Source: Pseudomonas lutea
GTDB taxonomy: Bacteria; Pseudomonadota; Gammaproteobacteria; Pseudomonadales; Pseudomonadaceae
DNA: 64,000 nucleotides
Direction of reading: 5' to 3'
NCBI RefSeq assembly: GCF_000759445.1
Contig: NZ_JRMB01000001.1
Coordinates: forward strand, 868,001 to 932,000
The first letter of the stretch is position 1. Every line of letters starts with the position of its first letter. Shown in pieces: positions 1 to 64,000 of this stretch. A program made the translations under genes and the position numbers. The notes under the pieces were generated by a model. It searched no databases and was not told where the DNA came from. It worked only from the letters and a program-made list of their open reading frames with translations.

Positions 1-1430
1 GCCAGCAGATTCGTCTGCTGGGAAATCCCGGTGATGACTTCGAGAATCTGCCCGATGTTGGCGGTCTTGGCGTTGAGCTGTTCAATCTGCTCGCTGGCGC
101 CGCTGATGCGCGTGGACAACCGGTTCATCGCTTGAATGTTTTGACCCACCACCGCCTGACCGTTTGAAGCCAGATCGCGCGCATCGCTGGAATGCCCCGA
201 GGCCATCGCGGCGTTCTGCGCGATTTCCTGCGCCGCAGCGCCGAGTTCGTTGATTGCCGCTGCCACGCTGCTGGTACGGTTGGCTTGTTGATCCGAGTTC
301 AGCATCGAGGAGTTCGATGCACTCACCACGCGCAGGGCCACTTCATTCAGCTGTACGGTGGAGGAGGCGACTTGACGCATCGAATCATGGATTCGCCCGA
401 CGAAGAGGTTGAAGCCGTTGCCCAAGTAACCGAACTCATCCTGGCTGAGGATTTCCAGACGCTTGGTCAGATCACCTTCGCCGGCAGCAATGTCGTGCAT
501 CGCCCGGCCCATGGTGTTCAGCGGACGCATCAGCACGTTCAGCAGCACACCGAGCAGCAGGATGATCAGCACCACGGCAATCACCGTGGCGACGATGGCC
601 GAAGTACGGAAATCGCCCAGCGCGGCGTAGGCCTGTGCTTTGTCGACGGCGATGCCGACGTACCAGTTCACTGAAGGCAGGCCGTTGACGTGGGCGAAGG
701 TGATGATCTCCGTGCGGCCGGCGTGCTCGCTCTCGCTGATGTCCTGTGACAGGCGAGGCGTCGCATCGGGGTAAACCTCGGCCAGGGTTTTCATGACCAG
801 CGAGGTGTCCGGGTGGACGAGGATGCGGCCGTTGGCGTCAACCAGAAAGGCGTGGCCGTCGTTTTGCAAGTGCAACGCGCTGATCATTTTGACCAGTACT
901 TCGAGACTCAAGTCGCCACCCGCCACACCGCTGACACCGGACGGGCCTTTGACCGGTGTGGCAATGGTCACGATCAGGCCTTTGGTCACGGCGTCCAGAT
1001 ACGGTTCCGTCAGCGTGGTTTTGCCAGCCTTCACCGCGTCGGTGTACCACGGACGGGTGCGCGGGTCGTAGTCGCCGGGCATGTCGTCAGGCGGCTGGGT
1101 AAAAAATGAGCCGTCATTTTTGCCCAGATAGATGCTCATGAATGTCGAGATCAGGGTCGGCTGGCCGAGCTGGCGGTTAAGCGCGTCCTGGGATTGCGAT
1201 GTGGCGGCCGCTTCGGCCACGTTTTCCACCAGCAGGATGCGTCCCGACATCCAGTTCTGGATATTACCCGCCGTGCTTTCGCCCATCTGGTTCAGACTTT
1301 CCCTAAGCTGATTCCGGATGGCATTGCGTTGCAGATAATCGTTGTAAAGGGTGAACAAGCTAAACGCCGCGATCACCACCAGCGAGGCCGCCAGCAGGAT
1401 TTTGTGGCTGAATTTCAGGGATTTGGTCAT
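1..1430 (-). CDS. Methyl-accepting chemotaxis protein, PctA/PctB/PctC type, 3' end beyond window
   Basis: Inner-membrane chemoreceptor controlling CheA; about 476 codons are visible and the C-terminal end lies left of base 1. Translation from the ATG at 1430 gives an N-terminal membrane anchor, a periplasmic double-Cache domain, a second membrane segment, a HAMP region and the start of the signalling coiled coil. The ligand-pocket signature YDPRTRPWY is present, followed by LTEPYLDA and GGDLSLEVL, which matches the amino-acid-binding Cache motif of P. aeruginosa PctA. The N-terminal anchor (MTKSLKFSHKILLAAS) also resembles PctA closely. Amino acids as ligand is inference from the family. The gene appears monocistronic. 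Confidence 0.9.
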   Translation of the reverse strand, partial: MTKSLKFSHKILLAASLVVIAAFSLFTLYNDYLQRNAIRNQLRESLNQMGESTAGNIQNWMSGRILLVENVAEAAATSQSQDALNRQLGQPTLISTFMSIYLGKNDGSFFTQPPDDMPGDYDPRTRPWYTDAVKAGKTTLTEPYLDAVTKGLIVTIATPVKGPSGVSGVAGGDLSLEVLVKMISALHLQNDGHAFLVDANGRILVHPDTSLVMKTLAEVYPDATPRLSQDISESEHAGRTEIITFAHVNGLPSVNWYVGIAVDKAQAYAALGDFRTSAIVATVIAVVLIILLLGVLLNVLMRPLNTMGRAMHDIAAGEGDLTKRLEILSQDEFGYLGNGFNLFVGRIHDSMRQVASSTVQLNEVALRVVSASNSSMLNSDQQANRTSSVAAAINELGAAAQEIAQNAAMASGHSSDARDLASNGQAVVGQNIQAMNRLSTRISGASEQIEQLNAKTANIGQILEVITGISQQTNLL

Positions 1431-1668
1431 GCCGTACGAGCCTTCAAGGTGTTGCAGGGAAAGAAACACAGTCAACGGGGCTATCGGCTGGGGTTTCTAT
1501 AGATGAAGACCGTCCTCCAACTAATCACCTCTATTTGAGTGGAATCGGACAACCGGTCGCGGGAGGGGAGGGAGAAGGAGGCCCATGGGCGAAAAAGCGA
1601 GGGTGAGACAGGGAGCAAGCGGCAGCCGAGTGGCACACCGCTTGATAGCGTTTAGCTGGGTTAATCAC

Positions 1669-2181
1669 TCAAAGCGTATGGCTGTAGACCAGCGCGTAGG
1701 ATTCGATACCGTCGTTTGGTTCTTTGATGCCGGCATTGGAGTAGTGGGTGACCCGAAGGGCCACGCGTTGGGTGTCGCCGAACTTCAGGCCGGCGCCCAG
1801 GCGATCCTCGAAGTTGAAAGCGGAGCCGAACTTCTGATCGCCGGCACTGGCACCGGTGAACATGGAAACACCCACGCCCGCTTCGATAAACGGCTTGATC
1901 TGGCCGCTGCCAAATTCATACACGAACACCGGAGCGAAGGACACCGAGTGACGTGCACCGGCTTGTTTACCGGCTTCCCAGTAGGTGTAACCCAAGTCCC
2001 AGTAGCCGGTCAGTTTGCCCGTCGAGCTTTCAAGCCAGGCCTTGTCCCAGTCAAAACCCAGTCCCACGCGGGCAGTGACCCCGCCTTGACTGGTGGCACC
2101 CAGGGCGCCGGACATCTGGGTTGCGTTGGCATTCATTGCCAGTGAGGACAGGCACAGCGCAGCAAGCAATAATTTTTTCAT
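1669..2181 (-). CDS. pagL: Lipid A 3-O-deacylase (PagL-like outer-membrane acyloxyacyl hydrolase)
   Basis: Outer-membrane enzyme that removes the 3-O-linked acyl chain of lipid A. The 170-aa product has a signal peptide ending near ANA-TQ (residue 20), then an all-beta domain of the size usual for the eight-stranded PagL barrel. The family catalytic triad is visible at the C-terminus: H146 and S148 in THYSNAG, and E160 in DGIES. It stands alone, downstream of and on the same strand as nothing obvious. The family assignment is strong; activity on this organism's LPS is inference. Confidence 0.9.
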   Translation of the reverse strand: MKKLLLAALCLSSLAMNANATQMSGALGATSQGGVTARVGLGFDWDKAWLESSTGKLTGYWDLGYTYWEAGKQAGARHSVSFAPVFVYEFGSGQIKPFIEAGVGVSMFTGASAGDQKFGSAFNFEDRLGAGLKFGDTQRVALRVTHYSNAGIKEPNDGIESYALVYSHTL

Positions 2182-2489
2182 GATTTAACTGCCGAAAATT
2201 GTAAATGGGACCCGGGGTACAGCTCACTCGAACGGATATGAGGCATAGTGCCACTACTAAGTTCCATTTGGGTTCACATTTTTCCTGCTCGGCGGCGTTC
2301 CTCGCTTCTGCCAAACCCGTCGAGCTAACAGTTTTGCCATCGCCCCGACACTTTCCTAACGAACGGATGCCGCGGTGATGCTCTGCATTGATCAATAATA
2401 TTGGGGCTCGGCAGTAAAAAATTCCGCTTTCGTCAAACGTATTTAATCTCAACAATGGGCTTACTTAGTTCCGACCCAAGGACCCTACG
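2182..2489. other. Divergent intergenic region between pagL-like gene and VOC gene
   Basis: About 300 bp separating two divergently transcribed genes, with locally lower GC near the pagL side. It must hold both promoters. I see no clear operator, terminator or RNA gene in it. Confidence 0.4.
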
Positions 2490-2915
2490 ATGAGCCTTTC
2501 GCCGTTCCACCTCGCTATCCCTGTTTATGACCTTGCGGCCGCGCGGCATTTCTACGGTGACGTGTTCGGCCTCTCGGAGGGCCGTTCCAGCGAACAATGG
2601 GTGGATTTCGACTTCTATGGTCATCAGTTGGTCATCCACGAGCACCCCAAAACCACTTCCCAGGAATCAGTGCATTCCAACGCCGTGGATGGCCATGACG
2701 TGCCGGTGCCACACTTCGGCATCATTCTGCACTGGGAGCAGTGGGAGGCGCTGGCGCAGCGTCTTCGCGATCGCGGCACCTCCTTTGTGATCGAACCGTA
2801 CATCCGCTTTCAGGGGCAGGTGGGGGAGCAGGCGACGATGTTTCTATTCGATCCCTGTGGCAATGCGCTTGAATTCAAGGCGTTCAAGGACATGAGTCAG
2901 TTGTTCGCCAAGTAA
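2490..2915 (+). CDS. VOC-family (glyoxalase/bleomycin resistance fold) protein
   Basis: 141-aa cytosolic protein with the vicinal-oxygen-chelate fold: an N-terminal [22 protein letters not shown] beta-alpha motif in split form (FHLAIPV, then FYGDVFGL) and a C-terminal [15 protein letters not shown] strand. Candidate metal ligands are H7, H76 (VPHFGI) and E136 region. Such proteins are commonly annotated as glyoxalase or dioxygenase-like; the substrate cannot be told. The ATG at 2490 follows AAGGACC at a normal distance. Monocistronic, facing the LysR gene. Confidence 0.85.
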
Positions 2916-2946
2916 TCGCGCCATTGAAGCAGCGGGCCTGACGCCG

Positions 2947-3825
2947 CTAGCGCGCCTGGCCCGTCAGCGTGTCGATCACGCAGGTGCGGAACAGCGCCTG
3001 AAGCGGCGACTGCCGCTGCAGGTATTTGGTCACCAGCACGATTTCGCGAAAGAAAACCATCTCGCCCAGATCGATAACCCGCACGTCCCGGGCATGCTCA
3101 AGCCATAAGCCGGCCATCGGCACCAGCGCCACGCCCAGGCCTGCTCGAACCATTTTGACGATGGCGTCCAGTTCGTCGAGTTCCAGCGTTTGCCGGACCT
3201 CGAGTTTGCGTTCGCGCAGAAATTGAGTCACCCGCCGGCCACCGAACGAGCGTTGATCGTAGCGAATGAACGGTTGCTCGCTGAGCAACTGTCGCGGGTC
3301 GTCTCCCTCCAGATCAAGCGGTGCGACCAGCACGAAGGGCTCCCGGGCAATCACCTCGGCGTGCAATTCCTTGGGTAACGCAAACGGCGGTTTGATCATG
3401 ATCACCAGGTCAAGCTCGCCGGCGTCGACCTGGCTGAGCAGGTTCAGCGACACGCCGGGTATCAGGCTGGCTTCGATGAACGGCGCCTTGCTGCGCAGGG
3501 CCACCAGGGCCTGAGGCAGGATGCCGGTCTGCGCGGTGCTGATTGCGCCAATGCGCAATGAGCCCCGAAAGTCATTGGCGCTGTCGGGGGTGCCCATTCG
3601 CACGAACAGCTGAAGCATCTCTTCGGCCAGCGTCACCGCGCGTTGCCCGGCTGCATTGAGCGTGGCGGCGCGACCGGTGCGGTCGAACAGGCTGACGCCC
3701 AAAGTGTCTTCCAGGTTCTTGATTTGCGCGCTGACCGCCGACTGGGTCAGTCCCACTTCACGGCCCGCAGCCGCGAAGGTGCCTCGGCGGGCGACGCAGA
3801 CGAAGGTTTTCAGCTCTCTGATCAT
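2947..3825 (-). CDS. LysR-family transcriptional regulator
   Basis: 292-aa regulator with the N-terminal winged HTH (residues about 2-60: FAAAGREVGLTQSAVSAQIKNLE in pieces, LTQSAVSAQI being the recognition helix) and a substrate-binding domain of LysR type to the end. The start at 3825 (MIRELKTF) is preferred because it places the HTH at the usual distance from the N-terminus; an upstream in-frame ATG at 3870 adds 15 unconserved residues. It lies downstream of xenA on the same strand but is separated from it by a hairpin terminator, so it is probably a separate unit. Target unknown. Confidence 0.88.
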   Translation of the reverse strand: MIRELKTFVCVARRGTFAAAGREVGLTQSAVSAQIKNLEDTLGVSLFDRTGRAATLNAAGQRAVTLAEEMLQLFVRMGTPDSANDFRGSLRIGAISTAQTGILPQALVALRSKAPFIEASLIPGVSLNLLSQVDAGELDLVIMIKPPFALPKELHAEVIAREPFVLVAPLDLEGDDPRQLLSEQPFIRYDQRSFGGRRVTQFLRERKLEVRQTLELDELDAIVKMVRAGLGVALVPMAGLWLEHARDVRVIDLGEMVFFREIVLVTKYLQRQSPLQALFRTCVIDTLTGQAR

Positions 3826-3925
3826 CGTCAGGTCCTGGGCGGTGGTGAAGTCGTGTGTGAGCCGTTGCACAGCGGCCTTGAAGCGGCCGGCAGCGGATCA
3901 TACCCAGCTGCGCGCGCAAATAAAA

Positions 3926-3954
3926 ATGCCGCCCCGGAGGGCGGCATTTTCAGT
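3926..3954 (-). terminator. Intrinsic terminator after xenA
   Basis: A GC-rich inverted repeat (TGCCGCC / GGCGGCA around CCGGA) flanked by A and T runs lies just past the xenA stop codon. It should end xenA transcription on the minus strand. Confidence 0.75.
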
Positions 3955-3964
3955 GGCAGGACGC

Positions 3965-5056
3965 TTAACGGTAGCGTTCGAGCCAGTGCGCGTACGGTGC
4001 TGGCAGGGTCCAGGACGCTTTGTCGACGCCCAGTTCCTTGGCGGCGAAATACGCCCAGTGCGGATCAGCCAGGTGCGCACGGCCGATCGACACCAGGTCC
4101 AGCTGACCATTCTGCACGGCCGCCTGGGCCAGTTTCGGATCGCCAAAGCCCCACGCCGAGGTCACCGGGATATCGGCCTCGCGGCGCACGCGCTCAGCGA
4201 TCGGGCCCATGAACGCCGGGCCCCACGGAATGTTGGTCTCCGGGATGGTAAAGCCGACGCTGACGCTCAGCAGGTCCAGGCCGCCGGCCTTGAAGCGCCG
4301 CGCCAGTTCGATGGATTCGGTGAGGGTCTGCTCGTCACGACCGTCGTACTCGATCACACCGAAGCGTGCGGTCAGTGGCAGGTTTTCCGGCCAGACTTCG
4401 CGCACGGCGGCAAGGGTTTCCAGCAGGAAGCGGCTGCGGTTGTCGAAGCTGCCGCCGTAGGCGTCAGTACGCTGGTTGGAATGTTCGGAGAAGAAACTCT
4501 GGCCCAGGTAACCGTGGGCGAAATGCAGCTCGATCCATTCGAAGCCAGCTTCGCGTGCGCGCCGTGCGGCATCGACAAAGTCCTGCTTGACCCGGGCGAT
4601 GTCGTGCAGCGTCATTTCCTGCGGGACTTTCGGCAGGTTTGCACCAAAAGCGATGGGCGAGGGCGCGATGGTCTGCCAGCCGCGGGTATCGTCGGCTGCC
4701 ATGTGGTCGTCACCTTCCCAGGGACGGTTGGCGCTGGCCTTGCGGCCGGCGTGGGCAATCTGAATGCCCGGGATCGAGCCCGCTGCCTTGATCGCCTGCA
4801 CCGCAGGGATGAACGCCTGGGCGTGCTCGTCGCTCCAGATACCGGCGCAGCCCGGGGTGATCCGGCCTTCAGGGGAGACCGCAGTCGCCTCGACGACCAC
4901 CAGACCCGCGCCGCCGCGTGCCATGCTCGCCAGGTGCACGTGGTGCCAATCGTTAATGACGCCGTTGTCTGCGACGTACTGGCACATTGGAGGAATGGCG
5001 ATGCGGTTACGCAGGGTCACGTCCTTCAGCGTGAAGGGTTCGAACAGTGCAGACAT
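3965..5056 (-). CDS. xenA: Old-yellow-enzyme family xenobiotic reductase XenA
   Basis: 363-aa FMN-dependent NAD(P)H:flavin oxidoreductase of the YqjM/XenA class, reducing activated C=C bonds and nitro compounds in the cytosol. The sequence MSALFEPFTLKDVTLRNRI, the PPMCQY segment with the class-typical active-site Cys, the ELHFAHGYL catalytic region and the C-terminal YAHWLERYR agree closely with P. putida XenA. The start at 5056 has GGAG 8 bases upstream; the longer open frame to 5158 overlaps the divergent regulator and is unlikely. Divergent from an ArsR-type gene with an inverted repeat between them, suggesting regulation by that neighbour. Confidence 0.93.
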   Translation of the reverse strand: MSALFEPFTLKDVTLRNRIAIPPMCQYVADNGVINDWHHVHLASMARGGAGLVVVEATAVSPEGRITPGCAGIWSDEHAQAFIPAVQAIKAAGSIPGIQIAHAGRKASANRPWEGDDHMAADDTRGWQTIAPSPIAFGANLPKVPQEMTLHDIARVKQDFVDAARRAREAGFEWIELHFAHGYLGQSFFSEHSNQRTDAYGGSFDNRSRFLLETLAAVREVWPENLPLTARFGVIEYDGRDEQTLTESIELARRFKAGGLDLLSVSVGFTIPETNIPWGPAFMGPIAERVRREADIPVTSAWGFGDPKLAQAAVQNGQLDLVSIGRAHLADPHWAYFAAKELGVDKASWTLPAPYAHWLERYR

Positions 5057-5086
5057 GGAAATACTCCTGATGATTGAATTCGCTTG

Positions 5087-5102
5087 TTCGATAGTATTCG
5101 AA
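5087..5102. promoter_or_regulatory. Inverted repeat, putative ArsR-family operator in xenA promoter
   Basis: TTCGA-N6-TCGAA palindrome centred in the short divergent region between xenA and the ArsR-type gene. ArsR-family regulators bind such imperfect dyads, so this is a candidate operator controlling both genes. The assignment is inference. Confidence 0.5.
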
Positions 5103-5140
5103 ATATGGCGCAGGAGGAAACCCCCCGCTATGATGTGCGC

Positions 5141-5440
5141 ATGCGCGCCTTCAAACACCCGTCACCTACCGAACTCACACTTGAGCGTTTGCTTTACGCC
5201 TTAAGTGACCCTGTGCGCCTCGACATCGTTCGCTGTCTTTCGTCTGTCGCCGAAGCCACCTGTGGCGAACTCGACGGCGGGCGACCCAAGTCCAGCATGT
5301 CTCATCACTTTCGGGTGCTGCGCGACGCGGGCCTGGTGCACACGCGAAATATTGGCACCACGCACATGAACTCTTTGCGGTCGGACGAGCTGGAAGTGCG
5401 CTTCCCAGGTTTGTTGCGCTGCATCCTGGCTCAGCACTGA
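5141..5440 (+). CDS. ArsR-family HTH regulator, divergent from xenA
   Basis: About 99-aa winged-helix regulator: LYALSDPVRLDIVRCL helix pair, then SSMSHHFRVLRDAGLV recognition helix and a short wing. No metal-binding cysteine pair of the ArsR/SmtB ELCVCDL type is present, so it may sense an organic ligand or redox state. The start is uncertain: ATG 5141 keeps the usual N-terminal length, GTG 5135 and ATG 5105 are in frame, and the AGGAGG at 5112 is oddly far from 5141. It probably represses xenA and itself through the dyad at 5087-5102. Confidence 0.82.
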   Translation: MRAFKHPSPTELTLERLLYALSDPVRLDIVRCLSSVAEATCGELDGGRPKSSMSHHFRVLRDAGLVHTRNIGTTHMNSLRSDELEVRFPGLLRCILAQH

Positions 5441-5486
5441 CGTTGCGGTAACGTTGCGGTAACGATGCACTGGCGCTGAAACGAAA

Positions 5487-5519
5487 ATGGCCCGATCACT
5501 CGATCGGGCCATTTTTTTT
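5487..5519 (+). terminator. Intrinsic terminator after ArsR-type gene
   Basis: Strong stem (ATGGCCCGATC / GATCGGGCCAT) followed by eight T residues, 50 bases after the regulator's stop codon. Just before it, at 5441-5464, the 11-bp unit CGTTGCGGTAA is directly repeated twice. Confidence 0.9.
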
Positions 5520-5790
5520 CGTGCCGGTTGTTAACCTCGGCTCAAGTCCTTTCCGGCATGCACATACCCTTTTCTCGGCAAATAAGCGACAGCTTCGCGT
5601 TTCAAGGAGTTTTATACAGCGCGCCGATAAAATAGTGGCAAAATGCCTGACTTCGAAATTGCCCGGTAATCAGATCAAGCGAATTGCATCCTCCCTCAAG
5701 CTAATTCTCGGGGCCGCGTTGCAGCTTCCCGCACACTGTTCTTAGCTACTCCCTGCCACCTATCGTATTAATTCGCGCCGAGAAACCTTG
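5520..5790. other. Intergenic region upstream of the diguanylate cyclase gene
   Basis: Nothing recognisable apart from the expected promoter for the downstream gene; an open frame at 5521-5745 has no family signature and atypical composition, so it is not called. Confidence 0.4.
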
Positions 5791-6843
<1,053 letters not shown>

Positions 6844-6846
6844 CCG

Positions 6847-9447
6847 TCAGGCGGGCAGGTTCATCATTTCCCGTACGCGCGCCGTCAGCGTTTCGATGGC
6901 GAACGGTTTGGTCAGCACCTGCATGCCGGGCTCCAACTGGCCTGCACCGACGGCCGCGCTTTCAGCGTAGCCGGTGATGAACAGGGTTCTCAGCCCGGGC
7001 CGGATTTCCCGGGCAGCGTCCGCCATCTGACGGCCGTTCATGCCTCCGGGCAAGCCGACATCGGTGACCAGCATGTCAATGCGCATGTCCGAGCGCAGCA
7101 GATTCAGCCCGCCCACGCTGTCAGCCGCTTCGATCAGCGTGTAACCCAGATCGGCCAATACCTCGGTCACCAGCATGCGCACCGTGGGCTCATCATCGAC
7201 CACCAGAATGGTCTCACCGACACCGGTGCCCTCGTTGGTCGACTGTGACGCATCGCCGTCGCTTGCGCTCGCCGCGCCGTGATAGCGAGGGAGGTAAATG
7301 CACAGCGTCGTGCCCTGGCCGACCACCGAGGTAATACGCACCTGGCCACCTGACTGCTTGGCGAAACCGTAAATCATCGACAAGCCCAGGCCGGTGCCCT
7401 GGCCGATGGGTTTGGTGGTGAAGAATGGATCGAACGCCTTGGCCACGACGTCCTCGGGCATGCCGGTCCCGGTGTCGGTGACGCTCAGGGTCAGGTAGTC
7501 ACCCTCGGGGATATCCAGCGCAGCGGCTTCGGCGTCAATGACCCGGTGATGACTGGTTTCGATGGTGATCAGCCCGCCGTCGCGCATGGCATCGCGCGAA
7601 TTGATGCATAAATTGAGCAGCGCATTCTCCAGCTGGCTCGCGTCGACCTGGGCAACGCAGCCGTCGGCCGCCCCCAGTGTTTGCACCTGGATGCTCGGCC
7701 CCACGGTGCGCTGGATCAGTTCTGTCATGCCGGCGACCAATGCATTGACGTCGGTGGGACGGGGATCAAGGGTTTGTCTGCGGGAAAATGCCAGCAAACG
7801 GTGGGTCAGGGCGGCGGCGCGTCGGGTTGCGCCTTGCGCGGTGGTCAGGTAGCGGTCGACATCCGCCAGGCGGCCCTGGGCCATGCGCGCACCCAGCAGT
7901 TCCAGCGATCCCGAGATGCCGGCCAGCAGATTATTGAAATCATGGGCGAGCCCGCCGGTCAGTTGCCCGACGGCCTCCATCTTCTGCGACTGGCGCAGCT
8001 TTTCTTCAGACTGCATAAGGGCGGTGGTGCGTTCGGCCACGCGTTGCTCCAGTGTTTCGTTGAGCGCTCGCAGCGCGGCAGTCGCCAGGTCGCGCTGCGC
8101 CTCCACGGATCGCCGTTCCTGGACATCGATCAGCACGCCGGGGAACCTCAGTGGAACGCCTTCTTCACTGAGTTCGACGCGGCCGTTTGCCTCGATCCAG
8201 TAGTACTTGCCGTCGGCCCGGCGCACCCGATACTGGTGCGCATAGGCCCCGCCGCGGGCGATGACCTCTTCAATCGCGGCCATCAGCCCGACTTTGTCTT
8301 CGGGGTGCACCGTGACGATGACCTGGTCAAGGGTCAGCCCTTCGTGGCCCAGGGCAGGGTCCAGTCCGAAAGCGCGAGCGAACGCCTCGTCCACCGTGAA
8401 GCTGTCGCTGCTCAAGTCCCAGTGCCAGGTGCCAAAGATTGCCCCGGCTTCCAGCGCCAGCTGCACGCGTTCCACGTTGGCCCGGGCGATGGCTTCGCTC
8501 TGGCGCAGGCGCTCTTCGGCGTCGCGTCTTCCGGTCACGTCGTTGAAGATGATCGCGATCTGGCGCTCGTCCGGGTCGCCCACCGGAACGGCGCGCACGT
8601 CGAACCAGCGCTCGAACGCTTTGGCGTAACTCTCGAAATTGGTCGGCACACGGGTCTTGGCCACGCGTCCATAGGTGTCGAACCAGAACTGCTCCAGATC
8701 GGGGGCAAACTCCGTTACCCACTTGCCGCGCAGGTTGACCCCGGCCTCGCGTTCGAAGGCGGGATTGGCTTCGACAAAGCGGTAATCGACCGGTTTGTCG
8801 TCGGCATCGAATTTGACCTGGACGATCGCAAACGCGGCCTCGACCGTTTCGAGAATGGTCCTGAATCGCTCCTCACTCTGGCGTAACGCCGCCTGCGTGT
8901 CGCGAATCGCCGAGAGGTCGAGCATGGCGCCGATCATCCGCTCGGCGTTGCCATCAGCGTCCCGGCTGACGTGCCCCCGGTCCAGGACCTGGGCGAACGA
9001 GCCGTCCGCGCGACGGAACCGGTACTCCTCGTTCCAGCCGGTGTCCGCACCGTCGATGACGTTGTGGATGGAGACGGAGACGCGGTCACGGTCCTCCGGG
9101 TGAATCTGGGCAAGCCACCATTCCCCGGTTTTACCAATAGTCGCTAGAGAGTGCCCGTACACCCGCTCCAGCGCGTCGTTCCACAACACGTGATCCGCTC
9201 TGAGGTCCCAGTCCCAAATGGCGTCATTGGTGGCTTTGACAGCGAGGCGATAGCGTAACTGGGCGTCATCGTGGGTGAGGTCTGCGAGTGAAGGCACGCT
9301 GTCCTCGGACGAGTGTTGCGCAGCGGCGGCGATGTTCTGACTTTCGCACGTGGCGGACGCGCCGAGGAACGCCGTTTCACGTGCTTGCAATGCCAACCGC
9401 AGCCGCTGCACTTCAGCCTCAAGCTCTTCCCGGGTCAGATGCTTCAA
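6847..9447 (-). CDS. PAS-domain hybrid sensor histidine kinase with receiver domain
   Basis: 866-aa cytosolic-looking signalling protein, no clear membrane segment. Order: short N-terminal coiled coil (LTREELEAEVQRLRLALQA in part), three PAS/PAC domains, HisKA box with phospho-acceptor H502 in LAHDFNN, HATPase with TDTGTGMPEDV and GTGLGLSMI, and a C-terminal receiver with D796 in VTDVGLPGGM. The HisKA variant (SQKMEAVGQLTGG) is the blue-light/phytochrome-associated type common in alpha- and gamma-proteobacteria. A TTG start at 9447 is favoured because AGGTGA precedes it; ATG 9540 lacks a ribosome site. It is paralogous to the kinase at 51226. Output partner unknown. Confidence 0.88.
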   Translation of the reverse strand: MKHLTREELEAEVQRLRLALQARETAFLGASATCESQNIAAAAQHSSEDSVPSLADLTHDDAQLRYRLAVKATNDAIWDWDLRADHVLWNDALERVYGHSLATIGKTGEWWLAQIHPEDRDRVSVSIHNVIDGADTGWNEEYRFRRADGSFAQVLDRGHVSRDADGNAERMIGAMLDLSAIRDTQAALRQSEERFRTILETVEAAFAIVQVKFDADDKPVDYRFVEANPAFEREAGVNLRGKWVTEFAPDLEQFWFDTYGRVAKTRVPTNFESYAKAFERWFDVRAVPVGDPDERQIAIIFNDVTGRRDAEERLRQSEAIARANVERVQLALEAGAIFGTWHWDLSSDSFTVDEAFARAFGLDPALGHEGLTLDQVIVTVHPEDKVGLMAAIEEVIARGGAYAHQYRVRRADGKYYWIEANGRVELSEEGVPLRFPGVLIDVQERRSVEAQRDLATAALRALNETLEQRVAERTTALMQSEEKLRQSQKMEAVGQLTGGLAHDFNNLLAGISGSLELLGARMAQGRLADVDRYLTTAQGATRRAAALTHRLLAFSRRQTLDPRPTDVNALVAGMTELIQRTVGPSIQVQTLGAADGCVAQVDASQLENALLNLCINSRDAMRDGGLITIETSHHRVIDAEAAALDIPEGDYLTLSVTDTGTGMPEDVVAKAFDPFFTTKPIGQGTGLGLSMIYGFAKQSGGQVRITSVVGQGTTLCIYLPRYHGAASASDGDASQSTNEGTGVGETILVVDDEPTVRMLVTEVLADLGYTLIEAADSVGGLNLLRSDMRIDMLVTDVGLPGGMNGRQMADAAREIRPGLRTLFITGYAESAAVGAGQLEPGMQVLTKPFAIETLTARVREMMNLPA

Positions 9448-9786
9448 GATTTCACCTGCGAAATAACGTCGTGACCTGAGGCCGTATTGACCCGTGGCGT
9501 GCTGGTTTTCGGTCGCCGGCGTCAGGAGGATGCGGCGCACAGCGTTTTACGCCGGGTACTGGCAGAACGCAATACGGGTTTAGAAGAGGACTGGGCCGTA
9601 CAGATAAAGTTTCGGTCAAGCAGGCCGGACGGGGGGAAAGACAGGAGGCAGGATGCGCTGTGGGACGGGCTTCGTGACGGGGCGTGATTGGATCGAACTC
9701 CCTCTAAACGGCCACGGTCAGAGGAAGACGGGTGCACCGTTAATCAAAACGCCGCCCGCTGCACATTTTTGCCAAAGGACCTGATC
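9448..9786. other. Intergenic region, divergent promoters
   Basis: About 340 bp between the hybrid kinase and the RcnB-like gene. I see no hairpin, repeat or RNA gene; short open frames here carry no family signature. Confidence 0.35.
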
Positions 9787-10101
9787 ATGCTCGCAAAAAA
9801 ATACCTCCCTCATTTGATGTTCACCGCCCTTTGCGCCGTGGGCAGTTTTGCCCACGCTGCCGAAGAGCCCAGTGTGAAACTGGATCGCCCGGGGTACGGC
9901 GTCAAGGAACTCAAGGAAGGCGACAACGCGCCTGATCAGTATCAACGGCCGGATCTGGCACTCAAGGATTGGCGCGCCCGTCACCTGAGCGAGCCGGGCG
10001 ACGACAAACAGTGGGTTGAGATCCATGATCAGTACGCTTTGATCGACATCCCGACCGGCACCATCAGGAAAATGGTCCCTAAAGCCAAAGCCCATAAATA
10101 A
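9787..10101 (+). CDS. RcnB-family small periplasmic protein
   Basis: 104-aa protein with a signal peptide (cleavage near AHA-AEE, residue 23) and the compact RcnB-type domain: YGVKELKEGD, then LALKDWRARHL, QWVEIHDQYALIDI and a final IRKMVP. RcnB of E. coli is a periplasmic protein needed for nickel/cobalt homeostasis, but most Pseudomonas members have no tested role. ATG 9787 has AAGGACC just upstream. No metal efflux gene is adjacent, so a metal role is not supported by context. Confidence 0.82.
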   Translation: MLAKKYLPHLMFTALCAVGSFAHAAEEPSVKLDRPGYGVKELKEGDNAPDQYQRPDLALKDWRARHLSEPGDDKQWVEIHDQYALIDIPTGTIRKMVPKAKAHK

Positions 10102-10223
10102 AAGCGGGTTGCCTCAGGCACTCGTTGAGCGCGCCGGCCGAGCACCGGGGCGGTGATCAGCCGGTCACGGCTGTCGGGCTGACCGGCCCACTGCTCAAAA
10201 CGTGGCCAGATCCGCTTGGGCAA

Positions 10224-10712
10224 TCACTGCATCACGACTTTCATCTCGTAACGACCCTCGGCCTTTGCGGTACGAATGATGGTGAGGGTGCCGCTGCCGA
10301 ACTCAAGCTTGGCTGGGGCGCCTTTCATGATCGATTCTTCAGCACTGTGCGGCATCGACAAGCCCAGTACTCGCACGGCCAGTCGCTTGGAGGCTCTCAC
10401 CAACTCCCGCTTGGCAAGGTCGTCATCCGCTTTGGAGATGCCGCCAAGTGTCAGTGTGACTCGGGTGGGAATGTCATCCGCCCCCTCTGCGGCATACCCG
10501 ATCTGACTGCCGGCGGGCACGTCGGCTGAAACCGGTCGAGTGCCGCTTGAACAGCCCTGACTGCCCGTGTCGTCCTGGCGCCAGTCCCCGGCACGCAGTT
10601 GCGTATCAGCCAGCAGCCGGCAGATCTGAACGGGGGATTTGACGCGCAGTTCCGCCGCGCAGTTGAGAGACAACAACAGCGCAACGGCGCCGCAAATGGG
10701 ACGAAGTATCAA
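10224..10712 (-). CDS. DUF6030-like exported hypothetical protein
   Basis: About 162-aa product with an N-terminal signal peptide (ICGAVALLLSLNCAAE region) and a soluble domain with two cysteines (ICRLLAD and SQGCSSG). I connect it only loosely with the DUF6030 group. A TTG at 10712 with AGGAAGG upstream puts the signal peptide at the N-terminus; the open frame continues to 10880 but those residues look non-coding. Convergent with the RcnB-like gene. Function unknown. Confidence 0.6.
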   Translation of the reverse strand: MILRPICGAVALLLSLNCAAELRVKSPVQICRLLADTQLRAGDWRQDDTGSQGCSSGTRPVSADVPAGSQIGYAAEGADDIPTRVTLTLGGISKADDDLAKRELVRASKRLAVRVLGLSMPHSAEESIMKGAPAKLEFGSGTLTIIRTAKAEGRYEMKVVMQ

Positions 10713-11231
10713 GGCAGCCTTCCTGGTCAATAGACGGTTTGGCAGAGGGAGTGACGGTGTCTGGCTGCGCTGCGCACAAGACCTGTCACTGCATTCCTGT
10801 CTGCCGATCAGCTCGCGCCCCGGTTTCCGTGTTCCCGCTCGACTGGCAACGCCATAAATCCATGTTTTTGTGCCGATCATGCGGAAACTTCACCGAGGCG
10901 GTAAGGCTTTTAGCACGGATTTCGACACCTCGCCTCAGCGCAAATGTATCCGCTGCAAAAAAGTTCCCCGACCCTGGTTTTTTAATGACGAAATGTTCGT
11001 TTCCTGCCGCTTTTACCTTAAACAGTCGTCGCGCGAGGAAATACCCATTATCGCAACGCTCCCGCGTGCAAAGGCCCGCGAGGACAGGCTTGGTTGATGC
11101 TGAAGCCGATCCGACGAAAGCCCGCTCCACGTCTCTAACAATCATGAACTCTGTCGGTCCAAGCTGTTCGCCGAACCGGTTACGGCAACAGGTTCACAGG
11201 TCGTCAGTATTTTTCCAGGCAGGAGCAGCGC
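10713..11231. other. Intergenic region upstream of AlgE-type epimerase
   Basis: About 520 bp with lower GC in the centre (near 10860-11050), likely containing the promoter of the epimerase homologue. Short open frames on both strands have no recognisable family; I see no clear terminator or RNA. Confidence 0.35.
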
Positions 11232-13814
11232 ATGAGCACCATCCCCACTTTTGATATCCGTACCTATGGCGCCAAGGGCGACGCTGTCACGGACGACACC
11301 GTGGCCATCCAGAAGGCCATCGGCGCCGCCAGCGCTGCGGGTGGGGGCAAGGTGTATATCCCGGCCGGAACCTGGCGGGTGTCGGACGCCGATGGTTCGG
11401 GCAACGCGCTGTCGTTGAAGAGCAATGTGACCCTGACGGGCGACGGCGCAGCGAACAGTGTGCTCACACTTGGCGAAGGTCCGGGGGCCTCCACGACAGC
11501 CCTTTTGGGTGTGCTGGCGGGCAGCACGGTGCGGGACGCTGCCGTCAGCAACCTGTCGCTGGAAGGCAATGCCTCCGGTTCGAGCGGCGAGGTCAGCGGT
11601 TGGTCACAGTCGGGTGGCAGCGTTTCTCATCTGTTGATCGACGGCGTGACCGCGACCCACTTCAGCGGCAGCGGTTTCGACCTGAGCGGCGCGGCCACCG
11701 GGCTGGTGGTGCGCAACAGCACGGCAACCGACAATGGCTCGGATGGCTTTGTGCTGGGTGGCGCGTTGTCGGCCTTGACCTTTCAGGACAACCGCGCGGT
11801 GGACAACGGCGGCCACGGCATCAACGTCGGGCTCGGCGGCATGCCGATGTCATTGACCGATAACCTGGTGTCCGGCAACGCTGGCGACGGTATCTATGTT
11901 CATGAACAAAGCGGCGTGGACACCGGCTTTTTCACCGTTATCGGCGGCGACGTACACGGCAATGGCGGGGATGGCGTGCACATGCGCGGTATCGAGTACG
12001 GCGGCGTTTACCGCCTCGATATCCACGACAACGGCGGCTCGGGGGTAAACCTGCAAGGCACGACCCACATCGAGGTCTCCGATAACGTCATCCATACCAA
12101 CGCGCAGAGCAGCGACGTTCCGGAAGTGGCGATCCGCACCCTGGGCGGCGAACCCGGTTCGCAAAACTTCGTGTACGACAACCTGATCACCGGCGGTGAC
12201 GGTTCGACGTGGGGCGTGGCCGAGGTGCCGTCGGAAGTCGCAGGCGTGGAAGGCAGCGTGATCTTTGGCAACGTGATCAACGGCACGCCCGCCGGCGACA
12301 TCAGTGCGGCTGGCAGCGAGAGTCAGGTGTACAACAACAGCGATGTGCTGATCGTGCGCGGCAGTGCCGCCGCCGACACGCTGTTTGGCAGCCGCTCGGA
12401 TGAACTGATCAGCGGCGGCGCCGGCCGTGACCGCATCGATGGTGGCGCAGGCAACGACGTGATTAACGGCGGAGCAGGGGCCGACCGGCTTAGCGGCGGC
12501 ACGGGCAGCGATGTGTTCCGTTTCACCTCCGTGACCGACAGCTATCGCACGGCAACCACCTCCTACAGTGACCGTATCACTGATTTCAACGACGCCACTG
12601 ACCGTCTCGACCTCACTCTGCTCGGGCTGTCCGGTCTGGGCAATGGCCATAATGGCACCCTTAAGGCGACGTATAACGCCGCGAGCGACACCACCTACCT
12701 GTCGAGTCTGGACGCTGATGCCAGTGGCAATCGCTTTCAATTGGCACTCGACGGCAATCACCTGAGCACCCTGGGTGCCGACAACTTTTTCTCGGCCATC
12801 ACGGGCACCGCCAGCGACGACAAGCTGCTGGGCACCCTGGCCGATGACGTGTTGATGGGCGGTGCAGGGCGCGACACGCTGTCCGGTGACGGCGGCGCGG
12901 ACCGGCTGCTGGGCGGCAGCGGCGGCGATACGCTGATCGGCGGGGCTGGCGCCGACACCTTTGTCTACACCAGCGTCAGCGACAGCCTGCGCAACGACGC
13001 CAGCGGCAGCTACGCGCAACGCGACCTGATCATGGATTTCAACAGCAACGGCCATGACCGTCTGGACCTGACCGCGCTGAACTTCAAGGGCCTGGGCAAC
13101 GGCTATGACGGCACGCTCAAGGTGGTGCTGAACCTGGCGGGCGATCAAACGGCGCTCAAGTCGCTGGAGCCGGACGCCGACGGCAACCGCTTCGAAATCC
13201 TGCTCAACGGCAATCACCTGTATGACTTGACCGCGACCAACGTGCTGTTCGCCAACCCCGACGATGCACGCACCGATTCGTCGCAGCCGCTGACATCGGT
13301 GAACGCAACCGGCACCGCAGGCGTCGATACGCTGTATGGCAACTGGGGCAACGACTCGCTGTACGGCCTGGCCGGGAACGATGTGCTGGGCGGCGGTGTC
13401 GGTGATGACCTGCTGGTGGGCGGCGGCGGCAGTGACCGTCTGACCGGCGGCTCGGGTGCAGACACTTTCCGTTTCGATCAGATCAGCGACAGCTACGTCG
13501 GTGCCGCAGATCTGATCACTGACTTCACTACCGGTCACGACACACTGGACGTCTCGGCCCTCGGCTTCACCGGGCTGGGCGACGGTCACGACGGCACCTT
13601 GAAAGTCAGCTACAACGCCGGCAGCGACCGCACTTACGTGCGCAGCGACGATGCCGACAGCGCCGGGCACAAGTTCCAGGTCACCCTGGCCGGCGATTAC
13701 AGCCACACCTTGAATGCCGATGCGTTCGTGTTCAGCGCTGGCGCAGGCGCAGGTGAAATCACGGTGGTGGGTGTGGCCACAGCGACGGACCCTGCGGTCA
13801 TCACCCACGCCTGA
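11232..13814 (+). CDS. AlgE-type mannuronan C5-epimerase homologue with RTX modules; catalytic motif degenerate
   Basis: 860-aa secreted-type protein. Residues 1-380 form a right-handed beta-helix A-module (FDIRTYGAKGD, VYIPAGTWRV, DGFV, DIHDNGGSGV) matching the A. vinelandii AlgE family. Three R-modules with GGxGxDxL nonapeptides follow near residues 387-433, 523-577 and 695-747; these bind calcium and, with the unprocessed C-terminus, suggest type I secretion. Aligning to AlgE4, the catalytic Y149, D152, H154 and D178 become S147, D150, S152 and G176: the DPHE signature is DLSG. The protein may be inactive, only bind alginate, or have a changed activity. No type I exporter is nearby. Confidence 0.85.
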   Translation: MSTIPTFDIRTYGAKGDAVTDDTVAIQKAIGAASAAGGGKVYIPAGTWRVSDADGSGNALSLKSNVTLTGDGAANSVLTLGEGPGASTTALLGVLAGSTVRDAAVSNLSLEGNASGSSGEVSGWSQSGGSVSHLLIDGVTATHFSGSGFDLSGAATGLVVRNSTATDNGSDGFVLGGALSALTFQDNRAVDNGGHGINVGLGGMPMSLTDNLVSGNAGDGIYVHEQSGVDTGFFTVIGGDVHGNGGDGVHMRGIEYGGVYRLDIHDNGGSGVNLQGTTHIEVSDNVIHTNAQSSDVPEVAIRTLGGEPGSQNFVYDNLITGGDGSTWGVAEVPSEVAGVEGSVIFGNVINGTPAGDISAAGSESQVYNNSDVLIVRGSAAADTLFGSRSDELISGGAGRDRIDGGAGNDVINGGAGADRLSGGTGSDVFRFTSVTDSYRTATTSYSDRITDFNDATDRLDLTLLGLSGLGNGHNGTLKATYNAASDTTYLSSLDADASGNRFQLALDGNHLSTLGADNFFSAITGTASDDKLLGTLADDVLMGGAGRDTLSGDGGADRLLGGSGGDTLIGGAGADTFVYTSVSDSLRNDASGSYAQRDLIMDFNSNGHDRLDLTALNFKGLGNGYDGTLKVVLNLAGDQTALKSLEPDADGNRFEILLNGNHLYDLTATNVLFANPDDARTDSSQPLTSVNATGTAGVDTLYGNWGNDSLYGLAGNDVLGGGVGDDLLVGGGGSDRLTGGSGADTFRFDQISDSYVGAADLITDFTTGHDTLDVSALGFTGLGDGHDGTLKVSYNAGSDRTYVRSDDADSAGHKFQVTLAGDYSHTLNADAFVFSAGAGAGEITVVGVATATDPAVITHA

Positions 13815-13870
13815 TCTCAAGCTCCAAGCCGGCCCCGCATCGATAGCGCTCCCAACGCGCACGCTATTCA

Positions 13871-14212
13871 GTGGGACCGGCTTCAGCCGGGAAGGGGCCG
13901 GTGTGATCACCTCAATCGCTCGGTGTGTCTTATGACGCCTTCCCGGCTAAAGCCAGTCCCACATTGACGGCGCTCTCAAAGCGAACGCTAGCCAGGGGGG
14001 CCGGCTTCGGCCGGGAAGGGGCCGGTGTGATCTCCTCAATCGCTCGGTGTGTCTCATGACGCTTTCCCAGCTAAAGCCAGTCCCACATTGACGGCGCTCT
14101 CAAGGCGAACGCTACCCAGTGGGACCGGCTTCAGCCGGGAAGAGGCCGGTGTGACCATTTCCATTGCTCGGGGTGTCGCAAGACCCTTTCCCGGCTGAAT
14201 CCATTCCTGCCA
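13871..14212. repeat. Three tandem 124-bp REP/REPIN units
   Basis: Units begin at about 13871, 13995 and 14119. Each carries GGGACCGGCTTCAGCCGGG and, about 70 bases later, its inverted partner CCCGGCTAAAGCCAGTCCC, so each unit can fold as a REP doublet. The remaining sequence between the epimerase and the LacI gene shows only the expected promoter region. Confidence 0.9.
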
Positions 14213-14323
14213 GTCGCCACGACCCTCGCCAACCCGTCTTCAATCTGTCACACCCCCGCCGTTCAAATGCCATATTGACTCCGTAATGTCCTCGCCAATG
14301 AGATCGATCTCAAGCGAGTGAAC

Positions 14324-15352
14324 ATGAGTGACCTGAAAGAAGTCGCGCGGGTGGCCGGTGTATCAAGAGCCACCGCCGCGCGCTGTTTTTCCTCCCCTGA
14401 AGTGGTACGTCCCGGCACCCGCGACCAGGTATTTGCTGCTGCCCGGGAGCTCGGTTTCCGCCCCAACCTGCTGGGCCGCCAGCTGCGACTGCAAACCACG
14501 CAGTTGATTGGCGTGGTCGTGCCCAGCCTTCTTAACCCTGTGTTCGCCGAACAGCTTCAGGCCATGGAGCGCGCCGCACGGTTACGCGGTTACAGCCTGC
14601 TGCTGGCCACCACCGATTACAGCGCCGAGCGCGAAAGCGCCGTGGTGGAGGAGTTGCTGCGTCAGCGCGTAGACGGCCTCGTCCTCACCGTGACCGACGC
14701 CCAGAGCAATCGCGTGCTGCAAGACCTCGGCACGGAAGACACCCCATTCGTGCTCGCCTATCACCAGCCCGACAGCACCGAGTACAGCGCGGTGTCGGTG
14801 GACAATCGCGCCGGCATGGCACTCGCCACGCGCTACCTGCTCGATGCCGGGCACCGCCGCATCGGCATGGTCGCCGGCCCGACCTTGCAGTCCGACCGGG
14901 CGCGCCAGCGCTACGCCGGTTATTGCGATGCCATGGGCGAACAACAACTGCCCGCCATGCCGATTATCGAAATGCCCAGCCACACCCAGGCTGAATTCTC
15001 GGCACTCGCGCCGTGGTTGAACGGTGTAGATGCGCCCAGCGCCCTGGTGTGTTCCAACGACTTGCTCGCCATCAGCCTGATCGCCGAACTGCGCCGCCAC
15101 GGCTGGCCTGTGCCACAGCGGCTGTCGATCATCGGCTTCGACGGCATCGCCATCGGCGCGCAGATGCACCCGGCGCTGTGCAGCGTGGTCCAGCCGATTG
15201 CCGCGCTGGCGACCACGGTCATCGATCAACTGCTGGCTCAGATTGCCGGCGGCGCCCCGACATCCCACTGCCTGCCGTGCCACATCCGGCCGGGCGAAAG
15301 TACTCAGCCCTACAATCAGCCCTACGAGGAGACGCTCCATGATCCGCTTTAG
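14324..15352 (+). CDS. LacI-family transcriptional regulator
   Basis: 342-aa repressor with an N-terminal HTH (residues 1-25: DLKEVARVAGVSRATAARCF) and hinge, followed by a periplasmic-binding-type effector domain (IGVVVPSLLNPVFAEQ, SVDNRAGM, RRIGMVAGP, SIIGFDGI). ATG 14324 is chosen over the GTG six bases upstream. It is the first gene of a cluster and its end overlaps the start of the binding-protein gene by 14 bases, so it is co-transcribed with, and probably regulates, the transporter. The effector is not identifiable from sequence. Confidence 0.92.
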   Translation: MSDLKEVARVAGVSRATAARCFSSPEVVRPGTRDQVFAAARELGFRPNLLGRQLRLQTTQLIGVVVPSLLNPVFAEQLQAMERAARLRGYSLLLATTDYSAERESAVVEELLRQRVDGLVLTVTDAQSNRVLQDLGTEDTPFVLAYHQPDSTEYSAVSVDNRAGMALATRYLLDAGHRRIGMVAGPTLQSDRARQRYAGYCDAMGEQQLPAMPIIEMPSHTQAEFSALAPWLNGVDAPSALVCSNDLLAISLIAELRRHGWPVPQRLSIIGFDGIAIGAQMHPALCSVVQPIAALATTVIDQLLAQIAGGAPTSHCLPCHIRPGESTQPYNQPYEETLHDPL

Positions 15353-16343
15353 TAAAACCCTGGCGGCACTGCTGCTGTGCGGCGTTGCCAGCCTCGCCCA
15401 GGCCGCCGACCGCGCGATCTGCTACAACTGCCCGCCGGAATGGGCGGACTGGGGCACCCAGCTCAAGGCCATCGCCGACCAAACCGGCGTGCAGGTGCCG
15501 CTGGACAACAAGAACTCCGGTCAGGCGCTGGCGCAACTGGTGGCCGAGAAAGCCGCGCCGGTGGCCGACGTGGTGTATTACGGCGTGACGTTCGGGCTGC
15601 AGGCGCAGAAAGCCGGCGTGGTCGGCACCTACAAACCCAAAGGCTGGGAACAGATTCCGGCAGGGCTCAAGGACCCGGACGGTCACTGGTTCGCCATTCA
15701 TTCCGGAACCCTGGGCATCATGGTCAACGTCGATGCCCTGGGCGGGTTGCCGGTTCCGCAGAGCTGGGCGGACCTGCTCAAGCCGGAATACAAAGGCATG
15801 GTCGGCTACCTCGATCCCTCCAGCGCCTTCGTCGGCTACGTCTCGGCCGTGGCGATCAATCAGGCCATGGGCGGCACGCTGGATAACTTCGCACCGGCCA
15901 TCGACTACTTCCAGAAGCTGGCGAAAAATGCGCCCATCGTGCCCAAGCAAACCGCTTACGCCCGAGTACTGTCCGGCGAGCTGCCGATTCTGGTGGACTA
16001 CGACTTCAACGCCTACCGCGCCCGCTACAAGGACAAGGCCAACGTCGCGTTCGTCATCCCGAAAGAGGGCAGCATCAGCGTCCCTTACGTGATGAGCCTG
16101 GTCGCCAACGCGCCGCATCCGGCCAACGCCGAGAAAGTCCTGGATTTCGTGCTTTCCGAGCAGGGCCAGGCGCTGTGGGCCAAGGCGTATCTGCGTCCGG
16201 TACGCGCCATGCAGATGCCCGCCGATGTGGCTGCGCAGTTTTTGCCGGACAGCGATTACGCCCGGGCTGGCGTGGTGGATTATCAGCACATGGCCGATGT
16301 GCAGGAAGCCTTTGCCGCGCGTTACCTGAGCGAGGTCAAGTAA
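15339..16343 (+). CDS. ABC transporter substrate-binding protein (iron/phosphonate/spermidine-type fold)
   Basis: 334-aa periplasmic binding protein; signal peptide cleaved near AQA-ADR (residue 23). The mature N-terminus has an unusual CYNCPPEW motif. The fold resembles group-1 extracellular binding proteins used for polyamines, ferric ions or phosphonates (GTLGIMVNVDAL, VLSGELPILVDYDF). It delivers substrate to the two permeases encoded next. The neighbouring phosphodiesterase suggests a phosphorus-containing or glycerophosphodiester-like ligand; this is inference. Confidence 0.88.
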   Translation: MIRFSKTLAALLLCGVASLAQAADRAICYNCPPEWADWGTQLKAIADQTGVQVPLDNKNSGQALAQLVAEKAAPVADVVYYGVTFGLQAQKAGVVGTYKPKGWEQIPAGLKDPDGHWFAIHSGTLGIMVNVDALGGLPVPQSWADLLKPEYKGMVGYLDPSSAFVGYVSAVAINQAMGGTLDNFAPAIDYFQKLAKNAPIVPKQTAYARVLSGELPILVDYDFNAYRARYKDKANVAFVIPKEGSISVPYVMSLVANAPHPANAEKVLDFVLSEQGQALWAKAYLRPVRAMQMPADVAAQFLPDSDYARAGVVDYQHMADVQEAFAARYLSEVK

Positions 16344-17213
16344 GTGAGCACCCGTGTATGGCCAGCCCGTGGGCTGGAAGGAAGTAGAGCGCCGCGCTGG
16401 CGGTTGCGCCCGACCGCGGCATGGGCCCTGGCACCCGCAGCGGCGGTGCTGGCCGCGTTTTGGTTGCTGCCGCTGGCGCACTTGATCGTGCTCGGCGGGC
16501 AGGCACGCGATGCCGCCGGCAGCGGCTATTGGCAGGTACTGGGCAGTGCTCAGTACCTGGGCAGCCTGGCGCAAACCTGTCTGCTCGCCGCCGTCGTGAC
16601 AATGGCTGCCTTGCTGGTGGGTGGCATCACCGGCGTGTTCCTGGCGCGCCAGCGTTTTTTCGGTCGCTCGACGCTGGTGGCACTGCTGACCTTCCCGCTG
16701 GCATTCCCCGGCGTGGTTGTCGGATTTCTGGTGATTCTGCTGGCCGGGCGCCAAGGCCTGTCCGCCATGCTCGGCCTCAAACTGGCGGGGGAACGCTGGG
16801 TGTTTGCTTACTCGCTGGCGGGGCTGTTTCTGGGCTATCTGTATTTCTCGATTCCGCGGGTCATTCTGACCGTGATGGCGGCGTGCGAAAGCCTCGACCG
16901 AAGCCTTGAAGAAGCCGCTCAATCTTTGGGTGCGAGCCCATGGCGAGTGGTAAACGACGTGATCATTCCCGGGCTCGCGCCAGCGCTGGTGTCTTGCGGC
17001 GCGATTTGCTTCGCCACGTCCATGGGCGCCTTCGGCACCGCATTCACCCTCGGCACGCAGCTGAACGTCACGCCGGTGGCGATCTATAACGTGTTCACCA
17101 ACTACGCCAATTTCACCGTCGCTGCTGCGTTGTCAGTGGTGCTCGGTGCGCTGACGTGGGCCGTGCTGCTGCTCGCACGGCGCATGGTCAGACAGTCGGG
17201 GACGGTCCTGTGA
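16344..17213 (+). CDS. ABC transporter inner-membrane permease
   Basis: 289-aa polytopic protein with about six membrane helices and the coupling-helix EAA motif in its binding-protein-dependent form (EEAAQSLGASPWRVVNDVIIPGL). A GTG directly follows the stop codon of the binding-protein gene. It forms the channel with the next permease. Confidence 0.9.
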   Translation: MSTRVWPARGLEGSRAPRWRLRPTAAWALAPAAAVLAAFWLLPLAHLIVLGGQARDAAGSGYWQVLGSAQYLGSLAQTCLLAAVVTMAALLVGGITGVFLARQRFFGRSTLVALLTFPLAFPGVVVGFLVILLAGRQGLSAMLGLKLAGERWVFAYSLAGLFLGYLYFSIPRVILTVMAACESLDRSLEEAAQSLGASPWRVVNDVIIPGLAPALVSCGAICFATSMGAFGTAFTLGTQLNVTPVAIYNVFTNYANFTVAAALSVVLGALTWAVLLLARRMVRQSGTVL

Positions 17214-18004
17214 AGCGTCCCTGGTTGTTCGGCGCGCAATTGATGTTCACGCTGCTGGTCTGCGCGTTCATGCTGGTGCCGGTGGTGATGTCACTGCTCG
17301 CCGGGTTGACCCGCAATTACTTTCAAGGCCTGTCCAGCGGACTGACCTTCGACTGGATCGTGCAGGTGTGGGAGGCGTATGCGCCGACCGTGTGGCTGTC
17401 TCTGCAACTGGCCGCGGCCTGCGCCGTGTGCGTCTGCGTGATCGGCGTGCCTGCGGCCTATGCGTTGGTGCGAATGAACAACCGCTTCAGCCGTGCCTTC
17501 GAAGAGTTGATGGTCTTGCCGGTGGCCATGCCGGGCCTGGCCAGTGCGCTGGCCCTGTTGCTGACCTACGGCCAGTTCGGCAGCTTTCGCAGCAGCTGGC
17601 TGTTCATTCTGGTGGGCCACGCGCTGTTCACGCTGCCGTTTCTGGTGCGGCCGGTGATGGCAGTGATGCAGCGCCAGCACCTTCCCGTGCTGGAAGAAGC
17701 CGCCGCCAGCCTCGGCGCCGGCCCCCTGCGACGGTTTTTCGGCATCGTGGTGCCCAACTGTCGGGCCGGCATTCTTGCCGGTGTACTGATGGTGGTGACG
17801 CTCTCGCTGGGCGAATTCAACCTGACCTGGATGCTGCACACGCCAATGACCAAAACCCTGCCGGTGGGCCTGGCCGACAGTTACGCCTCGGCACGGCTGG
17901 AAGTCGCCAGCGCCTACACCCTCATATTTCTGTTGATGATCGTGCCGCTGCTGGTGGCGTTGCAGGCCATCAGCGCACGCCTGTCCCGTGGAGCACAAAG
18001 ATGA
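17210..18004 (+). CDS. ABC transporter inner-membrane permease, second subunit
   Basis: 264-aa polytopic protein with six helices and the EAA-loop form EEAAASLGAGPLRRFFGIVVP. It starts at a GTG overlapping the previous stop codon (GTGA), and its stop overlaps the ATPase start (ATGA), which indicates translational coupling. The upstream in-frame ATG at 17156 would lie deep in the preceding gene and is rejected. Confidence 0.9.
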   Translation: MKRPWLFGAQLMFTLLVCAFMLVPVVMSLLAGLTRNYFQGLSSGLTFDWIVQVWEAYAPTVWLSLQLAAACAVCVCVIGVPAAYALVRMNNRFSRAFEELMVLPVAMPGLASALALLLTYGQFGSFRSSWLFILVGHALFTLPFLVRPVMAVMQRQHLPVLEEAAASLGAGPLRRFFGIVVPNCRAGILAGVLMVVTLSLGEFNLTWMLHTPMTKTLPVGLADSYASARLEVASAYTLIFLLMIVPLLVALQAISARLSRGAQR

Positions 18005-19032
18005 CTGGAACCACGCTGCGCCTGATCGGTTGCCGCAAGGCTTTTGCCGATGGCACCGTCGCTGTTCACGACCTCAATCTGACCATTGAAGCGGGGGAGA
18101 CCCTGGCCATCCTCGGCCCGTCCGGCTGCGGCAAAACCACCACGCTGCGGATGATTGCCGGGCTGGAGCAGCCCGACGTCGGTCAGGTGTGGTTCGGCGA
18201 TCAGGACGTCACCCGTCTGCCCATCGAGCGCCGCGATGTCGGCATGGTGTTCCAGAACTACGCGCTGTTCCCCAACCTCAGTGTGGAGGGCAACGTCGTT
18301 TACGGCTTGAAAGTGCGAGGCATGCCGGTGGCCGAGCGCTCCCGGCGTTGCGCCGAGCTGCTGGAACTGGTCGGCCTGCAGGAACACGCCAAACGCGGCA
18401 TCCATGAACTCTCGGGTGGGCAGCGGCAGCGAGTGGCCCTGGCCCGTGCCCTTGCGCCAAGGCCCAAGGTCTTGCTGCTCGACGAACCTCTGGCAGCGCT
18501 GGATGCGCAGTTGCGCGAGCGCCTGCGCAGTGAGTTGGATCAACTGCTGCGCGGGCTGGGCATCACCTCGGTGTTCGTTACCCACGATCAGGGCGAAGCC
18601 ATGGCCCTGGGCGACCGGATTCTGGTGATGCAGGAGGGGCGCATCGCCCAGCTCGGCACTCCGCGCGAGATTTATCAGCGGCCCGCCAACGCGTTTGTGG
18701 CGGGCTTCGTCGGCAATCTGAATGCGTTTACGGTGTCTGGCCGAACGGCCGGCGGGCTGACTGTCAACGGGGGCGAGCTGCCGTGGTCGCAGGTCGATGA
18801 GCCGGCGACGGTGTACTGCCGGCCCGAACATCTGCGGGTGGTGAGCGGCGCGGGGCATGTGCGCGGGCGTCTGTTGGGGCAGTTCTTTCAGGGCGCGCAA
18901 AGTCGACTGTTGATTGAGGTCGGCGCCACGCAACCGCTGCTGGTGGACAGCCCCGACAGCACCGTCCACACCCCGGGCGATTTGATTGCCCTGTCCGTTG
19001 CGCCACAGGCGCTGTTTACCCTGCATCCCTAA
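18001..19032 (+). CDS. ABC transporter ATP-binding protein
   Basis: 343-aa ATPase of the polyamine/iron/phosphonate importer class. Walker A GPSGCGKTT at 39-47, signature LSGGQRQRV, Walker B LLLDEPLAALD, H-loop VFVTHDQGEA, then a C-terminal TOBE-type domain (YCRPEHLRVV). The ATG at 18001 overlaps the previous stop; the open frame extends back to 17368 but only as an overlap with the permease gene. Confidence 0.92.
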   Translation: MTGTTLRLIGCRKAFADGTVAVHDLNLTIEAGETLAILGPSGCGKTTTLRMIAGLEQPDVGQVWFGDQDVTRLPIERRDVGMVFQNYALFPNLSVEGNVVYGLKVRGMPVAERSRRCAELLELVGLQEHAKRGIHELSGGQRQRVALARALAPRPKVLLLDEPLAALDAQLRERLRSELDQLLRGLGITSVFVTHDQGEAMALGDRILVMQEGRIAQLGTPREIYQRPANAFVAGFVGNLNAFTVSGRTAGGLTVNGGELPWSQVDEPATVYCRPEHLRVVSGAGHVRGRLLGQFFQGAQSRLLIEVGATQPLLVDSPDSTVHTPGDLIALSVAPQALFTLHP

Positions 19033-19050
19033 GTATTGCCGAGCGAGTTC

Positions 19051-19887
19051 ATGTCGAGTCTTCCGTTTCTCATTGCGCAGATCAGCGATCTGCACCTCAA
19101 AGCCGGCAACAAGCTGACCTACGGCGTGGTTGACACCCTCGGTGCGCTGCGCCGCGCGGTCGATCATTTGAACGCCAGCCAGCTGCGCCCGGATATCGTG
19201 GTCATCAGCGGTGACCTGGTGGACTTCGGCCGGCCGGACGAGTACGCGGTTTTGCATCCAGAACTGGCGCGCTTGAGCATGCCGTACTACCTGGTGCCCG
19301 GAAACCACGACGTGCGCGAGCACCTGCTGGCCGAGTTCGCCGATCACGTGTATTTGCCGCTCTGCCCTGAAGCGCCACTGGACTGGGTGGTGGAAGAGCA
19401 CCCGCTACGCCTGATCGGTCTGGATACGACGATCCCGGGGGCTCATGGCGGCCGGGTGCTGGACAGCCAGATGGTCTGGCTGGACGACGTGCTGGGCCGC
19501 CGGCCCGAGGTGCCGACGCTGGTGGTCATGCACCATCCGCCGTTCGTGACCGGGATCGGTCACATGGACCGCGAAGCCTTTATCAACGGCGCAGCCCTGG
19601 AACAGGTCATCAGGCGCCATCCGCAAGTGGAGCGTCTGCTCTGCGGGCATCTGCATCGACCCATGCAGCAACGTTTCGGCGGGAGCATCAGTTGCACCTG
19701 CCCAGGCACCTCGCACCAGATCGTGCTCGATCTGCGCCCAGACGCACCCGCGCATTTCAATCTTGAACCGCCTGGGTATTTGCTGCATCGCTGGGAGCCC
19801 GGCCAGGGGCTGGTGAGCCATAACGGCGTGTTCGGCGATTACCCGGGGCCGTATCCGTTTTATGACGCCCAGGGGTTGATCGATTAG
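19051..19887 (+). CDS. GpdQ/CpdA-like metallophosphodiesterase
   Basis: 278-aa calcineurin-like phosphoesterase. All metal motifs are present: D13-L-H15 (QISDLHLK), GDLVDFG, GNHD, MHHPP and CGHLH. Residue pattern and length resemble the glycerophosphodiesterase GpdQ more than the cyclic-AMP enzyme CpdA (for example GDLVDFGRPDEY and a final PGPYPFYD). No signal peptide, so cytosolic. As last gene of the LacI-ABC operon it probably hydrolyses the imported compound. ATG 19051 chosen; a TTG at 19036 is in frame. Confidence 0.88.
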   Translation: MSSLPFLIAQISDLHLKAGNKLTYGVVDTLGALRRAVDHLNASQLRPDIVVISGDLVDFGRPDEYAVLHPELARLSMPYYLVPGNHDVREHLLAEFADHVYLPLCPEAPLDWVVEEHPLRLIGLDTTIPGAHGGRVLDSQMVWLDDVLGRRPEVPTLVVMHHPPFVTGIGHMDREAFINGAALEQVIRRHPQVERLLCGHLHRPMQQRFGGSISCTCPGTSHQIVLDLRPDAPAHFNLEPPGYLLHRWEPGQGLVSHNGVFGDYPGPYPFYDAQGLID

Positions 19888-19960
19888 AGCCCGTGCGGCG
19901 GGTGCTAGACCGGCGTTTAACTGCGTTTCGCCGTGGCGCAACGATAGGCAACGGAAAATT

Positions 19961-20311
19961 GCAGGAGCGCGCCTGCCCGCGAAGGCGTCGATGCTGGCGA
20001 TAGATCCGTCAAATTCGACGGCCGTTCGCGGGCAAGCGCGCTCATCAACCATCGCTACGCCGCAGAGGCATCGGACGTTGATAACTGTGGGAGTGAGCTT
20101 GCTCGCGAAGGCGTCGATGCTGGCGATAGATCCGTCAAATTCGACGGCCAGTTCGCGGCCAAGCGGGCGCTCATCAACCGTCTCTACACCGCAGAGGCAC
20201 AGGCCGATGATGACTGTAGGAGCGCGCTTGCCCGCGAAGGCGCCGGTGCTGGCGATAAAAATCCGTCAAATTCGCCGGCCAGTTCGGGGGCAAGCGCGCT
20301 CCTACAAGCCG
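19961..20311. repeat. Three REP doublets, about 127-bp spacing
   Basis: Copies begin near 19961, 20087 and 20216. Each pairs GGAGCGCGCTTGCCCGCGAA-like sequence (with variants such as GGGAGTGAGCTTGCTCGCGA) with the inverse GGGCAAGCGCGCTC about 70 bases on; the stretch between carries TGGCGATAGATCCGTCAAAT. They lie directly after the phosphodiesterase gene. Confidence 0.9.
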
Positions 20312-20398
20312 GGAGCAGCCGCAAATCCGGCGGTGACCCCTGGGGTTTGTTTAAGACGCACGCCCTGGCGGGCAACGCGAGGTTGCATGAAGGCCAAT

Positions 20399-20493
20399 CT
20401 ATAATCGGTCTATAGTCGCTCTATAATTCGCTATAAATCACAATCTCGCTCTGCCTATAATCGGTCTATAGTCGCTCTATAATCCGCTATAAA
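20399..20493. promoter_or_regulatory. Iterated TATA-centred repeats upstream of the AAA ATPase gene
   Basis: Two 39-bp direct repeats (20399-20437 and 20455-20493) differ at one base. Each contains four TATA(A/G) cores at 10-11 bp steps: 20400, 20411, 20422, 20432 and 20456, 20467, 20478, 20488. The core unit reads TCTATARTCG. The array ends 19 bases before the ATPase start codon. One-helical-turn spacing suggests cooperative binding of a small DNA-binding protein, possibly the HTH protein encoded at 21688-21927. Confidence 0.75.
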
Positions 20494-20512
20494 GCCGTGT
20501 CGAGGTTTACTC

Positions 20513-21667
20513 ATGAACGAAGTCGTCTACCACCGCCCCGAGTTGGCTGCCCGACTCGCCAAACTGATCATGCAGGTCGCTGTGGGCAGTTCGGCCAGCT
20601 CCGGCGTCTTCCTGGCAGCGCCACGGCGCACGGGCAAGTCCACATTTGCGCGTGAAGACCTGCGTCCGGCACTGGAGAAAGCAGGGGCGATCGTGCTGTA
20701 CGCCGACCTCTGGCAAGACCTGACCAAAGACCCGGGCCTTGTCATCGTCGAAGCCATCCGCGAAGCGGTGGGACGCAACGATGGTTTCATTACGCGGCTG
20801 GCCAAGGCGTCGGGAATAGAGAAAGTTGCCGTGGGCGGCCTCAATTTCAGCCTGGATAAAATCGGTCTGGGCAAAGACATCGACCTCACCACCGCGCTGG
20901 TGGCCCTCTCCGACGAATCGCAGAAGCTTATCGTGCTGATGATCGACGAAGCGCAGCATGCGATCACCACCGAGGCAGGCGTGGCGGCGCTGTTCGCGCT
21001 CAAGGCGGCGAGGGACGAGCTCAACAGCTCACGGCACCATGGCCTTCGTGTCGTCTGCACCGGCTCGAACCGGGACAAGATGGCCATGCTGCGCAACAGC
21101 AAGGACCAGGCGTTCTTTGGTGCTTCAATGGTGCCGTTCCCGACCCTGGATCGAAACTACATCGACTGGCTGTGCGAGCATATTGATCTGCCATCCCCGC
21201 TGGATCCGGCTGAGGTGTTCGAGCTGTTCAAAGAGAGCGGCTACCGCCCCGAAATGCTCGGTGCCGCGGCTGATGCCATCCGCTTTGACTTCTTTATCGA
21301 CCCTGAAAACGTCCGTGAGCGGTTCGCCGAGCTGGTTCGCGCCCAGGCGGATGAACTCAATGCGAATCTGAAGAAGGTGCTCCACAGCCTCACGCCGATC
21401 CAGTCTGCCGTGATCCGCGTCATGGGCAGCATGGGCGACAGCTACGCCCCGTTCGAGGCACCGACCATGGACTTGTACGCCGCAGCAATGAAGCAGGCAG
21501 GCATTGCGCAAACTGCCATCAAAGTGGAGGTGCCAGGCGTGCAACAGGCGCTGATCGCCCTGCAGGAAAAGAATCTGGTGTGGAAGGCGTCTCGGGGGGT
21601 TTATGCGGTGGACGAGCACGTGATCGTCGATTTGCTGCGTGCCGACGGGCTGCTTGAGGGCTTGTAA
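20513..21667 (+). CDS. Stand-alone AAA-type ATPase with C-terminal winged-helix-like region
   Basis: 384-aa cytosolic protein. Walker A is APRRTGKST (36-44), Walker B LIVLMIDEAQ (139-148), and a sensor-like VVCTGSNRD lies at 180-188. The C-terminal third (LTPIQSAVIRVM, then VQQALIALQEKNLVWKASRG) looks like a winged-helix DNA-binding domain, an arrangement seen in archaeal-type/ORC-like and transposon-associated AAA ATPases. No transposase, nuclease or other partner is beside it except a small convergent HTH gene. Function unknown; DNA-linked, defence or regulatory roles are possible. GAGG precedes the ATG. Confidence 0.8.
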   Translation: MNEVVYHRPELAARLAKLIMQVAVGSSASSGVFLAAPRRTGKSTFAREDLRPALEKAGAIVLYADLWQDLTKDPGLVIVEAIREAVGRNDGFITRLAKASGIEKVAVGGLNFSLDKIGLGKDIDLTTALVALSDESQKLIVLMIDEAQHAITTEAGVAALFALKAARDELNSSRHHGLRVVCTGSNRDKMAMLRNSKDQAFFGASMVPFPTLDRNYIDWLCEHIDLPSPLDPAEVFELFKESGYRPEMLGAAADAIRFDFFIDPENVRERFAELVRAQADELNANLKKVLHSLTPIQSAVIRVMGSMGDSYAPFEAPTMDLYAAAMKQAGIAQTAIKVEVPGVQQALIALQEKNLVWKASRGVYAVDEHVIVDLLRADGLLEGL

Positions 21668-21687
21668 CCTCGCAGCAGCCCGGATCC

Positions 21688-21927
21688 TTATCGCTTCAGG
21701 GCCTTGGCCTCTGCGACCAGGCATTCAAGGGCGAACTGCTCTGTGTAGGTCATCTGGATGGGCGTGGTTTCTCCCTTGACGGTCCGTTCGCCATCCAGAA
21801 TGTAGCGGATGCGCTTGTCCGTCACACCGATCCGCTTGGCGATCCACGACGGTGTTTGTCCTATCTGCGAAATCAGCTTGTCGGCATATTCGGTCGAAGG
21901 GTTATAGCGTTCTGCGTTGGGTGTCAT
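21688..21927 (-). CDS. Small HTH protein convergent with the AAA ATPase gene
   Basis: 79-aa protein; TPSWIAKRIGVTDKRIRYI forms a helix-turn-helix of the Cro/C1-like or phage-regulator kind, followed by a short helical tail. It ends 20 bases from the ATPase stop codon on the opposite strand. The pairing suggests a functional unit; it is a candidate binder of the iterated repeats at 20399-20493, though that is inference. Confidence 0.7.
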   Translation of the reverse strand: MTPNAERYNPSTEYADKLISQIGQTPSWIAKRIGVTDKRIRYILDGERTVKGETTPIQMTYTEQFALECLVAEAKALKR

Positions 21928-22200
21928 GTGACGTCCGGAGAAGGGTTAGGCGCGTTGCACCTGAGAGGGATGCCCCACAGTGTGCCAACAACTGGACGGT
22001 GTCGCGACCCTCTAGACCGCTGGTAACGCGCCGGCAGTCGGCAAAGCCCCGTATCCATTGCCTTTCGCGAAGATTATCGCCTCAGGTTCGCGCGCCATCG
22101 GCCGATAAAACTCAGGTCACCGTGGACGCTTTCACAACTAGAACACCACGCGTCGTCATCCATTCTGCCCACAACTCTTACAACCTATGCGGAAGGTCTC

Positions 22201-24144
22201 ATGAACATCAAACAGAAGCTGACGTGGGGGTTCGCGGCCATCGCGTGCGTTCCGGTGCTGGTGGTAGCGGGGCTGGTGGTGTTTAACGCGCGCGATGCTG
22301 CAGAAGCCAACTTCGTTGACAGCAGCGGTCGTGAAATCCGCCAGATCAATAACGGCATGACGCAGTTCTTCGACGCCATCAGTCAGAACGTCGACTACCT
22401 GGCCCGTGATCCTCGAATCGTCGCAGTCAAGGACCTGAAAAATTACACCAGCGCCGACGCCGCGAAGACTCCCCTGACCGACAGTAACGTCCGCATGCTC
22501 GAGATTTTCGACGGTTTCGCCAAAACCCACCCGACCACCGCGTACCTGTCGGTCGGCCTGAGCGACGGCGGCTATGCGAGCTGGCCGGATGACCCGAAAA
22601 TCAGCAACTACGATCCGCGTCAGCGTCCCTGGTACAAAGCCGCCATTGCCGCACCGGGCACTACCGTACGCACCGGCGCTTATTACTGGGCGCCGGATGA
22701 CGTGTCGTTGATCGGCACCGTGCATACCGTTGCCGATGCCAGTGGCGCCGTGGTCGGAGTGGTGGGCCTGGACGTATCGCTCAAGCAGCTCACCGAGCTG
22801 GTAAAGAACATCAAGCTGGGCCACAGCGGTTACCTGATGCTGGTGGAGGCCAATGGCAACGTGCTGGTTGACCCCAGCGATGCCAAACACAACTTCAAGC
22901 CGCTGGCCGATTTAGGTACTAATTACGCCGCACTCGCCAAGGGCGGGGATGGCTCGACGCAGATCGAGATCGACGGCAAGGTCTACATGGCCAATGTCAT
23001 CACCTCCAAAGGGCTGGGCTGGCGCTTCATCGGCCTGATCGAGCGTGACGAAGTGATGGCGCAGGCGTCCAGCCTGACGTGGCTGATCGCTGGAATCGCC
23101 GCTGTGCTGGCGATCATTTTTGCCATCGTCGGCGCCACTTTTGCCGGCGTCATTGTCCGGCCTATCAGCGGCGTGGCCGATGGCTTGCAGGAAATCGCCG
23201 AAGGCGAGGGCGACCTGACGCGCCAGCTCAAGGTGCGTGGCAACGATGAAACCGCGACCCTGGCCGGCTGGTTCAACCAGTTCCTGGGCATGATCGCGCA
23301 ATTGATGCAGCGCATCGGCGGGGCGTCTTCGGATTTGCAGCGTGCAGCCGCAGACACCAGTGAAGTGGCGCGCAACATGGACGAGGCCGCCGGGCGTCAG
23401 CGCGAGGCGGTCGAACTGGTCAGTACCGCGTTCAACGAGATGGTCGCCACGGCCAACGAAGTGGCGCGCTCGTGCAGCAACGCGGCGTCCAGTGCCGATG
23501 CGGGTTATCGCGACGTGCATGCCGGTCAGCAACACATCAGCGAGGCCAACGGCAGCGTGCTGAAACTGAGCAAGGAGCTGCAACAGTCAACCGAAACCAT
23601 GCAGTTGCTTGAGCAGGACAGCAAGAACATCAACGGCATTCTGGACACCATCCGCTCGATCGCCGAGCAGACCAACCTGCTGGCGCTAAACGCCGCGATC
23701 GAAGCGGCCCGCGCCGGGGATCAGGGTCGGGGCTTTGCGGTGGTGGCCGACGAGGTTCGCGCGCTGGCACGCCGCACTGCCGACTCCACCGGGGAAATCG
23801 ACAGCCTGCTGGGTAACCTGGCCAGGCGCACGCAAGAAGTGACAGTGCAGATGCGCGGCAGTCTTGAGGTGTCCCACAGCAGTGTTGAGTGCATCCAGCA
23901 GGCGCGCGACAGCTTCGACAAGATTCGCTCGTCGGTGGATTCGATTCGCGATCAGAACACCCAGATCGCGACGGCCGCTGAAGAGCAGCATCAAGTGGCC
24001 GAAGAGATCAACCGCCACATCTCGCAGATCCACACCGACGCCCAGCTGGTCGAAGAATTCGCCCACACCGCGCAGGCAGGCTCGGGTCGCCTGACCGACA
24101 TCTCCGGTCAGCTCAACGGCCTGGTGGGACGCTTCAAGTTCTGA
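22201..24144 (+). CDS. Methyl-accepting chemotaxis protein, McpU/TlpQ-like
   Basis: 647-aa chemoreceptor: N-terminal membrane helix, periplasmic double-Cache domain (residues about 35-275, with [14 protein letters not shown] and GAYYWAPDD), second helix near 290-320, HAMP, and a cytoplasmic signalling domain with the hairpin tip [18 protein letters not shown]. The sequence follows P. putida McpU and P. aeruginosa TlpQ throughout, and those bind polyamines (and histamine for TlpQ), so such ligands are the best guess. ATG 22201 has GGAAGG upstream. Monocistronic. No C-terminal CheR pentapeptide is seen. Confidence 0.9.
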
Positions 24145-24215
24145 CAGCGGACACGATGCCGGCCAGGGATGGCCGCCACGTACATTAGATCCAGACTGCC
24201 CCTTAATGCGCCTAC

Positions 24216-24940
24216 CTCAAACTGCAGGCCCGCCGCTCAACCTGCGGCTTCCCCCGAACTGTAGGAGCGCGCTTGCCCGCGAATTGGTCGGCGAATTTGA
24301 CGCATCCCTATCGTCCCCGCCGACGCTTTCGCGGGCAAGCGCGCTCCTACAATGACGGGTGGCAACCCGCGATGTGGGGCATGCCTAAAACGGTGGCACC
24401 CATCAATGTATGGGTATCCCAGACCGTGGCACCCATCGATGTATGGATACATCAAACTGTGGCAACCCCACCAATGCGCGGCGAACATCAAACGGTACGC
24501 CCGCCGCTCAACTTGCGGCCTACACCAAACGGTGGGCGACCGCTCAATCTACGGCCTGCACCAAACTGTAGGAGCGCGCTTGCCCGCGAATTGGTCGGCG
24601 AATTTGACGCATCCCTATCGTCCCCGCCGACGCTTTCGCGGGCAAGCGCGCTCCTACAATGACGGGTGGCGACCCACCGATGTGTGGCATGCATAAAACG
24701 GTGGCACCCATTGATGTATGGGTATCCCAGACCGTGGCACCCATCGATGTATGGATACATCAAACTGTGGCAACCCCACCAATGCGCGGCGAACATCAAA
24801 CGGCACGCCCGCCGCTTAACCTGCGGCTTACACCGACCTGTAGGAGCCGGCTTGCTGGCGAAGGCGTTGGGTCAGTCAACAGGTCCGGTGCTGATCCACC
24901 GGGTTCGCCAGCAAGCCGGCTCCCGCAGCCTCTCGCGTTC
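24216..24940. repeat. 307-bp tandem duplication containing REP pairs and GTATGG mini-repeats, plus a further REP pair
   Basis: Two copies with a 307-bp period (anchor GTAGGAGCGCGCTTGCCCGC at 24261 and 24568). Each has a REP doublet, then a 110-bp section with repeated TGGCACCCATC-ATGTATGG-TA motifs. A third, different REP pair (GGAGCCGGCTTGCTGGCGAA and its inverse) closes the block at about 24839-24930. No gene is supported between 24145 and 25005. Confidence 0.88.
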
Positions 24941-25005
24941 CTCCACGGCCATACGAATTACTGGGCGGTTGACGACCCCCCCCCTCAGCGCTGACCGCCC
25001 GCTGG

Positions 25006-26748
25006 TTACTCCACCGCCACCCAATGATCCGTCGCCACCGCCGCAAAACGTTGCGCCGGGGCGATGAGGCCTGCCTGTTTGATCGGGTCAGGGCGTTCCA
25101 GCTCTTTCAGCAGGCTTTTGAAATCGCGACGGCGGCCGACTTCGGGGACGGGCACCGCGGCGAGCAGGCGTTGGGTGTAAGGGTGCTGCGGGTTGTGCAG
25201 CACCTGATCGCGGGCACCGATTTCGACGATGCGCCCGCCGTACATTACCGCCACCCGATGGCAGATGCGCTCGACCACCGCCATGTCATGGGAAATGAAC
25301 AGATAGCTCAAGCCATGCTCGCCGCGCAGCCGCTCCAGCAGTTCCAGCACTTGCGCTTGAACCGACACGTCCAGCGCCGAGACCGATTCGTCGGCGATGA
25401 TCACTTTGGGGTTCAGCGCCAATGCCCGGGCGATGCAGATGCGTTGCCGTTGTCCACCGGAGAACTGATGCGGATAGCGTTCCAGGGTATCCCGCGGCAG
25501 ATCGACTTGCTGCAGAAGCTCCGCTACGCGTTCGCGTCGCTGCGGTTCAGGCATTTTGTCGTGAATCAGCAAGGGCTCGCCGACCAGATCGAACACCGTT
25601 TTGCGCGGATTGAGCGCGGCGTAGGGGTCTTGAAACACCATTTGCACGTCCCGGCGCACCCGCTGCAAGGCATCGCCCTGCAGACCGTTGAGCTCCTGGC
25701 CGAGCAATTTCACGCTGCCCTGATAGTCCAGCATGTTCATCAACGCCTTGCCGGTGGTGGATTTACCGCAGCCGCTTTCACCCACCAGCCCCAGGGTTTC
25801 GCCCTGACGCAGCTCGAAACTCACGCCCTCGACCGCATGCACCGTGCGCGGTGCCTCGAACCAGCCGTGGCGCAACGCAAAGCGCACGCACAGGTCCTGC
25901 ACCGCCAACACCACCGGCTGCCCGGTCAAGACTTCGGGCGGCGGCGCGCTGCCCAAAACCGGCACAGCAGCCAGCAGTTTGCGGGTGTAGGGCGCTTGTG
26001 CAGCGGTAAAGACCTGATGCAGAGAGCCACGCTCCTCCATGCGACCCTGATTCATCACCACCACCTCGTCAGCCATCTCAGCCACGACGCCCATGTCGTG
26101 AGTGATAAGCAACAAGCTGGTGGAAAACTCCTGCTGCAATTCCCGCATCAGCTCAAGGATTTGCGCCTGAATGGTCACGTCCAGCGCGGTGGTCGGTTCA
26201 TCAGCGATGAGGATTTCCGGCTGGCACAGCATCGCCATCGCGATCATCACCCGCTGACGCATGCCGCCCGACAGTTCGTGCGGGTACTGGGTCAGGCGCT
26301 TGTCCACTTGCGGCATCCGCACCGCATCAAGCATCGCCCGGCAGCGCTGGCGGATCTCGTCCCGGCTCAATGCCTCATGCCGGCGCAACGTCTCCGCCAA
26401 TTGCTGGCCGACGGTCAGCAGCGGGTTCAGCGAGGTCATCGGCTCCTGGAAAATCATGCCGATGCGCTTGCCGCGCAGCTGTTGCTTCTCGCGCTCCGGC
26501 AGGCCCAGCAAATCGCGGTTGTCGAACAGGATCGCGCCGCTGGGGACACTGGCCGCCTTGGGCAGCAGGCCCATGATCGCCAGCGACGACAGCGATTTGC
26601 CGCTGCCCGACTCACCGGCGATGCACAGGGTGCGGCGCGGATACAAGGCGAAACTCAGCTCCTCGACCACCCGCCGGCGCGAGGCACCGCCGCCGACATC
26701 GATGCTCAGCCGCTCCACGGACAGACTGGGCTGGTCGTTGGGTTTCAC
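25006..26748 (-). CDS. Fused double ATP-binding subunit of a peptide/amide-type ABC importer (DppD-DppF type)
   Basis: 580-aa protein with two complete ATPase halves. First half: GESGSGKS, LSGGMRQRV, LIADEPTTALD. Second half: GESGCGKS, FSGGQRQRI, IIADESVSALD. In most dipeptide/nickel-type transporters these are two proteins; here they are fused. It starts at a GTG overlapping the amidase stop (GTGA), which argues for coupling; the open frame back to 26880 is overlap. It powers the two permeases at 29412-31186 and is the last gene of the amide operon. Confidence 0.92.
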   Translation of the reverse strand: MKPNDQPSLSVERLSIDVGGGASRRRVVEELSFALYPRRTLCIAGESGSGKSLSSLAIMGLLPKAASVPSGAILFDNRDLLGLPEREKQQLRGKRIGMIFQEPMTSLNPLLTVGQQLAETLRRHEALSRDEIRQRCRAMLDAVRMPQVDKRLTQYPHELSGGMRQRVMIAMAMLCQPEILIADEPTTALDVTIQAQILELMRELQQEFSTSLLLITHDMGVVAEMADEVVVMNQGRMEERGSLHQVFTAAQAPYTRKLLAAVPVLGSAPPPEVLTGQPVVLAVQDLCVRFALRHGWFEAPRTVHAVEGVSFELRQGETLGLVGESGCGKSTTGKALMNMLDYQGSVKLLGQELNGLQGDALQRVRRDVQMVFQDPYAALNPRKTVFDLVGEPLLIHDKMPEPQRRERVAELLQQVDLPRDTLERYPHQFSGGQRQRICIARALALNPKVIIADESVSALDVSVQAQVLELLERLRGEHGLSYLFISHDMAVVERICHRVAVMYGGRIVEIGARDQVLHNPQHPYTQRLLAAVPVPEVGRRRDFKSLLKELERPDPIKQAGLIAPAQRFAAVATDHWVAVE

Positions 26749-27692
26749 TGGAACACCACCTTCGGAAAGTAGAACGACACCACCCAGTTGGGCAGGTCGA
26801 CGATTTCGCTGATGCGCAGATCGCCGCACACCGAGCACAACATGTACGCCTGTTCGGCCGGCATGTGATGCTCGCGGCACAGCCAGTCGATGGTGTTGGC
26901 CACCGCCTGGCGGGCGGCCTGCATCAAATCCGGACCGATGCCGGTGAAGGCCTCGTAACCGGCACTGTCGAGGTGGCGCGTCACCGGGCCCGGGGTGCTG
27001 AAACGCGGCGTGGCCAGCGGCGTCTGCTTGATCAGATCGAGCTTGACGACCACGTCCATGGCGCTCTCGATGGCCGTACCGCAGACCTCGCCGTCGCCTT
27101 GGGCGGCGTGGGTGTCGCCAATCGAAAACAACGCACCGGCAACCTCCACCGGCAGGTACAAAATGCTGCCGGCCGCCAGATCGCGGATGTCCAGATTGCC
27201 GCCCACCCGACGCGGCGGCACGATCGAATGCAGGCCCGCTTCGGCCGGGGCAACGCCGACGGTGCCGGCGAACGGTTTGAGTGGCACCTTGGCAAAGTCA
27301 CCAAACGCAGCAGGCGCCAGGCTCTGCGTGTCGTAGTGCCACAACGCCAGAGCCGGCGCCTGAAACTGATCGGCGAGCAGGCCGAAACCGGGAATGTTCG
27401 CGGTCCAGCCGAAACCGCCCGGCTTGAAACTGTCGAGCGTGATTTTCAACACGTCGCCGGGTTCTGCGCCCTCGACATAAATAGGGCCCGTCACCGGGTT
27501 GATCTGGTCGAAGGGCATGACGCTGACGTCGGCCACTTGAGAGTGGGCGGTGAAATAACCATTGGACGAGTCGCGGCAGTTCATCTGCAGCGTGGTGCCG
27601 GGCGCCACGCGCTCGACAGGGGTGAAGCTGTGGTCCCAACCGAAATGGCTGTTGACGCTGTGAATGGTCTTGACCAGGCAGTTCTGGCACAT
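26745..27692 (-). CDS. Acetamidase/formamidase family hydrolase
   Basis: 315-aa cytosolic enzyme of the FmdA/AmdA family, which releases ammonia from formamide or acetamide. Family segments include HFGWDHSFTP, an IYVEGAEPGD strand, GDTHAAQGDGEVCGTAIE with the conserved metal/active-site region, and a C-terminal MLCSVCGDLRISEIVD. GAGGACC precedes the ATG. Its place within the transporter operon under an AmiC/AmiR-like control module indicates that the imported amide (or a related compound) is hydrolysed for nitrogen. Confidence 0.9.
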   Translation of the reverse strand: MCQNCLVKTIHSVNSHFGWDHSFTPVERVAPGTTLQMNCRDSSNGYFTAHSQVADVSVMPFDQINPVTGPIYVEGAEPGDVLKITLDSFKPGGFGWTANIPGFGLLADQFQAPALALWHYDTQSLAPAAFGDFAKVPLKPFAGTVGVAPAEAGLHSIVPPRRVGGNLDIRDLAAGSILYLPVEVAGALFSIGDTHAAQGDGEVCGTAIESAMDVVVKLDLIKQTPLATPRFSTPGPVTRHLDSAGYEAFTGIGPDLMQAARQAVANTIDWLCREHHMPAEQAYMLCSVCGDLRISEIVDLPNWVVSFYFPKVVFQ

Positions 27693-27777
27693 GAGTAAGG
27701 TCCTCGGTGCAAAAAGGCGATGGGTGAGGGGAGCAGTGGCCCATTCTCCAGCGTTGCCGGGAGCGGGCCACGGGCAA

Positions 27778-29385
27778 TCACTTCACCCAGATATAGTCAT
27801 AGTTGACCGGCACATGAACCGGATCGACGTACAGTGCGTCGTCGCCACCCATGCGCTTGGAGCGCACGGTGAAGCGCTGTTCGTTAAAGACCGGCACCCA
27901 CGGTGCGTCGGCCATGGCGTCAGTGAAAATCTTCTTCCACGCCTCGGTGCGCTCGGCCTGCTGCTCCGGCCGCGCCATGGCGTCGGCTTTGGCGGCACGC
28001 TCATCCAGCGCCTTGTTGCAGTACAACGACCAGTTCCAGCCGCCTTCCACTGCGCCCGTGCAACCGAGAATCGGGCCGTAGAAGTTCGACGGGTCCGGGA
28101 AGTCAGCGATCCAGGCCATGCCGCCGGACCACACCATCGGCGCCTGATCCTTCGAGCTGCCGGCCGCGATCACGTTGGCTTGCGCGAGGGATTTGATCTG
28201 CACGCGGATGCCGACTTTGGCCAGGTCCTGCTGGATCGACTGGGCAATGCGCGGTTGTGGGTCGGTGTTCATCACATACAGCTCGGTGTCGAAACCCTTG
28301 GCCAGCCCGGCGTCGGCGAGCAGCTTCTTCGCCCCTTCGACGTCGTAGGGCAGGCCTTTGTACTGGGTGTCATAACCGGGCATGGCCGGTGGCAACGGCT
28401 GGTTCGCCGGCACCGCGCGGCCGTTGATGATGCGCACGATGCGTTCCTTGCTGATGGCCATGTTGATGGCCTGGCGCACCTTGAGGTTGTCGAACGGCGG
28501 CAGGGTGGTTTTCAGCGTCACGTAGCCGGTCTGCAACTGGTTGCCGGTGACCAGCAGCGGTTTGGACGCCGGGTCGTTCTTGAATTGCAGGAATTGCGCA
28601 GGCGGCACGCCGTCGCCGGCGATATCCACCTCGCCCTTGTTCAGGCGCAGCAGCGCGACGGTTGGGTCCTGGCCGATCTCGAAGGTGATCTTGTCGACGT
28701 AGGGCAAGCCTTTCTGGAAGTAATCGGGGTTCTTCACCAGCTCAAGCTTCTGCCCCAGTTTCCAGTCGGCCAGCCTGAACGCACCGCTGCCGACCGGGTG
28801 CTTGCCGAAGTCCGCACCCCATTGCTCCACGGCTTCCTTGGGCACCACCGAGGCAAAGTTGATGGCCATGATGTGCAGGAAGGTGGCGTTTGGCGCGCTG
28901 AGCGTGATGGTCAGGTGCTGATCGTCGACCACCTTGACGCCGTCAAGACTGGTGCTCTTGCCGGCGGTCATGTCTTCGTAGCCGACGATGGAGCTGAAGA
29001 AGCCTGCGCCCGGGCTCTGGGTTTTCGGGTTGACCGTGCGCTCCAGTGAATACTTGACGTCGCTGGCCACCAGCTCGCGGCCATTCTGGAACTTCACGCC
29101 CTTGACCAGAGTGAAGCTGTAGACCAGACCGTCAGGCGAAATGCTGTAGTCCTCGGCCAGGCTTTTCACCAGCTCGGTGGTGCCGGGCTTGTAGTCCATC
29201 AGGCGCACGAACAGGCTTTTGATCATCGACCAGTTCTGCCAGTCGTAGCCAATCGCCGGGTCCAGCGTCGCCACATCGTTCTGGTAAGTCACCACCACAT
29301 TGCCGCCGCTTTTCGGCGTATCGGCCCACAGTGGCGTGGTAAACAGCGTGGCCGCCACGGCCAGGGTCAGCGCGTTGATCTTCAT
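27778..29385 (-). CDS. Family-5 extracellular solute-binding protein
   Basis: 535-aa periplasmic protein with a signal peptide cleaved near LWA-DTP (residue 22). Size and motifs (ATLDPAIGYD, LAEDYSISPDGLVYSFTL, VRQAINMAISKERI) place it in the peptide/nickel/opine binding family. It supplies substrate to the DppB/DppC-like permeases encoded upstream in the same operon. Ligand cannot be read from sequence; context suggests an amide or amide-containing peptide. Confidence 0.92.
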   Translation of the reverse strand: MKINALTLAVAATLFTTPLWADTPKSGGNVVVTYQNDVATLDPAIGYDWQNWSMIKSLFVRLMDYKPGTTELVKSLAEDYSISPDGLVYSFTLVKGVKFQNGRELVASDVKYSLERTVNPKTQSPGAGFFSSIVGYEDMTAGKSTSLDGVKVVDDQHLTITLSAPNATFLHIMAINFASVVPKEAVEQWGADFGKHPVGSGAFRLADWKLGQKLELVKNPDYFQKGLPYVDKITFEIGQDPTVALLRLNKGEVDIAGDGVPPAQFLQFKNDPASKPLLVTGNQLQTGYVTLKTTLPPFDNLKVRQAINMAISKERIVRIINGRAVPANQPLPPAMPGYDTQYKGLPYDVEGAKKLLADAGLAKGFDTELYVMNTDPQPRIAQSIQQDLAKVGIRVQIKSLAQANVIAAGSSKDQAPMVWSGGMAWIADFPDPSNFYGPILGCTGAVEGGWNWSLYCNKALDERAAKADAMARPEQQAERTEAWKKIFTDAMADAPWVPVFNEQRFTVRSKRMGGDDALYVDPVHVPVNYDYIWVK

Positions 29386-29411
29386 TGTTGTGCCCCGTTG
29401 TGTTGATGAAT

Positions 29412-30338
29412 TCAGTGCTGCTTGATGTCGATGCGCGGGTCCACCAGCGGAATCACCAGATCCGCCAGCAGATTGCCGAGCACGATGGCCACCGCCGACA
29501 GCGTGGTCACGCCGACGATGACCGGAATGTCGACCTGCTGGATCGATTGCCAGGCGAGCTGACCGATGCCCGGCCAGCCGAACACCGACTCGACCACCAC
29601 AAGCCCGCCCATGAACACGCCAATGTCGATGCCGATCATCGGGATCACCGGCACGATGGCATTGGGCAGTACGTGCACGAACACCACCCGCGCCCGGCTC
29701 AGGCCCTTGGCCCGGGCGGTGCGAATGAAGTCCTGATGCAGCACTTCGATCATCGAGGAGCGGACCATGCGCGAATACCAGCCGCTGCCCAGTAACCCCA
29801 GCGTCAATGCGGGCAGCATCAAATGGCTCGCGCCGCCGTAACCGCCCAGCGGAAACCAGCCCAGCTGCACCGCGAAGAAGTAAAGAAACAGCATCGCGGC
29901 AATGAATTGCGGGGCCGACACGCCCACGAAGGAAAACGCCATTAGCAGCTTGTCAGCGAAGCTGTCGCGTTTCAGCGCGGCGAGCATGCCCAGACTGACG
30001 CCGATCAACAGCTCGAAACCGATACCGGCCGCCATCAACTCCAGCGACGGCCGCAGGCGCGAGCCGATCAGCTCGCTGACGGCAGTGCGCTGGATGTACG
30101 AGCGGCCGAGGTCGAAATGCAACAGGTTGCCGAGGTAATTCAGGTATTGCTGGTAGAACGGCAAATCCAGCCCCAATTGCGCGCGGATGGCGGCCACGAC
30201 TTCCGGCGTCGCGCTGCGCCCGGCAATTTGTCGCGCGGGGTCGGCAGGCAGCAGGAACAGCAGCAGGTAGGTGATGAAGGTCACGCCGAGCAGGATCAAC
30301 AGCGCGTAACCGACCCGGCGGCAAATGAACGGCAGCAT
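29412..30338 (-). CDS. DppB-like ABC permease
   Basis: 308-aa inner-membrane permease with the family N-terminus (FICRRVGYALLILLGVTFITY in part), about six helices and the coupling motif FIRTARAKGLSRARVVFVHVLPNA. Its start overlaps the stop of the DppC-like gene by one base, indicating tight coupling. Confidence 0.92.
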   Translation of the reverse strand: MLPFICRRVGYALLILLGVTFITYLLLFLLPADPARQIAGRSATPEVVAAIRAQLGLDLPFYQQYLNYLGNLLHFDLGRSYIQRTAVSELIGSRLRPSLELMAAGIGFELLIGVSLGMLAALKRDSFADKLLMAFSFVGVSAPQFIAAMLFLYFFAVQLGWFPLGGYGGASHLMLPALTLGLLGSGWYSRMVRSSMIEVLHQDFIRTARAKGLSRARVVFVHVLPNAIVPVIPMIGIDIGVFMGGLVVVESVFGWPGIGQLAWQSIQQVDIPVIVGVTTLSAVAIVLGNLLADLVIPLVDPRIDIKQH

Positions 30339-31186
30339 CAGCGACGCCCCTTGAGTGTGGGGTCGAGTTCGTCGCGCAGGGCGTCACCGACCAGATTGAA
30401 TGCCAGCGACAGCAGGATGATCGCGGCCCCGGGAATGAACACGAGCCATGGCGCCGAGGTGAAGTACGTCTGGCTCTCGAAAATGATATTGCCCCAGCTC
30501 GGGGTGGGCGGCTGCACCCCCACGCCCAGGTACGACAACGTGGCTTCCAGCAGCACCGTGGTGGAAATGCCCAGCGTTGCCCAGACCAGAATGGTCGGCA
30601 GCAAGTGGGGCAGCAGGTGTGAAAACAGAATCCGCAGCGAACTGGCGCCCAGCGTACGTTCTACCGCTACGAAGTCCCGCGCACTCAGCGCCACGGTTTC
30701 GGCGTAGATGACCCGGGCAATCTGCACCCAGTTGACCATCGCGATGACCATGGCGACGATCCACACGCTGGGCTGGAAAATCGCCGACAGGGCGATGGCC
30801 AGCAGCAGCGCGGGGAAGGCCATCATCAGGTCAGTCACGCGCATCAACACGCTGCCCAGCCACCCGCGCACAAAGCCTGCGGTCAGCCCGACCAGCGTGC
30901 CGATCAGCACGGCCATGCCATTAGCCAGCAAACCTATGAACAGTGAAGTGCGCGCGCCAAAGATCAACCGCGACAGCAGGTCACGGCCCAGCAAGTCAGT
31001 GCCCATCCAGTACGGCGTGGCCGGTGCCAGAGGCGCACCTTCCATCGACAGGCCTTCGACGAACTGCTCGTCCGGGTCGAATGGACTCAGCCACGGCGCC
31101 AGCACCGCGAGCAGCACCACCATAGCAATAAACAACAGCGAAACAGCGACAGCGGGACGACGCAGCAGGGCCTTCAACGTGCTCAT
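30338..31186 (-). CDS. DppC-like ABC permease
   Basis: 282-aa inner-membrane permease; GTDLLGRDLLSRLIFGARTS and the EAA-like loop DFVAVERTLGASSLRILFSHLLPH are typical of DppC/OppC. ATG 31186 overlaps the stop of the amiR-like gene (ATGA); the 13 extra residues up to 31225 lie within that gene and are rejected. Confidence 0.92.
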   Translation of the reverse strand: MSTLKALLRRPAVAVSLLFIAMVVLLAVLAPWLSPFDPDEQFVEGLSMEGAPLAPATPYWMGTDLLGRDLLSRLIFGARTSLFIGLLANGMAVLIGTLVGLTAGFVRGWLGSVLMRVTDLMMAFPALLLAIALSAIFQPSVWIVAMVIAMVNWVQIARVIYAETVALSARDFVAVERTLGASSLRILFSHLLPHLLPTILVWATLGISTTVLLEATLSYLGVGVQPPTPSWGNIIFESQTYFTSAPWLVFIPGAAIILLSLAFNLVGDALRDELDPTLKGRR

Positions 31187-31767
31187 GCGCGGTCCTCGTT
31201 GCGCACGGCGAGCAGGTCGACGCACAGCGCCTCAATCGGCCGGTTGAGCTGCATCGACAGGCTGCGCAAGCGTTCAAAGGCAGTCGCCTCGTTGATGTTC
31301 TGGGTGACCATCAAGCGCGCCAGCGCCTGGGCCATCAGCGGACGCATGGCCAGCCGCTGCTGCAGCTCGCAGAGCCGTTCGGCGTCGGCGCGCTGCCGTT
31401 CGCGCAGCCCCACCGCCATCATCAACGTCGTGTACACCGAGCCCTGGCTGATGGGCTTGTTGAGCAACGCTGTGGCCCCCAGCTGCAACGCGCGCTGGAT
31501 TTGCGACAGCGTCTCGTGGGCGGTCAGCGCGATGATGGGAACCCCGGCGGCGTTCAACGCCTGCACCGCGAGCGGGCTGGCGAAGTGCTCGATTTCCAGA
31601 ATCGCCGCGAAGCAGCCCTCTGTCTCACACGGCGCATCGTGAGCCAGCGCTTGCGAGTGAATGCCGAGTCTATGAAGGCTTTTGCCCAGATTGGCCTGAC
31701 TGCGTTCGTCGCAGTCGATCAATAGCAGATGGCCCTGATCGAGGGCAGGAAAGGCGCGTGTTTTCAT
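31183..31767 (-). CDS. AmiR-like ANTAR-domain antitermination regulator
   Basis: 194-aa protein with an N-terminal receiver-like domain that lacks the usual phosphorylation pocket order (LLLIDCDERSQANLG), a coiled coil (residues about 115-140) and a C-terminal three-helix ANTAR domain (MAQALARLMVTQNINEATAFERLRSLSMQ in pieces). ANTAR proteins such as P. aeruginosa AmiR bind leader RNA and prevent termination. Its start overlaps the amiC-like stop, and a terminator sits in the operon leader at 32983-33022, so autogenous antitermination is likely. Confidence 0.9.
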   Translation of the reverse strand: MKTRAFPALDQGHLLLIDCDERSQANLGKSLHRLGIHSQALAHDAPCETEGCFAAILEIEHFASPLAVQALNAAGVPIIALTAHETLSQIQRALQLGATALLNKPISQGSVYTTLMMAVGLRERQRADAERLCELQQRLAMRPLMAQALARLMVTQNINEATAFERLRSLSMQLNRPIEALCVDLLAVRNEDRA

Positions 31768-32969
31768 TTGACGATCCTCAGGCGCGGCGCCGGGGCCGCG
31801 TGTCGGCTGGCAACGCCGGCGTGTACATCCGTATGGGTGAGATAAGGGTCGGCGGCAATCGGCTGATGCGCCGACTGCACCACTTCAAAGCGGCCGTCGC
31901 GCAGCTCGGCGATGTGGCTGGCCAGTGCGCTGTGGTGATTGCGCGACGACAGGCTTACGGTGCCGAGCACGCTGGCGACCGGGTGGCCATAAAGGTATTC
32001 GCAGATGGCCGTGGGCGACGCGTCATTGCTGGCCTGCAGGGCGTCGGCAAACACCCGCAGCGCGGTGTAGGCGCTGGTGTAGTAATGCGAACAGACCCGT
32101 GGACCATGGCGCTGCTGCGCGTGGCAAAAACCTGGGTCGACGGTTTCAAAAAACGGACCGCAGGACAGCAGACGCAGCGCTTGCATCGGGCCGACCGCGT
32201 CCAGCTCCGCTTCGGTCAAATTGCAACTAAGCACCGGCAGGCGCAGGCCTTGTCGGCTGCAGGCAAGGTCCAGCTGCTGCAAAAAACCGTAGGAAGATTC
32301 GCCAACCAGGTTATTGAGGACGAATGCCGGCGGGTCCTGGATGAGCGTTTCAATCAGCACCTCAAATCCGGTTGCGCCCAAGTGAGCGTACTTTTCGCCC
32401 ATCACCTCAGCGCCGTTGGCTTCCAGCACCTCCCGCGCAATGCGGTTGCTTTCCCATCCCCAGACATAGTTCGAGCCGAGCAGAAAGGCCCGATGACCAA
32501 ACTCGCTCAGTGCGTAACCCAGCAGGGGCAGCAGCGTCTGGTTCGGGCAGCCGCCGAGGTACAAGACGCTTTCGCTGCTCTCGTAGCCTTCATAGGGGCT
32601 TGAATACCAGAGCAGGGCGCCGTGCTGATCCAGATCAGGAATGATTTCCTTGCGACTGGCCGAGAGCGTGGTGCCGAAAATGTGCCGGACCCCTGCGCCC
32701 AACAGCTCGGCGACACCGCTGCTGTAGCGCGCCGGGTCGCCCTGCGGGTCGTTGCAGATGGCTTCGAGCCGCACGCTGCGTTGCGCATCGGCGTTGATGT
32801 CGGCGAGCGCATCCTCCAGGCCGAGCAAGGCACTGCGCCCCATGCGTCGGTACGTGCCTTCGGTCGAAAGCAAAAAGCCAACCGCCACCGTGGGACGCTG
32901 GTCTGGCGCAAAGGGCGCCTGGGTGGCGAGCCCTGACAGTGAAGGCTTCGGTCTGAAGAAGTCCGGCAT
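31764..32969 (-). CDS. AmiC-like ligand sensor of the amide operon
   Basis: 401-aa type-1 periplasmic-binding fold without a signal peptide, as in cytoplasmic AmiC. Matching segments include NDPQGDPARY, SSPYEGYESSESVLYLGGCPNQ, LGSNYVWGWESNR and HHSALASHIAEL. AmiC holds AmiR inactive until it binds an amide; the same role is inferred here. ATG 32969 is chosen (GGA about 9 bases upstream); ATG 32978 and a TTG at 32999 are also in frame, but the latter lies inside the leader terminator. Confidence 0.9.
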   Translation of the reverse strand: MPDFFRPKPSLSGLATQAPFAPDQRPTVAVGFLLSTEGTYRRMGRSALLGLEDALADINADAQRSVRLEAICNDPQGDPARYSSGVAELLGAGVRHIFGTTLSASRKEIIPDLDQHGALLWYSSPYEGYESSESVLYLGGCPNQTLLPLLGYALSEFGHRAFLLGSNYVWGWESNRIAREVLEANGAEVMGEKYAHLGATGFEVLIETLIQDPPAFVLNNLVGESSYGFLQQLDLACSRQGLRLPVLSCNLTEAELDAVGPMQALRLLSCGPFFETVDPGFCHAQQRHGPRVCSHYYTSAYTALRVFADALQASNDASPTAICEYLYGHPVASVLGTVSLSSRNHHSALASHIAELRDGRFEVVQSAHQPIAADPYLTHTDVHAGVASRHAAPAPRLRIVK

Positions 32970-32982
32970 GAAAAGCATCCAT

Positions 32983-33022
32983 AAAAAAAGCCCGATCAAC
33001 CCGGTAGGGGTCGATCAGGCTT
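32983..33022 (-). terminator. Leader terminator (attenuator) of the amide operon
   Basis: On the minus strand, AAGCCTGATCGACCC pairs with GGGTTGATCGGGCTT over 15 bp (two G-U pairs), loop CTACC, followed by seven T residues. It ends only 14 bases before the first start codon, so unregulated transcription would stop there. It is the expected target of the ANTAR protein encoded second in the operon. Confidence 0.85.
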
Positions 33023-33101
33023 CGATACCTGGCGCATTCGAGGCGCGTATGTGGACGAGACTTAAGGACCAGAGTCCGGCTTGTCGTGTGCTTTGGGGGT
33101 A

Positions 33102-33117
33102 TGAAATAAACATGCCA
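33102..33117 (-). promoter_or_regulatory. Weak sigma-54-like -24/-12 promoter candidate for the amide operon
   Basis: Minus-strand TGGCATGTTTATTTCA fits TGGCACG-N4-TTGCW with two mismatches, one at the usually invariant -12 G. Position would give a leader of about 120 nt containing the terminator. A nitrogen-linked promoter would suit the operon, but the mismatch makes this tentative. Confidence 0.3.
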
Positions 33118-33256
33118 ACCAGACTGTAGCGCTTGAATCAGCTTTTGCCAGTCGATGGCTTGCCAGTTGTGCTCTCACGTGGGGCGATTACGCCCGATGG
33201 TGCTTCAAACCGGGGCAGCCTTCACCACGCTTGAGCGGGCAAAAGGGGGCGCACCT

Positions 33257-33865
33257 GTGGGAGTGAGCTTGCTCGCGAATGCATTGGGTCAGTCAATGCA
33301 TCAGTGCCTGGCAGAAATGCATTTCGCGGGCAAGCGCGCTCCTACAGGCGATTAATTACGCTTTCGGGTTCCTGGCGGGTGCGCGGTCATCTGGCGTCCT
33401 GGATGGGCGCCTGCAGCAGTGGCAGACATGGATCGTTATCGGCCGCCTGCGGGGGTGGCGGGGGTGGCGGGGGTGAACGGTTCCGGTTGCCGTCACACCG
33501 TTGTAGGAGCGCGCTTGCCCGCGAATGCGTTGGATCAGTCGACGCATCAGTGCCTGGCGAAAATGCATTTCGCGGGCAAGCGCGCTCCTACAGGCGATCA
33601 ATTGCGCTTCGGGGTTCCAGCCGGGTGCGCGGTCATCTGGCGTCCTGGATGGGCGCCTGCAGCGGTGGCAAGCGTGGGCCGTCACCGGCTGGCTGCGGGG
33701 AAGGCGAGGGGTGTACTGTCACTGGTTGCCTTCACACCTTTGTAGGAGTGAGCTTGCTCGCGAATGCGCTGGGTCAGTCAATGCATCAGTGCCTGGCAAA
33801 AAGCATTTCGCGGGCAAGCGCGCTCCTACAGGCGATCAACTGCGCTTTCGGGTTCCTGGCGGGGC
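33257..33865. repeat. Three 240-bp REP-containing units
   Basis: Units start at about 33257, 33503 and 33742 (periods 246 and 239). Each has a REP pair (AGCTTGCTCGCGAATGC or GCGCTTGCCCGCGAATGC, inverse GCGGGCAAGCGCGCTCCTAC) followed by a shared spacer containing GGGTTCCTGGCGGG and CTGGATGGGCGCCTGCAG. Open frames through this block arise from the repeats. Confidence 0.88.
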
Positions 33866-34023
33866 CGGAGGCGTTCCAGACCAAGCGCTTCTACGGTGGG
33901 TTTCACTCGTTGCGAATTGGCCGGGAAGCGATCGGCCTCCGCGTATCACACCTCAAGTGCTATACCATGAGCCCACATTCATACTCAGGGCAGCGTCGCT
34001 GGTGCCCGACGAGGCCCGCTGCG

Positions 34024-34929
34024 ATGAGAGATTTGCCACCCACCGCCACCCTGCGCGCGTTTGAAGTCGCCACACGTCACGCCACGTTTACTTCAGCTTC
34101 CGAGGAACTGCACGTCACACAAAGCGCGGTCAGTCATCAGTTGAAGAATCTCGAAGACATCTGGGGCGTGCAGCTGTTTCAGCGAGGCAAGACCCTCAGC
34201 CTGACGCCTGCCGGTGCGGCACTGGCGCCCATCGTGCGGACGTTTTTCATGAACCTGGAAGCAACGCTCGCCGACCTTCGGGAAGAGAAGGGACGCTTCA
34301 GGCTGAAAGTCAGCACGACCTATTCCTTCGCGCTCAAATGGCTGCTGCCGCGCCTGCCCAAGTTGGCCGAACTGCACCCGGAAATCCTCGTCACGCTGGA
34401 CAGCACCGACACGCCGGTCAACTTTGCCAGCGGCGAGGCTGACGTAGCGATCCGGCTGGGCGGCGGTCACTACCCGGCGTTGCATTCTGAATTCATGTTC
34501 AGGGAGCACATTTTTCCCGTGGCCAGCCCCGATCTGCTCAGGCGCTTTGGCACTCCCCGCGAGCCGGCGGAGCTGTTGCGCTATCCGCTGCTGACCCGGG
34601 ACGGGTCGGATCTGGTGCCCAAATGGGAAGTGTGGTTCCAGCAGGTCGGGGTCAGCGTGACTTCGTTGAAGGAAAGCGTGCGCTTTGCCGACTCCAACAT
34701 GACCGTCGAAGCGGCGCTGCTGGGCCAGGGCATAGCGCTGGCGCGCAGCGGGCATGTGGAGAAAGAATTGCAAGACGTCAGCTTGCTGCGTCTGTTCGAT
34801 GTACCGTTTCCGTCGCCGGTGGCCTATTACTTCGTTTGCCCGAAAGGCATCGAACGCCAACCGCACGTGGCCAGCTTCCGCGCCTGGCTCATTGAAGAAG
34901 GGCTGACCGCCGGTCTTGCTTACGGCTGA
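34024..34929 (+). CDS. LysR-family regulator, GcvA-like
   Basis: 301-aa regulator: HTH at residues about 5-65 (FTSASEELHVTQSAVSHQLKNLE in parts) and an effector domain with FASGEADVAIRLGGGHYP, typical of GcvA-type regulators. ATG 34024 (MRDLPPTATLRAFEV) is the family start; the open frame extends to 33304 only through REP repeats and is rejected. Target gene unclear; the EamA transporter gene follows on the same strand after 123 bp. Confidence 0.9.
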   Translation: MRDLPPTATLRAFEVATRHATFTSASEELHVTQSAVSHQLKNLEDIWGVQLFQRGKTLSLTPAGAALAPIVRTFFMNLEATLADLREEKGRFRLKVSTTYSFALKWLLPRLPKLAELHPEILVTLDSTDTPVNFASGEADVAIRLGGGHYPALHSEFMFREHIFPVASPDLLRRFGTPREPAELLRYPLLTRDGSDLVPKWEVWFQQVGVSVTSLKESVRFADSNMTVEAALLGQGIALARSGHVEKELQDVSLLRLFDVPFPSPVAYYFVCPKGIERQPHVASFRAWLIEEGLTAGLAYG

Positions 34930-34947
34930 GACATAGGCGCAAAGCAC

Positions 34948-34982
34948 GATGCGTGATACGTGATGCGTGATGCGTGATGCAT
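34948..34982 (+). repeat. Five tandem heptamers GATGCGT
   Basis: Consecutive 7-bp units GATGCGT, GATACGT, GATGCGT, GATGCGT, GATGCAT between the LysR gene and the transporter gene. Slippage could alter the length of this leader or promoter region. Confidence 0.8.
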
Positions 34983-35052
34983 GAGCATTCACTCATCTTC
35001 GGATGAGGAGAATTTGCTTCATTTTGCGCAAGCGGGCTGCCTAACATGGCCC

Positions 35053-35880
35053 ATGCCTACTCACATCATCCTGTTGATACTCTTTGCCGCGCTGCTGCAT
35101 GCCAGCTGGAACGCGTTGCTGCGTGGCGGCGATGACAAGCTCTGGTCGATGACAATCATGTGCGTGGCCGTGGCCATCGTCAGCAGCGTGGGCGCGCTAT
35201 TCATGGTCGCGCCGGCGCCGGAAAGCTGGCCGTATGCAGCGCTGTCGGCGTCGCTGCACGTGGGTTACAACCTGTTTCTGGTGCGCACCTACCGCAGCGG
35301 CGATCTGGGCCAGACGTACCCGGTTTCCCGAGGTTCCTCCCCGGTGTTGATTACCGTGTGTGCGTCGCTGTTTGCAGGCGAAGTGGTGGGCGCAACTGCG
35401 ATGATCGGCATTGCGCTGGTTTCGGCGGGGATCATTTCGCTGGCCTTCAAGGGTCGCAAGCTGGAAATCCCCGGTTTGCCATACGCGCTGGGCACCGGTT
35501 GTTTCATCGCGGCCTACAGCGTGACGGACGGCATCGGCGGGCGTTTGTCCGGCGCGCCCATGGCCTACACCGCCTGGATGTGCGCGTCTTGGGGCGTGCT
35601 GATGCCGATGACGTATGTGCTGCTGCGCGACGCCCGCAGTCTGGTGACTATCCGGCCTGGCTTCTTCACTGCTTTTTGCGGCGGCCTGGTGTCACTGCTG
35701 GCCTACGGCATTGTGATTTACGCGATGAGCGAAGCGCCCATGGGCGCGGTATCGGCCTTGCGCGAAACCAGCGTGCTGTTTGCCGCGCTGATCGGCTATT
35801 TCTTCCTTGGCGAATCACTGACGGCGCGCAAGCTGATAGCGTGCGCGGTGATTGCGACCGGCATTCTGCTGATTGGCTGA
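35053..35880 (+). CDS. EamA/DMT-superfamily transporter
   Basis: 275-aa membrane protein with about ten hydrophobic helices in two repeated halves (FAALLHASWNALLRGG near the start; GAVSALRETSVLFAALIGYFFLGE near the end), characteristic of drug/metabolite exporters. Start at 35053 puts the first helix at the N-terminus; the ATG at 34981 lies in the heptamer repeat and adds a hydrophilic leader. Substrate unknown. Confidence 0.88.
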   Translation: MPTHIILLILFAALLHASWNALLRGGDDKLWSMTIMCVAVAIVSSVGALFMVAPAPESWPYAALSASLHVGYNLFLVRTYRSGDLGQTYPVSRGSSPVLITVCASLFAGEVVGATAMIGIALVSAGIISLAFKGRKLEIPGLPYALGTGCFIAAYSVTDGIGGRLSGAPMAYTAWMCASWGVLMPMTYVLLRDARSLVTIRPGFFTAFCGGLVSLLAYGIVIYAMSEAPMGAVSALRETSVLFAALIGYFFLGESLTARKLIACAVIATGILLIG

Positions 35881-35948
35881 CTGCGCAGGACAGCGCCGAT
35901 TGACGACACATCTGTTCCTTTTCACAGCGCCAGAAAGGAGACTTTTCA

Positions 35949-36710
35949 ATGGAAGACGTTTCGCAAGCTCCAGTGATGCTGATCACCGGCGGAAGCCGCG
36001 GGGTCGGCGCCGCGACGGCACGGTTGGCGGCAGCGAGTGGCTATGACGTTGCAATCAGCTATGTGGCCGACGAGTCCGCAGCCCTCGCGGTGGTGACTGA
36101 GGTCGAAGCGCTTGGACGCCGTGGCCTGGCCATCCGTGCCGACAACGCCGACCCGGAACAGGTCACGCAGATGTTCAGTGCCATCGACCAGACGTTCGGG
36201 CGCATCGATGTGCTGGTCAATAACGCAGGCGTACTTGGGCCCCAATCCAGGCTGGAAGACCTGGGCTTCGAGCGCATGCAGCGCATCTTTGCGGTCAACG
36301 CCATCGGGCCGATGCTCTGCGCGCAGCAGGCCATCCGGCGCATGGCGCATCGATACAACGGCCGCGGCGGCTCGATCATCAACATTTCTTCAGCCTCGGC
36401 GAGACTGGGCAGCCCGAACGAATATGTCGACTACGCCGCGTCCAAGGGCGCCCTTGAAACCTTCACCATCGGTTTGTCCAGGGAGGTCGCGCGGGAGGGC
36501 ATCCGTGTCAACTGCATACGCCCCGGGCACATCTACACCGACATGCATGCCAGCGGTGGCGAGCCGGATCGCGTCAACCGTGTAAAGGACTCGATACCCA
36601 TGGGCCGCGGCGGACAGCCGGTTGAGGTGGCCAGAGCCATTCTCTGGCTGGCGAGCGAGGAAGCATCGTTCATCACCGGTACATTTCTGGACGTCACAGG
36701 CGGAAAATGA
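35949..36710 (+). CDS. Short-chain dehydrogenase/reductase
   Basis: 253-aa classical SDR: nucleotide-binding TGGSRGVGAATARL, NNAG motif (VLVNNAGVLGP), catalytic Ser in INISSASAR and YxxxK as YAASK, C-terminal FITGTFLDVTGGK. AAAGGAG lies upstream of the ATG. Often annotated as glucose dehydrogenase or 3-oxoacyl-ACP reductase-like; substrate unknown. Confidence 0.92.
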   Translation: MEDVSQAPVMLITGGSRGVGAATARLAAASGYDVAISYVADESAALAVVTEVEALGRRGLAIRADNADPEQVTQMFSAIDQTFGRIDVLVNNAGVLGPQSRLEDLGFERMQRIFAVNAIGPMLCAQQAIRRMAHRYNGRGGSIINISSASARLGSPNEYVDYAASKGALETFTIGLSREVAREGIRVNCIRPGHIYTDMHASGGEPDRVNRVKDSIPMGRGGQPVEVARAILWLASEEASFITGTFLDVTGGK

Positions 36711-36773
36711 GGGTTGCCGTTCCCTTTCTGCTGCCGCGAGCGAGCAGGGACGAGTCTTTCGACCGCGATCTCA

Positions 36774-37061
36774 TCACCACTGTCGACGCGCCTTTGGCTT
36801 GATCACCTTCAACCGCGCAATCGCTAGCGTGTGCAGGTACTGCCGGACGGCGTCGTGATGCTCGACGCTGACGTGGTTGCTGTCCAACAGCCCCAGCAGA
36901 TACCCCTCGGCCATCGCGTGATAGCGCGAGACACCTTCCCGGGTGTCGCTGGTCTTGAGCTTGCCGATCAACTCGTCGATCCGGGCGCGATGTTCGCTTG
37001 AAAACCAGTCCGGCCGCGGTGGGGAACCGTCCTCATCGCCCAGGGTGATGTCCGGATTCAT
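36774..37061 (-). CDS. Hypothetical 95-aa protein
   Basis: Small acidic, helical cytosolic protein (RIDELIGKLKTSDTREGVSRY in part) ending in a basic tail KPKARRQW. TGGAGACC before the ATG at 37061 supports translation. No family recognised. Convergent with the SDR gene. Confidence 0.65.
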   Translation of the reverse strand: MNPDITLGDEDGSPPRPDWFSSEHRARIDELIGKLKTSDTREGVSRYHAMAEGYLLGLLDSNHVSVEHHDAVRQYLHTLAIARLKVIKPKARRQW

Positions 37062-37321
37062 GAGGTCTCCAGGAGAAATAGTCGGGTGATCCCTGCGGTG
37101 ACCGGTTGGCACTGCAAGCGTTGCTGTTTCGGTTGACCCGCCTCAGCGCCGTTGGTTGCCGGCAGCACAGCGTTGTTCGCTAAAACCATGAGTCCATCGC
37201 ACTGCCGTGTTCTGCGGCTATCATTCCCGGGAGGCCGGTTCAGGTCCCTCGTTCGGCGCATGGGCGGGGGCCCGCAACCGCCGATTATTTGGCCCATCGT
37301 AAGCGTTTAAAGGAGCCTTCC

Positions 37322-37552
37322 ATGGCGTTTGACTGGCACAGCGAGCCTCTGCGCAGAGACACTCCCGTCACTCAGGACTACCGCAATACCCAGAACGTGC
37401 GGCGCTTCATGACCGGGCAGTGTGGCGCTGCCTTCAAGTTCGACCGGGACTTCATGGCCTGGATACGCAACGACAGTCCCAAAACCCTGGGCGATGTGGT
37501 GGATGAGTGGCAACGGCGCCATTGCGAGGCTATTCACAAGACCACGGCATGA
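37322..37552 (+). CDS. DUF6434-type small protein
   Basis: 76-aa protein matching the DUF6434 pattern: FDWHSEPL, DTPVTQDYRNTQNVRRF, CGAAFKFDR, then PKTLGDVVDEW. Start at 37322 after AAAGGAG. The downstream GST gene begins about 12 bases after its stop, so the two are probably co-transcribed. Function unknown. Confidence 0.8.
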   Translation: MAFDWHSEPLRRDTPVTQDYRNTQNVRRFMTGQCGAAFKFDRDFMAWIRNDSPKTLGDVVDEWQRRHCEAIHKTTA

Positions 37553-37563
37553 CTGGAGGCCAC

Positions 37564-38190
37564 ATGTACACGTTATTCGGTTCGGACAGGTCCGGCTCGG
37601 CGGCGATTGAAATGGCCCTTGGGCTATGCGGGGCGGACTTTCGCCTGGTGGCCGCGAGTTCGTGGAATGAAGGCGTCGGGCAGGACGAGCTTAAACGGCT
37701 CAATCCTTTGATGCAGGTGCCTACGCTGGTGGCGCCCGGCAATGCCGTACTCACCGAAAGCGCGGCGATTCTTACCCACCTGGCGCTTGAATTTCCGCAG
37801 TCCGGCCTTTTATCCGGCGACTCACCGGAGCGGGCCCAGCAACTCAGGGCGTTGGCTTACATCACCACCAATTGCTACGCGACCATCGGCCTCATCGACT
37901 ACCCGGAGCGATGGCTGCCCGGTGCCGATCAGCAGCAATTAGACCGCTTGGTCGCCGGGGCAACAGGCAAGCTGCACAGCCAATGGGAGGTGTTCAGCGA
38001 TGTCTTCCACAACCCGGTGGCCTGGCACCCGGAAGCGCCGGGCGCCGTGGAAATTCTCGCCAGTGTGGTGAGCCAGTGGAGCGGGGCGCGTGAGCATCTT
38101 CGTGTCTGCCGGCCGGAATGGTACGCGTCGCTTGAGGAAGTCGACCGCCATCCGCGCATCGCTTTGGTGCTGGAGCGCCACGGCTGGTGA
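37564..38190 (+). CDS. Glutathione S-transferase family protein
   Basis: 208-aa protein with the thioredoxin-like N-terminal domain (YTLFGSDRSGSAAIEMAL, PLMQVPTLV with the cis-Pro, LTESAAIL with the Glu/Ser pair that binds glutathione) and a helical C-terminal domain. GGAGG lies 5 bases before ATG 37564; ATG 37549, overlapping the preceding stop, is an alternative. Confidence 0.88.
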   Translation: MYTLFGSDRSGSAAIEMALGLCGADFRLVAASSWNEGVGQDELKRLNPLMQVPTLVAPGNAVLTESAAILTHLALEFPQSGLLSGDSPERAQQLRALAYITTNCYATIGLIDYPERWLPGADQQQLDRLVAGATGKLHSQWEVFSDVFHNPVAWHPEAPGAVEILASVVSQWSGAREHLRVCRPEWYASLEEVDRHPRIALVLERHGW

Positions 38191-38211
38191 GCGTCGCCGT
38201 GCCGGCACGAG

Positions 38212-39027
38212 CTAGGACAGCGCCTGGCGCAGTTTCGCCGGGCTGATGCCCATGCGCAGCCTGAACGCCGTGGCCATGTGCGCCTGCGAGCTGAATCCGC
38301 AGTCATGGGCGATCGCGGCCAGCCGTGCCGTGGGGTCGCGCATCAGCGCACGGGCTTTGGCGACCCGGCGGTCAATGAGGTAGCGGTGCGGGCTCTGGCC
38401 GGTGGTGTGCTTGAAGGCCCGCATGAAATACCCTTCGGACAATTCCAGCAGGTCGGCCATGGCCTGCACGCCCAGCGGCCCGTCGAGGCCAGCGTCGATG
38501 AATTCATCAAGCCTGCGCATCCGTCGGGCATCGATTGAGCCGTGCATCGGCGCATCCCGTCTCTGCTTGTCATCGATCCGCTCAGCCAGCGCCAGCCCCC
38601 AGCCCTCCCAGTCGTCCTCAGTCGAGCCCTGCAGCAGCGCAGCGCGGATCTTCATCGCCAGGACGATCGCGCGTGCATCGATGCGGTTGTTGAACGCGCG
38701 CTCGCCTTTCAGCGTCAGTCCATCGGTGCGCAACACGCGCAAATACTCCCCACCCGTGGGTGATTCGGACAACACATCGCAGCCCACCGGGACGAATGCC
38801 AGGCCGTTGGGCACGGCGTCGAAGGGCTGCACGCGGTCGCTGCCGATGGCGTGCAGCCCGCGCTGGCTGGCGAAGGCAAAGCCGATCGCCGACGCCGCAG
38901 CGACGTATCGCGTCGCATAGCGGCTGGCGGGCAGCAATTCGAGGATCCACGGCCCTGCCTCGACCCGGCGTACCGGTTCAGTGGGCGGTGGATTCAACAC
39001 GGATTTGGTCGGGCTCATGGTCTGCAT
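38212..39027 (-). CDS. AraC-family transcriptional regulator
   Basis: 271-aa regulator with two C-terminal HTHs (MADLLELSEGYFMRAFKHTTGQSPHRYL in pieces; then LAAIAHDCGFSSQAHMATAF). The N-terminal domain is not a recognisable cupin. Divergent from the PLP-dehydratase gene across roughly 100 bp, so it could control it. Start placed at 39027; 39018 and 39036 are also possible. Confidence 0.88.
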   Translation of the reverse strand: MQTMSPTKSVLNPPPTEPVRRVEAGPWILELLPASRYATRYVAAASAIGFAFASQRGLHAIGSDRVQPFDAVPNGLAFVPVGCDVLSESPTGGEYLRVLRTDGLTLKGERAFNNRIDARAIVLAMKIRAALLQGSTEDDWEGWGLALAERIDDKQRRDAPMHGSIDARRMRRLDEFIDAGLDGPLGVQAMADLLELSEGYFMRAFKHTTGQSPHRYLIDRRVAKARALMRDPTARLAAIAHDCGFSSQAHMATAFRLRMGISPAKLRQALS

Positions 39028-39124
39028 GGTAATCAAGCGCGCGGCGAAAAGTCAGGTCAGTTTTCTGAAAGCCTGCTCGGCGGGCCCGTGCCTAGACTGG
39101 GCGGAAATTCTTTGGAGACCCGCC

Positions 39125-40081
39125 ATGCACGGACTGACCCGCGAAACCATCACCGAGGCCGCGCGTCTGGTTTACCAGGTCATGCCCGCCACCCCTCAAT
39201 ACGCTTGGCCGTTGCTGTCCGAGCGGCTGAACTGTGCGGTGTGGGTCAAGCACGAAAACCATACGCCCACCGGCGCGTTCAAGGTGCGCGGCGGGATCAC
39301 GTTCATTCACTGGTTGAAACGCACTTACCCTGGCGTCCAGGGCATTGTCACGGCGACGCGGGGCAATCACGGGCAAAGCCTGGCTCTGGCAGCCAGCGCT
39401 GCGGGCCTGAGTGCACTGATCGTGGTGCCGCAAGGCAATTCGGTGGAGAAGAACAACGCCATGCGCGCGCTCGGTGGCACGGTGATCGAATGCGGTCGGG
39501 ATTTCGACGAGGCGCGTGAAGAGGCGGCGCGGCTGGCTGACGTGCACGGGCACTATCTGGTCCCGCCGTTTCATGTGGAGATGCTTAAAGGTATCGCCAG
39601 TTATGCCCTGGAACTGTTTACCGCCGTGCCGGATCTGCACACCGTCTATGTACCGATCGGTTGCGGGTCCGGTATCTGCGCGGTGATTGCCGCCCGCGAT
39701 GCGCTGGGCTTGAGCACCCAGGTGGTCGGTGTGGTGTCCACTGAAGCGGCGGCGGCCAAATGGTCGTTTGAAGCCGGAGCCGTGCTCCAAACCCCGTCAG
39801 CCGATACCTTTGCAGATGGCCTGGCGGTGCGCCGGCCCATCCCCTCAGCTTTTGCGATTTACCGCACGGGGGCTGCACGGATCATTGCCGTCAGCGACGC
39901 CGAGATCGCCGATGCCATGCGCGTCTATTACACCGACACCCATAACCTGGCTGAGGGGGCGGGTGCAGCCGCACTGGCGGGGCTTATGCAGGAGCGCCCG
40001 GCCATGGCGGGTAAGAAGGTCGGCGTGATTCTATCCGGCGGGAATGTGGATCGGACAGTGTATGCGCGGGTGATTGCTTGA
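39125..40081 (+). CDS. Threonine/serine dehydratase-like PLP enzyme
   Basis: 318-aa fold-type II PLP enzyme. K53 in TPTGAFKVRGG is the Schiff-base lysine; ATRGNHGQSLA is the substrate loop, GCGSGICAV the phosphate-binding glycine loop, and ILSGGNVD the C-terminal ring-binding motif. No ACT regulatory domain, as in catabolic enzymes or serine racemase-like proteins. ATG 39125 follows TTGGAGA; the open frame to 38981 overlaps the AraC gene. Confidence 0.9.
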   Translation: MHGLTRETITEAARLVYQVMPATPQYAWPLLSERLNCAVWVKHENHTPTGAFKVRGGITFIHWLKRTYPGVQGIVTATRGNHGQSLALAASAAGLSALIVVPQGNSVEKNNAMRALGGTVIECGRDFDEAREEAARLADVHGHYLVPPFHVEMLKGIASYALELFTAVPDLHTVYVPIGCGSGICAVIAARDALGLSTQVVGVVSTEAAAAKWSFEAGAVLQTPSADTFADGLAVRRPIPSAFAIYRTGAARIIAVSDAEIADAMRVYYTDTHNLAEGAGAAALAGLMQERPAMAGKKVGVILSGGNVDRTVYARVIA

Positions 40082-40129
40082 GGGAGGGCATGCTAGCTGT
40101 GGGCTGTGGGCTGCCCAGCCTGGGTTGGC

Positions 40130-40909
40130 TCAGCGGGTGGAGTGAAAGATGTAGCTGTCGGTTGCCGGGTCGGCAAGGGGCAGGGCGTGGTCTTTGAGGT
40201 ATTGCACCAATGAAGCATCGTCGGCTCTGATTTGCCATGCCTGGGAGGCAGGCACGGCGTTCTCATCGATGTTCTCGCAGGCGGCGAGAAGATCCTCGAC
40301 CGAGGGCTGGTGGATCACCAGGCCGTTGCCTTTCCAGCCCGCAACCGTCAGCCCCAGGCTTTCACACAACGCGACTTTGCGCAGGGCATCGTCACGGTCA
40401 GCCTGTCGCGACTGCTGAACGAGGGTGGCCAGCCCCTGATCCGAGGCCAGCAACGTGCCTTGCTCCCAACTCTCGGGCGGGCAGTCCTTGGCTGCGGGTT
40501 CAAGGCGAATGAACGGATTGATCTCCATCGGATAAATGCGGCACACCAGCGGCCGCTCAAGGTAGATGCCGCAAAGCCCATCCTGCTGAAGGTTCGGACA
40601 TTCGGGCAGCGCGTTCGCCGCGAGAATCACCGTCACTCGCAGCGTTCCCGATGCGCATGGCACCGCCGCAGAGCGCCCGGCGTTGTAGGTGAATTCGGGG
40701 GAATCGTCCGGCCAGAGCGATTCGTCGAATGCTTCAAGCATGACCGCAACCCCATGGCCACGCTTGAGCCACGTCACGGCCTCATTCAGGGTCAACGGCA
40801 CAAAGCGGCCCCGACAACATGCTCCACACCCGACGCAGGCGAATCGCTCGTTGCTGTCCACACCTGCACTGGAGTGGGTGGAGGACTCGCCTGATCTATC
40901 GCTACTCAT
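40130..40909 (-). CDS. YkgJ-family cysteine-cluster protein
   Basis: 259-aa protein with the CxxCxxCC motif CVGCGACC (C25, C28, C31, C32) and further cysteines in CPNLQQDGLCGIYLERPLVC split around the centre, the pattern of the YkgJ/zinc-or-iron-cluster family. Function of the family is not settled. Convergent with the dehydratase gene. Confidence 0.88.
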   Translation of the reverse strand: MSSDRSGESSTHSSAGVDSNERFACVGCGACCRGRFVPLTLNEAVTWLKRGHGVAVMLEAFDESLWPDDSPEFTYNAGRSAAVPCASGTLRVTVILAANALPECPNLQQDGLCGIYLERPLVCRIYPMEINPFIRLEPAAKDCPPESWEQGTLLASDQGLATLVQQSRQADRDDALRKVALCESLGLTVAGWKGNGLVIHQPSVEDLLAACENIDENAVPASQAWQIRADDASLVQYLKDHALPLADPATDSYIFHSTR

Positions 40910-41039
40910 GGGACCGCTGCCATCTGTTCTTCAAAAAGAGATCATACGGGTCTTGGCCGGATGCCGTTAACTTAACGGCACATCCCGGACATCCTGCCAG
41001 CCCTGCCGACAGCGCGCCTGGCCACCTGAAACAGTCCCA

Positions 41040-42190
41040 CGCGAACCCTGTGGGACCGGCTTTAGCCGGGAAGACGCCGGTTGTAACGACACGGAACTGA
41101 AGGTGCCCGTGCTGGCCTCTTCCCGGCTGAAGCCAGTCCTACTAACACCGCGCGAACCCTGTGGGACCGGTTTTAGCCGGGAGGACGTCGGTTGTTACGC
41201 CATGGAACTGAAGGTGTCCATGTTGGCCTCTTCCCGGCTGAAGCCAGTCCTACTAACACCGCGCGAACCCTGTGGGACCGGCTTTAGCCGGGAAGACGTC
41301 GGTTGTAACGACACGGAACTGAAGGTGCCCGTGCTGGCCTCTTCCCGGCTGAAGCCAGTCCTACTAACACCGCGCGAACCCTGTGGGACCGGTTTTAGCC
41401 GGGAAGACGTCGGTTGTTACGCCATGGAACTGAAGGTGTCCATGTTGGCCTCTTCCCGGCTGAAGCCAGTCCTACTAACACCGCGCGAACCCTGTGGGAC
41501 CGGCTTTAGCCGGGAAGACGTCGGTTGTAACGACACGGAACTGAAGGTGCCCGTGCTGGCCTCTTCCCGGCTGAAGCCAGTCCTACTAACACCGCGCGAA
41601 CCCTGTGGGACCGGCTTTAGCCGGGAAGACGCCGGTTGTAACGACACGGAACTGAAGGTGCCCGTGCTGGCCTCTTCCCGGCTGAAGCCAGTCCTACTAA
41701 CACCGCGCGAACCCTGTGGGACCGGCTTTAGCCGGGAAGACGCCGGTTGTAACGACACGGAACTGAAGGTGCCCGTGCTGGCCTCTTCCCGGCTGAAGCC
41801 AGTCCTACTAACACCGCGCGAACCCTGTGGGACCGGTTTTAGCCGGGAAGGCGCCGGTTGTTACGCCACGGAACTGAAGGCGTCCATGCTGGCCTCTTCC
41901 CGGCTGAAGCCAGTCCTACTAACACCGCGCGAACCCTGTGGGACCGGCTTTAGCCGCGAAGACGCCGGTTGTAACGACACGGACCTGAAGGTGTCCATGT
42001 CGGCCTCTTCCCGGCTGAAGCCAGTCCTACTAACACCGCGCGAACCCTGTGGGACCGGTTTTAGCCGGGAAGCCGTCGGTTGTTACGCCATGGAACTGAA
42101 GGTGTCCATGTTGCCCTCTTCCCGGCTGAAGCCAGTCCCACTAACACCGCGTGCATTCTGTGGGACCGGCTTTAGCCGGGAAGCCGTTAA
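41040..42190. repeat. Eleven tandem 111-bp REP-doublet units
   Basis: CGCGAACCCTGTGGGACCGG (with GTGCATTCTG in the last unit) recurs at about 41040, 41151, 41262, 41373, 41484, 41595, 41706, 41817, 41928, 42039 and 42150, exactly 111 bp apart. Each unit has GGGACCGGCTTTAGCCGGGA and inverse TCCCGGCTGAAGCCAGTCC. Since 111 is divisible by three, reading frames stay open through the array; they are not genes. The array ends against the stop codon of the LysR gene at 42204. Confidence 0.95.
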
Positions 42191-42203
42191 GCGCTTAGTC
42201 GGC

Positions 42204-43121
42204 TCACTCCGGCTTGAACCACCGGGGATGCAGGGTCGGGAAGTGCTCGCGCAGCCAGTCGGCAAAGACGTGGACCTGAGGCGCAAGGTGGGTGCGGCTG
42301 GGGTAGAGCACCGAGACCTTGCGTCTTCCCGGTCGATAAGCCTGGAGCACTTCGATCAGTTCGCCGCTGGCGAGAAACGCATCCACGGTGATGCCTGGCG
42401 CCTGGATGAGGCCAAAACCTGCAACCCCGCAGTGCACGTAGGCGTTGGATTCGTTGACCGTGATCGCCCCGCGGCTCGGGTACGGCCGGTCCTCGCCGTC
42501 CTCATGAAAATACCAGGGCAGCGGCCGGTTGCTGTGCCCCGACAGGAAATCAACACCGCGGTGCCGAGACAGGTCTGCGAGCGTTGTCGGCTCGCCGTAC
42601 GATTCGAGGTAGGAGGGTGCGGCACAGGTCACCATTTCAACCGTGCCGATCTGCCTCGCGATCATGCTTGAGTCCCGCAAATCGCCAATGCGCAGCACGC
42701 AGTCAACGCCCTCCATCACCAAATCCACCGCGCGGTCGGTCACGCCCACTACCAGTTCGAGGGCGGGGAAGGCGTCGGTGAACTGCTTCAGGCTTTCAAT
42801 GAAACCGCGTTGCGAGAACGCGGTGGGAATGTCGACCCGCAGCCGCCCGTGCAGGGTGGCGCCGCTGCGATCGAACATGGACGCGGTGGCCGAAATGTCC
42901 GCGAGCAGCCCCTTGACCCGCTCGTAGAACTGCTCGCCCTCAGCAGTCAGCTTCACCGAGCGCGTGGTTCGCTGAAACAGCCGCACACCCAGCGACGCCT
43001 CCAGGGTCTGGATCGACCGCGTGATGTGTGGCCGCCCCAGCTGAGTGGCTTCAGCCACTCTGGTGAAACTACCCAGCTCTGCCAGCCTCGCGAACACCTG
43101 CATTGACTGCAACAGGTCCAT
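42204..43121 (-). CDS. LysR-family regulator, divergent from MDR oxidoreductase
   Basis: 305-aa regulator of the group resembling AaeR/DsdC-like pseudomonad proteins: HTH at 1-60 (FARLAELGSFTRVAEATQLGRPHITRSIQTLE in pieces) and effector domain with VDIPTAFSQRGFI and DCVLRIGDLRDS. It faces away from the oxidoreductase gene at 43285, and the intervening dyad at 43156-43181 suggests it controls that gene. Confidence 0.92.
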   Translation of the reverse strand: MDLLQSMQVFARLAELGSFTRVAEATQLGRPHITRSIQTLEASLGVRLFQRTTRSVKLTAEGEQFYERVKGLLADISATASMFDRSGATLHGRLRVDIPTAFSQRGFIESLKQFTDAFPALELVVGVTDRAVDLVMEGVDCVLRIGDLRDSSMIARQIGTVEMVTCAAPSYLESYGEPTTLADLSRHRGVDFLSGHSNRPLPWYFHEDGEDRPYPSRGAITVNESNAYVHCGVAGFGLIQAPGITVDAFLASGELIEVLQAYRPGRRKVSVLYPSRTHLAPQVHVFADWLREHFPTLHPRWFKPE

Positions 43122-43155
43122 AGGTTCGCCCTCGTACTACCTAAAAAATCAGCAT

Positions 43156-43181
43156 GATTGTTGCGGCGCAGGATAACAATC
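43156..43181. promoter_or_regulatory. Putative LysR-type operator, GATTGTT-N12-AACAATC
   Basis: Perfect 7-bp inverted repeat arms separated by 12 bp, containing the T-N11-A core, in the divergent region between the LysR and oxidoreductase genes. Classic arrangement for autoregulation and activation of the divergent gene; binding is inferred. Confidence 0.6.
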
Positions 43182-43284
43182 CTTTGCCCGGACGAGCATT
43201 TATCCGCTCAGGCAGACGGGGAACAATGCCGCCCAACACGCCTGCGGTCGACTTCGACCCGGCGGCAATCACTGGAGATAACAC

Positions 43285-44295
43285 ATGAAAGCATGGCTTC
43301 TGAAAGACTTCGGGCTGGACAACCTTGAACTGGGCGAAGTGCAAACGCCCGTCCCGAAGACCGGCGAGCTGCTGGTGAAAGTCGGCGCCGTGTCCCTTAA
43401 CTTCCGCGACAAGGCGATTGTCGACGGAATCTACGAGCCCCACACCGTCCCCAAGCCGCTGATCCCGGTCAGCGATGTGGCGGGCACGGTGGTGGCAACG
43501 GGCGAGGGCGTCCGCCGCTTTGCGGTGGGCGACCGAGTCAACTCGCACTTGTACTCGCGGTGGCTCGACGGCATGCCTGCCCACGATGAACCGGACTACT
43601 GCTTTGGCTCACCCTTGCCGGGCGGTCTGGCGGAATTCATGATCATCCATGAAGACAGCGCGGTGCGTGCCCCCGCCGACATGACCGATGAAGAAGCCTC
43701 GACGCTGCCCATCGCCGCCTTGACCGCCTGGTACTCGCTGGTCGATTACGGTCACATTCAGCCCGGCCAAACGGTCCTGGTGCAAGGCACCGGCGGCGTG
43801 TCGATTTTCGCCGCACAGATCGCCATGGCGCTGGGTGCCCGGGTCATCATCACGTCCAGCCGCGACGAGAACATTGCCGCCGTCATCAAGCTCGGCGCCA
43901 TGGCCGGCATCAACTACCGCACGACACCGGACTGGGCCGCGGAAGTCATGAAGCTCACCGACGGCAAGGGTGTCGATCTGTTGCTGGACGTGGCGGGTGG
44001 GGAGGGTGTCAACGCCTCGGTTCAAGCCACCAAGGTGGGCGGCCGTATCGCTCAGATCGGCTTTCTGACGGGGCAAACCACCGGCTTGAACCTCATGCCG
44101 CTGATCTTCCGGCAAACCACCTTGCGCGGCATCGCGGTTGCGCCGCGCAGCGCTTTCGACCGGATGAACGCGTTCCTCGACGGCCATCGCATTCGCCCGG
44201 TCATCGACCACGTGTACCCCTTCGAACAAGCGCGCGAAGCTTATGAGCATCTGGCGCGAGGACCGTTCGGCAAGGTCGTGATCAAAGTGAGCTAA
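43285..44295 (+). CDS. Zinc-independent MDR alcohol dehydrogenase/quinone reductase-like protein
   Basis: 336-aa medium-chain reductase. N-terminal GroES-like domain, then NAD(P)-binding VLVQGTGGVSIFAAQIA and SRDENIAAV. The structural-zinc cysteine cluster and catalytic zinc Cys are absent, as in quinone-reductase/alcohol-like members. Probable NADPH use is inferred. GGAGA precedes the ATG; divergent LysR regulator adjacent. Confidence 0.9.
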   Translation: MKAWLLKDFGLDNLELGEVQTPVPKTGELLVKVGAVSLNFRDKAIVDGIYEPHTVPKPLIPVSDVAGTVVATGEGVRRFAVGDRVNSHLYSRWLDGMPAHDEPDYCFGSPLPGGLAEFMIIHEDSAVRAPADMTDEEASTLPIAALTAWYSLVDYGHIQPGQTVLVQGTGGVSIFAAQIAMALGARVIITSSRDENIAAVIKLGAMAGINYRTTPDWAAEVMKLTDGKGVDLLLDVAGGEGVNASVQATKVGGRIAQIGFLTGQTTGLNLMPLIFRQTTLRGIAVAPRSAFDRMNAFLDGHRIRPVIDHVYPFEQAREAYEHLARGPFGKVVIKVS

Positions 44296-44346
44296 AGGTG
44301 CAGATGGCATCGAGCGCCCAGCCCGGTGCCACGCCACTTTTGCACG

Positions 44347-45492
44347 CTACTCATCGGTGTTGAGTTTGACTTTGATCCAGCCTTGCTCATGCAGGTCGAA
44401 CGCAGCAAAGGCGCTGATCGCGTCCGTCAGCGGCTCGCACTGGGTGAGCACGCTGGCCGGATCGACCTTGCCGGCCAGGGTCAGCTCGATGAGTTTGGGA
44501 ATGTACTTGCGGTGGTGGCAGTTGCCCATGTTCATGCGCAGGTTTTTGTTCATGGCCGCGCCGATGGGGAAGCTTTCAAAACCTTGCGGGTACACGCCGA
44601 TGATCGACAGTGTGCCGGCTTTGGCCAGGCCTTCCACGGCCCATTTCAAGGCTTGCGAGGGCGCATCCCCCGGCTGCCATTGCTCGTGACCGTGAGGGTG
44701 CCCGCCGTGGCCGTGATTGGCGTCAATGCCCACGGCGTCGATGGCACGGTCAACACCGATGTCATCGGTCAGCCGGTTGAGTGCCGCGATGGGGTCTTCC
44801 TCTTCGAAGTTGATGCATTCTGCGCCCAGCTCGCGGGCTCGATCGAGGCGATCACTCAGGCCATCGATGGCAAATACCCGACCGGCGCCCATCAATCTGG
44901 CGCTGATGATCGCGAACAGGCCAACCGGGCCGCAGCCAAATACCGCAACCGTATCGCCGTCCTCGATCTCCGCCATCTCTGCACCAAACCATGCGGTGGG
45001 AAAAATATCCGACATGGCAATCGCCTGGTTGTCAGTGATGCTGTCCGGCAACTTGATGAGGCCGACATGCGCATACGGAATGCGCGCTTTCTCCGCTTGC
45101 AGGCCATGGAAAGGCCCTGTGGCTTTCGGGCCTCCGAAGAACGAGGTGCCGGCTTTCTTGCCGTTGGGGTTGGCCACGTCACACTGCGCAAAGTAGCCGG
45201 CGCGGCAATATGCACAGTTGCCGCAGGCGATGGTTGACGGGATCAGCACCCGGTCGCCAACCGCCAGATTGCGCACTTCCGGTCCCAGCGCCTCGACGAT
45301 GCCGACGCCCTCATGGCCCAGTATCGTGCCGCTCTGCATGTCCGGCGCGCTGCCGCGAATAAAATGCAAATCCGTCCCACAAATGGCCGACGCGGTAATG
45401 CGCACGATCGCGTCAGTTGGTTCCTGAAGGGTAGGTTCCGGCACATCATCGAGCCTGATGTCGCCGACTCCGTGAAACACCACTGCTTTCAT
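44347..45492 (-). CDS. Zinc-dependent alcohol dehydrogenase with His-rich insertion
   Basis: 381-aa MDR enzyme resembling glutathione-independent formaldehyde/threonine dehydrogenase-like proteins. Catalytic zinc ligands C38 and H60-E61 and structural zinc cysteines C90, C93, C96, C104 are present; GCGPVGLFAI binds NAD. A striking HGHGGHPHGHEQW stretch lies at roughly residues 252-265, after the nucleotide-binding fold. ATG 45492 has GGGAGA upstream; the open frame to 45657 is unlikely. Convergent with the preceding oxidoreductase. Confidence 0.9.
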   Translation of the reverse strand: MKAVVFHGVGDIRLDDVPEPTLQEPTDAIVRITASAICGTDLHFIRGSAPDMQSGTILGHEGVGIVEALGPEVRNLAVGDRVLIPSTIACGNCAYCRAGYFAQCDVANPNGKKAGTSFFGGPKATGPFHGLQAEKARIPYAHVGLIKLPDSITDNQAIAMSDIFPTAWFGAEMAEIEDGDTVAVFGCGPVGLFAIISARLMGAGRVFAIDGLSDRLDRARELGAECINFEEEDPIAALNRLTDDIGVDRAIDAVGIDANHGHGGHPHGHEQWQPGDAPSQALKWAVEGLAKAGTLSIIGVYPQGFESFPIGAAMNKNLRMNMGNCHHRKYIPKLIELTLAGKVDPASVLTQCEPLTDAISAFAAFDLHEQGWIKVKLNTDE

Positions 45493-45706
45493 GGCAAGTC
45501 TCCCAACTAGGTGATTGATGTTGGGTGGAGCCTGTCGCGTGGCCCGTGGTTTAGCCGAACTCTCGCCGGGCAGACAAACGGCACGGGTGCTCCTCACCCG
45601 CCACACGCAGGCGGTCTGGGGCGGGTGGTGATTGAACGCTTTGGCGCGCCACCGCACTAAGCTGTAGCGGTCGACTGGCGACTTCTTAAACGGACATCAA
45701 GCCCTT

Positions 45707-46219
45707 ATGTCTTCATATGATCAGGAAATGCAGGACAGGCAGCACCCGGTGGACGAAGACATTGCGCTTCAGCGCCGGATCTGGAAATTCGAACGCGTGG
45801 GCTGGTATGTGTTGCTGCTGGTCGTGTTGCTGACACTGGGCGGTTTGTTTTCCCGGGGACTGCTCAGCGACGCTACGGCGACCTCCGCGCAGAAAGACCT
45901 CACCGTCGAGTACCAACGCTTCCACCGCAGCGGCGGGGTCGACGCAATGGTGATTCATAGCCACGGCCAGCCCGGCAAGCCGCACACGGTGTTTGTCGAC
46001 GCCGCCTTGCTGGAGGCGTTCAGTGTCGACTCCATGCAGCCTCAGCCCATCGGCTCCGCCGCCAATCGTCAGGGCTTGAAGCTGACCATGACCGGCGACG
46101 AGCGGGGCGACAGTTCGCTGTACCTGACATGGCGCAACGACGGTCTGGGTCTGGTGGCGGGCCATATCGCGGTGGAAGGCGGCGGCGAAGTGTCGCTCAA
46201 TCAGTTTATTTATCCCTAG
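45707..46219 (+). CDS. Membrane-anchored hypothetical protein
   Basis: 170-aa product with a hydrophilic N-terminal segment, one transmembrane helix (about residues 31-52, YVLLLVVLLTLGGLF) and a periplasmic beta-rich domain. It lies 9 bases upstream of a YetF/DUF421 gene and is likely its operon partner. This pairing occurs in pseudomonads as far as I recall; function unknown. Confidence 0.78.
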   Translation: MSSYDQEMQDRQHPVDEDIALQRRIWKFERVGWYVLLLVVLLTLGGLFSRGLLSDATATSAQKDLTVEYQRFHRSGGVDAMVIHSHGQPGKPHTVFVDAALLEAFSVDSMQPQPIGSAANRQGLKLTMTGDERGDSSLYLTWRNDGLGLVAGHIAVEGGGEVSLNQFIYP

Positions 46220-46228
46220 GTAAAACGT

Positions 46229-46669
46229 ATGGATGCGGTGTTGCGCGCAGGCGCCATTTACTTCGTGTTGCTGGTGTTGTTTCGTGTCTCGGGTCGCCGT
46301 TCTTTGGGCGAGATGACCTCCTTTGATTTCGTCTTGATGCTGATCATTGGTGAAGCGACCCAACAGGCATTGTTGGGAGACGACTTTTCAGTCACCAATG
46401 CCGTGCTGGTTATTGTCACGCTGCTCTGCATCGACATCGGCTTTTCTCTGCTCAAGCGTCGATCAAAGCGCATCGGCAAGTTGATCGACGGTGGCCCGAC
46501 GATAGTGGTGGAGAACGGCACCTACCTGCGCCAACGGATGCATGAGGCCCGCGTGCAGGAAGATGACATCATGCAGGCGGCGCGGCTGGGGCAGGGCGTT
46601 GAAACCGTAGAACAGATCAAGTTTGCAATCATCGAGCGGAACGGCAAGATCTCCATCATCGTCAAATGA
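46229..46669 (+). CDS. YetF/DUF421-family membrane protein
   Basis: 146-aa protein: two to three N-terminal helices containing FRVSGRRSLGEMTSFDFVLMLIIGE in pieces, then the cytosolic DUF421 domain with GPTIVVENG and IKFAIIERNGKISII. Second gene of a two-gene unit. Biochemical role of the family is poorly known. Confidence 0.9.
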   Translation: MDAVLRAGAIYFVLLVLFRVSGRRSLGEMTSFDFVLMLIIGEATQQALLGDDFSVTNAVLVIVTLLCIDIGFSLLKRRSKRIGKLIDGGPTIVVENGTYLRQRMHEARVQEDDIMQAARLGQGVETVEQIKFAIIERNGKISIIVK

Positions 46670-46760
46670 CAACTGCGGTGGCGCCGATTATTGCCGGTCG
46701 ATGACGGGCGCTGGTCATTGCACTACTATCAAACCCTCAATCGGGTAACAGGAGCTCCAG

Positions 46761-47132
46761 ATGTCTCGTCTCGCAGAATTCCGCAAACTTGAACAACAGC
46801 TTGCCGCGCAACTCGCCGAACTTGAAACATTGAAAAACGACAGCGGCCTTCAGAGAGAAATCGAATTCGAGACGAAGTTGCGAGAACTCCTGCAGACTTA
46901 CGGTTTCGGCTTGAAGGACATTGTGGGCATGCTTGACCCGCGCTCGCAGAACACCCGGGCGAACAGTTCAGCGCCCCCCGAAAAGAAACCTCGCAAGGCC
47001 CGCGATTTGAAAGTGTATAAAAGCCCACTGACCGGTGAAGTGGTCGAAACCAAGGGCGGCAATCACAAGTTGTTGAAAGCCTGGAAAGCCCAGTTCGGTG
47101 ACGAGGTCGAAAACTGGCGGGTTTATCACTGA
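46761..47132 (+). CDS. MvaT/MvaU-family H-NS-like silencer
   Basis: 123-aa nucleoid protein. N-terminal coiled coil (residues 1-60: LAEFRKLEQQLAAQLAELE) for oligomerisation, a basic linker (EKKPRKARDLKVYKSP) and a C-terminal AT-rich DNA-binding domain with VVETKGGNHKLLKAWKAQ, the MvaT-type motif. Binds and silences AT-rich and horizontally acquired DNA. GGAG precedes the ATG; followed by a strong terminator. Confidence 0.93.
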   Translation: MSRLAEFRKLEQQLAAQLAELETLKNDSGLQREIEFETKLRELLQTYGFGLKDIVGMLDPRSQNTRANSSAPPEKKPRKARDLKVYKSPLTGEVVETKGGNHKLLKAWKAQFGDEVENWRVYH

Positions 47133-47140
47133 CTGAGCTC

Positions 47141-47171
47141 AGTGTAAGCCGCCGAAACGCGGCTTTTTTTA
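47141..47171 (+). terminator. Intrinsic terminator after MvaT-type gene
   Basis: AAGCCGC / GCGGCTT stem (loop CGAAAC) followed by seven T residues, right after the stop codon. Confidence 0.85.
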
Positions 47172-47338
47172 TTGGGCCGGCAGAGCGGGTCTGTCGCTTT
47201 GTTTCAAGTGGGCCCTTGTTTGAATGAACCCCGCATCCCGGATACCTGTAAAACGTCGAACCTTCCGCCGGGCAGACCGCTCAGATACCAGGCAAGCATT
47301 CTTCTCACATGCCAGGGCCTCGCCCCTCGGAGCGCACC

Positions 47339-47524
47339 ATGACTGACGCCAAATCACCAGCCGACGCGACACGCGACCCCCATGCCGCAACGCCTGCTGA
47401 ACGGGACAAGCCGGACACTTTGCCGGCTCACTCGCCTGATCAGGAGTCCGGACGGCAGAACGGCCTGACGCCTCCCGATTACGATGAATACGGTAACGAG
47501 CCTCAGCAGGACGACGATCGGTAA
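47339..47524 (+). CDS. Small hydrophilic, Asp/Pro-rich hypothetical protein
   Basis: 61-aa, strongly acidic and probably disordered product (PPDYDEYGNEPQQDDDR tail). GGAG lies 6 bases before the ATG. No family recognised; coding status rests on the start context and composition only. Confidence 0.5.
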   Translation: MTDAKSPADATRDPHAATPAERDKPDTLPAHSPDQESGRQNGLTPPDYDEYGNEPQQDDDR

Positions 47525-47555
47525 ACCCGGATCCACCGGCACACTGCATTGTTCC

Positions 47556-47652
47556 TGTGGGACTGGCTTTAGCCGGCAAGACGTGGGCGATCATGCCGCA
47601 ACAGTCAATGGCGCCAGGCTGGCCTATTCCCGGCTAAAGCCGGTCCCACTGT
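47556..47652. repeat. Single REP doublet
   Basis: GTGGGACTGGCTTTAGCCGG and the inverse CCCGGCTAAAGCCGGTCCCAC about 75 bases apart, between two small hypothetical genes. Confidence 0.88.
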
Positions 47653-47729
47653 AAGCAGTGGGTTCCGGTCTGTATAAGGACCATCCCGCGCCGATCGCCG
47701 CCCCTCATGCACGTCACCGACGCCATTGA

Positions 47730-48266
47730 TCAGTGAGTATTGATCCTGAGTGCGCTGGCTCGCTCGTCGATGGCGGCATTGAGTTCGACACGGCAAGCCT
47801 CCCATTCTTCTTTGGGAACATTGGACCGCTTCATGACTTCCACCATCTTGCGGCACGCTGCCTTGTAGCGGGCTTGCGCGGCATTGATCCGGGCGAGAAA
47901 TGCCGTTCTCGACCAGTCCCTGGCATCGATCGCGGGAAGCACAAGACCGGTTCGGCCACGCGAAGTTCGTTTCGGCCAAGCGCGGGCGGCCGGATGCATG
48001 CCTCTGGATTCGATGAGAAATTGACCGCGCCTCTCACCCCAGTCGAGCGCTTGCTCGACACTCTCATCCGGGCAGTCTGCGTAATATTCCTCGGCAAGGG
48101 CCAGGCCATTGGCCTGGTAGGCGCCGACGAACAGCTGCGTTACAGCCCGGCGTGACGTCCGCGCGGACACCTCAATCTGTGCGCCCCCGTCCGTAACAGT
48201 CTTGCGCGTGGTGGATTGCAGCAGGCAATCGGACCAGAGCCAATATTTCTCGCCTCGTTTTGTCAT
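47730..48266 (-). CDS. Hypothetical 178-aa protein
   Basis: Cytosolic, moderately basic protein rich in Arg, Trp and Ala (YWLWSDCLLQ, LDWGERRGQF, helical C-terminal half ending AAIDERASALRINTH). No signal peptide or membrane segment. Not recognised. Divergent from the cyclodeaminase-like gene. Confidence 0.65.
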   Translation of the reverse strand: MTKRGEKYWLWSDCLLQSTTRKTVTDGGAQIEVSARTSRRAVTQLFVGAYQANGLALAEEYYADCPDESVEQALDWGERRGQFLIESRGMHPAARAWPKRTSRGRTGLVLPAIDARDWSRTAFLARINAAQARYKAACRKMVEVMKRSNVPKEEWEACRVELNAAIDERASALRINTH

Positions 48267-48452
48267 CGCCGCACCTTTTGACGGATCGTATTTTCGGCTT
48301 CAATGCCTTGGAAATCGGCGTGATGACTTATAGCTGACGTCTCGCTTTCCTGCCAAGTGCAAAAGGCGCTGCCGCTGAAAACCTTCCAAACTTTTGCGGT
48401 GGTGCGACCGTCACTATGCTGACGGAGAGACTCACAGCGGGAGGGCATCGAC

Positions 48453-49028
48453 ATGAGCATCTGGTCAACCACAATGGAGGCGTTCTGCGAGCAGGTTGCA
48501 TCTTCGGCGCCTGTGCCAAGCTGCGGTGCGGCCGCTTGCGCGAGTGCAGGGTTTTCACTGGCGCTGCTACTCATGGCGCTGCGCAAGTCGGCGGGTGGGG
48601 AGCAAGATCCCGAACTGGCCGGCCGGATCGCCGAGACGGAGGCGCTGCTGGCGGTGATCAAGGCGCACGCCGACAACGACATGAAAACCTTTGGCGCATT
48701 CATCGAAGACAGCGCGTCATCGAGCTCCGGCCATGACCCTCAGTTATCGCTGGACGTGACGCTGGGATCGCTGGCTGCGGCGAGGTCATGCCTGAAAGGC
48801 ATCGAGCTCGCCGCGGCGGCCATGCCCCGCGTGAAAAAAACCCTCAAATGCGACGTGACGTCCTGCGCACTCATGCTTCATGCCAGCCTCTCGGCGTTGT
48901 TGATCAACGTCGACGCCGACGCGGGCAACCTGTCCGGTTCCAGGCAGGGTGCGCGCGTGATGGGCGACCGCGCCGAGATTCAGCGCGCAGCGGATGACTT
49001 GCTGGCTTCGCTGAGGGTTACGCCCTGA
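48453..49028 (+). CDS. Cyclodeaminase/cyclohydrolase-family (FtcD C-terminal-like) protein
   Basis: 191-aa helical protein with the family N-terminus MEAFCEQVASSAPVPSCGAAAC and a following LALLLMALRK helix, as in formiminotransferase-cyclodeaminase C-terminal domains. The usual PGGGS loop reads PSCGA, so activity is uncertain. Its end overlaps the stop of the GGDEF-EAL gene on the other strand by 11 bases. Confidence 0.78.
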   Translation: MSIWSTTMEAFCEQVASSAPVPSCGAAACASAGFSLALLLMALRKSAGGEQDPELAGRIAETEALLAVIKAHADNDMKTFGAFIEDSASSSSGHDPQLSLDVTLGSLAAARSCLKGIELAAAAMPRVKKTLKCDVTSCALMLHASLSALLINVDADAGNLSGSRQGARVMGDRAEIQRAADDLLASLRVTP

Positions 49029-50604
49029 GCGGACCGGCATGCCGGTCAGGCGCCATGAGTGCCGCCACTTGGGCCACCGGCAGCGGGCGTCCGAAGAGGT
49101 AACCCTGGGCGAAATCGCAATCGTGGGTGGTCAGCCAGTCGGCCAGTTGCTCATGCTCAACGCCCTCGGCGGTAATCTGCATGCGCAGGCTCTTGCCCAG
49201 TGCCAGGATGGCCTTGACCATTTCGCTCTGATTATCCAGCGAGGTGTCGAAAAAGGACCGGTCGATCTTGATCTTGTCGATCGCCAGCTGGGTCAGGTGG
49301 TACAGCCCGGAGTAGCCGGTGCCGAAGTCGTCGAGCGCCACGCTGACGCCCATGGCACGCAACCGCTCAAGGTTGAGCCGGGCGCTGCCCACATTCGCGA
49401 CCAGCGCGTTTTCCGTGACCTCGACTTCGAGATGCCCAAGGGGAAAGTCACCCGTGCGCGCCAGTTCCGCCAGCCAGTCGGGAAAGTCGTCGCTCTCGAT
49501 CATTGACGAGGAGACGTTGACCGCCAGTAACAACCCCGGCGGCCATTTGCGCGCCTCGGCAAAGGCCTGTATCAGCAGCCCTTCGGTGAGCGATTTGATC
49601 AGCCCCAGTTGTTCGGTCAGCGGGATGAAGTCCTGAGGCATGATGACCCCGTGCTGCGGGTGCATCCATCGCGCAAGCAGCTCAAAGCCTACCAGTTGCT
49701 GTTCCGGGAGGCTGACGATGGGTTGGTAATACGGCTGGATCTGCCGTTGCGCAATGGCCTGACGCAGTTCTGCCTCCAGACGCATGCGTTCACGCAGCGC
49801 ATTCTCGAAGCTGGCTTCGTAAAAATGGAACACCGCGCGGCCGTTGTTCTTGCCGCGATACATCGCGCTGTCGGCGTGCTGCAACAGGGTTTCGGCGACC
49901 ATACCGTCCACCGGCGATACCGCAATCCCCATCGTCGCGCTAAAGGCCACGCCCGGCAGCCCGGTCGGTGCCGCGGCAATTTTGGCGAGTATGGTTTCGG
50001 CCAGCGTGGCCAGGTCAAGACGGCTGAAACGGCCCGTCACTGCCAGGGCAAACTCATCGCCGCCCAACCGTGCCACGGCGGCCTGCCATCCGGCCGTTGC
50101 CTCTCGCAGCGTGTCGGCAATGGTGCAGATCGCGACATCACCGGCGGCATGGCCATGGGTGTCGTTGATCTGCTTGAAACGGTCGAGGTCGATCAGGAAC
50201 ACCGCCGTGCCCACGCCGGGTTGATCCAGCCGGGTCGCCAGCTGTTCGTGAAATACCCGGCGATTCAACAGGCCGGACAACGGGTCATGACGCGCCAAAG
50301 AGTCGCTCTGCGCCTGCGCGACGACGAGGTTGTTGTAGCTCTGGTGCAAGCTGCCAATCAGGCGCTTGAGCAGCACGAAGGGGACGACCATTGCCAGCAC
50401 GGCAAAGCCGGTCGAGGTCAGCACGAAGCGCCAGCGCTCAGCCACTTCGAAGTCGCCATCGTAGGGCAGGTCCAGGACCCCCATGGCGACACCTTCCAGC
50501 TTGAACTCCCACGTCAGGGCAAGCAGAAAGATGGAAAACAGGTAAAAGCCCAGTAATGCATACAGATGGCTTTGCACCAGGTGCGGGTTGCGAATGAATG
50601 ACAT
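49018..50604 (-). CDS. Membrane GGDEF-EAL cyclic-di-GMP protein
   Basis: 528-aa protein: two membrane helices (about residues 15-32 and 65-82) flanking a short periplasmic segment, GGDEF domain with intact LGGDEFAL and DLDRFKQINDTHGH, and an EAL domain whose signature is ELLAR, retaining the catalytic Glu, plus NVSSSMI, EVTENAL, DDFGTGYSG and KIDRSF. Both synthesis and hydrolysis are possible by motif. Monocistronic. Confidence 0.92.
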   Translation of the reverse strand: MSFIRNPHLVQSHLYALLGFYLFSIFLLALTWEFKLEGVAMGVLDLPYDGDFEVAERWRFVLTSTGFAVLAMVVPFVLLKRLIGSLHQSYNNLVVAQAQSDSLARHDPLSGLLNRRVFHEQLATRLDQPGVGTAVFLIDLDRFKQINDTHGHAAGDVAICTIADTLREATAGWQAAVARLGGDEFALAVTGRFSRLDLATLAETILAKIAAAPTGLPGVAFSATMGIAVSPVDGMVAETLLQHADSAMYRGKNNGRAVFHFYEASFENALRERMRLEAELRQAIAQRQIQPYYQPIVSLPEQQLVGFELLARWMHPQHGVIMPQDFIPLTEQLGLIKSLTEGLLIQAFAEARKWPPGLLLAVNVSSSMIESDDFPDWLAELARTGDFPLGHLEVEVTENALVANVGSARLNLERLRAMGVSVALDDFGTGYSGLYHLTQLAIDKIKIDRSFFDTSLDNQSEMVKAILALGKSLRMQITAEGVEHEQLADWLTTHDCDFAQGYLFGRPLPVAQVAALMAPDRHAGPLRA

Positions 50605-50714
50605 GGGGGGAGGCGCTCAAAGGGCCGTCGGCAGTGCGGCCACTCTGTTGTTATCGGTCATTTGGCGCAGTGCTTGACTTGATCACGATATTTATATTTT
50701 CGTAAAGGCCACGC

Positions 50715-50978
50715 TCACCTGCCCAGGTTGCGGTTCATCAGACGATCAAGAACCGGCTGGGCATCCGCCGTCTGCCATTGCTGGAGCTGAGCGCATCCTT
50801 CGGCGTTGACCCTTGCCAGATCGCTGCGAGGATCACACAGCATCTGCCAGCGCTGGCGCAGCGAGGGGTATTTGGCAAAGTCTTCTCGGGTCGGTGGGTG
50901 GCTGCCCGACCATCGAAGAACCGAAAGCACAAGAAGCGCGCATGTGCCAAGTCCGATACAGCGGGTTCCAGGGTTCAT
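50715..50978 (-). CDS. Small exported hypothetical protein
   Basis: 87-aa product with a signal-anchor-like N-terminus (CIGLGTCALLVLSVL) and a hydrophilic domain with two cysteines. The start at 50978 has AGGAC upstream; the longer frame to 51086 adds a poorly coding extension. Resembles small entry-exclusion-like or lipoprotein-like peptides in pseudomonads only superficially. Confidence 0.5.
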   Translation of the reverse strand: MNPGTRCIGLGTCALLVLSVLRWSGSHPPTREDFAKYPSLRQRWQMLCDPRSDLARVNAEGCAQLQQWQTADAQPVLDRLMNRNLGR

Positions 50979-51225
50979 CAAATACGCGTCCTGATTAGAG
51001 AGGGCTGAAACCTGCGGGTTTGAAGGTGACCCCCCCACAGCGTGCAAACCAATATAGAAATGAAATGGACTGGTCAAAAGATCCATTCACTGCTCATTTA
51101 ATCGGGCCAATTCTTTCAGTCTGGCGTGCCACCTCAACCTACCCCCCGCGGGCAGGCTCTTCGCGTTGAACGTGTCGACAGGTATGCTTCGCCCCTGATC
51201 ACCAGGCAGCCATCCGGGTTTGTAG

Positions 51226-53292
51226 ATGAATCAACACGACAGCGATGTTCCCGCTCCACTGCACGCCGCTCAGGAGTTCCCGACGGACACCTCGGAGCGT
51301 TTGCAGCTTGCCCTGGACGCAGGTGCCATCATCGGCACCTGGGTATGGGACATCGCCGGGGATACGGTGACGGCGGACGAAAGGTTTTCACGCACCTTTG
51401 GCTTGTCCGCCGAGCGCTGCAGGGCTGGGGTGCCCATCGCCGAAGCGTTCTCCTCGATCCACCCCGACGACGTGGACCGGGTAGCGGCCGACATTCAGGA
51501 AGCGATGCGTCGCGGTGGCCCTTATCGCTGTGAATACCGGGTCCGGCACCATGACGGGCTCTACCGCTGGGTGGAAGCCAATGGCCGTGCGGAACTCGAC
51601 GGGCAAGGCCACGCGGTTCGCTTTCCCGGGGTGCTGATGGACATCGAGTCCCGACGCGCTGCCGAGGCCGAGCGTGACCGGATGTCCGCGCTGCTGGCGA
51701 CCTTCACCGCAGCCGTTCCCGGCGTGGTTTACGCCAAAGACCTCGCCGGCAGAATGCTGGTGGCCAACCATGGCACCACCGAACTGATTGGCAGGCCGCC
51801 CGAGTTCTACATTGGCAAGACTGACCTGGAGTTTCTCGAGGACAAGGATCAGGCGCGTCTGATCATGGAAACCGATCAGCGCATCATGCGCAGCGCCAGG
51901 GCCGAGCAGATCGAAGAGCACGTCAACATGCCGGACGGCACCGCTGCGGTGTGGCTGTCTTCGAAAGCCCCGCTGCTGGATGATCGCGGCGCCGTGATCG
52001 GCCTGATTGGCTCGTCCATCGACGTCACCGCGCGCAAAAAAGCCGAGTCCGCGCTGCTTGAGCTGAACAAAACGCTGGAGGCGCGCATCACCCAGGCAAT
52101 CGCCGAGCGTGAAATGGCCGAGGCCGCCCTGCGCCAGTCGCAGAAGATGGAAGCGATCGGGCAGCTCACCGGCGGCATCGCCCACGATTTCAACAACCTG
52201 CTGGCAGGCATCACCGGGAGCCTGGACCTGATCAAGCTGCGGGTGAGTCAGGGCCGTTCGGCAGACGTCGAGCGTTACGTCTCCGTGGCTTACGGTGCCG
52301 CGCAGAGGGCGGCAGCGCTGACCCATCGGTTGCTGGCCTTCTCGCGCCGGCAGACGCTACTGCCGAAGAACACCGACGTGCACGTGCTCATCGCCGAGAT
52401 GGAAGAGCTGATCCGCCGCACAGTGGGGCCCGCGATCGAGCTGAAGGTTGAGCTCAACGCCCAGGCTGTTACCTGCATGGTCGACCCGGCCCAGGTCGAG
52501 AACTCGCTGCTTAACCTGTGCATCAACGCGCGGGACGCGCTGGGCGAGGGCGGGCTTATCTCCATCGCGACCTGCAACCAGCAACTGGATGAAAAGCCCG
52601 GGGTTGACCCGGAGTGGGTGCCGGGCAGTTACCTCGCCATATCAGTGACCGATAACGGCACCGGCATGAGCCCCGAGGTGCTGTCCAGGGTGTTCGAGCC
52701 GTTTTTTACCACCAAAGAAGTGGGCGCGGGGACCGGCCTGGGGCTGTCGATGGTTTACGGGTTCATCAAACAATCAGGTGGCCAGATCCAGATTCATTCC
52801 GAACCGGGTCAGGGCACCTGCGTCTGCCTGCTGCTGCCGTGTCACGCAGCCGCGCCCGAGGTCATTGACGCACCGCAGGAGCAGGCCCGTGAGGAACCGG
52901 CTGCGGCGGGTGAAACCATCCTGGTGGTGGACGACGAGCCAACCGTGCGCGTCTTCGTTGCCGAAGCCCTGACGCATCTGGGTTACACCGTCATTGAAGC
53001 GGCCGACAGCCAGGCGGGCCTGCAGCTGTTGCGGTCGGACACGCCGATCGACTTGCTGGTCACCGACATCGGCTTGCCCGGAGGAATGGACGGGCGCCAG
53101 ATGGCCAGCGCGGGGAGGGCGTTCCGACCGGATCTGCCGATTGTGTTCATGACCGGCTACGCCGAGCCGGCCGGCGACGGACAGGCGCGGCTGGATGGCA
53201 GCATGGCCTGGATGCACAAGCCTTTCCCGCTGGAAGCGTTGACGTCGAACGTGAGGGCCTTGCTCGGGGCAGATATCAGGCTTCAGCCGTAA
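51226..53292 (+). CDS. PAS hybrid sensor histidine kinase with receiver domain (paralogue of 6847-9447)
   Basis: 688-aa signalling protein: two PAS domains (LQLALDAGAIIGTWVWD; AAVPGVVYAKDLAGRML), coiled coil, HisKA with H320 in IAHDFNNLLAG, HATPase (TDNGTGMSPEV, GTGLGLSMV), receiver with D614 in VTDIGLPGGMDGR. From the second PAS to the end it follows the kinase at 6847-9447 closely, but it has one PAS fewer. No transmembrane segment; both are orphan hybrids. Confidence 0.9.
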   Translation: MNQHDSDVPAPLHAAQEFPTDTSERLQLALDAGAIIGTWVWDIAGDTVTADERFSRTFGLSAERCRAGVPIAEAFSSIHPDDVDRVAADIQEAMRRGGPYRCEYRVRHHDGLYRWVEANGRAELDGQGHAVRFPGVLMDIESRRAAEAERDRMSALLATFTAAVPGVVYAKDLAGRMLVANHGTTELIGRPPEFYIGKTDLEFLEDKDQARLIMETDQRIMRSARAEQIEEHVNMPDGTAAVWLSSKAPLLDDRGAVIGLIGSSIDVTARKKAESALLELNKTLEARITQAIAEREMAEAALRQSQKMEAIGQLTGGIAHDFNNLLAGITGSLDLIKLRVSQGRSADVERYVSVAYGAAQRAAALTHRLLAFSRRQTLLPKNTDVHVLIAEMEELIRRTVGPAIELKVELNAQAVTCMVDPAQVENSLLNLCINARDALGEGGLISIATCNQQLDEKPGVDPEWVPGSYLAISVTDNGTGMSPEVLSRVFEPFFTTKEVGAGTGLGLSMVYGFIKQSGGQIQIHSEPGQGTCVCLLLPCHAAAPEVIDAPQEQAREEPAAAGETILVVDDEPTVRVFVAEALTHLGYTVIEAADSQAGLQLLRSDTPIDLLVTDIGLPGGMDGRQMASAGRAFRPDLPIVFMTGYAEPAGDGQARLDGSMAWMHKPFPLEALTSNVRALLGADIRLQP

Positions 53293-53339
53293 AGCGGGCC
53301 GTTGATGGGATTGGCCTGAGCCGGGATGAAGACCAATGG

Positions 53340-54830
53340 GGAGACCGGCTTCAGCCGGGAAGAGGACTATTTGTGGGACCGGCTTCAGCCGGGAAGATCA
53401 CTATTTGTGGGACCGGCTTTAGCCGGGAAGGGGACTTCATGCACACCGTCAATTTCGCGGAGTCAATAATGCCGTCTTCCCGGCTAAAGCCGGTCCCACA
53501 ATGGATCACTGCGGCGGATGTACCGGCCCCTTCGCGGGCAAGCGCGCTCCTACACCGGGTCTGCGCCGCCGTCGGCGCCAACGCATGGGTTGCAGGCCGC
53601 CGGGTTCGCCAGCAAGCCGGCTCTTACAGTGATCATGTCCGCCGGGCGCAATCGGTATCGGGCCAGGCCCGCATCAAGTAAACAGGTTGGCCGGGCAACA
53701 CCGACCAAGCCAAGCCAAGACCACCTGTAGGAGCGCGCTTGCCCGCGAATGACGTCGGGTCAGGCAGACACGCGTCGCGACGGCAACTCGACGTAATGCG
53801 TGGTGCGAAACGGGGCTTTGGTGGGACCGGCTTCAGCCGGGAAGAGGACCTTATGCACACCGTCAATTTCGCGGAGTCAATAATGCCGTCTTCCCGGCTG
53901 AACCCGGTCCCAAAATGGATCACTGCGGCGGATGTACCGGCCCCTTCGCGGGCAAGCGCGCTCCTACACCGGGTCTGCGCCGCCGTCGGCGCCAACGCAT
54001 GGATTGCAGGCCGCCGGGTTCGCCAGCAAGCCGGCTCCTACAGTGATCATGTCCGCCGGGCGCAATCAGTATCGGGCCAGGCCCGCATAAAGTACACAGG
54101 TTGGCCGGGCAACACCGACCTCAAGCCAAGCCAAGACCACCTGTAGGAGCGCGCTTGCCCGCGAATGACGTCGGGTCAGGCAGACACGCGTCGCGACGAC
54201 AATTCGACGTAATGCGTGGTGCGAAACGGGGCTTTGGTGGGACCGGCTTTAGCCGGGAAGAGGACCTTGTGCACACCGTCAATTTCGCGGAGTCAATAAT
54301 GCCGTCTTCCCGGCTAAAGCCGGTCCCACAGTGGAACGCTGCGCCGAATGTACCGGCCCCTTCGCGGGCAAGCGCGCTCCTACACCGGGTCCGCGCCGCC
54401 GTCGGCGCCAACGCATGGGTTGCAGGCCGCCGGGTTCGCCAGCAAGCCGGCTCCTACAGTGATCATGTCCGCCGGGCGCAATCGGTATCGGGCCAGGCCC
54501 GCATCAAGGAAACAGGTTGGCCGGGCAACACCGACCTCAAGCCAAGCCAAGACCAACTGTAGGAGCGCGCTTGCCCGCGAATGACGTCGGGTCAGGCAGA
54601 CACGCGTCGCGACGACAACTCGACGTAATGCGTGGTGCGAAACGGGGCTTTGGTGGGACCGGCTTTAGCCGGGAAGGGGACTTTATGCACACCGTCAATT
54701 TCGCGGAGTGAATGATGCCGTCTTCCCGGCTAAGGCCGGTCCCACAGTGGAACAGTGCGGCGGATGTACCGGCCCCTTCGCGGGCAAGCGCGCTCCTGCA
54801 CCGGGTCCGCGCAGTACCCACCTCGGCGGC
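53340..54830. repeat. 416-bp composite REP repeats
   Basis: Composite unit anchored by GTGGGACCGGCTTTAGCCGG at 53407, 53821, 54237 and 54653 (periods 414, 416, 416). Each full unit combines three REP classes: GGGACCGGCTTTAGCC, GCGGGCAAGCGCGCTCC and CGCCAGCAAGCCGGCTCC. Extra single REP copies precede at 53341 and 53373. No real gene between 53293 and 54957; the rest, up to 54950, has low-complexity CGGCGGCA-type sequence. Confidence 0.92.
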
Positions 54831-54957
54831 AGCGCATGGCTTTTGCATCGTATGCGCCCTCGGCGGCAACGCATCGGGTCTGCGCCGTGCGCGCCCTCGG
54901 CGGTTGAACAGGCCTGATGATTTTGGACATTTCAACCGGGCGCCATGACGGGCCGGC

Positions 54958-55587
54958 TTAGCTCAAATCGTGCAGCTCGCGCTTCAGAGCAGGGCCCAGG
55001 GCCCACTTTGAAAAGCGCACCTGCAACCCCTGGCGCTGTGGCGTGCAGCAAAAAGGGCCGACCTCATAAACGTCCGCTTCGGGGAACGGGGCGAGCCGAA
55101 GCAAGGGCCACTTCACGCCATCGGTGGAGTACTGCAGGCGCAGGACGCCATCAGCGGCGGTGACCCTGAGCCAAAAATCACGCGGATCACCGTTAAACGA
55201 GCCCGGCGCCCAGTCGGACCGGCCCTCGGTGAGCACGCTGCTGATCATCGGGTCGCCGTCGTTGAACTCGATGCCGGCCTTGATCCACGTCCGTTCATCC
55301 AGCCTGACCATGAGCCCGGCCTGATCGTAAAGCTCGCGAAAGTCGGCATTGATCCTGACCTGCGCAGTGAAGCCACCGGCTGCCTTGACGCCGAAGAAGT
55401 GCCCGCTATCGCGCACAAAACCGTAGTGGGTTTCGCGCCAGAAATCGGTCTGCAGCCTGGTGGTGACCTCAAGCGATCCGTCCGGGTGCGCGACCCAGTG
55501 ATCAGGTTGATTCAGCCAGGTGAATGCGTCCCAGATGGACGCCCCGACCTGCTGAAGGGGCGGATGGCCTTGCGATTCTGCTACCAC
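54958..55587 (-). CDS. DUF1349-domain protein
   Basis: 209-aa protein with the concanavalin-like DUF1349 beta-sandwich (DFWRETHYGFVRDSGHFF, YDQAGLMVRLDERTWIKAGIEF in pieces, VGPFCCTPQR). GTG 55587 follows GGGAGA; the open frame to 55704 overlaps the regulatory repeat at 55680. DUF1349 proteins are thought to bind or act on carbohydrates, unproven here. It shares its upstream region with the type III-linked 154-aa gene. Confidence 0.85.
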   Translation of the reverse strand: MVAESQGHPPLQQVGASIWDAFTWLNQPDHWVAHPDGSLEVTTRLQTDFWRETHYGFVRDSGHFFGVKAAGGFTAQVRINADFRELYDQAGLMVRLDERTWIKAGIEFNDGDPMISSVLTEGRSDWAPGSFNGDPRDFWLRVTAADGVLRLQYSTDGVKWPLLRLAPFPEADVYEVGPFCCTPQRQGLQVRFSKWALGPALKRELHDLS

Positions 55588-55679
55588 GGTAGTCTCCCTG
55601 GCTGATGGGCCTTCATTGACGTGATTGGACGTCTGGCAACGTCGTCCCGTTCCAACCGTCGCAGGCGTTATTAGCGCTC

Positions 55680-55695
55680 TGTGAAACGTTGTGAA
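55680..55695. promoter_or_regulatory. Direct repeat TGTGAA-N4-TGTGAA
   Basis: First of three such sites in the type III region; spacer ACGT. It lies 90 bases upstream of the 154-aa gene start (and a similar distance before the DUF1349 gene), as expected of a response-regulator or AraC-type binding site. Confidence 0.6.
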
Positions 55696-55785
55696 GCGCC
55701 TCATAAATAACCTGTCGGCGTGCTAGCGTTTTGCCCGGAGCTTCGTCAGCGGGACGATGCCCACCTCACTGACGGAGCAGCGCCG

Positions 55786-56250
55786 ATGTCTACCCCCATA
55801 ACCCCTGCTGGAGGCTCACCAAGCAACCCGAAGTCATCGACTTCCGCGTTCGACGCCAAGCTGGACATTGCCCGGTCCAGCAAAATCGTCGCCGATTACA
55901 TGCGCCAGACCGGCAAGTCCGCCATCACCCTGCAGGAACTTGCCAAGGTCGCTGACAACACATCAGGCAAGGTGCCGGCCGAAGTGTCTGATGCAGCGAA
56001 GTACCTGCAGCGCCACCCTGACGTCTTCACCTCCATCGAAACCCACGACGTGGCGGGCGTCGACAACCTGTCCGGCGTATGGAATTTCGACTGGGCGGCC
56101 AACGGCGGGCTGAAAGGCACGGCGACCGAAGCGATTGCCAGGATGCAGGACACCTTCGATCTGGCGATTGCCAAGTCGGCGCAGATCACTGAGATCACTA
56201 CCGGCAAAAAGGCTGAACTGGACTCGACCAAGCAGCGGCCGAGTAACTGA
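55786..56250 (+). CDS. 154-aa type III-linked protein: EF-hand-like module plus needle/pilin-like tail
   Basis: No signal peptide. Residues 1-25 are Ser/Pro-rich; 25-105 include AAKYLQRHPDVFTSIETHDV and DNLSGVWNFDWAANGGL, similar in pattern to the DxxSxxDxxxWL segment in the 997-aa neighbour. The last 31 residues (FDLAIAKSAQITEITTGKK, then ELDSTKQRPSN) match the end of the 54-aa protein at 63439 nearly residue for residue. The ATG at 55786 is chosen over the longer frame. A type III substrate, possibly a needle- or tip-related component, is inferred. Confidence 0.72.
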   Translation: MSTPITPAGGSPSNPKSSTSAFDAKLDIARSSKIVADYMRQTGKSAITLQELAKVADNTSGKVPAEVSDAAKYLQRHPDVFTSIETHDVAGVDNLSGVWNFDWAANGGLKGTATEAIARMQDTFDLAIAKSAQITEITTGKKAELDSTKQRPSN

Positions 56251-56277
56251 CTTCCAGCAAGCGCTGGTGGACGAGGC

Positions 56278-56311
56278 ATAAAAAAAACCGGGCATTGGCC
56301 CGGGTTTTTCG
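56278..56311. terminator. Bidirectional intrinsic terminator
   Basis: AAAAAACCGGGC-ATT-GGCCCGGGTTTTT stem flanked by A and T runs, between the convergent 154-aa and 997-aa genes; serves both. Confidence 0.88.
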
Positions 56312-56328
56312 TGACGCAATGCCTGATC

Positions 56329-59322
56329 TTATGACGTCCAGGTCTCGCCGCCCGGCCAATCCTTGGTCGGGATGTCGCTGATGGTGCCGTCTTTTACCCC
56401 GTCAATCCCGTAGCGCTCGATCGAATCACCCAACACCTGGGCGAAGTCATCGGCCTTGGCCTGCTGCTGACCTTCTTTGACCAGCCCCGGGATGATCGCC
56501 CCCAGCACCGCAACCCCAGCGCCGAGGAAACCCAGCACGCCCGCCGCCGACGCGACCGCCGGCATGAAGCGGGTGATGCCCAGCAGCGCCATGCTGCCCT
56601 CGACCGCCGAGGCCGAGCCTGCGAGCACGCCCAGCGACCCGGCCGTGATGTTGAAGCCGCCGGTCAGCGCGTCGCCGCGACGGATCGCCTGAACGCCGTC
56701 GAAGATGCTGTACGCACCCGCCGCAATGCCCGCCAGGCCACCGATGCCTTTGGCGCTCTCCTCGAAGTTCTTCGCCACCGCCTTGTAGTTCTTGCCGTCC
56801 TTGACGTTTTCCTTGGCCTTGTCCAGCAGGTCACTGGGCAGCTTGCCGTCTTGCATGTCCTTGATGGTTTTCTCGCCGTTGGCGATGGCCCCGTCCAGGT
56901 ATTGCTGATACGCCTTTGACCCGCCTTCGATGAGTACCGTGGCGGTTTGCACGGAGCCGGTGGTGATGTCGACGACGTTTTTGGTGGAGAGCTTGCCGCC
57001 GTTCTGCGTCCCACGCGCGATGGTCACACCGGCCAGGAACAGTCCGCTCACAACATGCAGGGTGCCGCTGCTGTAGGCGCCTTTGGCATCACCGTTGGTG
57101 TCGAAATCCGAGAGCTTGTCCATTTTGTCCAGGGCTTTGGTGCCCTGGCGGAGCATGTCCCAGTTGCCACGGAAGCCGGCCACCACTTGGTCGGTGGTCG
57201 CAACGGTGCCGTCTTTGTTCATCATCAATTCAGGAGAGTCGCGTCGCACCTGATCAATGCGCTCGCGCAGCTTGTCTTCGTCCAGATCCGCGCCGCCGTC
57301 TTTGCCGTAAGCGGCTTTGAGGTCGTCGAAGGTCGCGCCGGTGAACGCGTTTTCCTGGACGATGCTGGAGAAGTTGTCGTTGAGCTGTTTGTCGAATTGA
57401 TTAGTGAACTCCGGGTCCAGCGCGCCGTTGTACAGCGCCACTTCCAGGCTGAATGTGGCCCCGGCGGCGTCAGGCGTCTGGGTCTTCAGCAGTTCACGCA
57501 GCCGCTCGCCCGAGGCCAGCGAATCCTTGTAATACGTCTTGAAGTCCTCGTTGTGGGAAGATTTGCCCACCGCAGCCTGTATCTCGGCGTTGTCGTCGAT
57601 GCCCAGCATCGACTGGTAGCTGTTGGCGGTGGCGTAGAAACTGGCCAACGCTTCTGGCTGATTGGTCTTGCCGTCTTTGGTCGCGGCGTCCCAGGCCTGG
57701 TCGAGCGCCTTGCCGGATTTGATCTCGTCCTCGTAGGTCTTGGTCACCGCATCCTTGAGGCCGGGACTTGCCTCGAACAGCGACTTGACCGACTCGTCAC
57801 CCTTGGTCTTGATGAACTCGGCCGTTGGCGCATCCTTCTGCAGAATGGCGATGTGGTCGTTGATGTCCTGCAACACCTTGTCCGGCTCCCAGAACGCGCC
57901 GGACCCGTTGGCAATCGCCACCTTGCCGTAGTCATCGCCCCACATGCCGGCCTTGGCGCCGTCGACCACCAGCTTCTGCGCGCTCTGAAGATCCAGCAGC
58001 ACAGCGGCCTTTTCCTCGGCGGTGTAGTTTTCGGGGTGCTCGAAGACGTCTTTGCCCAGTTTGCTGGTGTCGACGTTGTGCGTCACGTTGCCCGACACCA
58101 CGCTCGACACCAGCGCGCTGAGGCCGGTGGCGTCGGCCGGTGCCGAGTTCTTCAGCCAGGTCTGAATGTCGGACTTGCTGGCCTTGCCATCGGCGCCACC
58201 GGCCAGCAGCTTGCTGGAGGTGTCGAGTATCTTGAAAGCCCCCGGCTGCGACCAGAAGTCCAGCGCGGCTTTTTCCTTGTCCGAAAGCTGAGGGTTGGCG
58301 TCTTTGTAGTCTTTGATGTTCTGCGCGGTGAGGGTGTCGCCGGCATCGGTCTTGCCGCGGATGGAGTCGTACTTTTGCTCAAGGATCGCCGCGTAACCGG
58401 CCACTTCTTTTGAACCGGCGTCGGCATCGGGCTTGGCCTTGAGAAATTCCTTGTAGCTGGCGATGTCTTCGCTGGCCTGAGCCTTGGGCAGCGACTCGAA
58501 GCCGTATTTGCCAAAGTCCTGCAAGCGCCCGGCTTCGGTGCCGTGCCTGGCTTCGCCGCTCTTGGTGAAGCCATCGACGCTGGTGTTGGCCACGTCCTTG
58601 CCGCTCAGTACTTTGCCATTTTCGTCGTAGCCAACTACCCGGTCCATGACCTGAGCCGCGCGGAAGGCAGCGTTCGGGTCGGTCTCGAAGTCCCCGACGC
58701 GTTCCTTCAATGCGTCTTTGACGCCGCTCTGGTTGCCCAGATGCTTGAGCAGCGGGTTGGCGTCGATGATGTCCTGAGCCGAGCGCTTGTCATCCTTGGG
58801 CAGTTCCCAGACGATGCCGGCGCTTTCACCTGCCTCGCGGGCCTTGGCGTCGCCACCGACGTTATTGGCGCTTTCCATCTTGCCCTTGAGGCTGTCGAAA
58901 CCGTCCTTGCCGAAGTCCTGCAGGCGACCGGCCTCGGTGCCGTGTTTGGCCTGGCCACTTTTGGTGAAGCCATTGATGCGGTTGTCATCGACATCAGTGC
59001 CGGCCAGGCGCTGGCCGTTTTCGTCGTAGCGCACCACGTGGTCGAGCACCTGTTCGGCACGGAAGGCGGCGTCCGGGTCGTTCTCGAAGTCGCCAACGCG
59101 TTCCCTGAGCATGTCCTTGACGCCACTCTGGTTGCCGAGGTTTTTCAGCAGCGGGTTGTCATCGATGATCTGCTGCGCCGAGCGGTTATCGTCTTCGGGC
59201 AGTTCCCATTCGATACCGGCGTCTTTGGCTTTCGCACGGTCGACGGAATTGTCCCAGGTGGCCTGGCCTTTGCCGGCGACCTCGGTGACGACCCGGGTTA
59301 TATCGAGTGACGGGATAGACAT
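56329..59322 (-). CDS. NolX/HrpF-like type III secretion translocator candidate
   Basis: 997-aa protein lacking a Sec signal, with a Ser/Thr-poor but flexible N-terminus. Residues 36-145 and 169-277 are a tandem duplication (DNPLLKNLGNQSGVKD, then GTEAGRLQDFGK in both), period 133 residues, the hallmark of Xanthomonas HrpF and rhizobial NolX. An EF-hand-like ADGKASKSDIQTWL lies near 375-390. Hydrophobic segments near 760-780 and 880-960 (AGVLGFLGAGVAVLGAIIPGL) could insert into a host membrane. HrpF/NolX form the translocon of Hrp-type secretion systems; this role is inferred. GGAGCC precedes the ATG. Confidence 0.78.
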   Translation of the reverse strand: MSIPSLDITRVVTEVAGKGQATWDNSVDRAKAKDAGIEWELPEDDNRSAQQIIDDNPLLKNLGNQSGVKDMLRERVGDFENDPDAAFRAEQVLDHVVRYDENGQRLAGTDVDDNRINGFTKSGQAKHGTEAGRLQDFGKDGFDSLKGKMESANNVGGDAKAREAGESAGIVWELPKDDKRSAQDIIDANPLLKHLGNQSGVKDALKERVGDFETDPNAAFRAAQVMDRVVGYDENGKVLSGKDVANTSVDGFTKSGEARHGTEAGRLQDFGKYGFESLPKAQASEDIASYKEFLKAKPDADAGSKEVAGYAAILEQKYDSIRGKTDAGDTLTAQNIKDYKDANPQLSDKEKAALDFWSQPGAFKILDTSSKLLAGGADGKASKSDIQTWLKNSAPADATGLSALVSSVVSGNVTHNVDTSKLGKDVFEHPENYTAEEKAAVLLDLQSAQKLVVDGAKAGMWGDDYGKVAIANGSGAFWEPDKVLQDINDHIAILQKDAPTAEFIKTKGDESVKSLFEASPGLKDAVTKTYEDEIKSGKALDQAWDAATKDGKTNQPEALASFYATANSYQSMLGIDDNAEIQAAVGKSSHNEDFKTYYKDSLASGERLRELLKTQTPDAAGATFSLEVALYNGALDPEFTNQFDKQLNDNFSSIVQENAFTGATFDDLKAAYGKDGGADLDEDKLRERIDQVRRDSPELMMNKDGTVATTDQVVAGFRGNWDMLRQGTKALDKMDKLSDFDTNGDAKGAYSSGTLHVVSGLFLAGVTIARGTQNGGKLSTKNVVDITTGSVQTATVLIEGGSKAYQQYLDGAIANGEKTIKDMQDGKLPSDLLDKAKENVKDGKNYKAVAKNFEESAKGIGGLAGIAAGAYSIFDGVQAIRRGDALTGGFNITAGSLGVLAGSASAVEGSMALLGITRFMPAVASAAGVLGFLGAGVAVLGAIIPGLVKEGQQQAKADDFAQVLGDSIERYGIDGVKDGTISDIPTKDWPGGETWTS

Positions 59323-59427
59323 GGCAGGCTCCTGAAGTGGGTGTTCACTAGTACGTTGTCCATTACGGGTGTGGGCCGTCGAGAGCAGGGTCGCGCAACA
59401 GTCCGCGGCGCTGCTCTCAACGCTGTG

Positions 59428-62400
59428 CTAACGCTTGTCTTCGCCGTATTCGACGTGCAGCTCGTCATCCAGCCGGTTGCTGGACGAGCCGTCGTGTTGC
59501 GGTGTTTCGTCGAAGTGCTGCCACTCCGCGCTCTGGAAGCGAAACAGGCTGTCGTCCGGCGGGGCTTCGCGTTCGCCGTATTCGTGGAGCGAGTAGTGCA
59601 GGTACTCGACCTTGTCGCCCCAGTCGCCCTGAAGCAGGCCGTCAGCGGCCAGGTCGCGGTACCAGTCGTTTTCCTTCTCGCTGGCTTTCTGTTTCTTGTT
59701 GTGGTCCACGAAGAACCCGATGACCCCGCCGATCACCGCCAGGACCACGCCGACCAGGAAGAAAGGCCCCGTCAATGCCGCTGCCGAACCTGCTCCCACC
59801 AACGCCGCCGCGCCGAGCACGCCGGCCGATGCCCCGAAGGCGCCGGCGGCGATCTGCAGCCCGCCAGCGGCCTTGGCCAGCGGGTCACCGGATTCAATGC
59901 CGCTTTTGATGGTGAAGGCGCCCAGCACGATGTCGGCGAACCCGCCCACCACGTCGCTGGCCGGGCCGAGCACTTTGATCACCGAACCGGCGATCTTGCC
60001 CGCCTTGCCGGCGCCCAGCTTGGCACCGCCGGCGCCGGTGACAGCGTCATCGAGACGCTGGGTGATGCCGCCCTGGACTTTCTCCGCATCGGCGAAGGTG
60101 CCCGCGCCGTCGCCCAGCACCGACGAAATGTCGGGCGTGATGTCCAGCGCGCTGCTGATTTTGGTTTTCATCGCGTCGGAAAGCTTGGGATCGCGAACGT
60201 CGACCATGGTCGGGGCTTTGTCATTGCCCCAGATTTCCGGAAGCGTCTTGTCGAGCCCGAGGAAGTCGACCATGCCGCCTTTGCCGACCAGGTCGGCAAT
60301 CGCGTCGCCGAGCTTGACGAAGTGGCTGCCCGCGCCCGCGAAGCTGAGGAAGTCCTTGGCGATTGCCAGCCGTTGCAACGGCGTTTCGGCCAGCTTGCCG
60401 CCGTTGCCGGCAAGCTGGTAAATGCCCGAGAACAGTGAGACGCCGGCCCCCATCGAGCCGAGTACGCCTTTGTTGTTCAGCGCATTGAAGACCTCGCCCA
60501 GCTGACCGCGATCAGCGATCGCCACATAGGGCTTGGAGAGCGCAGTTTTGATGTCCGCCTCGGAAATGCTGCCATGGGTTTTGTAGGCTTCGCCCAGCTC
60601 TGCCAGCGCTTTGCTCACCGCAGAGGATTTCTTCTTGTCGCCCAGTCCTTCTTCAAGAAACTTCTCGATGGTTTCCTGGGTGCGGCGGGGCAGGTCAAGC
60701 AACTCGCCCTTGAGCACGCTTTTCAGCAGACCGAAGAGGTCCTTGGTGGCCAGCTCCTTGTTCTCGTCGGAGACCTTGCCCGGGTCGCTGATCAGGTCGT
60801 TGAGGTCGCTGGTCAAGCCGTCGGCCTGGATGTTCTGTGCGGCTTTGGTTGCGGCGTCCGGGTCGAACAGCGACAGCGCGGTCAACGTGTCGCTCAGGTC
60901 CTGTTGCGCCTCATGGGCCTTGCCTTGTTTCTGCAGGTCCTTGAGGTAGGTTACGTAGTCCGGGTTGGCGGTCAGGTCGAGAAGCTTTTGTTTGACCGCG
61001 TCCTTGTTCGGGATGCGATTGATCGCACCGTCCATGCTGGCCTTGTAATCCGCAGTGACGCCGGGATCGGAGAACAGGGCGCTGATCCGCTCCTGCAGCT
61101 TGGGGCCGTCGATGATGTCGTGCATGTCGGCGGACGAGAGCTGGGTCTGGTGGTCGTCAAAGACTCGCCAGGTGCCGCCGAAGAAGCCGGGATCTTCTTC
61201 ATAGCCGGTCAGGCCGCGGCCGTTCTGATAGGCCGCTTGCGCTTCCAGCGCGCGCACCAGCTGAGCGCGGGGGTCGTCCTTGCCGATAGAACCGTCCTGC
61301 ACGCCCTTGCGGTACTTGTCGAGCAGCTCCTGGGTGGCCAGTTCGCTGACGGTCAGCTCGGGAGACTGGTCATCCTTGGGATCGGCCTTGACGCCGGTAC
61401 CGAGGTTGAGCACGTCCAGCTCGGCTTCGGGAGGCAGGTTGGCCTTGGCGCGGGTGTCGTCGACACCGGTCTTGGTCCAGGCATCCCACTTGGCGACGAC
61501 GTCGTCATACAGCTGCGGGCTCAGCGCCTTTGAAACGATGACCTTGCCTTCGCTGGTTTCGTAGCGGATCAAGCCGTTGCCCAGGTCGTCCGGCGAGCCG
61601 AAGGTCATGTCGACGTTTTTCAGAAAGTCGTTGGGGCCGGCCAGCTTGTAGCCTTCGGCCTCGCTGGTGTGGATCTGGCTCCAGGTCTCGTTGGCGGTGC
61701 TGGCGCTTTTGAACAACTCGGGGGTGAGGTCTTTGGAGACCACTACGCGGCTACCGTCTTGCAGTTCGTAAGTGAGGGTTTCGCCCTCCTGGCCGACGGT
61801 CCAGTAGAAGTTTTTGTAATCGTTGAGCGCTGGCGCCTGAGTGCCTTGATCGGCAAGGGTGGCACCGCCGGAAACGGCGGTGTTGATGTCGCCGGACTTG
61901 GCCGGATCGTTGATGACCTCATGCAGCGACTTCAGGTAATCGAACAACTTGGGATTGTCATCGCGTGCGACGATGACCTTGCTGCCCCCGTTGTCGTAGC
62001 GAATCAGGCCCGGACCCACTTCGTCGGCGGGCCCCACGGCGGTGCCGGCGTAGGGCGGCCAGACTTCGTTGTCGGTGGCGCGACGGTAGCCGACATGTTC
62101 GCTGGCGTTGACCGCGCTCAACGTCTTGTAAGCCTCGGACACTTGCTTGAACGCCTCCGGATTGTTCTGTTCGGCGAGGATCACGTGCTTGCCGTCCTGG
62201 GTCACATACCGAATCAGGCCCGGACCCTCCTGATCGGGCGGGCCGATAAAGCGGTAACTGCCCAGCGTGTCCGGCACCGCCGTGTCTGCCGTCCCCAGCT
62301 CGTAACCTTCGGCGAGGCTTTTGTTGATGCCCTGCAATGCCGCGCGGTCTTCGACGACCTGCTTGTACAGCGTCGGGTTGGTGGACTTGCTGACTATCAC

Positions 62401-62631
62401 TTGCTGGCCGTCCTGGGTGACGAAGCGGACGGTGTCGGCGGCGAGGGTGCCGGGCTCCTCGATGGTTTTGTAGTCCTTGAGCGCAGGCGCCTTTTCATCG
62501 GCGGTCGCAGGTCGATACTGATCGGCCAGCCTGGCGCTGGTCTTCAGAACAGCGGCGAACAGGTTTTTCGGCACGGTGGCGAGCGGCCGCGATTTCAGCT
62601 CGGGGGTGCTATCCAAAGGGCGTGTCGGCAT
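59428..62631 (-). CDS. Large HrpF/HrpK-like type III secreted protein with five N-terminal repeats
   Basis: 1067-aa protein. Residues about 35-400 hold five divergent copies of a 65-80-aa module with the core GPGLIRYxxxDGKxVIVSxxxNPxLF (written as separate pieces: PDQEGPGLIRY, PDDLGNGLIRY, DGQQVIVSKS). The C-terminal third carries TPLQRLAIAKDFLSF and SHFVKLGDAIADL, a pattern I associate with HrpK/HrpF translocators, and hydrophobic segments ending ALTGPFFLVGVVLAVIGGV. ATG 62631 has GCAGGAG upstream; the ATG at 62667 has none. Adjacent to and co-directional with the NolX-like gene (105-bp gap), so probably one unit. Function inferred. Confidence 0.72.
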   Translation of the reverse strand: MPTRPLDSTPELKSRPLATVPKNLFAAVLKTSARLADQYRPATADEKAPALKDYKTIEEPGTLAADTVRFVTQDGQQVIVSKSTNPTLYKQVVEDRAALQGINKSLAEGYELGTADTAVPDTLGSYRFIGPPDQEGPGLIRYVTQDGKHVILAEQNNPEAFKQVSEAYKTLSAVNASEHVGYRRATDNEVWPPYAGTAVGPADEVGPGLIRYDNGGSKVIVARDDNPKLFDYLKSLHEVINDPAKSGDINTAVSGGATLADQGTQAPALNDYKNFYWTVGQEGETLTYELQDGSRVVVSKDLTPELFKSASTANETWSQIHTSEAEGYKLAGPNDFLKNVDMTFGSPDDLGNGLIRYETSEGKVIVSKALSPQLYDDVVAKWDAWTKTGVDDTRAKANLPPEAELDVLNLGTGVKADPKDDQSPELTVSELATQELLDKYRKGVQDGSIGKDDPRAQLVRALEAQAAYQNGRGLTGYEEDPGFFGGTWRVFDDHQTQLSSADMHDIIDGPKLQERISALFSDPGVTADYKASMDGAINRIPNKDAVKQKLLDLTANPDYVTYLKDLQKQGKAHEAQQDLSDTLTALSLFDPDAATKAAQNIQADGLTSDLNDLISDPGKVSDENKELATKDLFGLLKSVLKGELLDLPRRTQETIEKFLEEGLGDKKKSSAVSKALAELGEAYKTHGSISEADIKTALSKPYVAIADRGQLGEVFNALNNKGVLGSMGAGVSLFSGIYQLAGNGGKLAETPLQRLAIAKDFLSFAGAGSHFVKLGDAIADLVGKGGMVDFLGLDKTLPEIWGNDKAPTMVDVRDPKLSDAMKTKISSALDITPDISSVLGDGAGTFADAEKVQGGITQRLDDAVTGAGGAKLGAGKAGKIAGSVIKVLGPASDVVGGFADIVLGAFTIKSGIESGDPLAKAAGGLQIAAGAFGASAGVLGAAALVGAGSAAALTGPFFLVGVVLAVIGGVIGFFVDHNKKQKASEKENDWYRDLAADGLLQGDWGDKVEYLHYSLHEYGEREAPPDDSLFRFQSAEWQHFDETPQHDGSSSNRLDDELHVEYGEDKR

Positions 62632-63018
62632 GCGATTGAACTCCTGCTTTTTATCGGTAGGGCACAACTAAGAGGCGGGGCACAGCGCCAGGCTGTTCAC
62701 TGGCACGTCGCGCCGGCATCTATCAAAAACTGGATAAACAGTGTGCGTTGAAGTGTGAGCGGCACAGCGGTTAATTATCGGCACTCCGATATGACGTGAC
62801 GATGAAGTCCGGGCAACGAGCCGACCATACATGGATATACGCGACGATTCAGCGCAACGTTCAACCGGCAAATATGAAGGGCCCCGGAACAATGGACTGA
62901 CTTCAAAACAGTTCAGGCGTTGAGTGCGTTATGGTTGCGCATGAATTCGCAGGTGGGCTCACAACAAGGCTGAAACCCTAGCAGAGTGCTCCGGAAATCG
63001 GCGCGTGCTGCCGGCTTT

Positions 63019-63034
63019 TTCACAACAATTCACA
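63019..63034. promoter_or_regulatory. Direct repeat TTCACA-N4-TTCACA
   Basis: Second site; spacer ACAA. Lies about 390 bases upstream of the 1067-aa gene and 400 upstream of the 54-aa gene. Confidence 0.55.
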
Positions 63035-63271
63035 GCGGGAGCCCATTGCGTCAGGGCTGGCGGGCCGGTCTACATGAGCACCATGGCCAACATTGTATTC
63101 GCCACAAATATGGCGCCACTCCTTTGACTGAATAACTTCATTCTAACTAACGGGGGAAAGCAGAGTTTCATCAGATTCGATCAATAACAACGGTCTCGGC
63201 CTTTGTTTACAGATACAGGCAATATGACATTGCGGCGCAATAAAGTAGCGCAGTGAATCGAATCCCGGTAT

Positions 63272-63287
63272 TTCACAAGTTTTCACA
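63272..63287. promoter_or_regulatory. Direct repeat TTCACA-N4-TTCACA
   Basis: Third site; spacer AGTT, with extended TTTCACAA in both halves. It is 150 bases upstream of the 54-aa gene start, a fitting distance for activation of the secretion operon. Confidence 0.6.
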
Positions 63288-63438
63288 ACAACTAAAAAAT
63301 GCCCCCGCCTAATATTGATTGGTGCAACGCAAGTGCTGAAGTTTATTTGTAACAATTCGGCTTTATGGTGAGGCACGCACTAAGCAAGCGCCGCAATGCG
63401 GCTGAAGACATTCCCCCATCCCTGTAAGGAGATACACA

Positions 63439-63603
63439 ATGAGTGAAGTCCCTCCAGCAAGCTCCGGCGGCGGCGCAGATGCAGCGATCGCAAAAATGGA
63501 AGCCACGTTCAACATGGCTATCGAGAAGTCGGCAAAGATCACTGAGCTGACCACGGCCAAGAAAGCCGAGCTCGACGCGACCAAACAACGGCCTCAGAAC
63601 TGA
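63439..63603 (+). CDS. 54-aa needle/pilin-like protein of the type III locus
   Basis: Very small helical protein, no signal peptide: a Gly/Ser-rich start (VPPASSGGGADAAI) and an amphipathic helix, MEATFNMAIEKSAKITEL, then TTAKKAELDATKQRPQN. TAAGGAG sits 8 bases before the ATG. Position directly upstream of an SctD-type gene, and a size and single-helix design like needle/Hrp-pilin subunits (HrpA, NopA), suggest the extracellular filament subunit. It lacks the classic YscF motifs, so this is inference. The C-terminus is duplicated in the 154-aa protein at 55786. Confidence 0.72.
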   Translation: MSEVPPASSGGGADAAIAKMEATFNMAIEKSAKITELTTAKKAELDATKQRPQN

Positions 63604-63716
63604 CGCCGTGATGCGAGCAGCCGCCCGGCTGCTCGCATTCCATCTGCCTCATTGAGCTACACCTTTTCGGCGTCCGACTCGCCTCTTGCCTGCGCACTCG
63701 ACCCGGGTAACACGGT

Positions 63717-64000
63717 ATGACCGCCCAGATTTCCCTGACATCGCTGCCTGATCCGTCGGCACGCGTCACACCCATTCCACTGCTGAGCATCACCCACGGC
63801 CTGCACCGAGGGGTAAGCCTGGCGCTTGAAAACCCTGTTTATACGGTTGGCAGCGCTGGCGATGTTGATTTGCTCCTCAGCGACCCCGGCATTGCCGCGC
63901 GGCATCTGGCGTTGCGCTTCGCAGCAGGTCAGGTGGCTGTCGAAGCGCTTTGCGGCGACGTCATCGTCGTCGCGCGCCACGGTCAGGAGATACGCATTCC
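63717..64000 (+). CDS. SctD/YscD/HrpQ-like type III inner-membrane ring protein (N-terminal FHA domain), truncated by window edge
   Basis: First 94 residues visible. PLLSITHGLHRGVSLALEN, YTVGSAGDVDLLLSDPGI and AARHLALRF form the FHA-like cytoplasmic domain typical of SctD. The rest would hold a transmembrane helix and periplasmic ring-building domains. It marks the beginning of the secretion-apparatus operon extending right of the window. A free-standing FHA protein (for example type VI) is the main alternative. Confidence 0.75.
   Translation, partial: MTAQISLTSLPDPSARVTPIPLLSITHGLHRGVSLALENPVYTVGSAGDVDLLLSDPGIAARHLALRFAAGQVAVEALCGDVIVVARHGQEIRI

Follow-up and report, generated by a model that had tools for sequence, protein, structure and literature searches.

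The right end of the analyzed window, a stretch of 64,000 nucleotides that corresponds to bases 868001-932000 of contig 1 of the 5.64-Mb Pseudomonas lutea genome, is the left edge of a complete non-flagellar type III secretion system (T3SS) with a split secretin. Judged by the SctV tree, gene order and gene content, this system belongs to Rhc subgroup II, also termed T3SS-2, and is an already-known machine. Its outline is known, and what our analysis adds are a needle candidate, a hybrid tip candidate, a near-constant second translocator candidate and an operator candidate. As a tentative model, which may prove correct in its main lines, we propose a complete Rhc-II T3SS in which a 54-aa protein would form the needle, a 154-aa protein would serve as tip adaptor, HrpK and a 1067-aa protein would provide the pore, and a box recognized by the adjacent regulator would act as the switch; we infer these roles for all four proteins and for the box alike.

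The gene order from base 63439 of the window onwards comprises the 54-aa gene, sctD, a 119-aa SctX-like ORF, the gene of a SctY-like TPR chaperone and sctV, followed by the C-terminal secretin half, a 165-aa ORF, a reversed TPR-like ORF (read by eye on the minus strand between the secretin halves) and the N-terminal secretin half. Thereafter come a 72-aa ORF, a 156-aa SctI-like ORF, sctJ, a K-like ORF, sctL, sctN and an O-like ORF, and finally sctQ, R, S, T and U and, in reverse orientation, a regulator gene whose length is 958-1071 codons according to the start chosen. The SctX-, SctI-, K- and O-like ORFs were labeled by position alone, the 119-aa ORF for its place before sctY, comparable to the order VscX-VscY-SctV in Photobacterium. 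SctV, J, Q, R, S and T scored over the curated NCBIfam cut-offs, and the matches of SctD, SctY (69.3 bits versus a cut-off of 70), SctC, SctL, SctN and SctU were under them, the SctC1 and SctC2 halves matching positions 2-136 and 233-462 of TIGR02516 below its whole-protein cut-off. The window itself holds the 5' end of sctD (63717..64000, plus strand), which encodes an FHA/YscD-type protein of 318 aa and from which the apparatus continues past the window to sctU and the reversed regulator gene. An FHA-type SctD start had already been recognized in the sequence-only reading, and its assignment held, as the partial ORF matched PF16697 (3e-11) and the whole protein TIGR02500 (6e-17; 61.6 bits, below the 86-bit cut-off). 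A type VI origin of this FHA gene was ruled out, as sctV and the remaining type III genes come next; the type III core genes anticipated beyond base 64000 are thus present immediately to the right. In a search of the whole genome with the SctV profile, two places matched, namely sctV at 933424 with 767.7 bits, above the cut-off, and a second one at 1963841 with a lower score (586 bits) that was taken as FlhA. The locus is hence the sole non-flagellar T3SS of this genome that this search revealed. The C-terminal secretin half (L005:4115-5958) also carries a PF13629 (T2SS-T3SS_pil_N) domain and the 165-aa ORF that follows it has a weak CpaD match (E 0.0075), which together suggest a Tad-like outer-membrane part. 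Just left of the T3SS locus lies a tandem array (window 53407-54812) with a unit of 416 bp in 3.4 copies at 95% match that contains GGGACCGGCTTTAGCCGGGAAG-type palindromes, and Rfam and tRNA scans of the window gave no matches.

The assignment to subgroup II was examined in a maximum likelihood tree of 26 SctV rows, which carried long-branch warnings for FlhA, Hrp1 and one Ysc row. A Pseudomonas clade of 10 rows that includes P. cerasi T3SS-2 received a support of 100/100, and a clade of 17 rows (98/99) united Pseudomonas with Halomonas, Rhizobium, Phyllobacterium and Brucella endophytica rows and with pNGR234b of NGR234; because the tree contained no Rhc-III reference (R. etli CFN42 type), this 17-row clade may mix Rhc-II and Rhc-III. 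Its sister group was Rhc-I (100/100), the two being joined at 97/99. The phylogeny, which had been suggested as a check on the system's class, therefore groups it with P. cerasi T3SS-2 and outside Rhc-I, and together with the gene set it bears out the earlier view of a rhizobial-like T3SS that is not of the Hrp1 type. All Rhc-II traits considered were found, namely the SctV phylogeny, the split secretin with an opposite-facing TPR gene, the hrpK-like gene and the PhoB/AAA/TPR regulator. The split secretin with a reversed TPR gene between its halves, the two small ORFs before sctV, hrpK, the PhoB-like/AAA/TPR regulator and the position in the SctV clade are shared with the Rhc-II systems that include P. 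syringae T3SS-2 and NGR234 T3SS-II (Gazi 2012, PMC3574062, excerpts). The same excerpts state that strains of the P. syringae complex carry T3SS-2 (PMC3574062). The suggestion that the system is distinct from those of P. syringae had to be abandoned, as P. cerasi SctV falls into the same clade and the contrast fails because P. syringae strains have T3SS-2 as a second system. In Table 1 of PMC3574062 the entries for SctF and SctI are blank for subgroup II, and its excerpts report no hrp boxes for this subgroup. To the Rhc-II systems as described there, we propose to add the 54-aa candidate and the 154-aa hybrid as well as candidates for a second translocator and an operator.

The distribution of these parts was analyzed in a genus sample of 298 Pseudomonas genomes, 28 with an Rhc-II SctD (at least 125 bits, the next match having 47 bits) and 270 without, scoring being limited in each genome to the best candidates of an initial pass. 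The 54-aa, 154-aa and 1079-aa proteins co-occurred with this SctD at a Fisher p < 1e-25, kinship being ignored. The 54-aa protein (63439..63603, plus strand) consists of a Gly/Ser/Ala-rich start and one helix, its family comprises 62 database clusters, and its position before sctD, its size and its conservation make it a candidate for the needle or pilus subunit of the Rhc-II T3SS. Its gene was found in 27 of the 28 genomes, always just upstream of sctD, and in the remaining one (G249) sctD is interrupted by a stop; the 270 other genomes yielded one weak 25-residue match (G095, E 4.5e-5) and in no case the full tail. Each apparatus is accompanied by one short copy of this type, which is highly conserved. 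A profile of the 154-aa family matched the 54-aa gene of the same genome with E = 5.8e-16, and the 54-aa and 154-aa genes are 72% identical in DNA over 122 bases. The two proteins had been described from the letters of the window as sharing a needle-like tail; the sharing of the tail is confirmed by these values, whereas the label needle-like found no backing in SctF similarity.

The proposed needle-tip adaptor, the 154-aa protein ('TIP'; 55786..56250, plus strand, also listed as 176 aa from an earlier GTG), combines a disordered N-terminus and a compact helical module of about 80 residues with a long helix at the C-terminus that shares homology with the 54-aa protein, the latter being copied in the last approximately 44 residues. 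Its AlphaFold model is fairly confident (mean pLDDT 83) and comprises about 24 disordered residues, then five short helices and two short strands, and finally a 36-residue helix that represents the part common to the 54-aa protein (in a numbering that is shifted by one additional leading residue, module at about 29-106 and helix at 114-149). The arrangement recalls an EF-hand pair, with fold matches that were weak, non-significant and mixed with other folds, and a PDB sequence search with the protein gave a best E of 1.1. The family comprises 131 database clusters, and a Pfam domain was present in 0 of the 120 listed. A homology of the module with HrpK or NolX was considered and rejected: the protein reached 15.1-15.6 bits with PF05819, below the cut-off of 26.1, matches to this domain occurred in five of 48 relatives (best 5.8e-4) and remained below threshold, and hhalign comparisons with a 4-row HrpK alignment, the 1079 family and 33 HrpK ORFs were not significant. 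As the register is readable and lacks significance, such a homology is not claimed. No protein joining a needle-like tail to another module was found in the Rhc-I loci examined.

The full-length 154-aa protein was present in 21 of the 28 T3SS-2 genomes and in none of the 270 others, and the seven T3SS-2 genomes without it include members of the P. syringae complex. Searches of plasmids of NGR234, R. johnstonii and P. zundukense did not find it either, and because of these absences it is not universally needed. Among 25 further genomes or records that were chosen via HrpK or T3SS loci, and of which at least two repeat the genus sample (G314 and G316 coincide in their coordinates with G022 and G212), the 154-aa protein was found in 11 and the 54-aa type in 18, all 11 having both. 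The 154-aa gene can be separated from the T3SS by millions of bases; in P. lutea it is convergent with hrpK, and in P. tehranensis, P. karstica, Ochrobactrum and Mesorhizobium RMAD-H1 (L018, L022, L030, L032) it is directly upstream of hrpK. In an all-against-all comparison, the unlinked 154-aa genes showed no neighbor common to all 11 loci, and common flanks occurred within small groups of related genomes. The identity of the protein to its relatives exceeded that of SctD in seven of seven comparisons (three with a partial SctD) and that of SctV in four of eight, a degree of conservation that would suit a structural part.

These features bear on a different interpretation, which we regard as rather unlikely, namely that the 154-aa protein is an effector or an early secreted regulator and that the shared tail is a recognition element for the export gate or a chaperone instead of a polymerization helix. 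Like effector genes, the 154-aa gene often stands alone and far from the cluster, and its product is missing from some T3SS-2 genomes. However, it forms a single family with a conservation above that of SctD and comparable to that of SctV, its gene is found beside hrpK in several lineages, and the part common to the 54-aa protein is C-terminal and hence unlike usual export signals, which are normally N-terminal.

The assignment of the 54-aa protein as a candidate for the Rhc-II needle derives from its position and a marginal resemblance to NopA. The Rhc-I gene order is nopA-rhcD-rhcV in the excerpts of PMC3973906, and in our data nopA is directly upstream of sctD and ahead of sctV in loci L040 and L044, where SctD was matched, and was placed there by position alone in L085 and L086. 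The 54-aa gene holds this nopA position, directly upstream of sctD, and its small helical product in this respect resembles the NopA-NopB-NopX pilus system of Rhc-I (PMC3973906, excerpts). NopA measures 68-77 aa in the four rows used, and its similarity to the 54-aa protein is marginal (hhalign probability 3.5%, a score reached by column-shuffled controls in 0 of 60 and 1 of 40 cases). The 54-aa protein had no Pfam or NCBIfam match at E<=1, no match to the SctF needle (YscF/EscF) profile and a best E of 0.45 in a PDB sequence search with its profile, and against two EscF rows it scored no better than shuffles in hhalign (22 of 40 reached its score). Because of the missing SctF match and the marginal NopA likeness, we call it a needle or pilus candidate and not a member of SctF; against a needle role, moreover, its single helix is short for a T3SS needle. 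A 127-aa ORF beside hrpK in Phyllobacterium zundukense (L008:23396-23779, minus strand) has a KQRP-type stretch that by eye is like the end of the 54-aa protein, as well as a C-terminal hydrophobic segment, and is possibly another hybrid.

The place of the needle could alternatively be taken by a conserved 72-aa protein whose gene lies between sctC1 and the SctI-like gene (L005:7634-7852, genome 939033-939251; acidic C-terminus, no Pfam or NCBIfam match), the 54-aa/154-aa pair then being, for example, an SctD/SctC anchor or a needle chaperone. Its position just before the SctI-like gene and sctJ is the one that the needle gene occupies in other T3SS, and it was found by search in Pseudomonas, Rhizobium and Halomonas, a Phyllobacterium row having been added by hand. 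We nevertheless consider this explanation improbable, as the 72-aa protein was not similar to the two EscF needles in profile comparisons (its score was reached by 38 of 40 shuffles), has an acidic tail, and leaves the position of nopA to the 54-aa gene.

Both putative translocators are encoded on the minus strand and sctD on the plus strand, in agreement with the earlier observation that the large translocator-like proteins are divergent from the apparatus. The 997-aa protein (56329..59322) has two N-terminal repeats, a PF16937 (T3SS_HrpK1) match at residues 262-454 with 93.5 bits versus a cut-off of 30.9, and a hydrophobic segment at 911-951, and is 40-56% identical to three rhizobial HrpK proteins. 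It had been taken for a NolX/HrpF-like protein, an identity that was ruled out when the profile comparison proposed at that time gave no PF05819 match at E<=1 and the strong PF16937 match pointed to HrpK instead. It resembles the HrpK1/HrpF translocators (PF16937) in passing the Pfam cut-off and in its C-terminal hydrophobic segment, and differs from them by its additional N-terminal repeats. In one Pseudomonas genome (G119), two HrpK-family ORFs of about 1770-1780 aa were found at separate sites (L080, L095), each just downstream of a box of the type described below. The second translocator candidate is a HrpK-like protein (59428..62631) of 1067 aa from an ATG at 62631, the length of a 99%-identical database copy (P0121); the reading 59428-62667 gives 1079 aa from a TTG. 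Its five N-terminal repeats, noted before, are indeed present (21-38% pairwise identity), each being modeled as strands followed by a helix, and they precede a helical body and a hydrophobic stretch of 59 residues (933-991 in the 1079-aa numbering) that is of low confidence in the structure model. Unlike the HrpK1/HrpF translocators, this partner remained below every Pfam cut-off and had no PF16937 match at E<=1, and a fold search with its model was uninformative (best E 0.3). Its hydrophobic region near the C-terminus is similar to that of HrpK, with an hhalign probability of 93% across 127 columns, and a database search in which 7996 candidates were scored returned 147 clusters, with a Pfam HrpK1 domain in 1 of the 120 listed. 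In the genus sample it was strong in 26 of the 28 T3SS-2 genomes, weak in one more (G035) and absent from the 270 others, and thus a steadier companion of T3SS-2 than full-length HrpK. In some genomes, additional proteins matched the HrpK as well as the 1079 profile.

Comparison of the regions upstream of 54-aa genes and unlinked 154-aa genes revealed one shared element, a direct repeat, TTCACA-N4-TTCACA, which is reverse-complemented upstream of the 154-aa gene. The 5.64-Mb genome contains three exact matches, all in the T3SS locus: box 1, TTCACAACGTTTCACA (55680..55695, minus strand), 90 bp upstream of the 154-aa gene and followed after 25 bp by the -10-like element TGCTAGCGT (55721..55729, plus strand); box 2, TTCACAACAATTCACA (63019..63034, plus strand), in the divergent promoter region 388 bp upstream of the 1067-aa gene; and box 3, TTCACAAGTTTTCACA (63272..63287, plus strand), 151 bp upstream of the 54-aa gene and followed after 22 bp by the -10-like element TAATAT (63310..63315, plus strand). 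With one mismatch allowed, four more sites occurred elsewhere in the genome versus three for a reversed control pattern, and in the window alone three matches with up to two mismatches compared with a shuffle mean of 3.2, which is no excess; the weight of the box accordingly lies in the exactness of its matches and the whole-genome count and not in window enrichment. When a DUF1349 gene (window 54958-55704, minus strand) is read at its longest, box 1 also overlaps its initial codons; the true start of this gene may be further in because the Pfam match begins at residue 63, and box 1 might serve both directions.

Within the genus sample, at least one exact box was found in 26 of the 28 T3SS-2 genomes versus 99 of the 270 others (p 5e-9), with 66 sites in the former and 114 in the latter. 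In these 26 genomes, 57 of the 66 sites are upstream of 54-aa, 154-aa, HrpK-type or 1079-type genes, counting two that fall inside the longest gene reading and for which the start codon is unsure (G192:C1:1358115, G044:C24:13716) and one located 666 bp before a 54-aa gene (G037:C35:99671). The other nine lie away from such genes (G037:C49:132917, G192:C1:320136, G212:C179:1314, G022:C67:156715, G022:C67:260877, G155:C14:139392, G155:C31:1600, G035:C487:48088 and G056:C457:1637), those of G192 and G212 being at the start of a HAD-type gene. Because the promoters of 54-aa and 154-aa genes were the source of the motif, sites there are not independent; independent support comes from the whole-genome specificity and from sites before isolated HrpK- or 1079-type genes (L073, L076-L082, L095), and two such genes in G197 (L083, L084) had no exact site nearby. 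Of 18 regions upstream of 54-aa genes, 10 (9 genomes) had the repeat exactly 22 bp before a TA(G/A)TAT element. For 154-aa genes, 14 upstream regions carried a box and five further ones had none; in 12 of these 14 (11 of 13 genomes), a TGNTA-type element came 24-27 bp after the repeat. L010 and L064, which represent one genome, were both included. In P. tehranensis, P. karstica and Ochrobactrum, neither the 54-aa nor the 154-aa gene has a box upstream; R. johnstonii and NGR234 lack it before the 54-aa gene, Halomonas and Mesorhizobium lack it before the 154-aa gene, and in G001 and G164 the 54-aa gene is preceded only by a degenerate copy. That we are dealing with an ordinary Rhc-II T3SS whose short genes are lineage-specific accessories without a special role and whose boxes belong to a general regulator is very improbable, since the near-perfect co-occurrence of the short genes with T3SS-2 and the concentration of its box sites at the four gene types outweigh what would favor it, namely that the machine itself is already described (PMC3574062) and that genomes without the system hold about 0.4 exact boxes each.

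A 10-bp period, as in the box, fits a winged helix of the PhoB/OmpR type. The regulator encoded beside sctU has a Trans_reg_C domain (PF00486) in an architecture of PhoB-like winged helix, STAND ATPase and TPR, and relatives of it were found in 11 other loci, several as cut ends only. A PhoB-like regulator has been predicted for the P. syringae T3SS-2 counterpart (PMC3574062, excerpts), and we infer that the adjacent regulator binds the box as a putative operator.

According to the model favored here, the 54-aa protein would polymerize as an extracellular needle or pilus in the role of NopA, and the 154-aa protein would insert its tail helix into the end of this filament with its module facing outward as a tip adaptor. 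This module would then dock HrpK and/or the 1067-aa protein, which would form the pore. The adjacent regulator, by binding the direct repeats with their 10-bp period, would turn on the needle and apparatus, tip and translocator genes jointly, even where these are megabases apart. Needle tips in the T3SS of animal pathogens are formed by proteins of the LcrV/SipD class, with which the 154-aa protein would share its position between needle and translocator. No sequence or fold relation to this class was seen, and the tip would here hold a needle-type helix of its own and thus a covalent tie to the needle lattice. More speculatively, and with less confidence than the model as a whole, the Rhc-II tip could be a hybrid of needle helix and translocator-docking module unknown elsewhere, in effect a covalently modified last needle subunit, whose gene roams the genome and is kept in step by the operator.

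An earlier description of the 54-aa protein, the 154-aa protein, the 1079-type companion or the TTCACA box was not found in the open-access literature searched. Excerpts of PMC3973906 describe the Rhc-II and Rhc-III systems of S. meliloti, S. saheli and S. terangae as being without the known appendage genes NopA, NopB and NopC and without ttsI. The needle, tip and regulation of Rhc-II/III systems are left open in the excerpts of PMC3574062 and PMC3973906, and candidates for them can now be named. In summary, our analysis does not describe a new secretion system and instead offers, for a system present in 28 of 298 sampled Pseudomonas genomes, a two-gene needle and tip candidate, a second translocator candidate and a putative 16-bp operator, which together may provide a testable answer to what forms the needle, the tip and the switch of Rhc-II systems.
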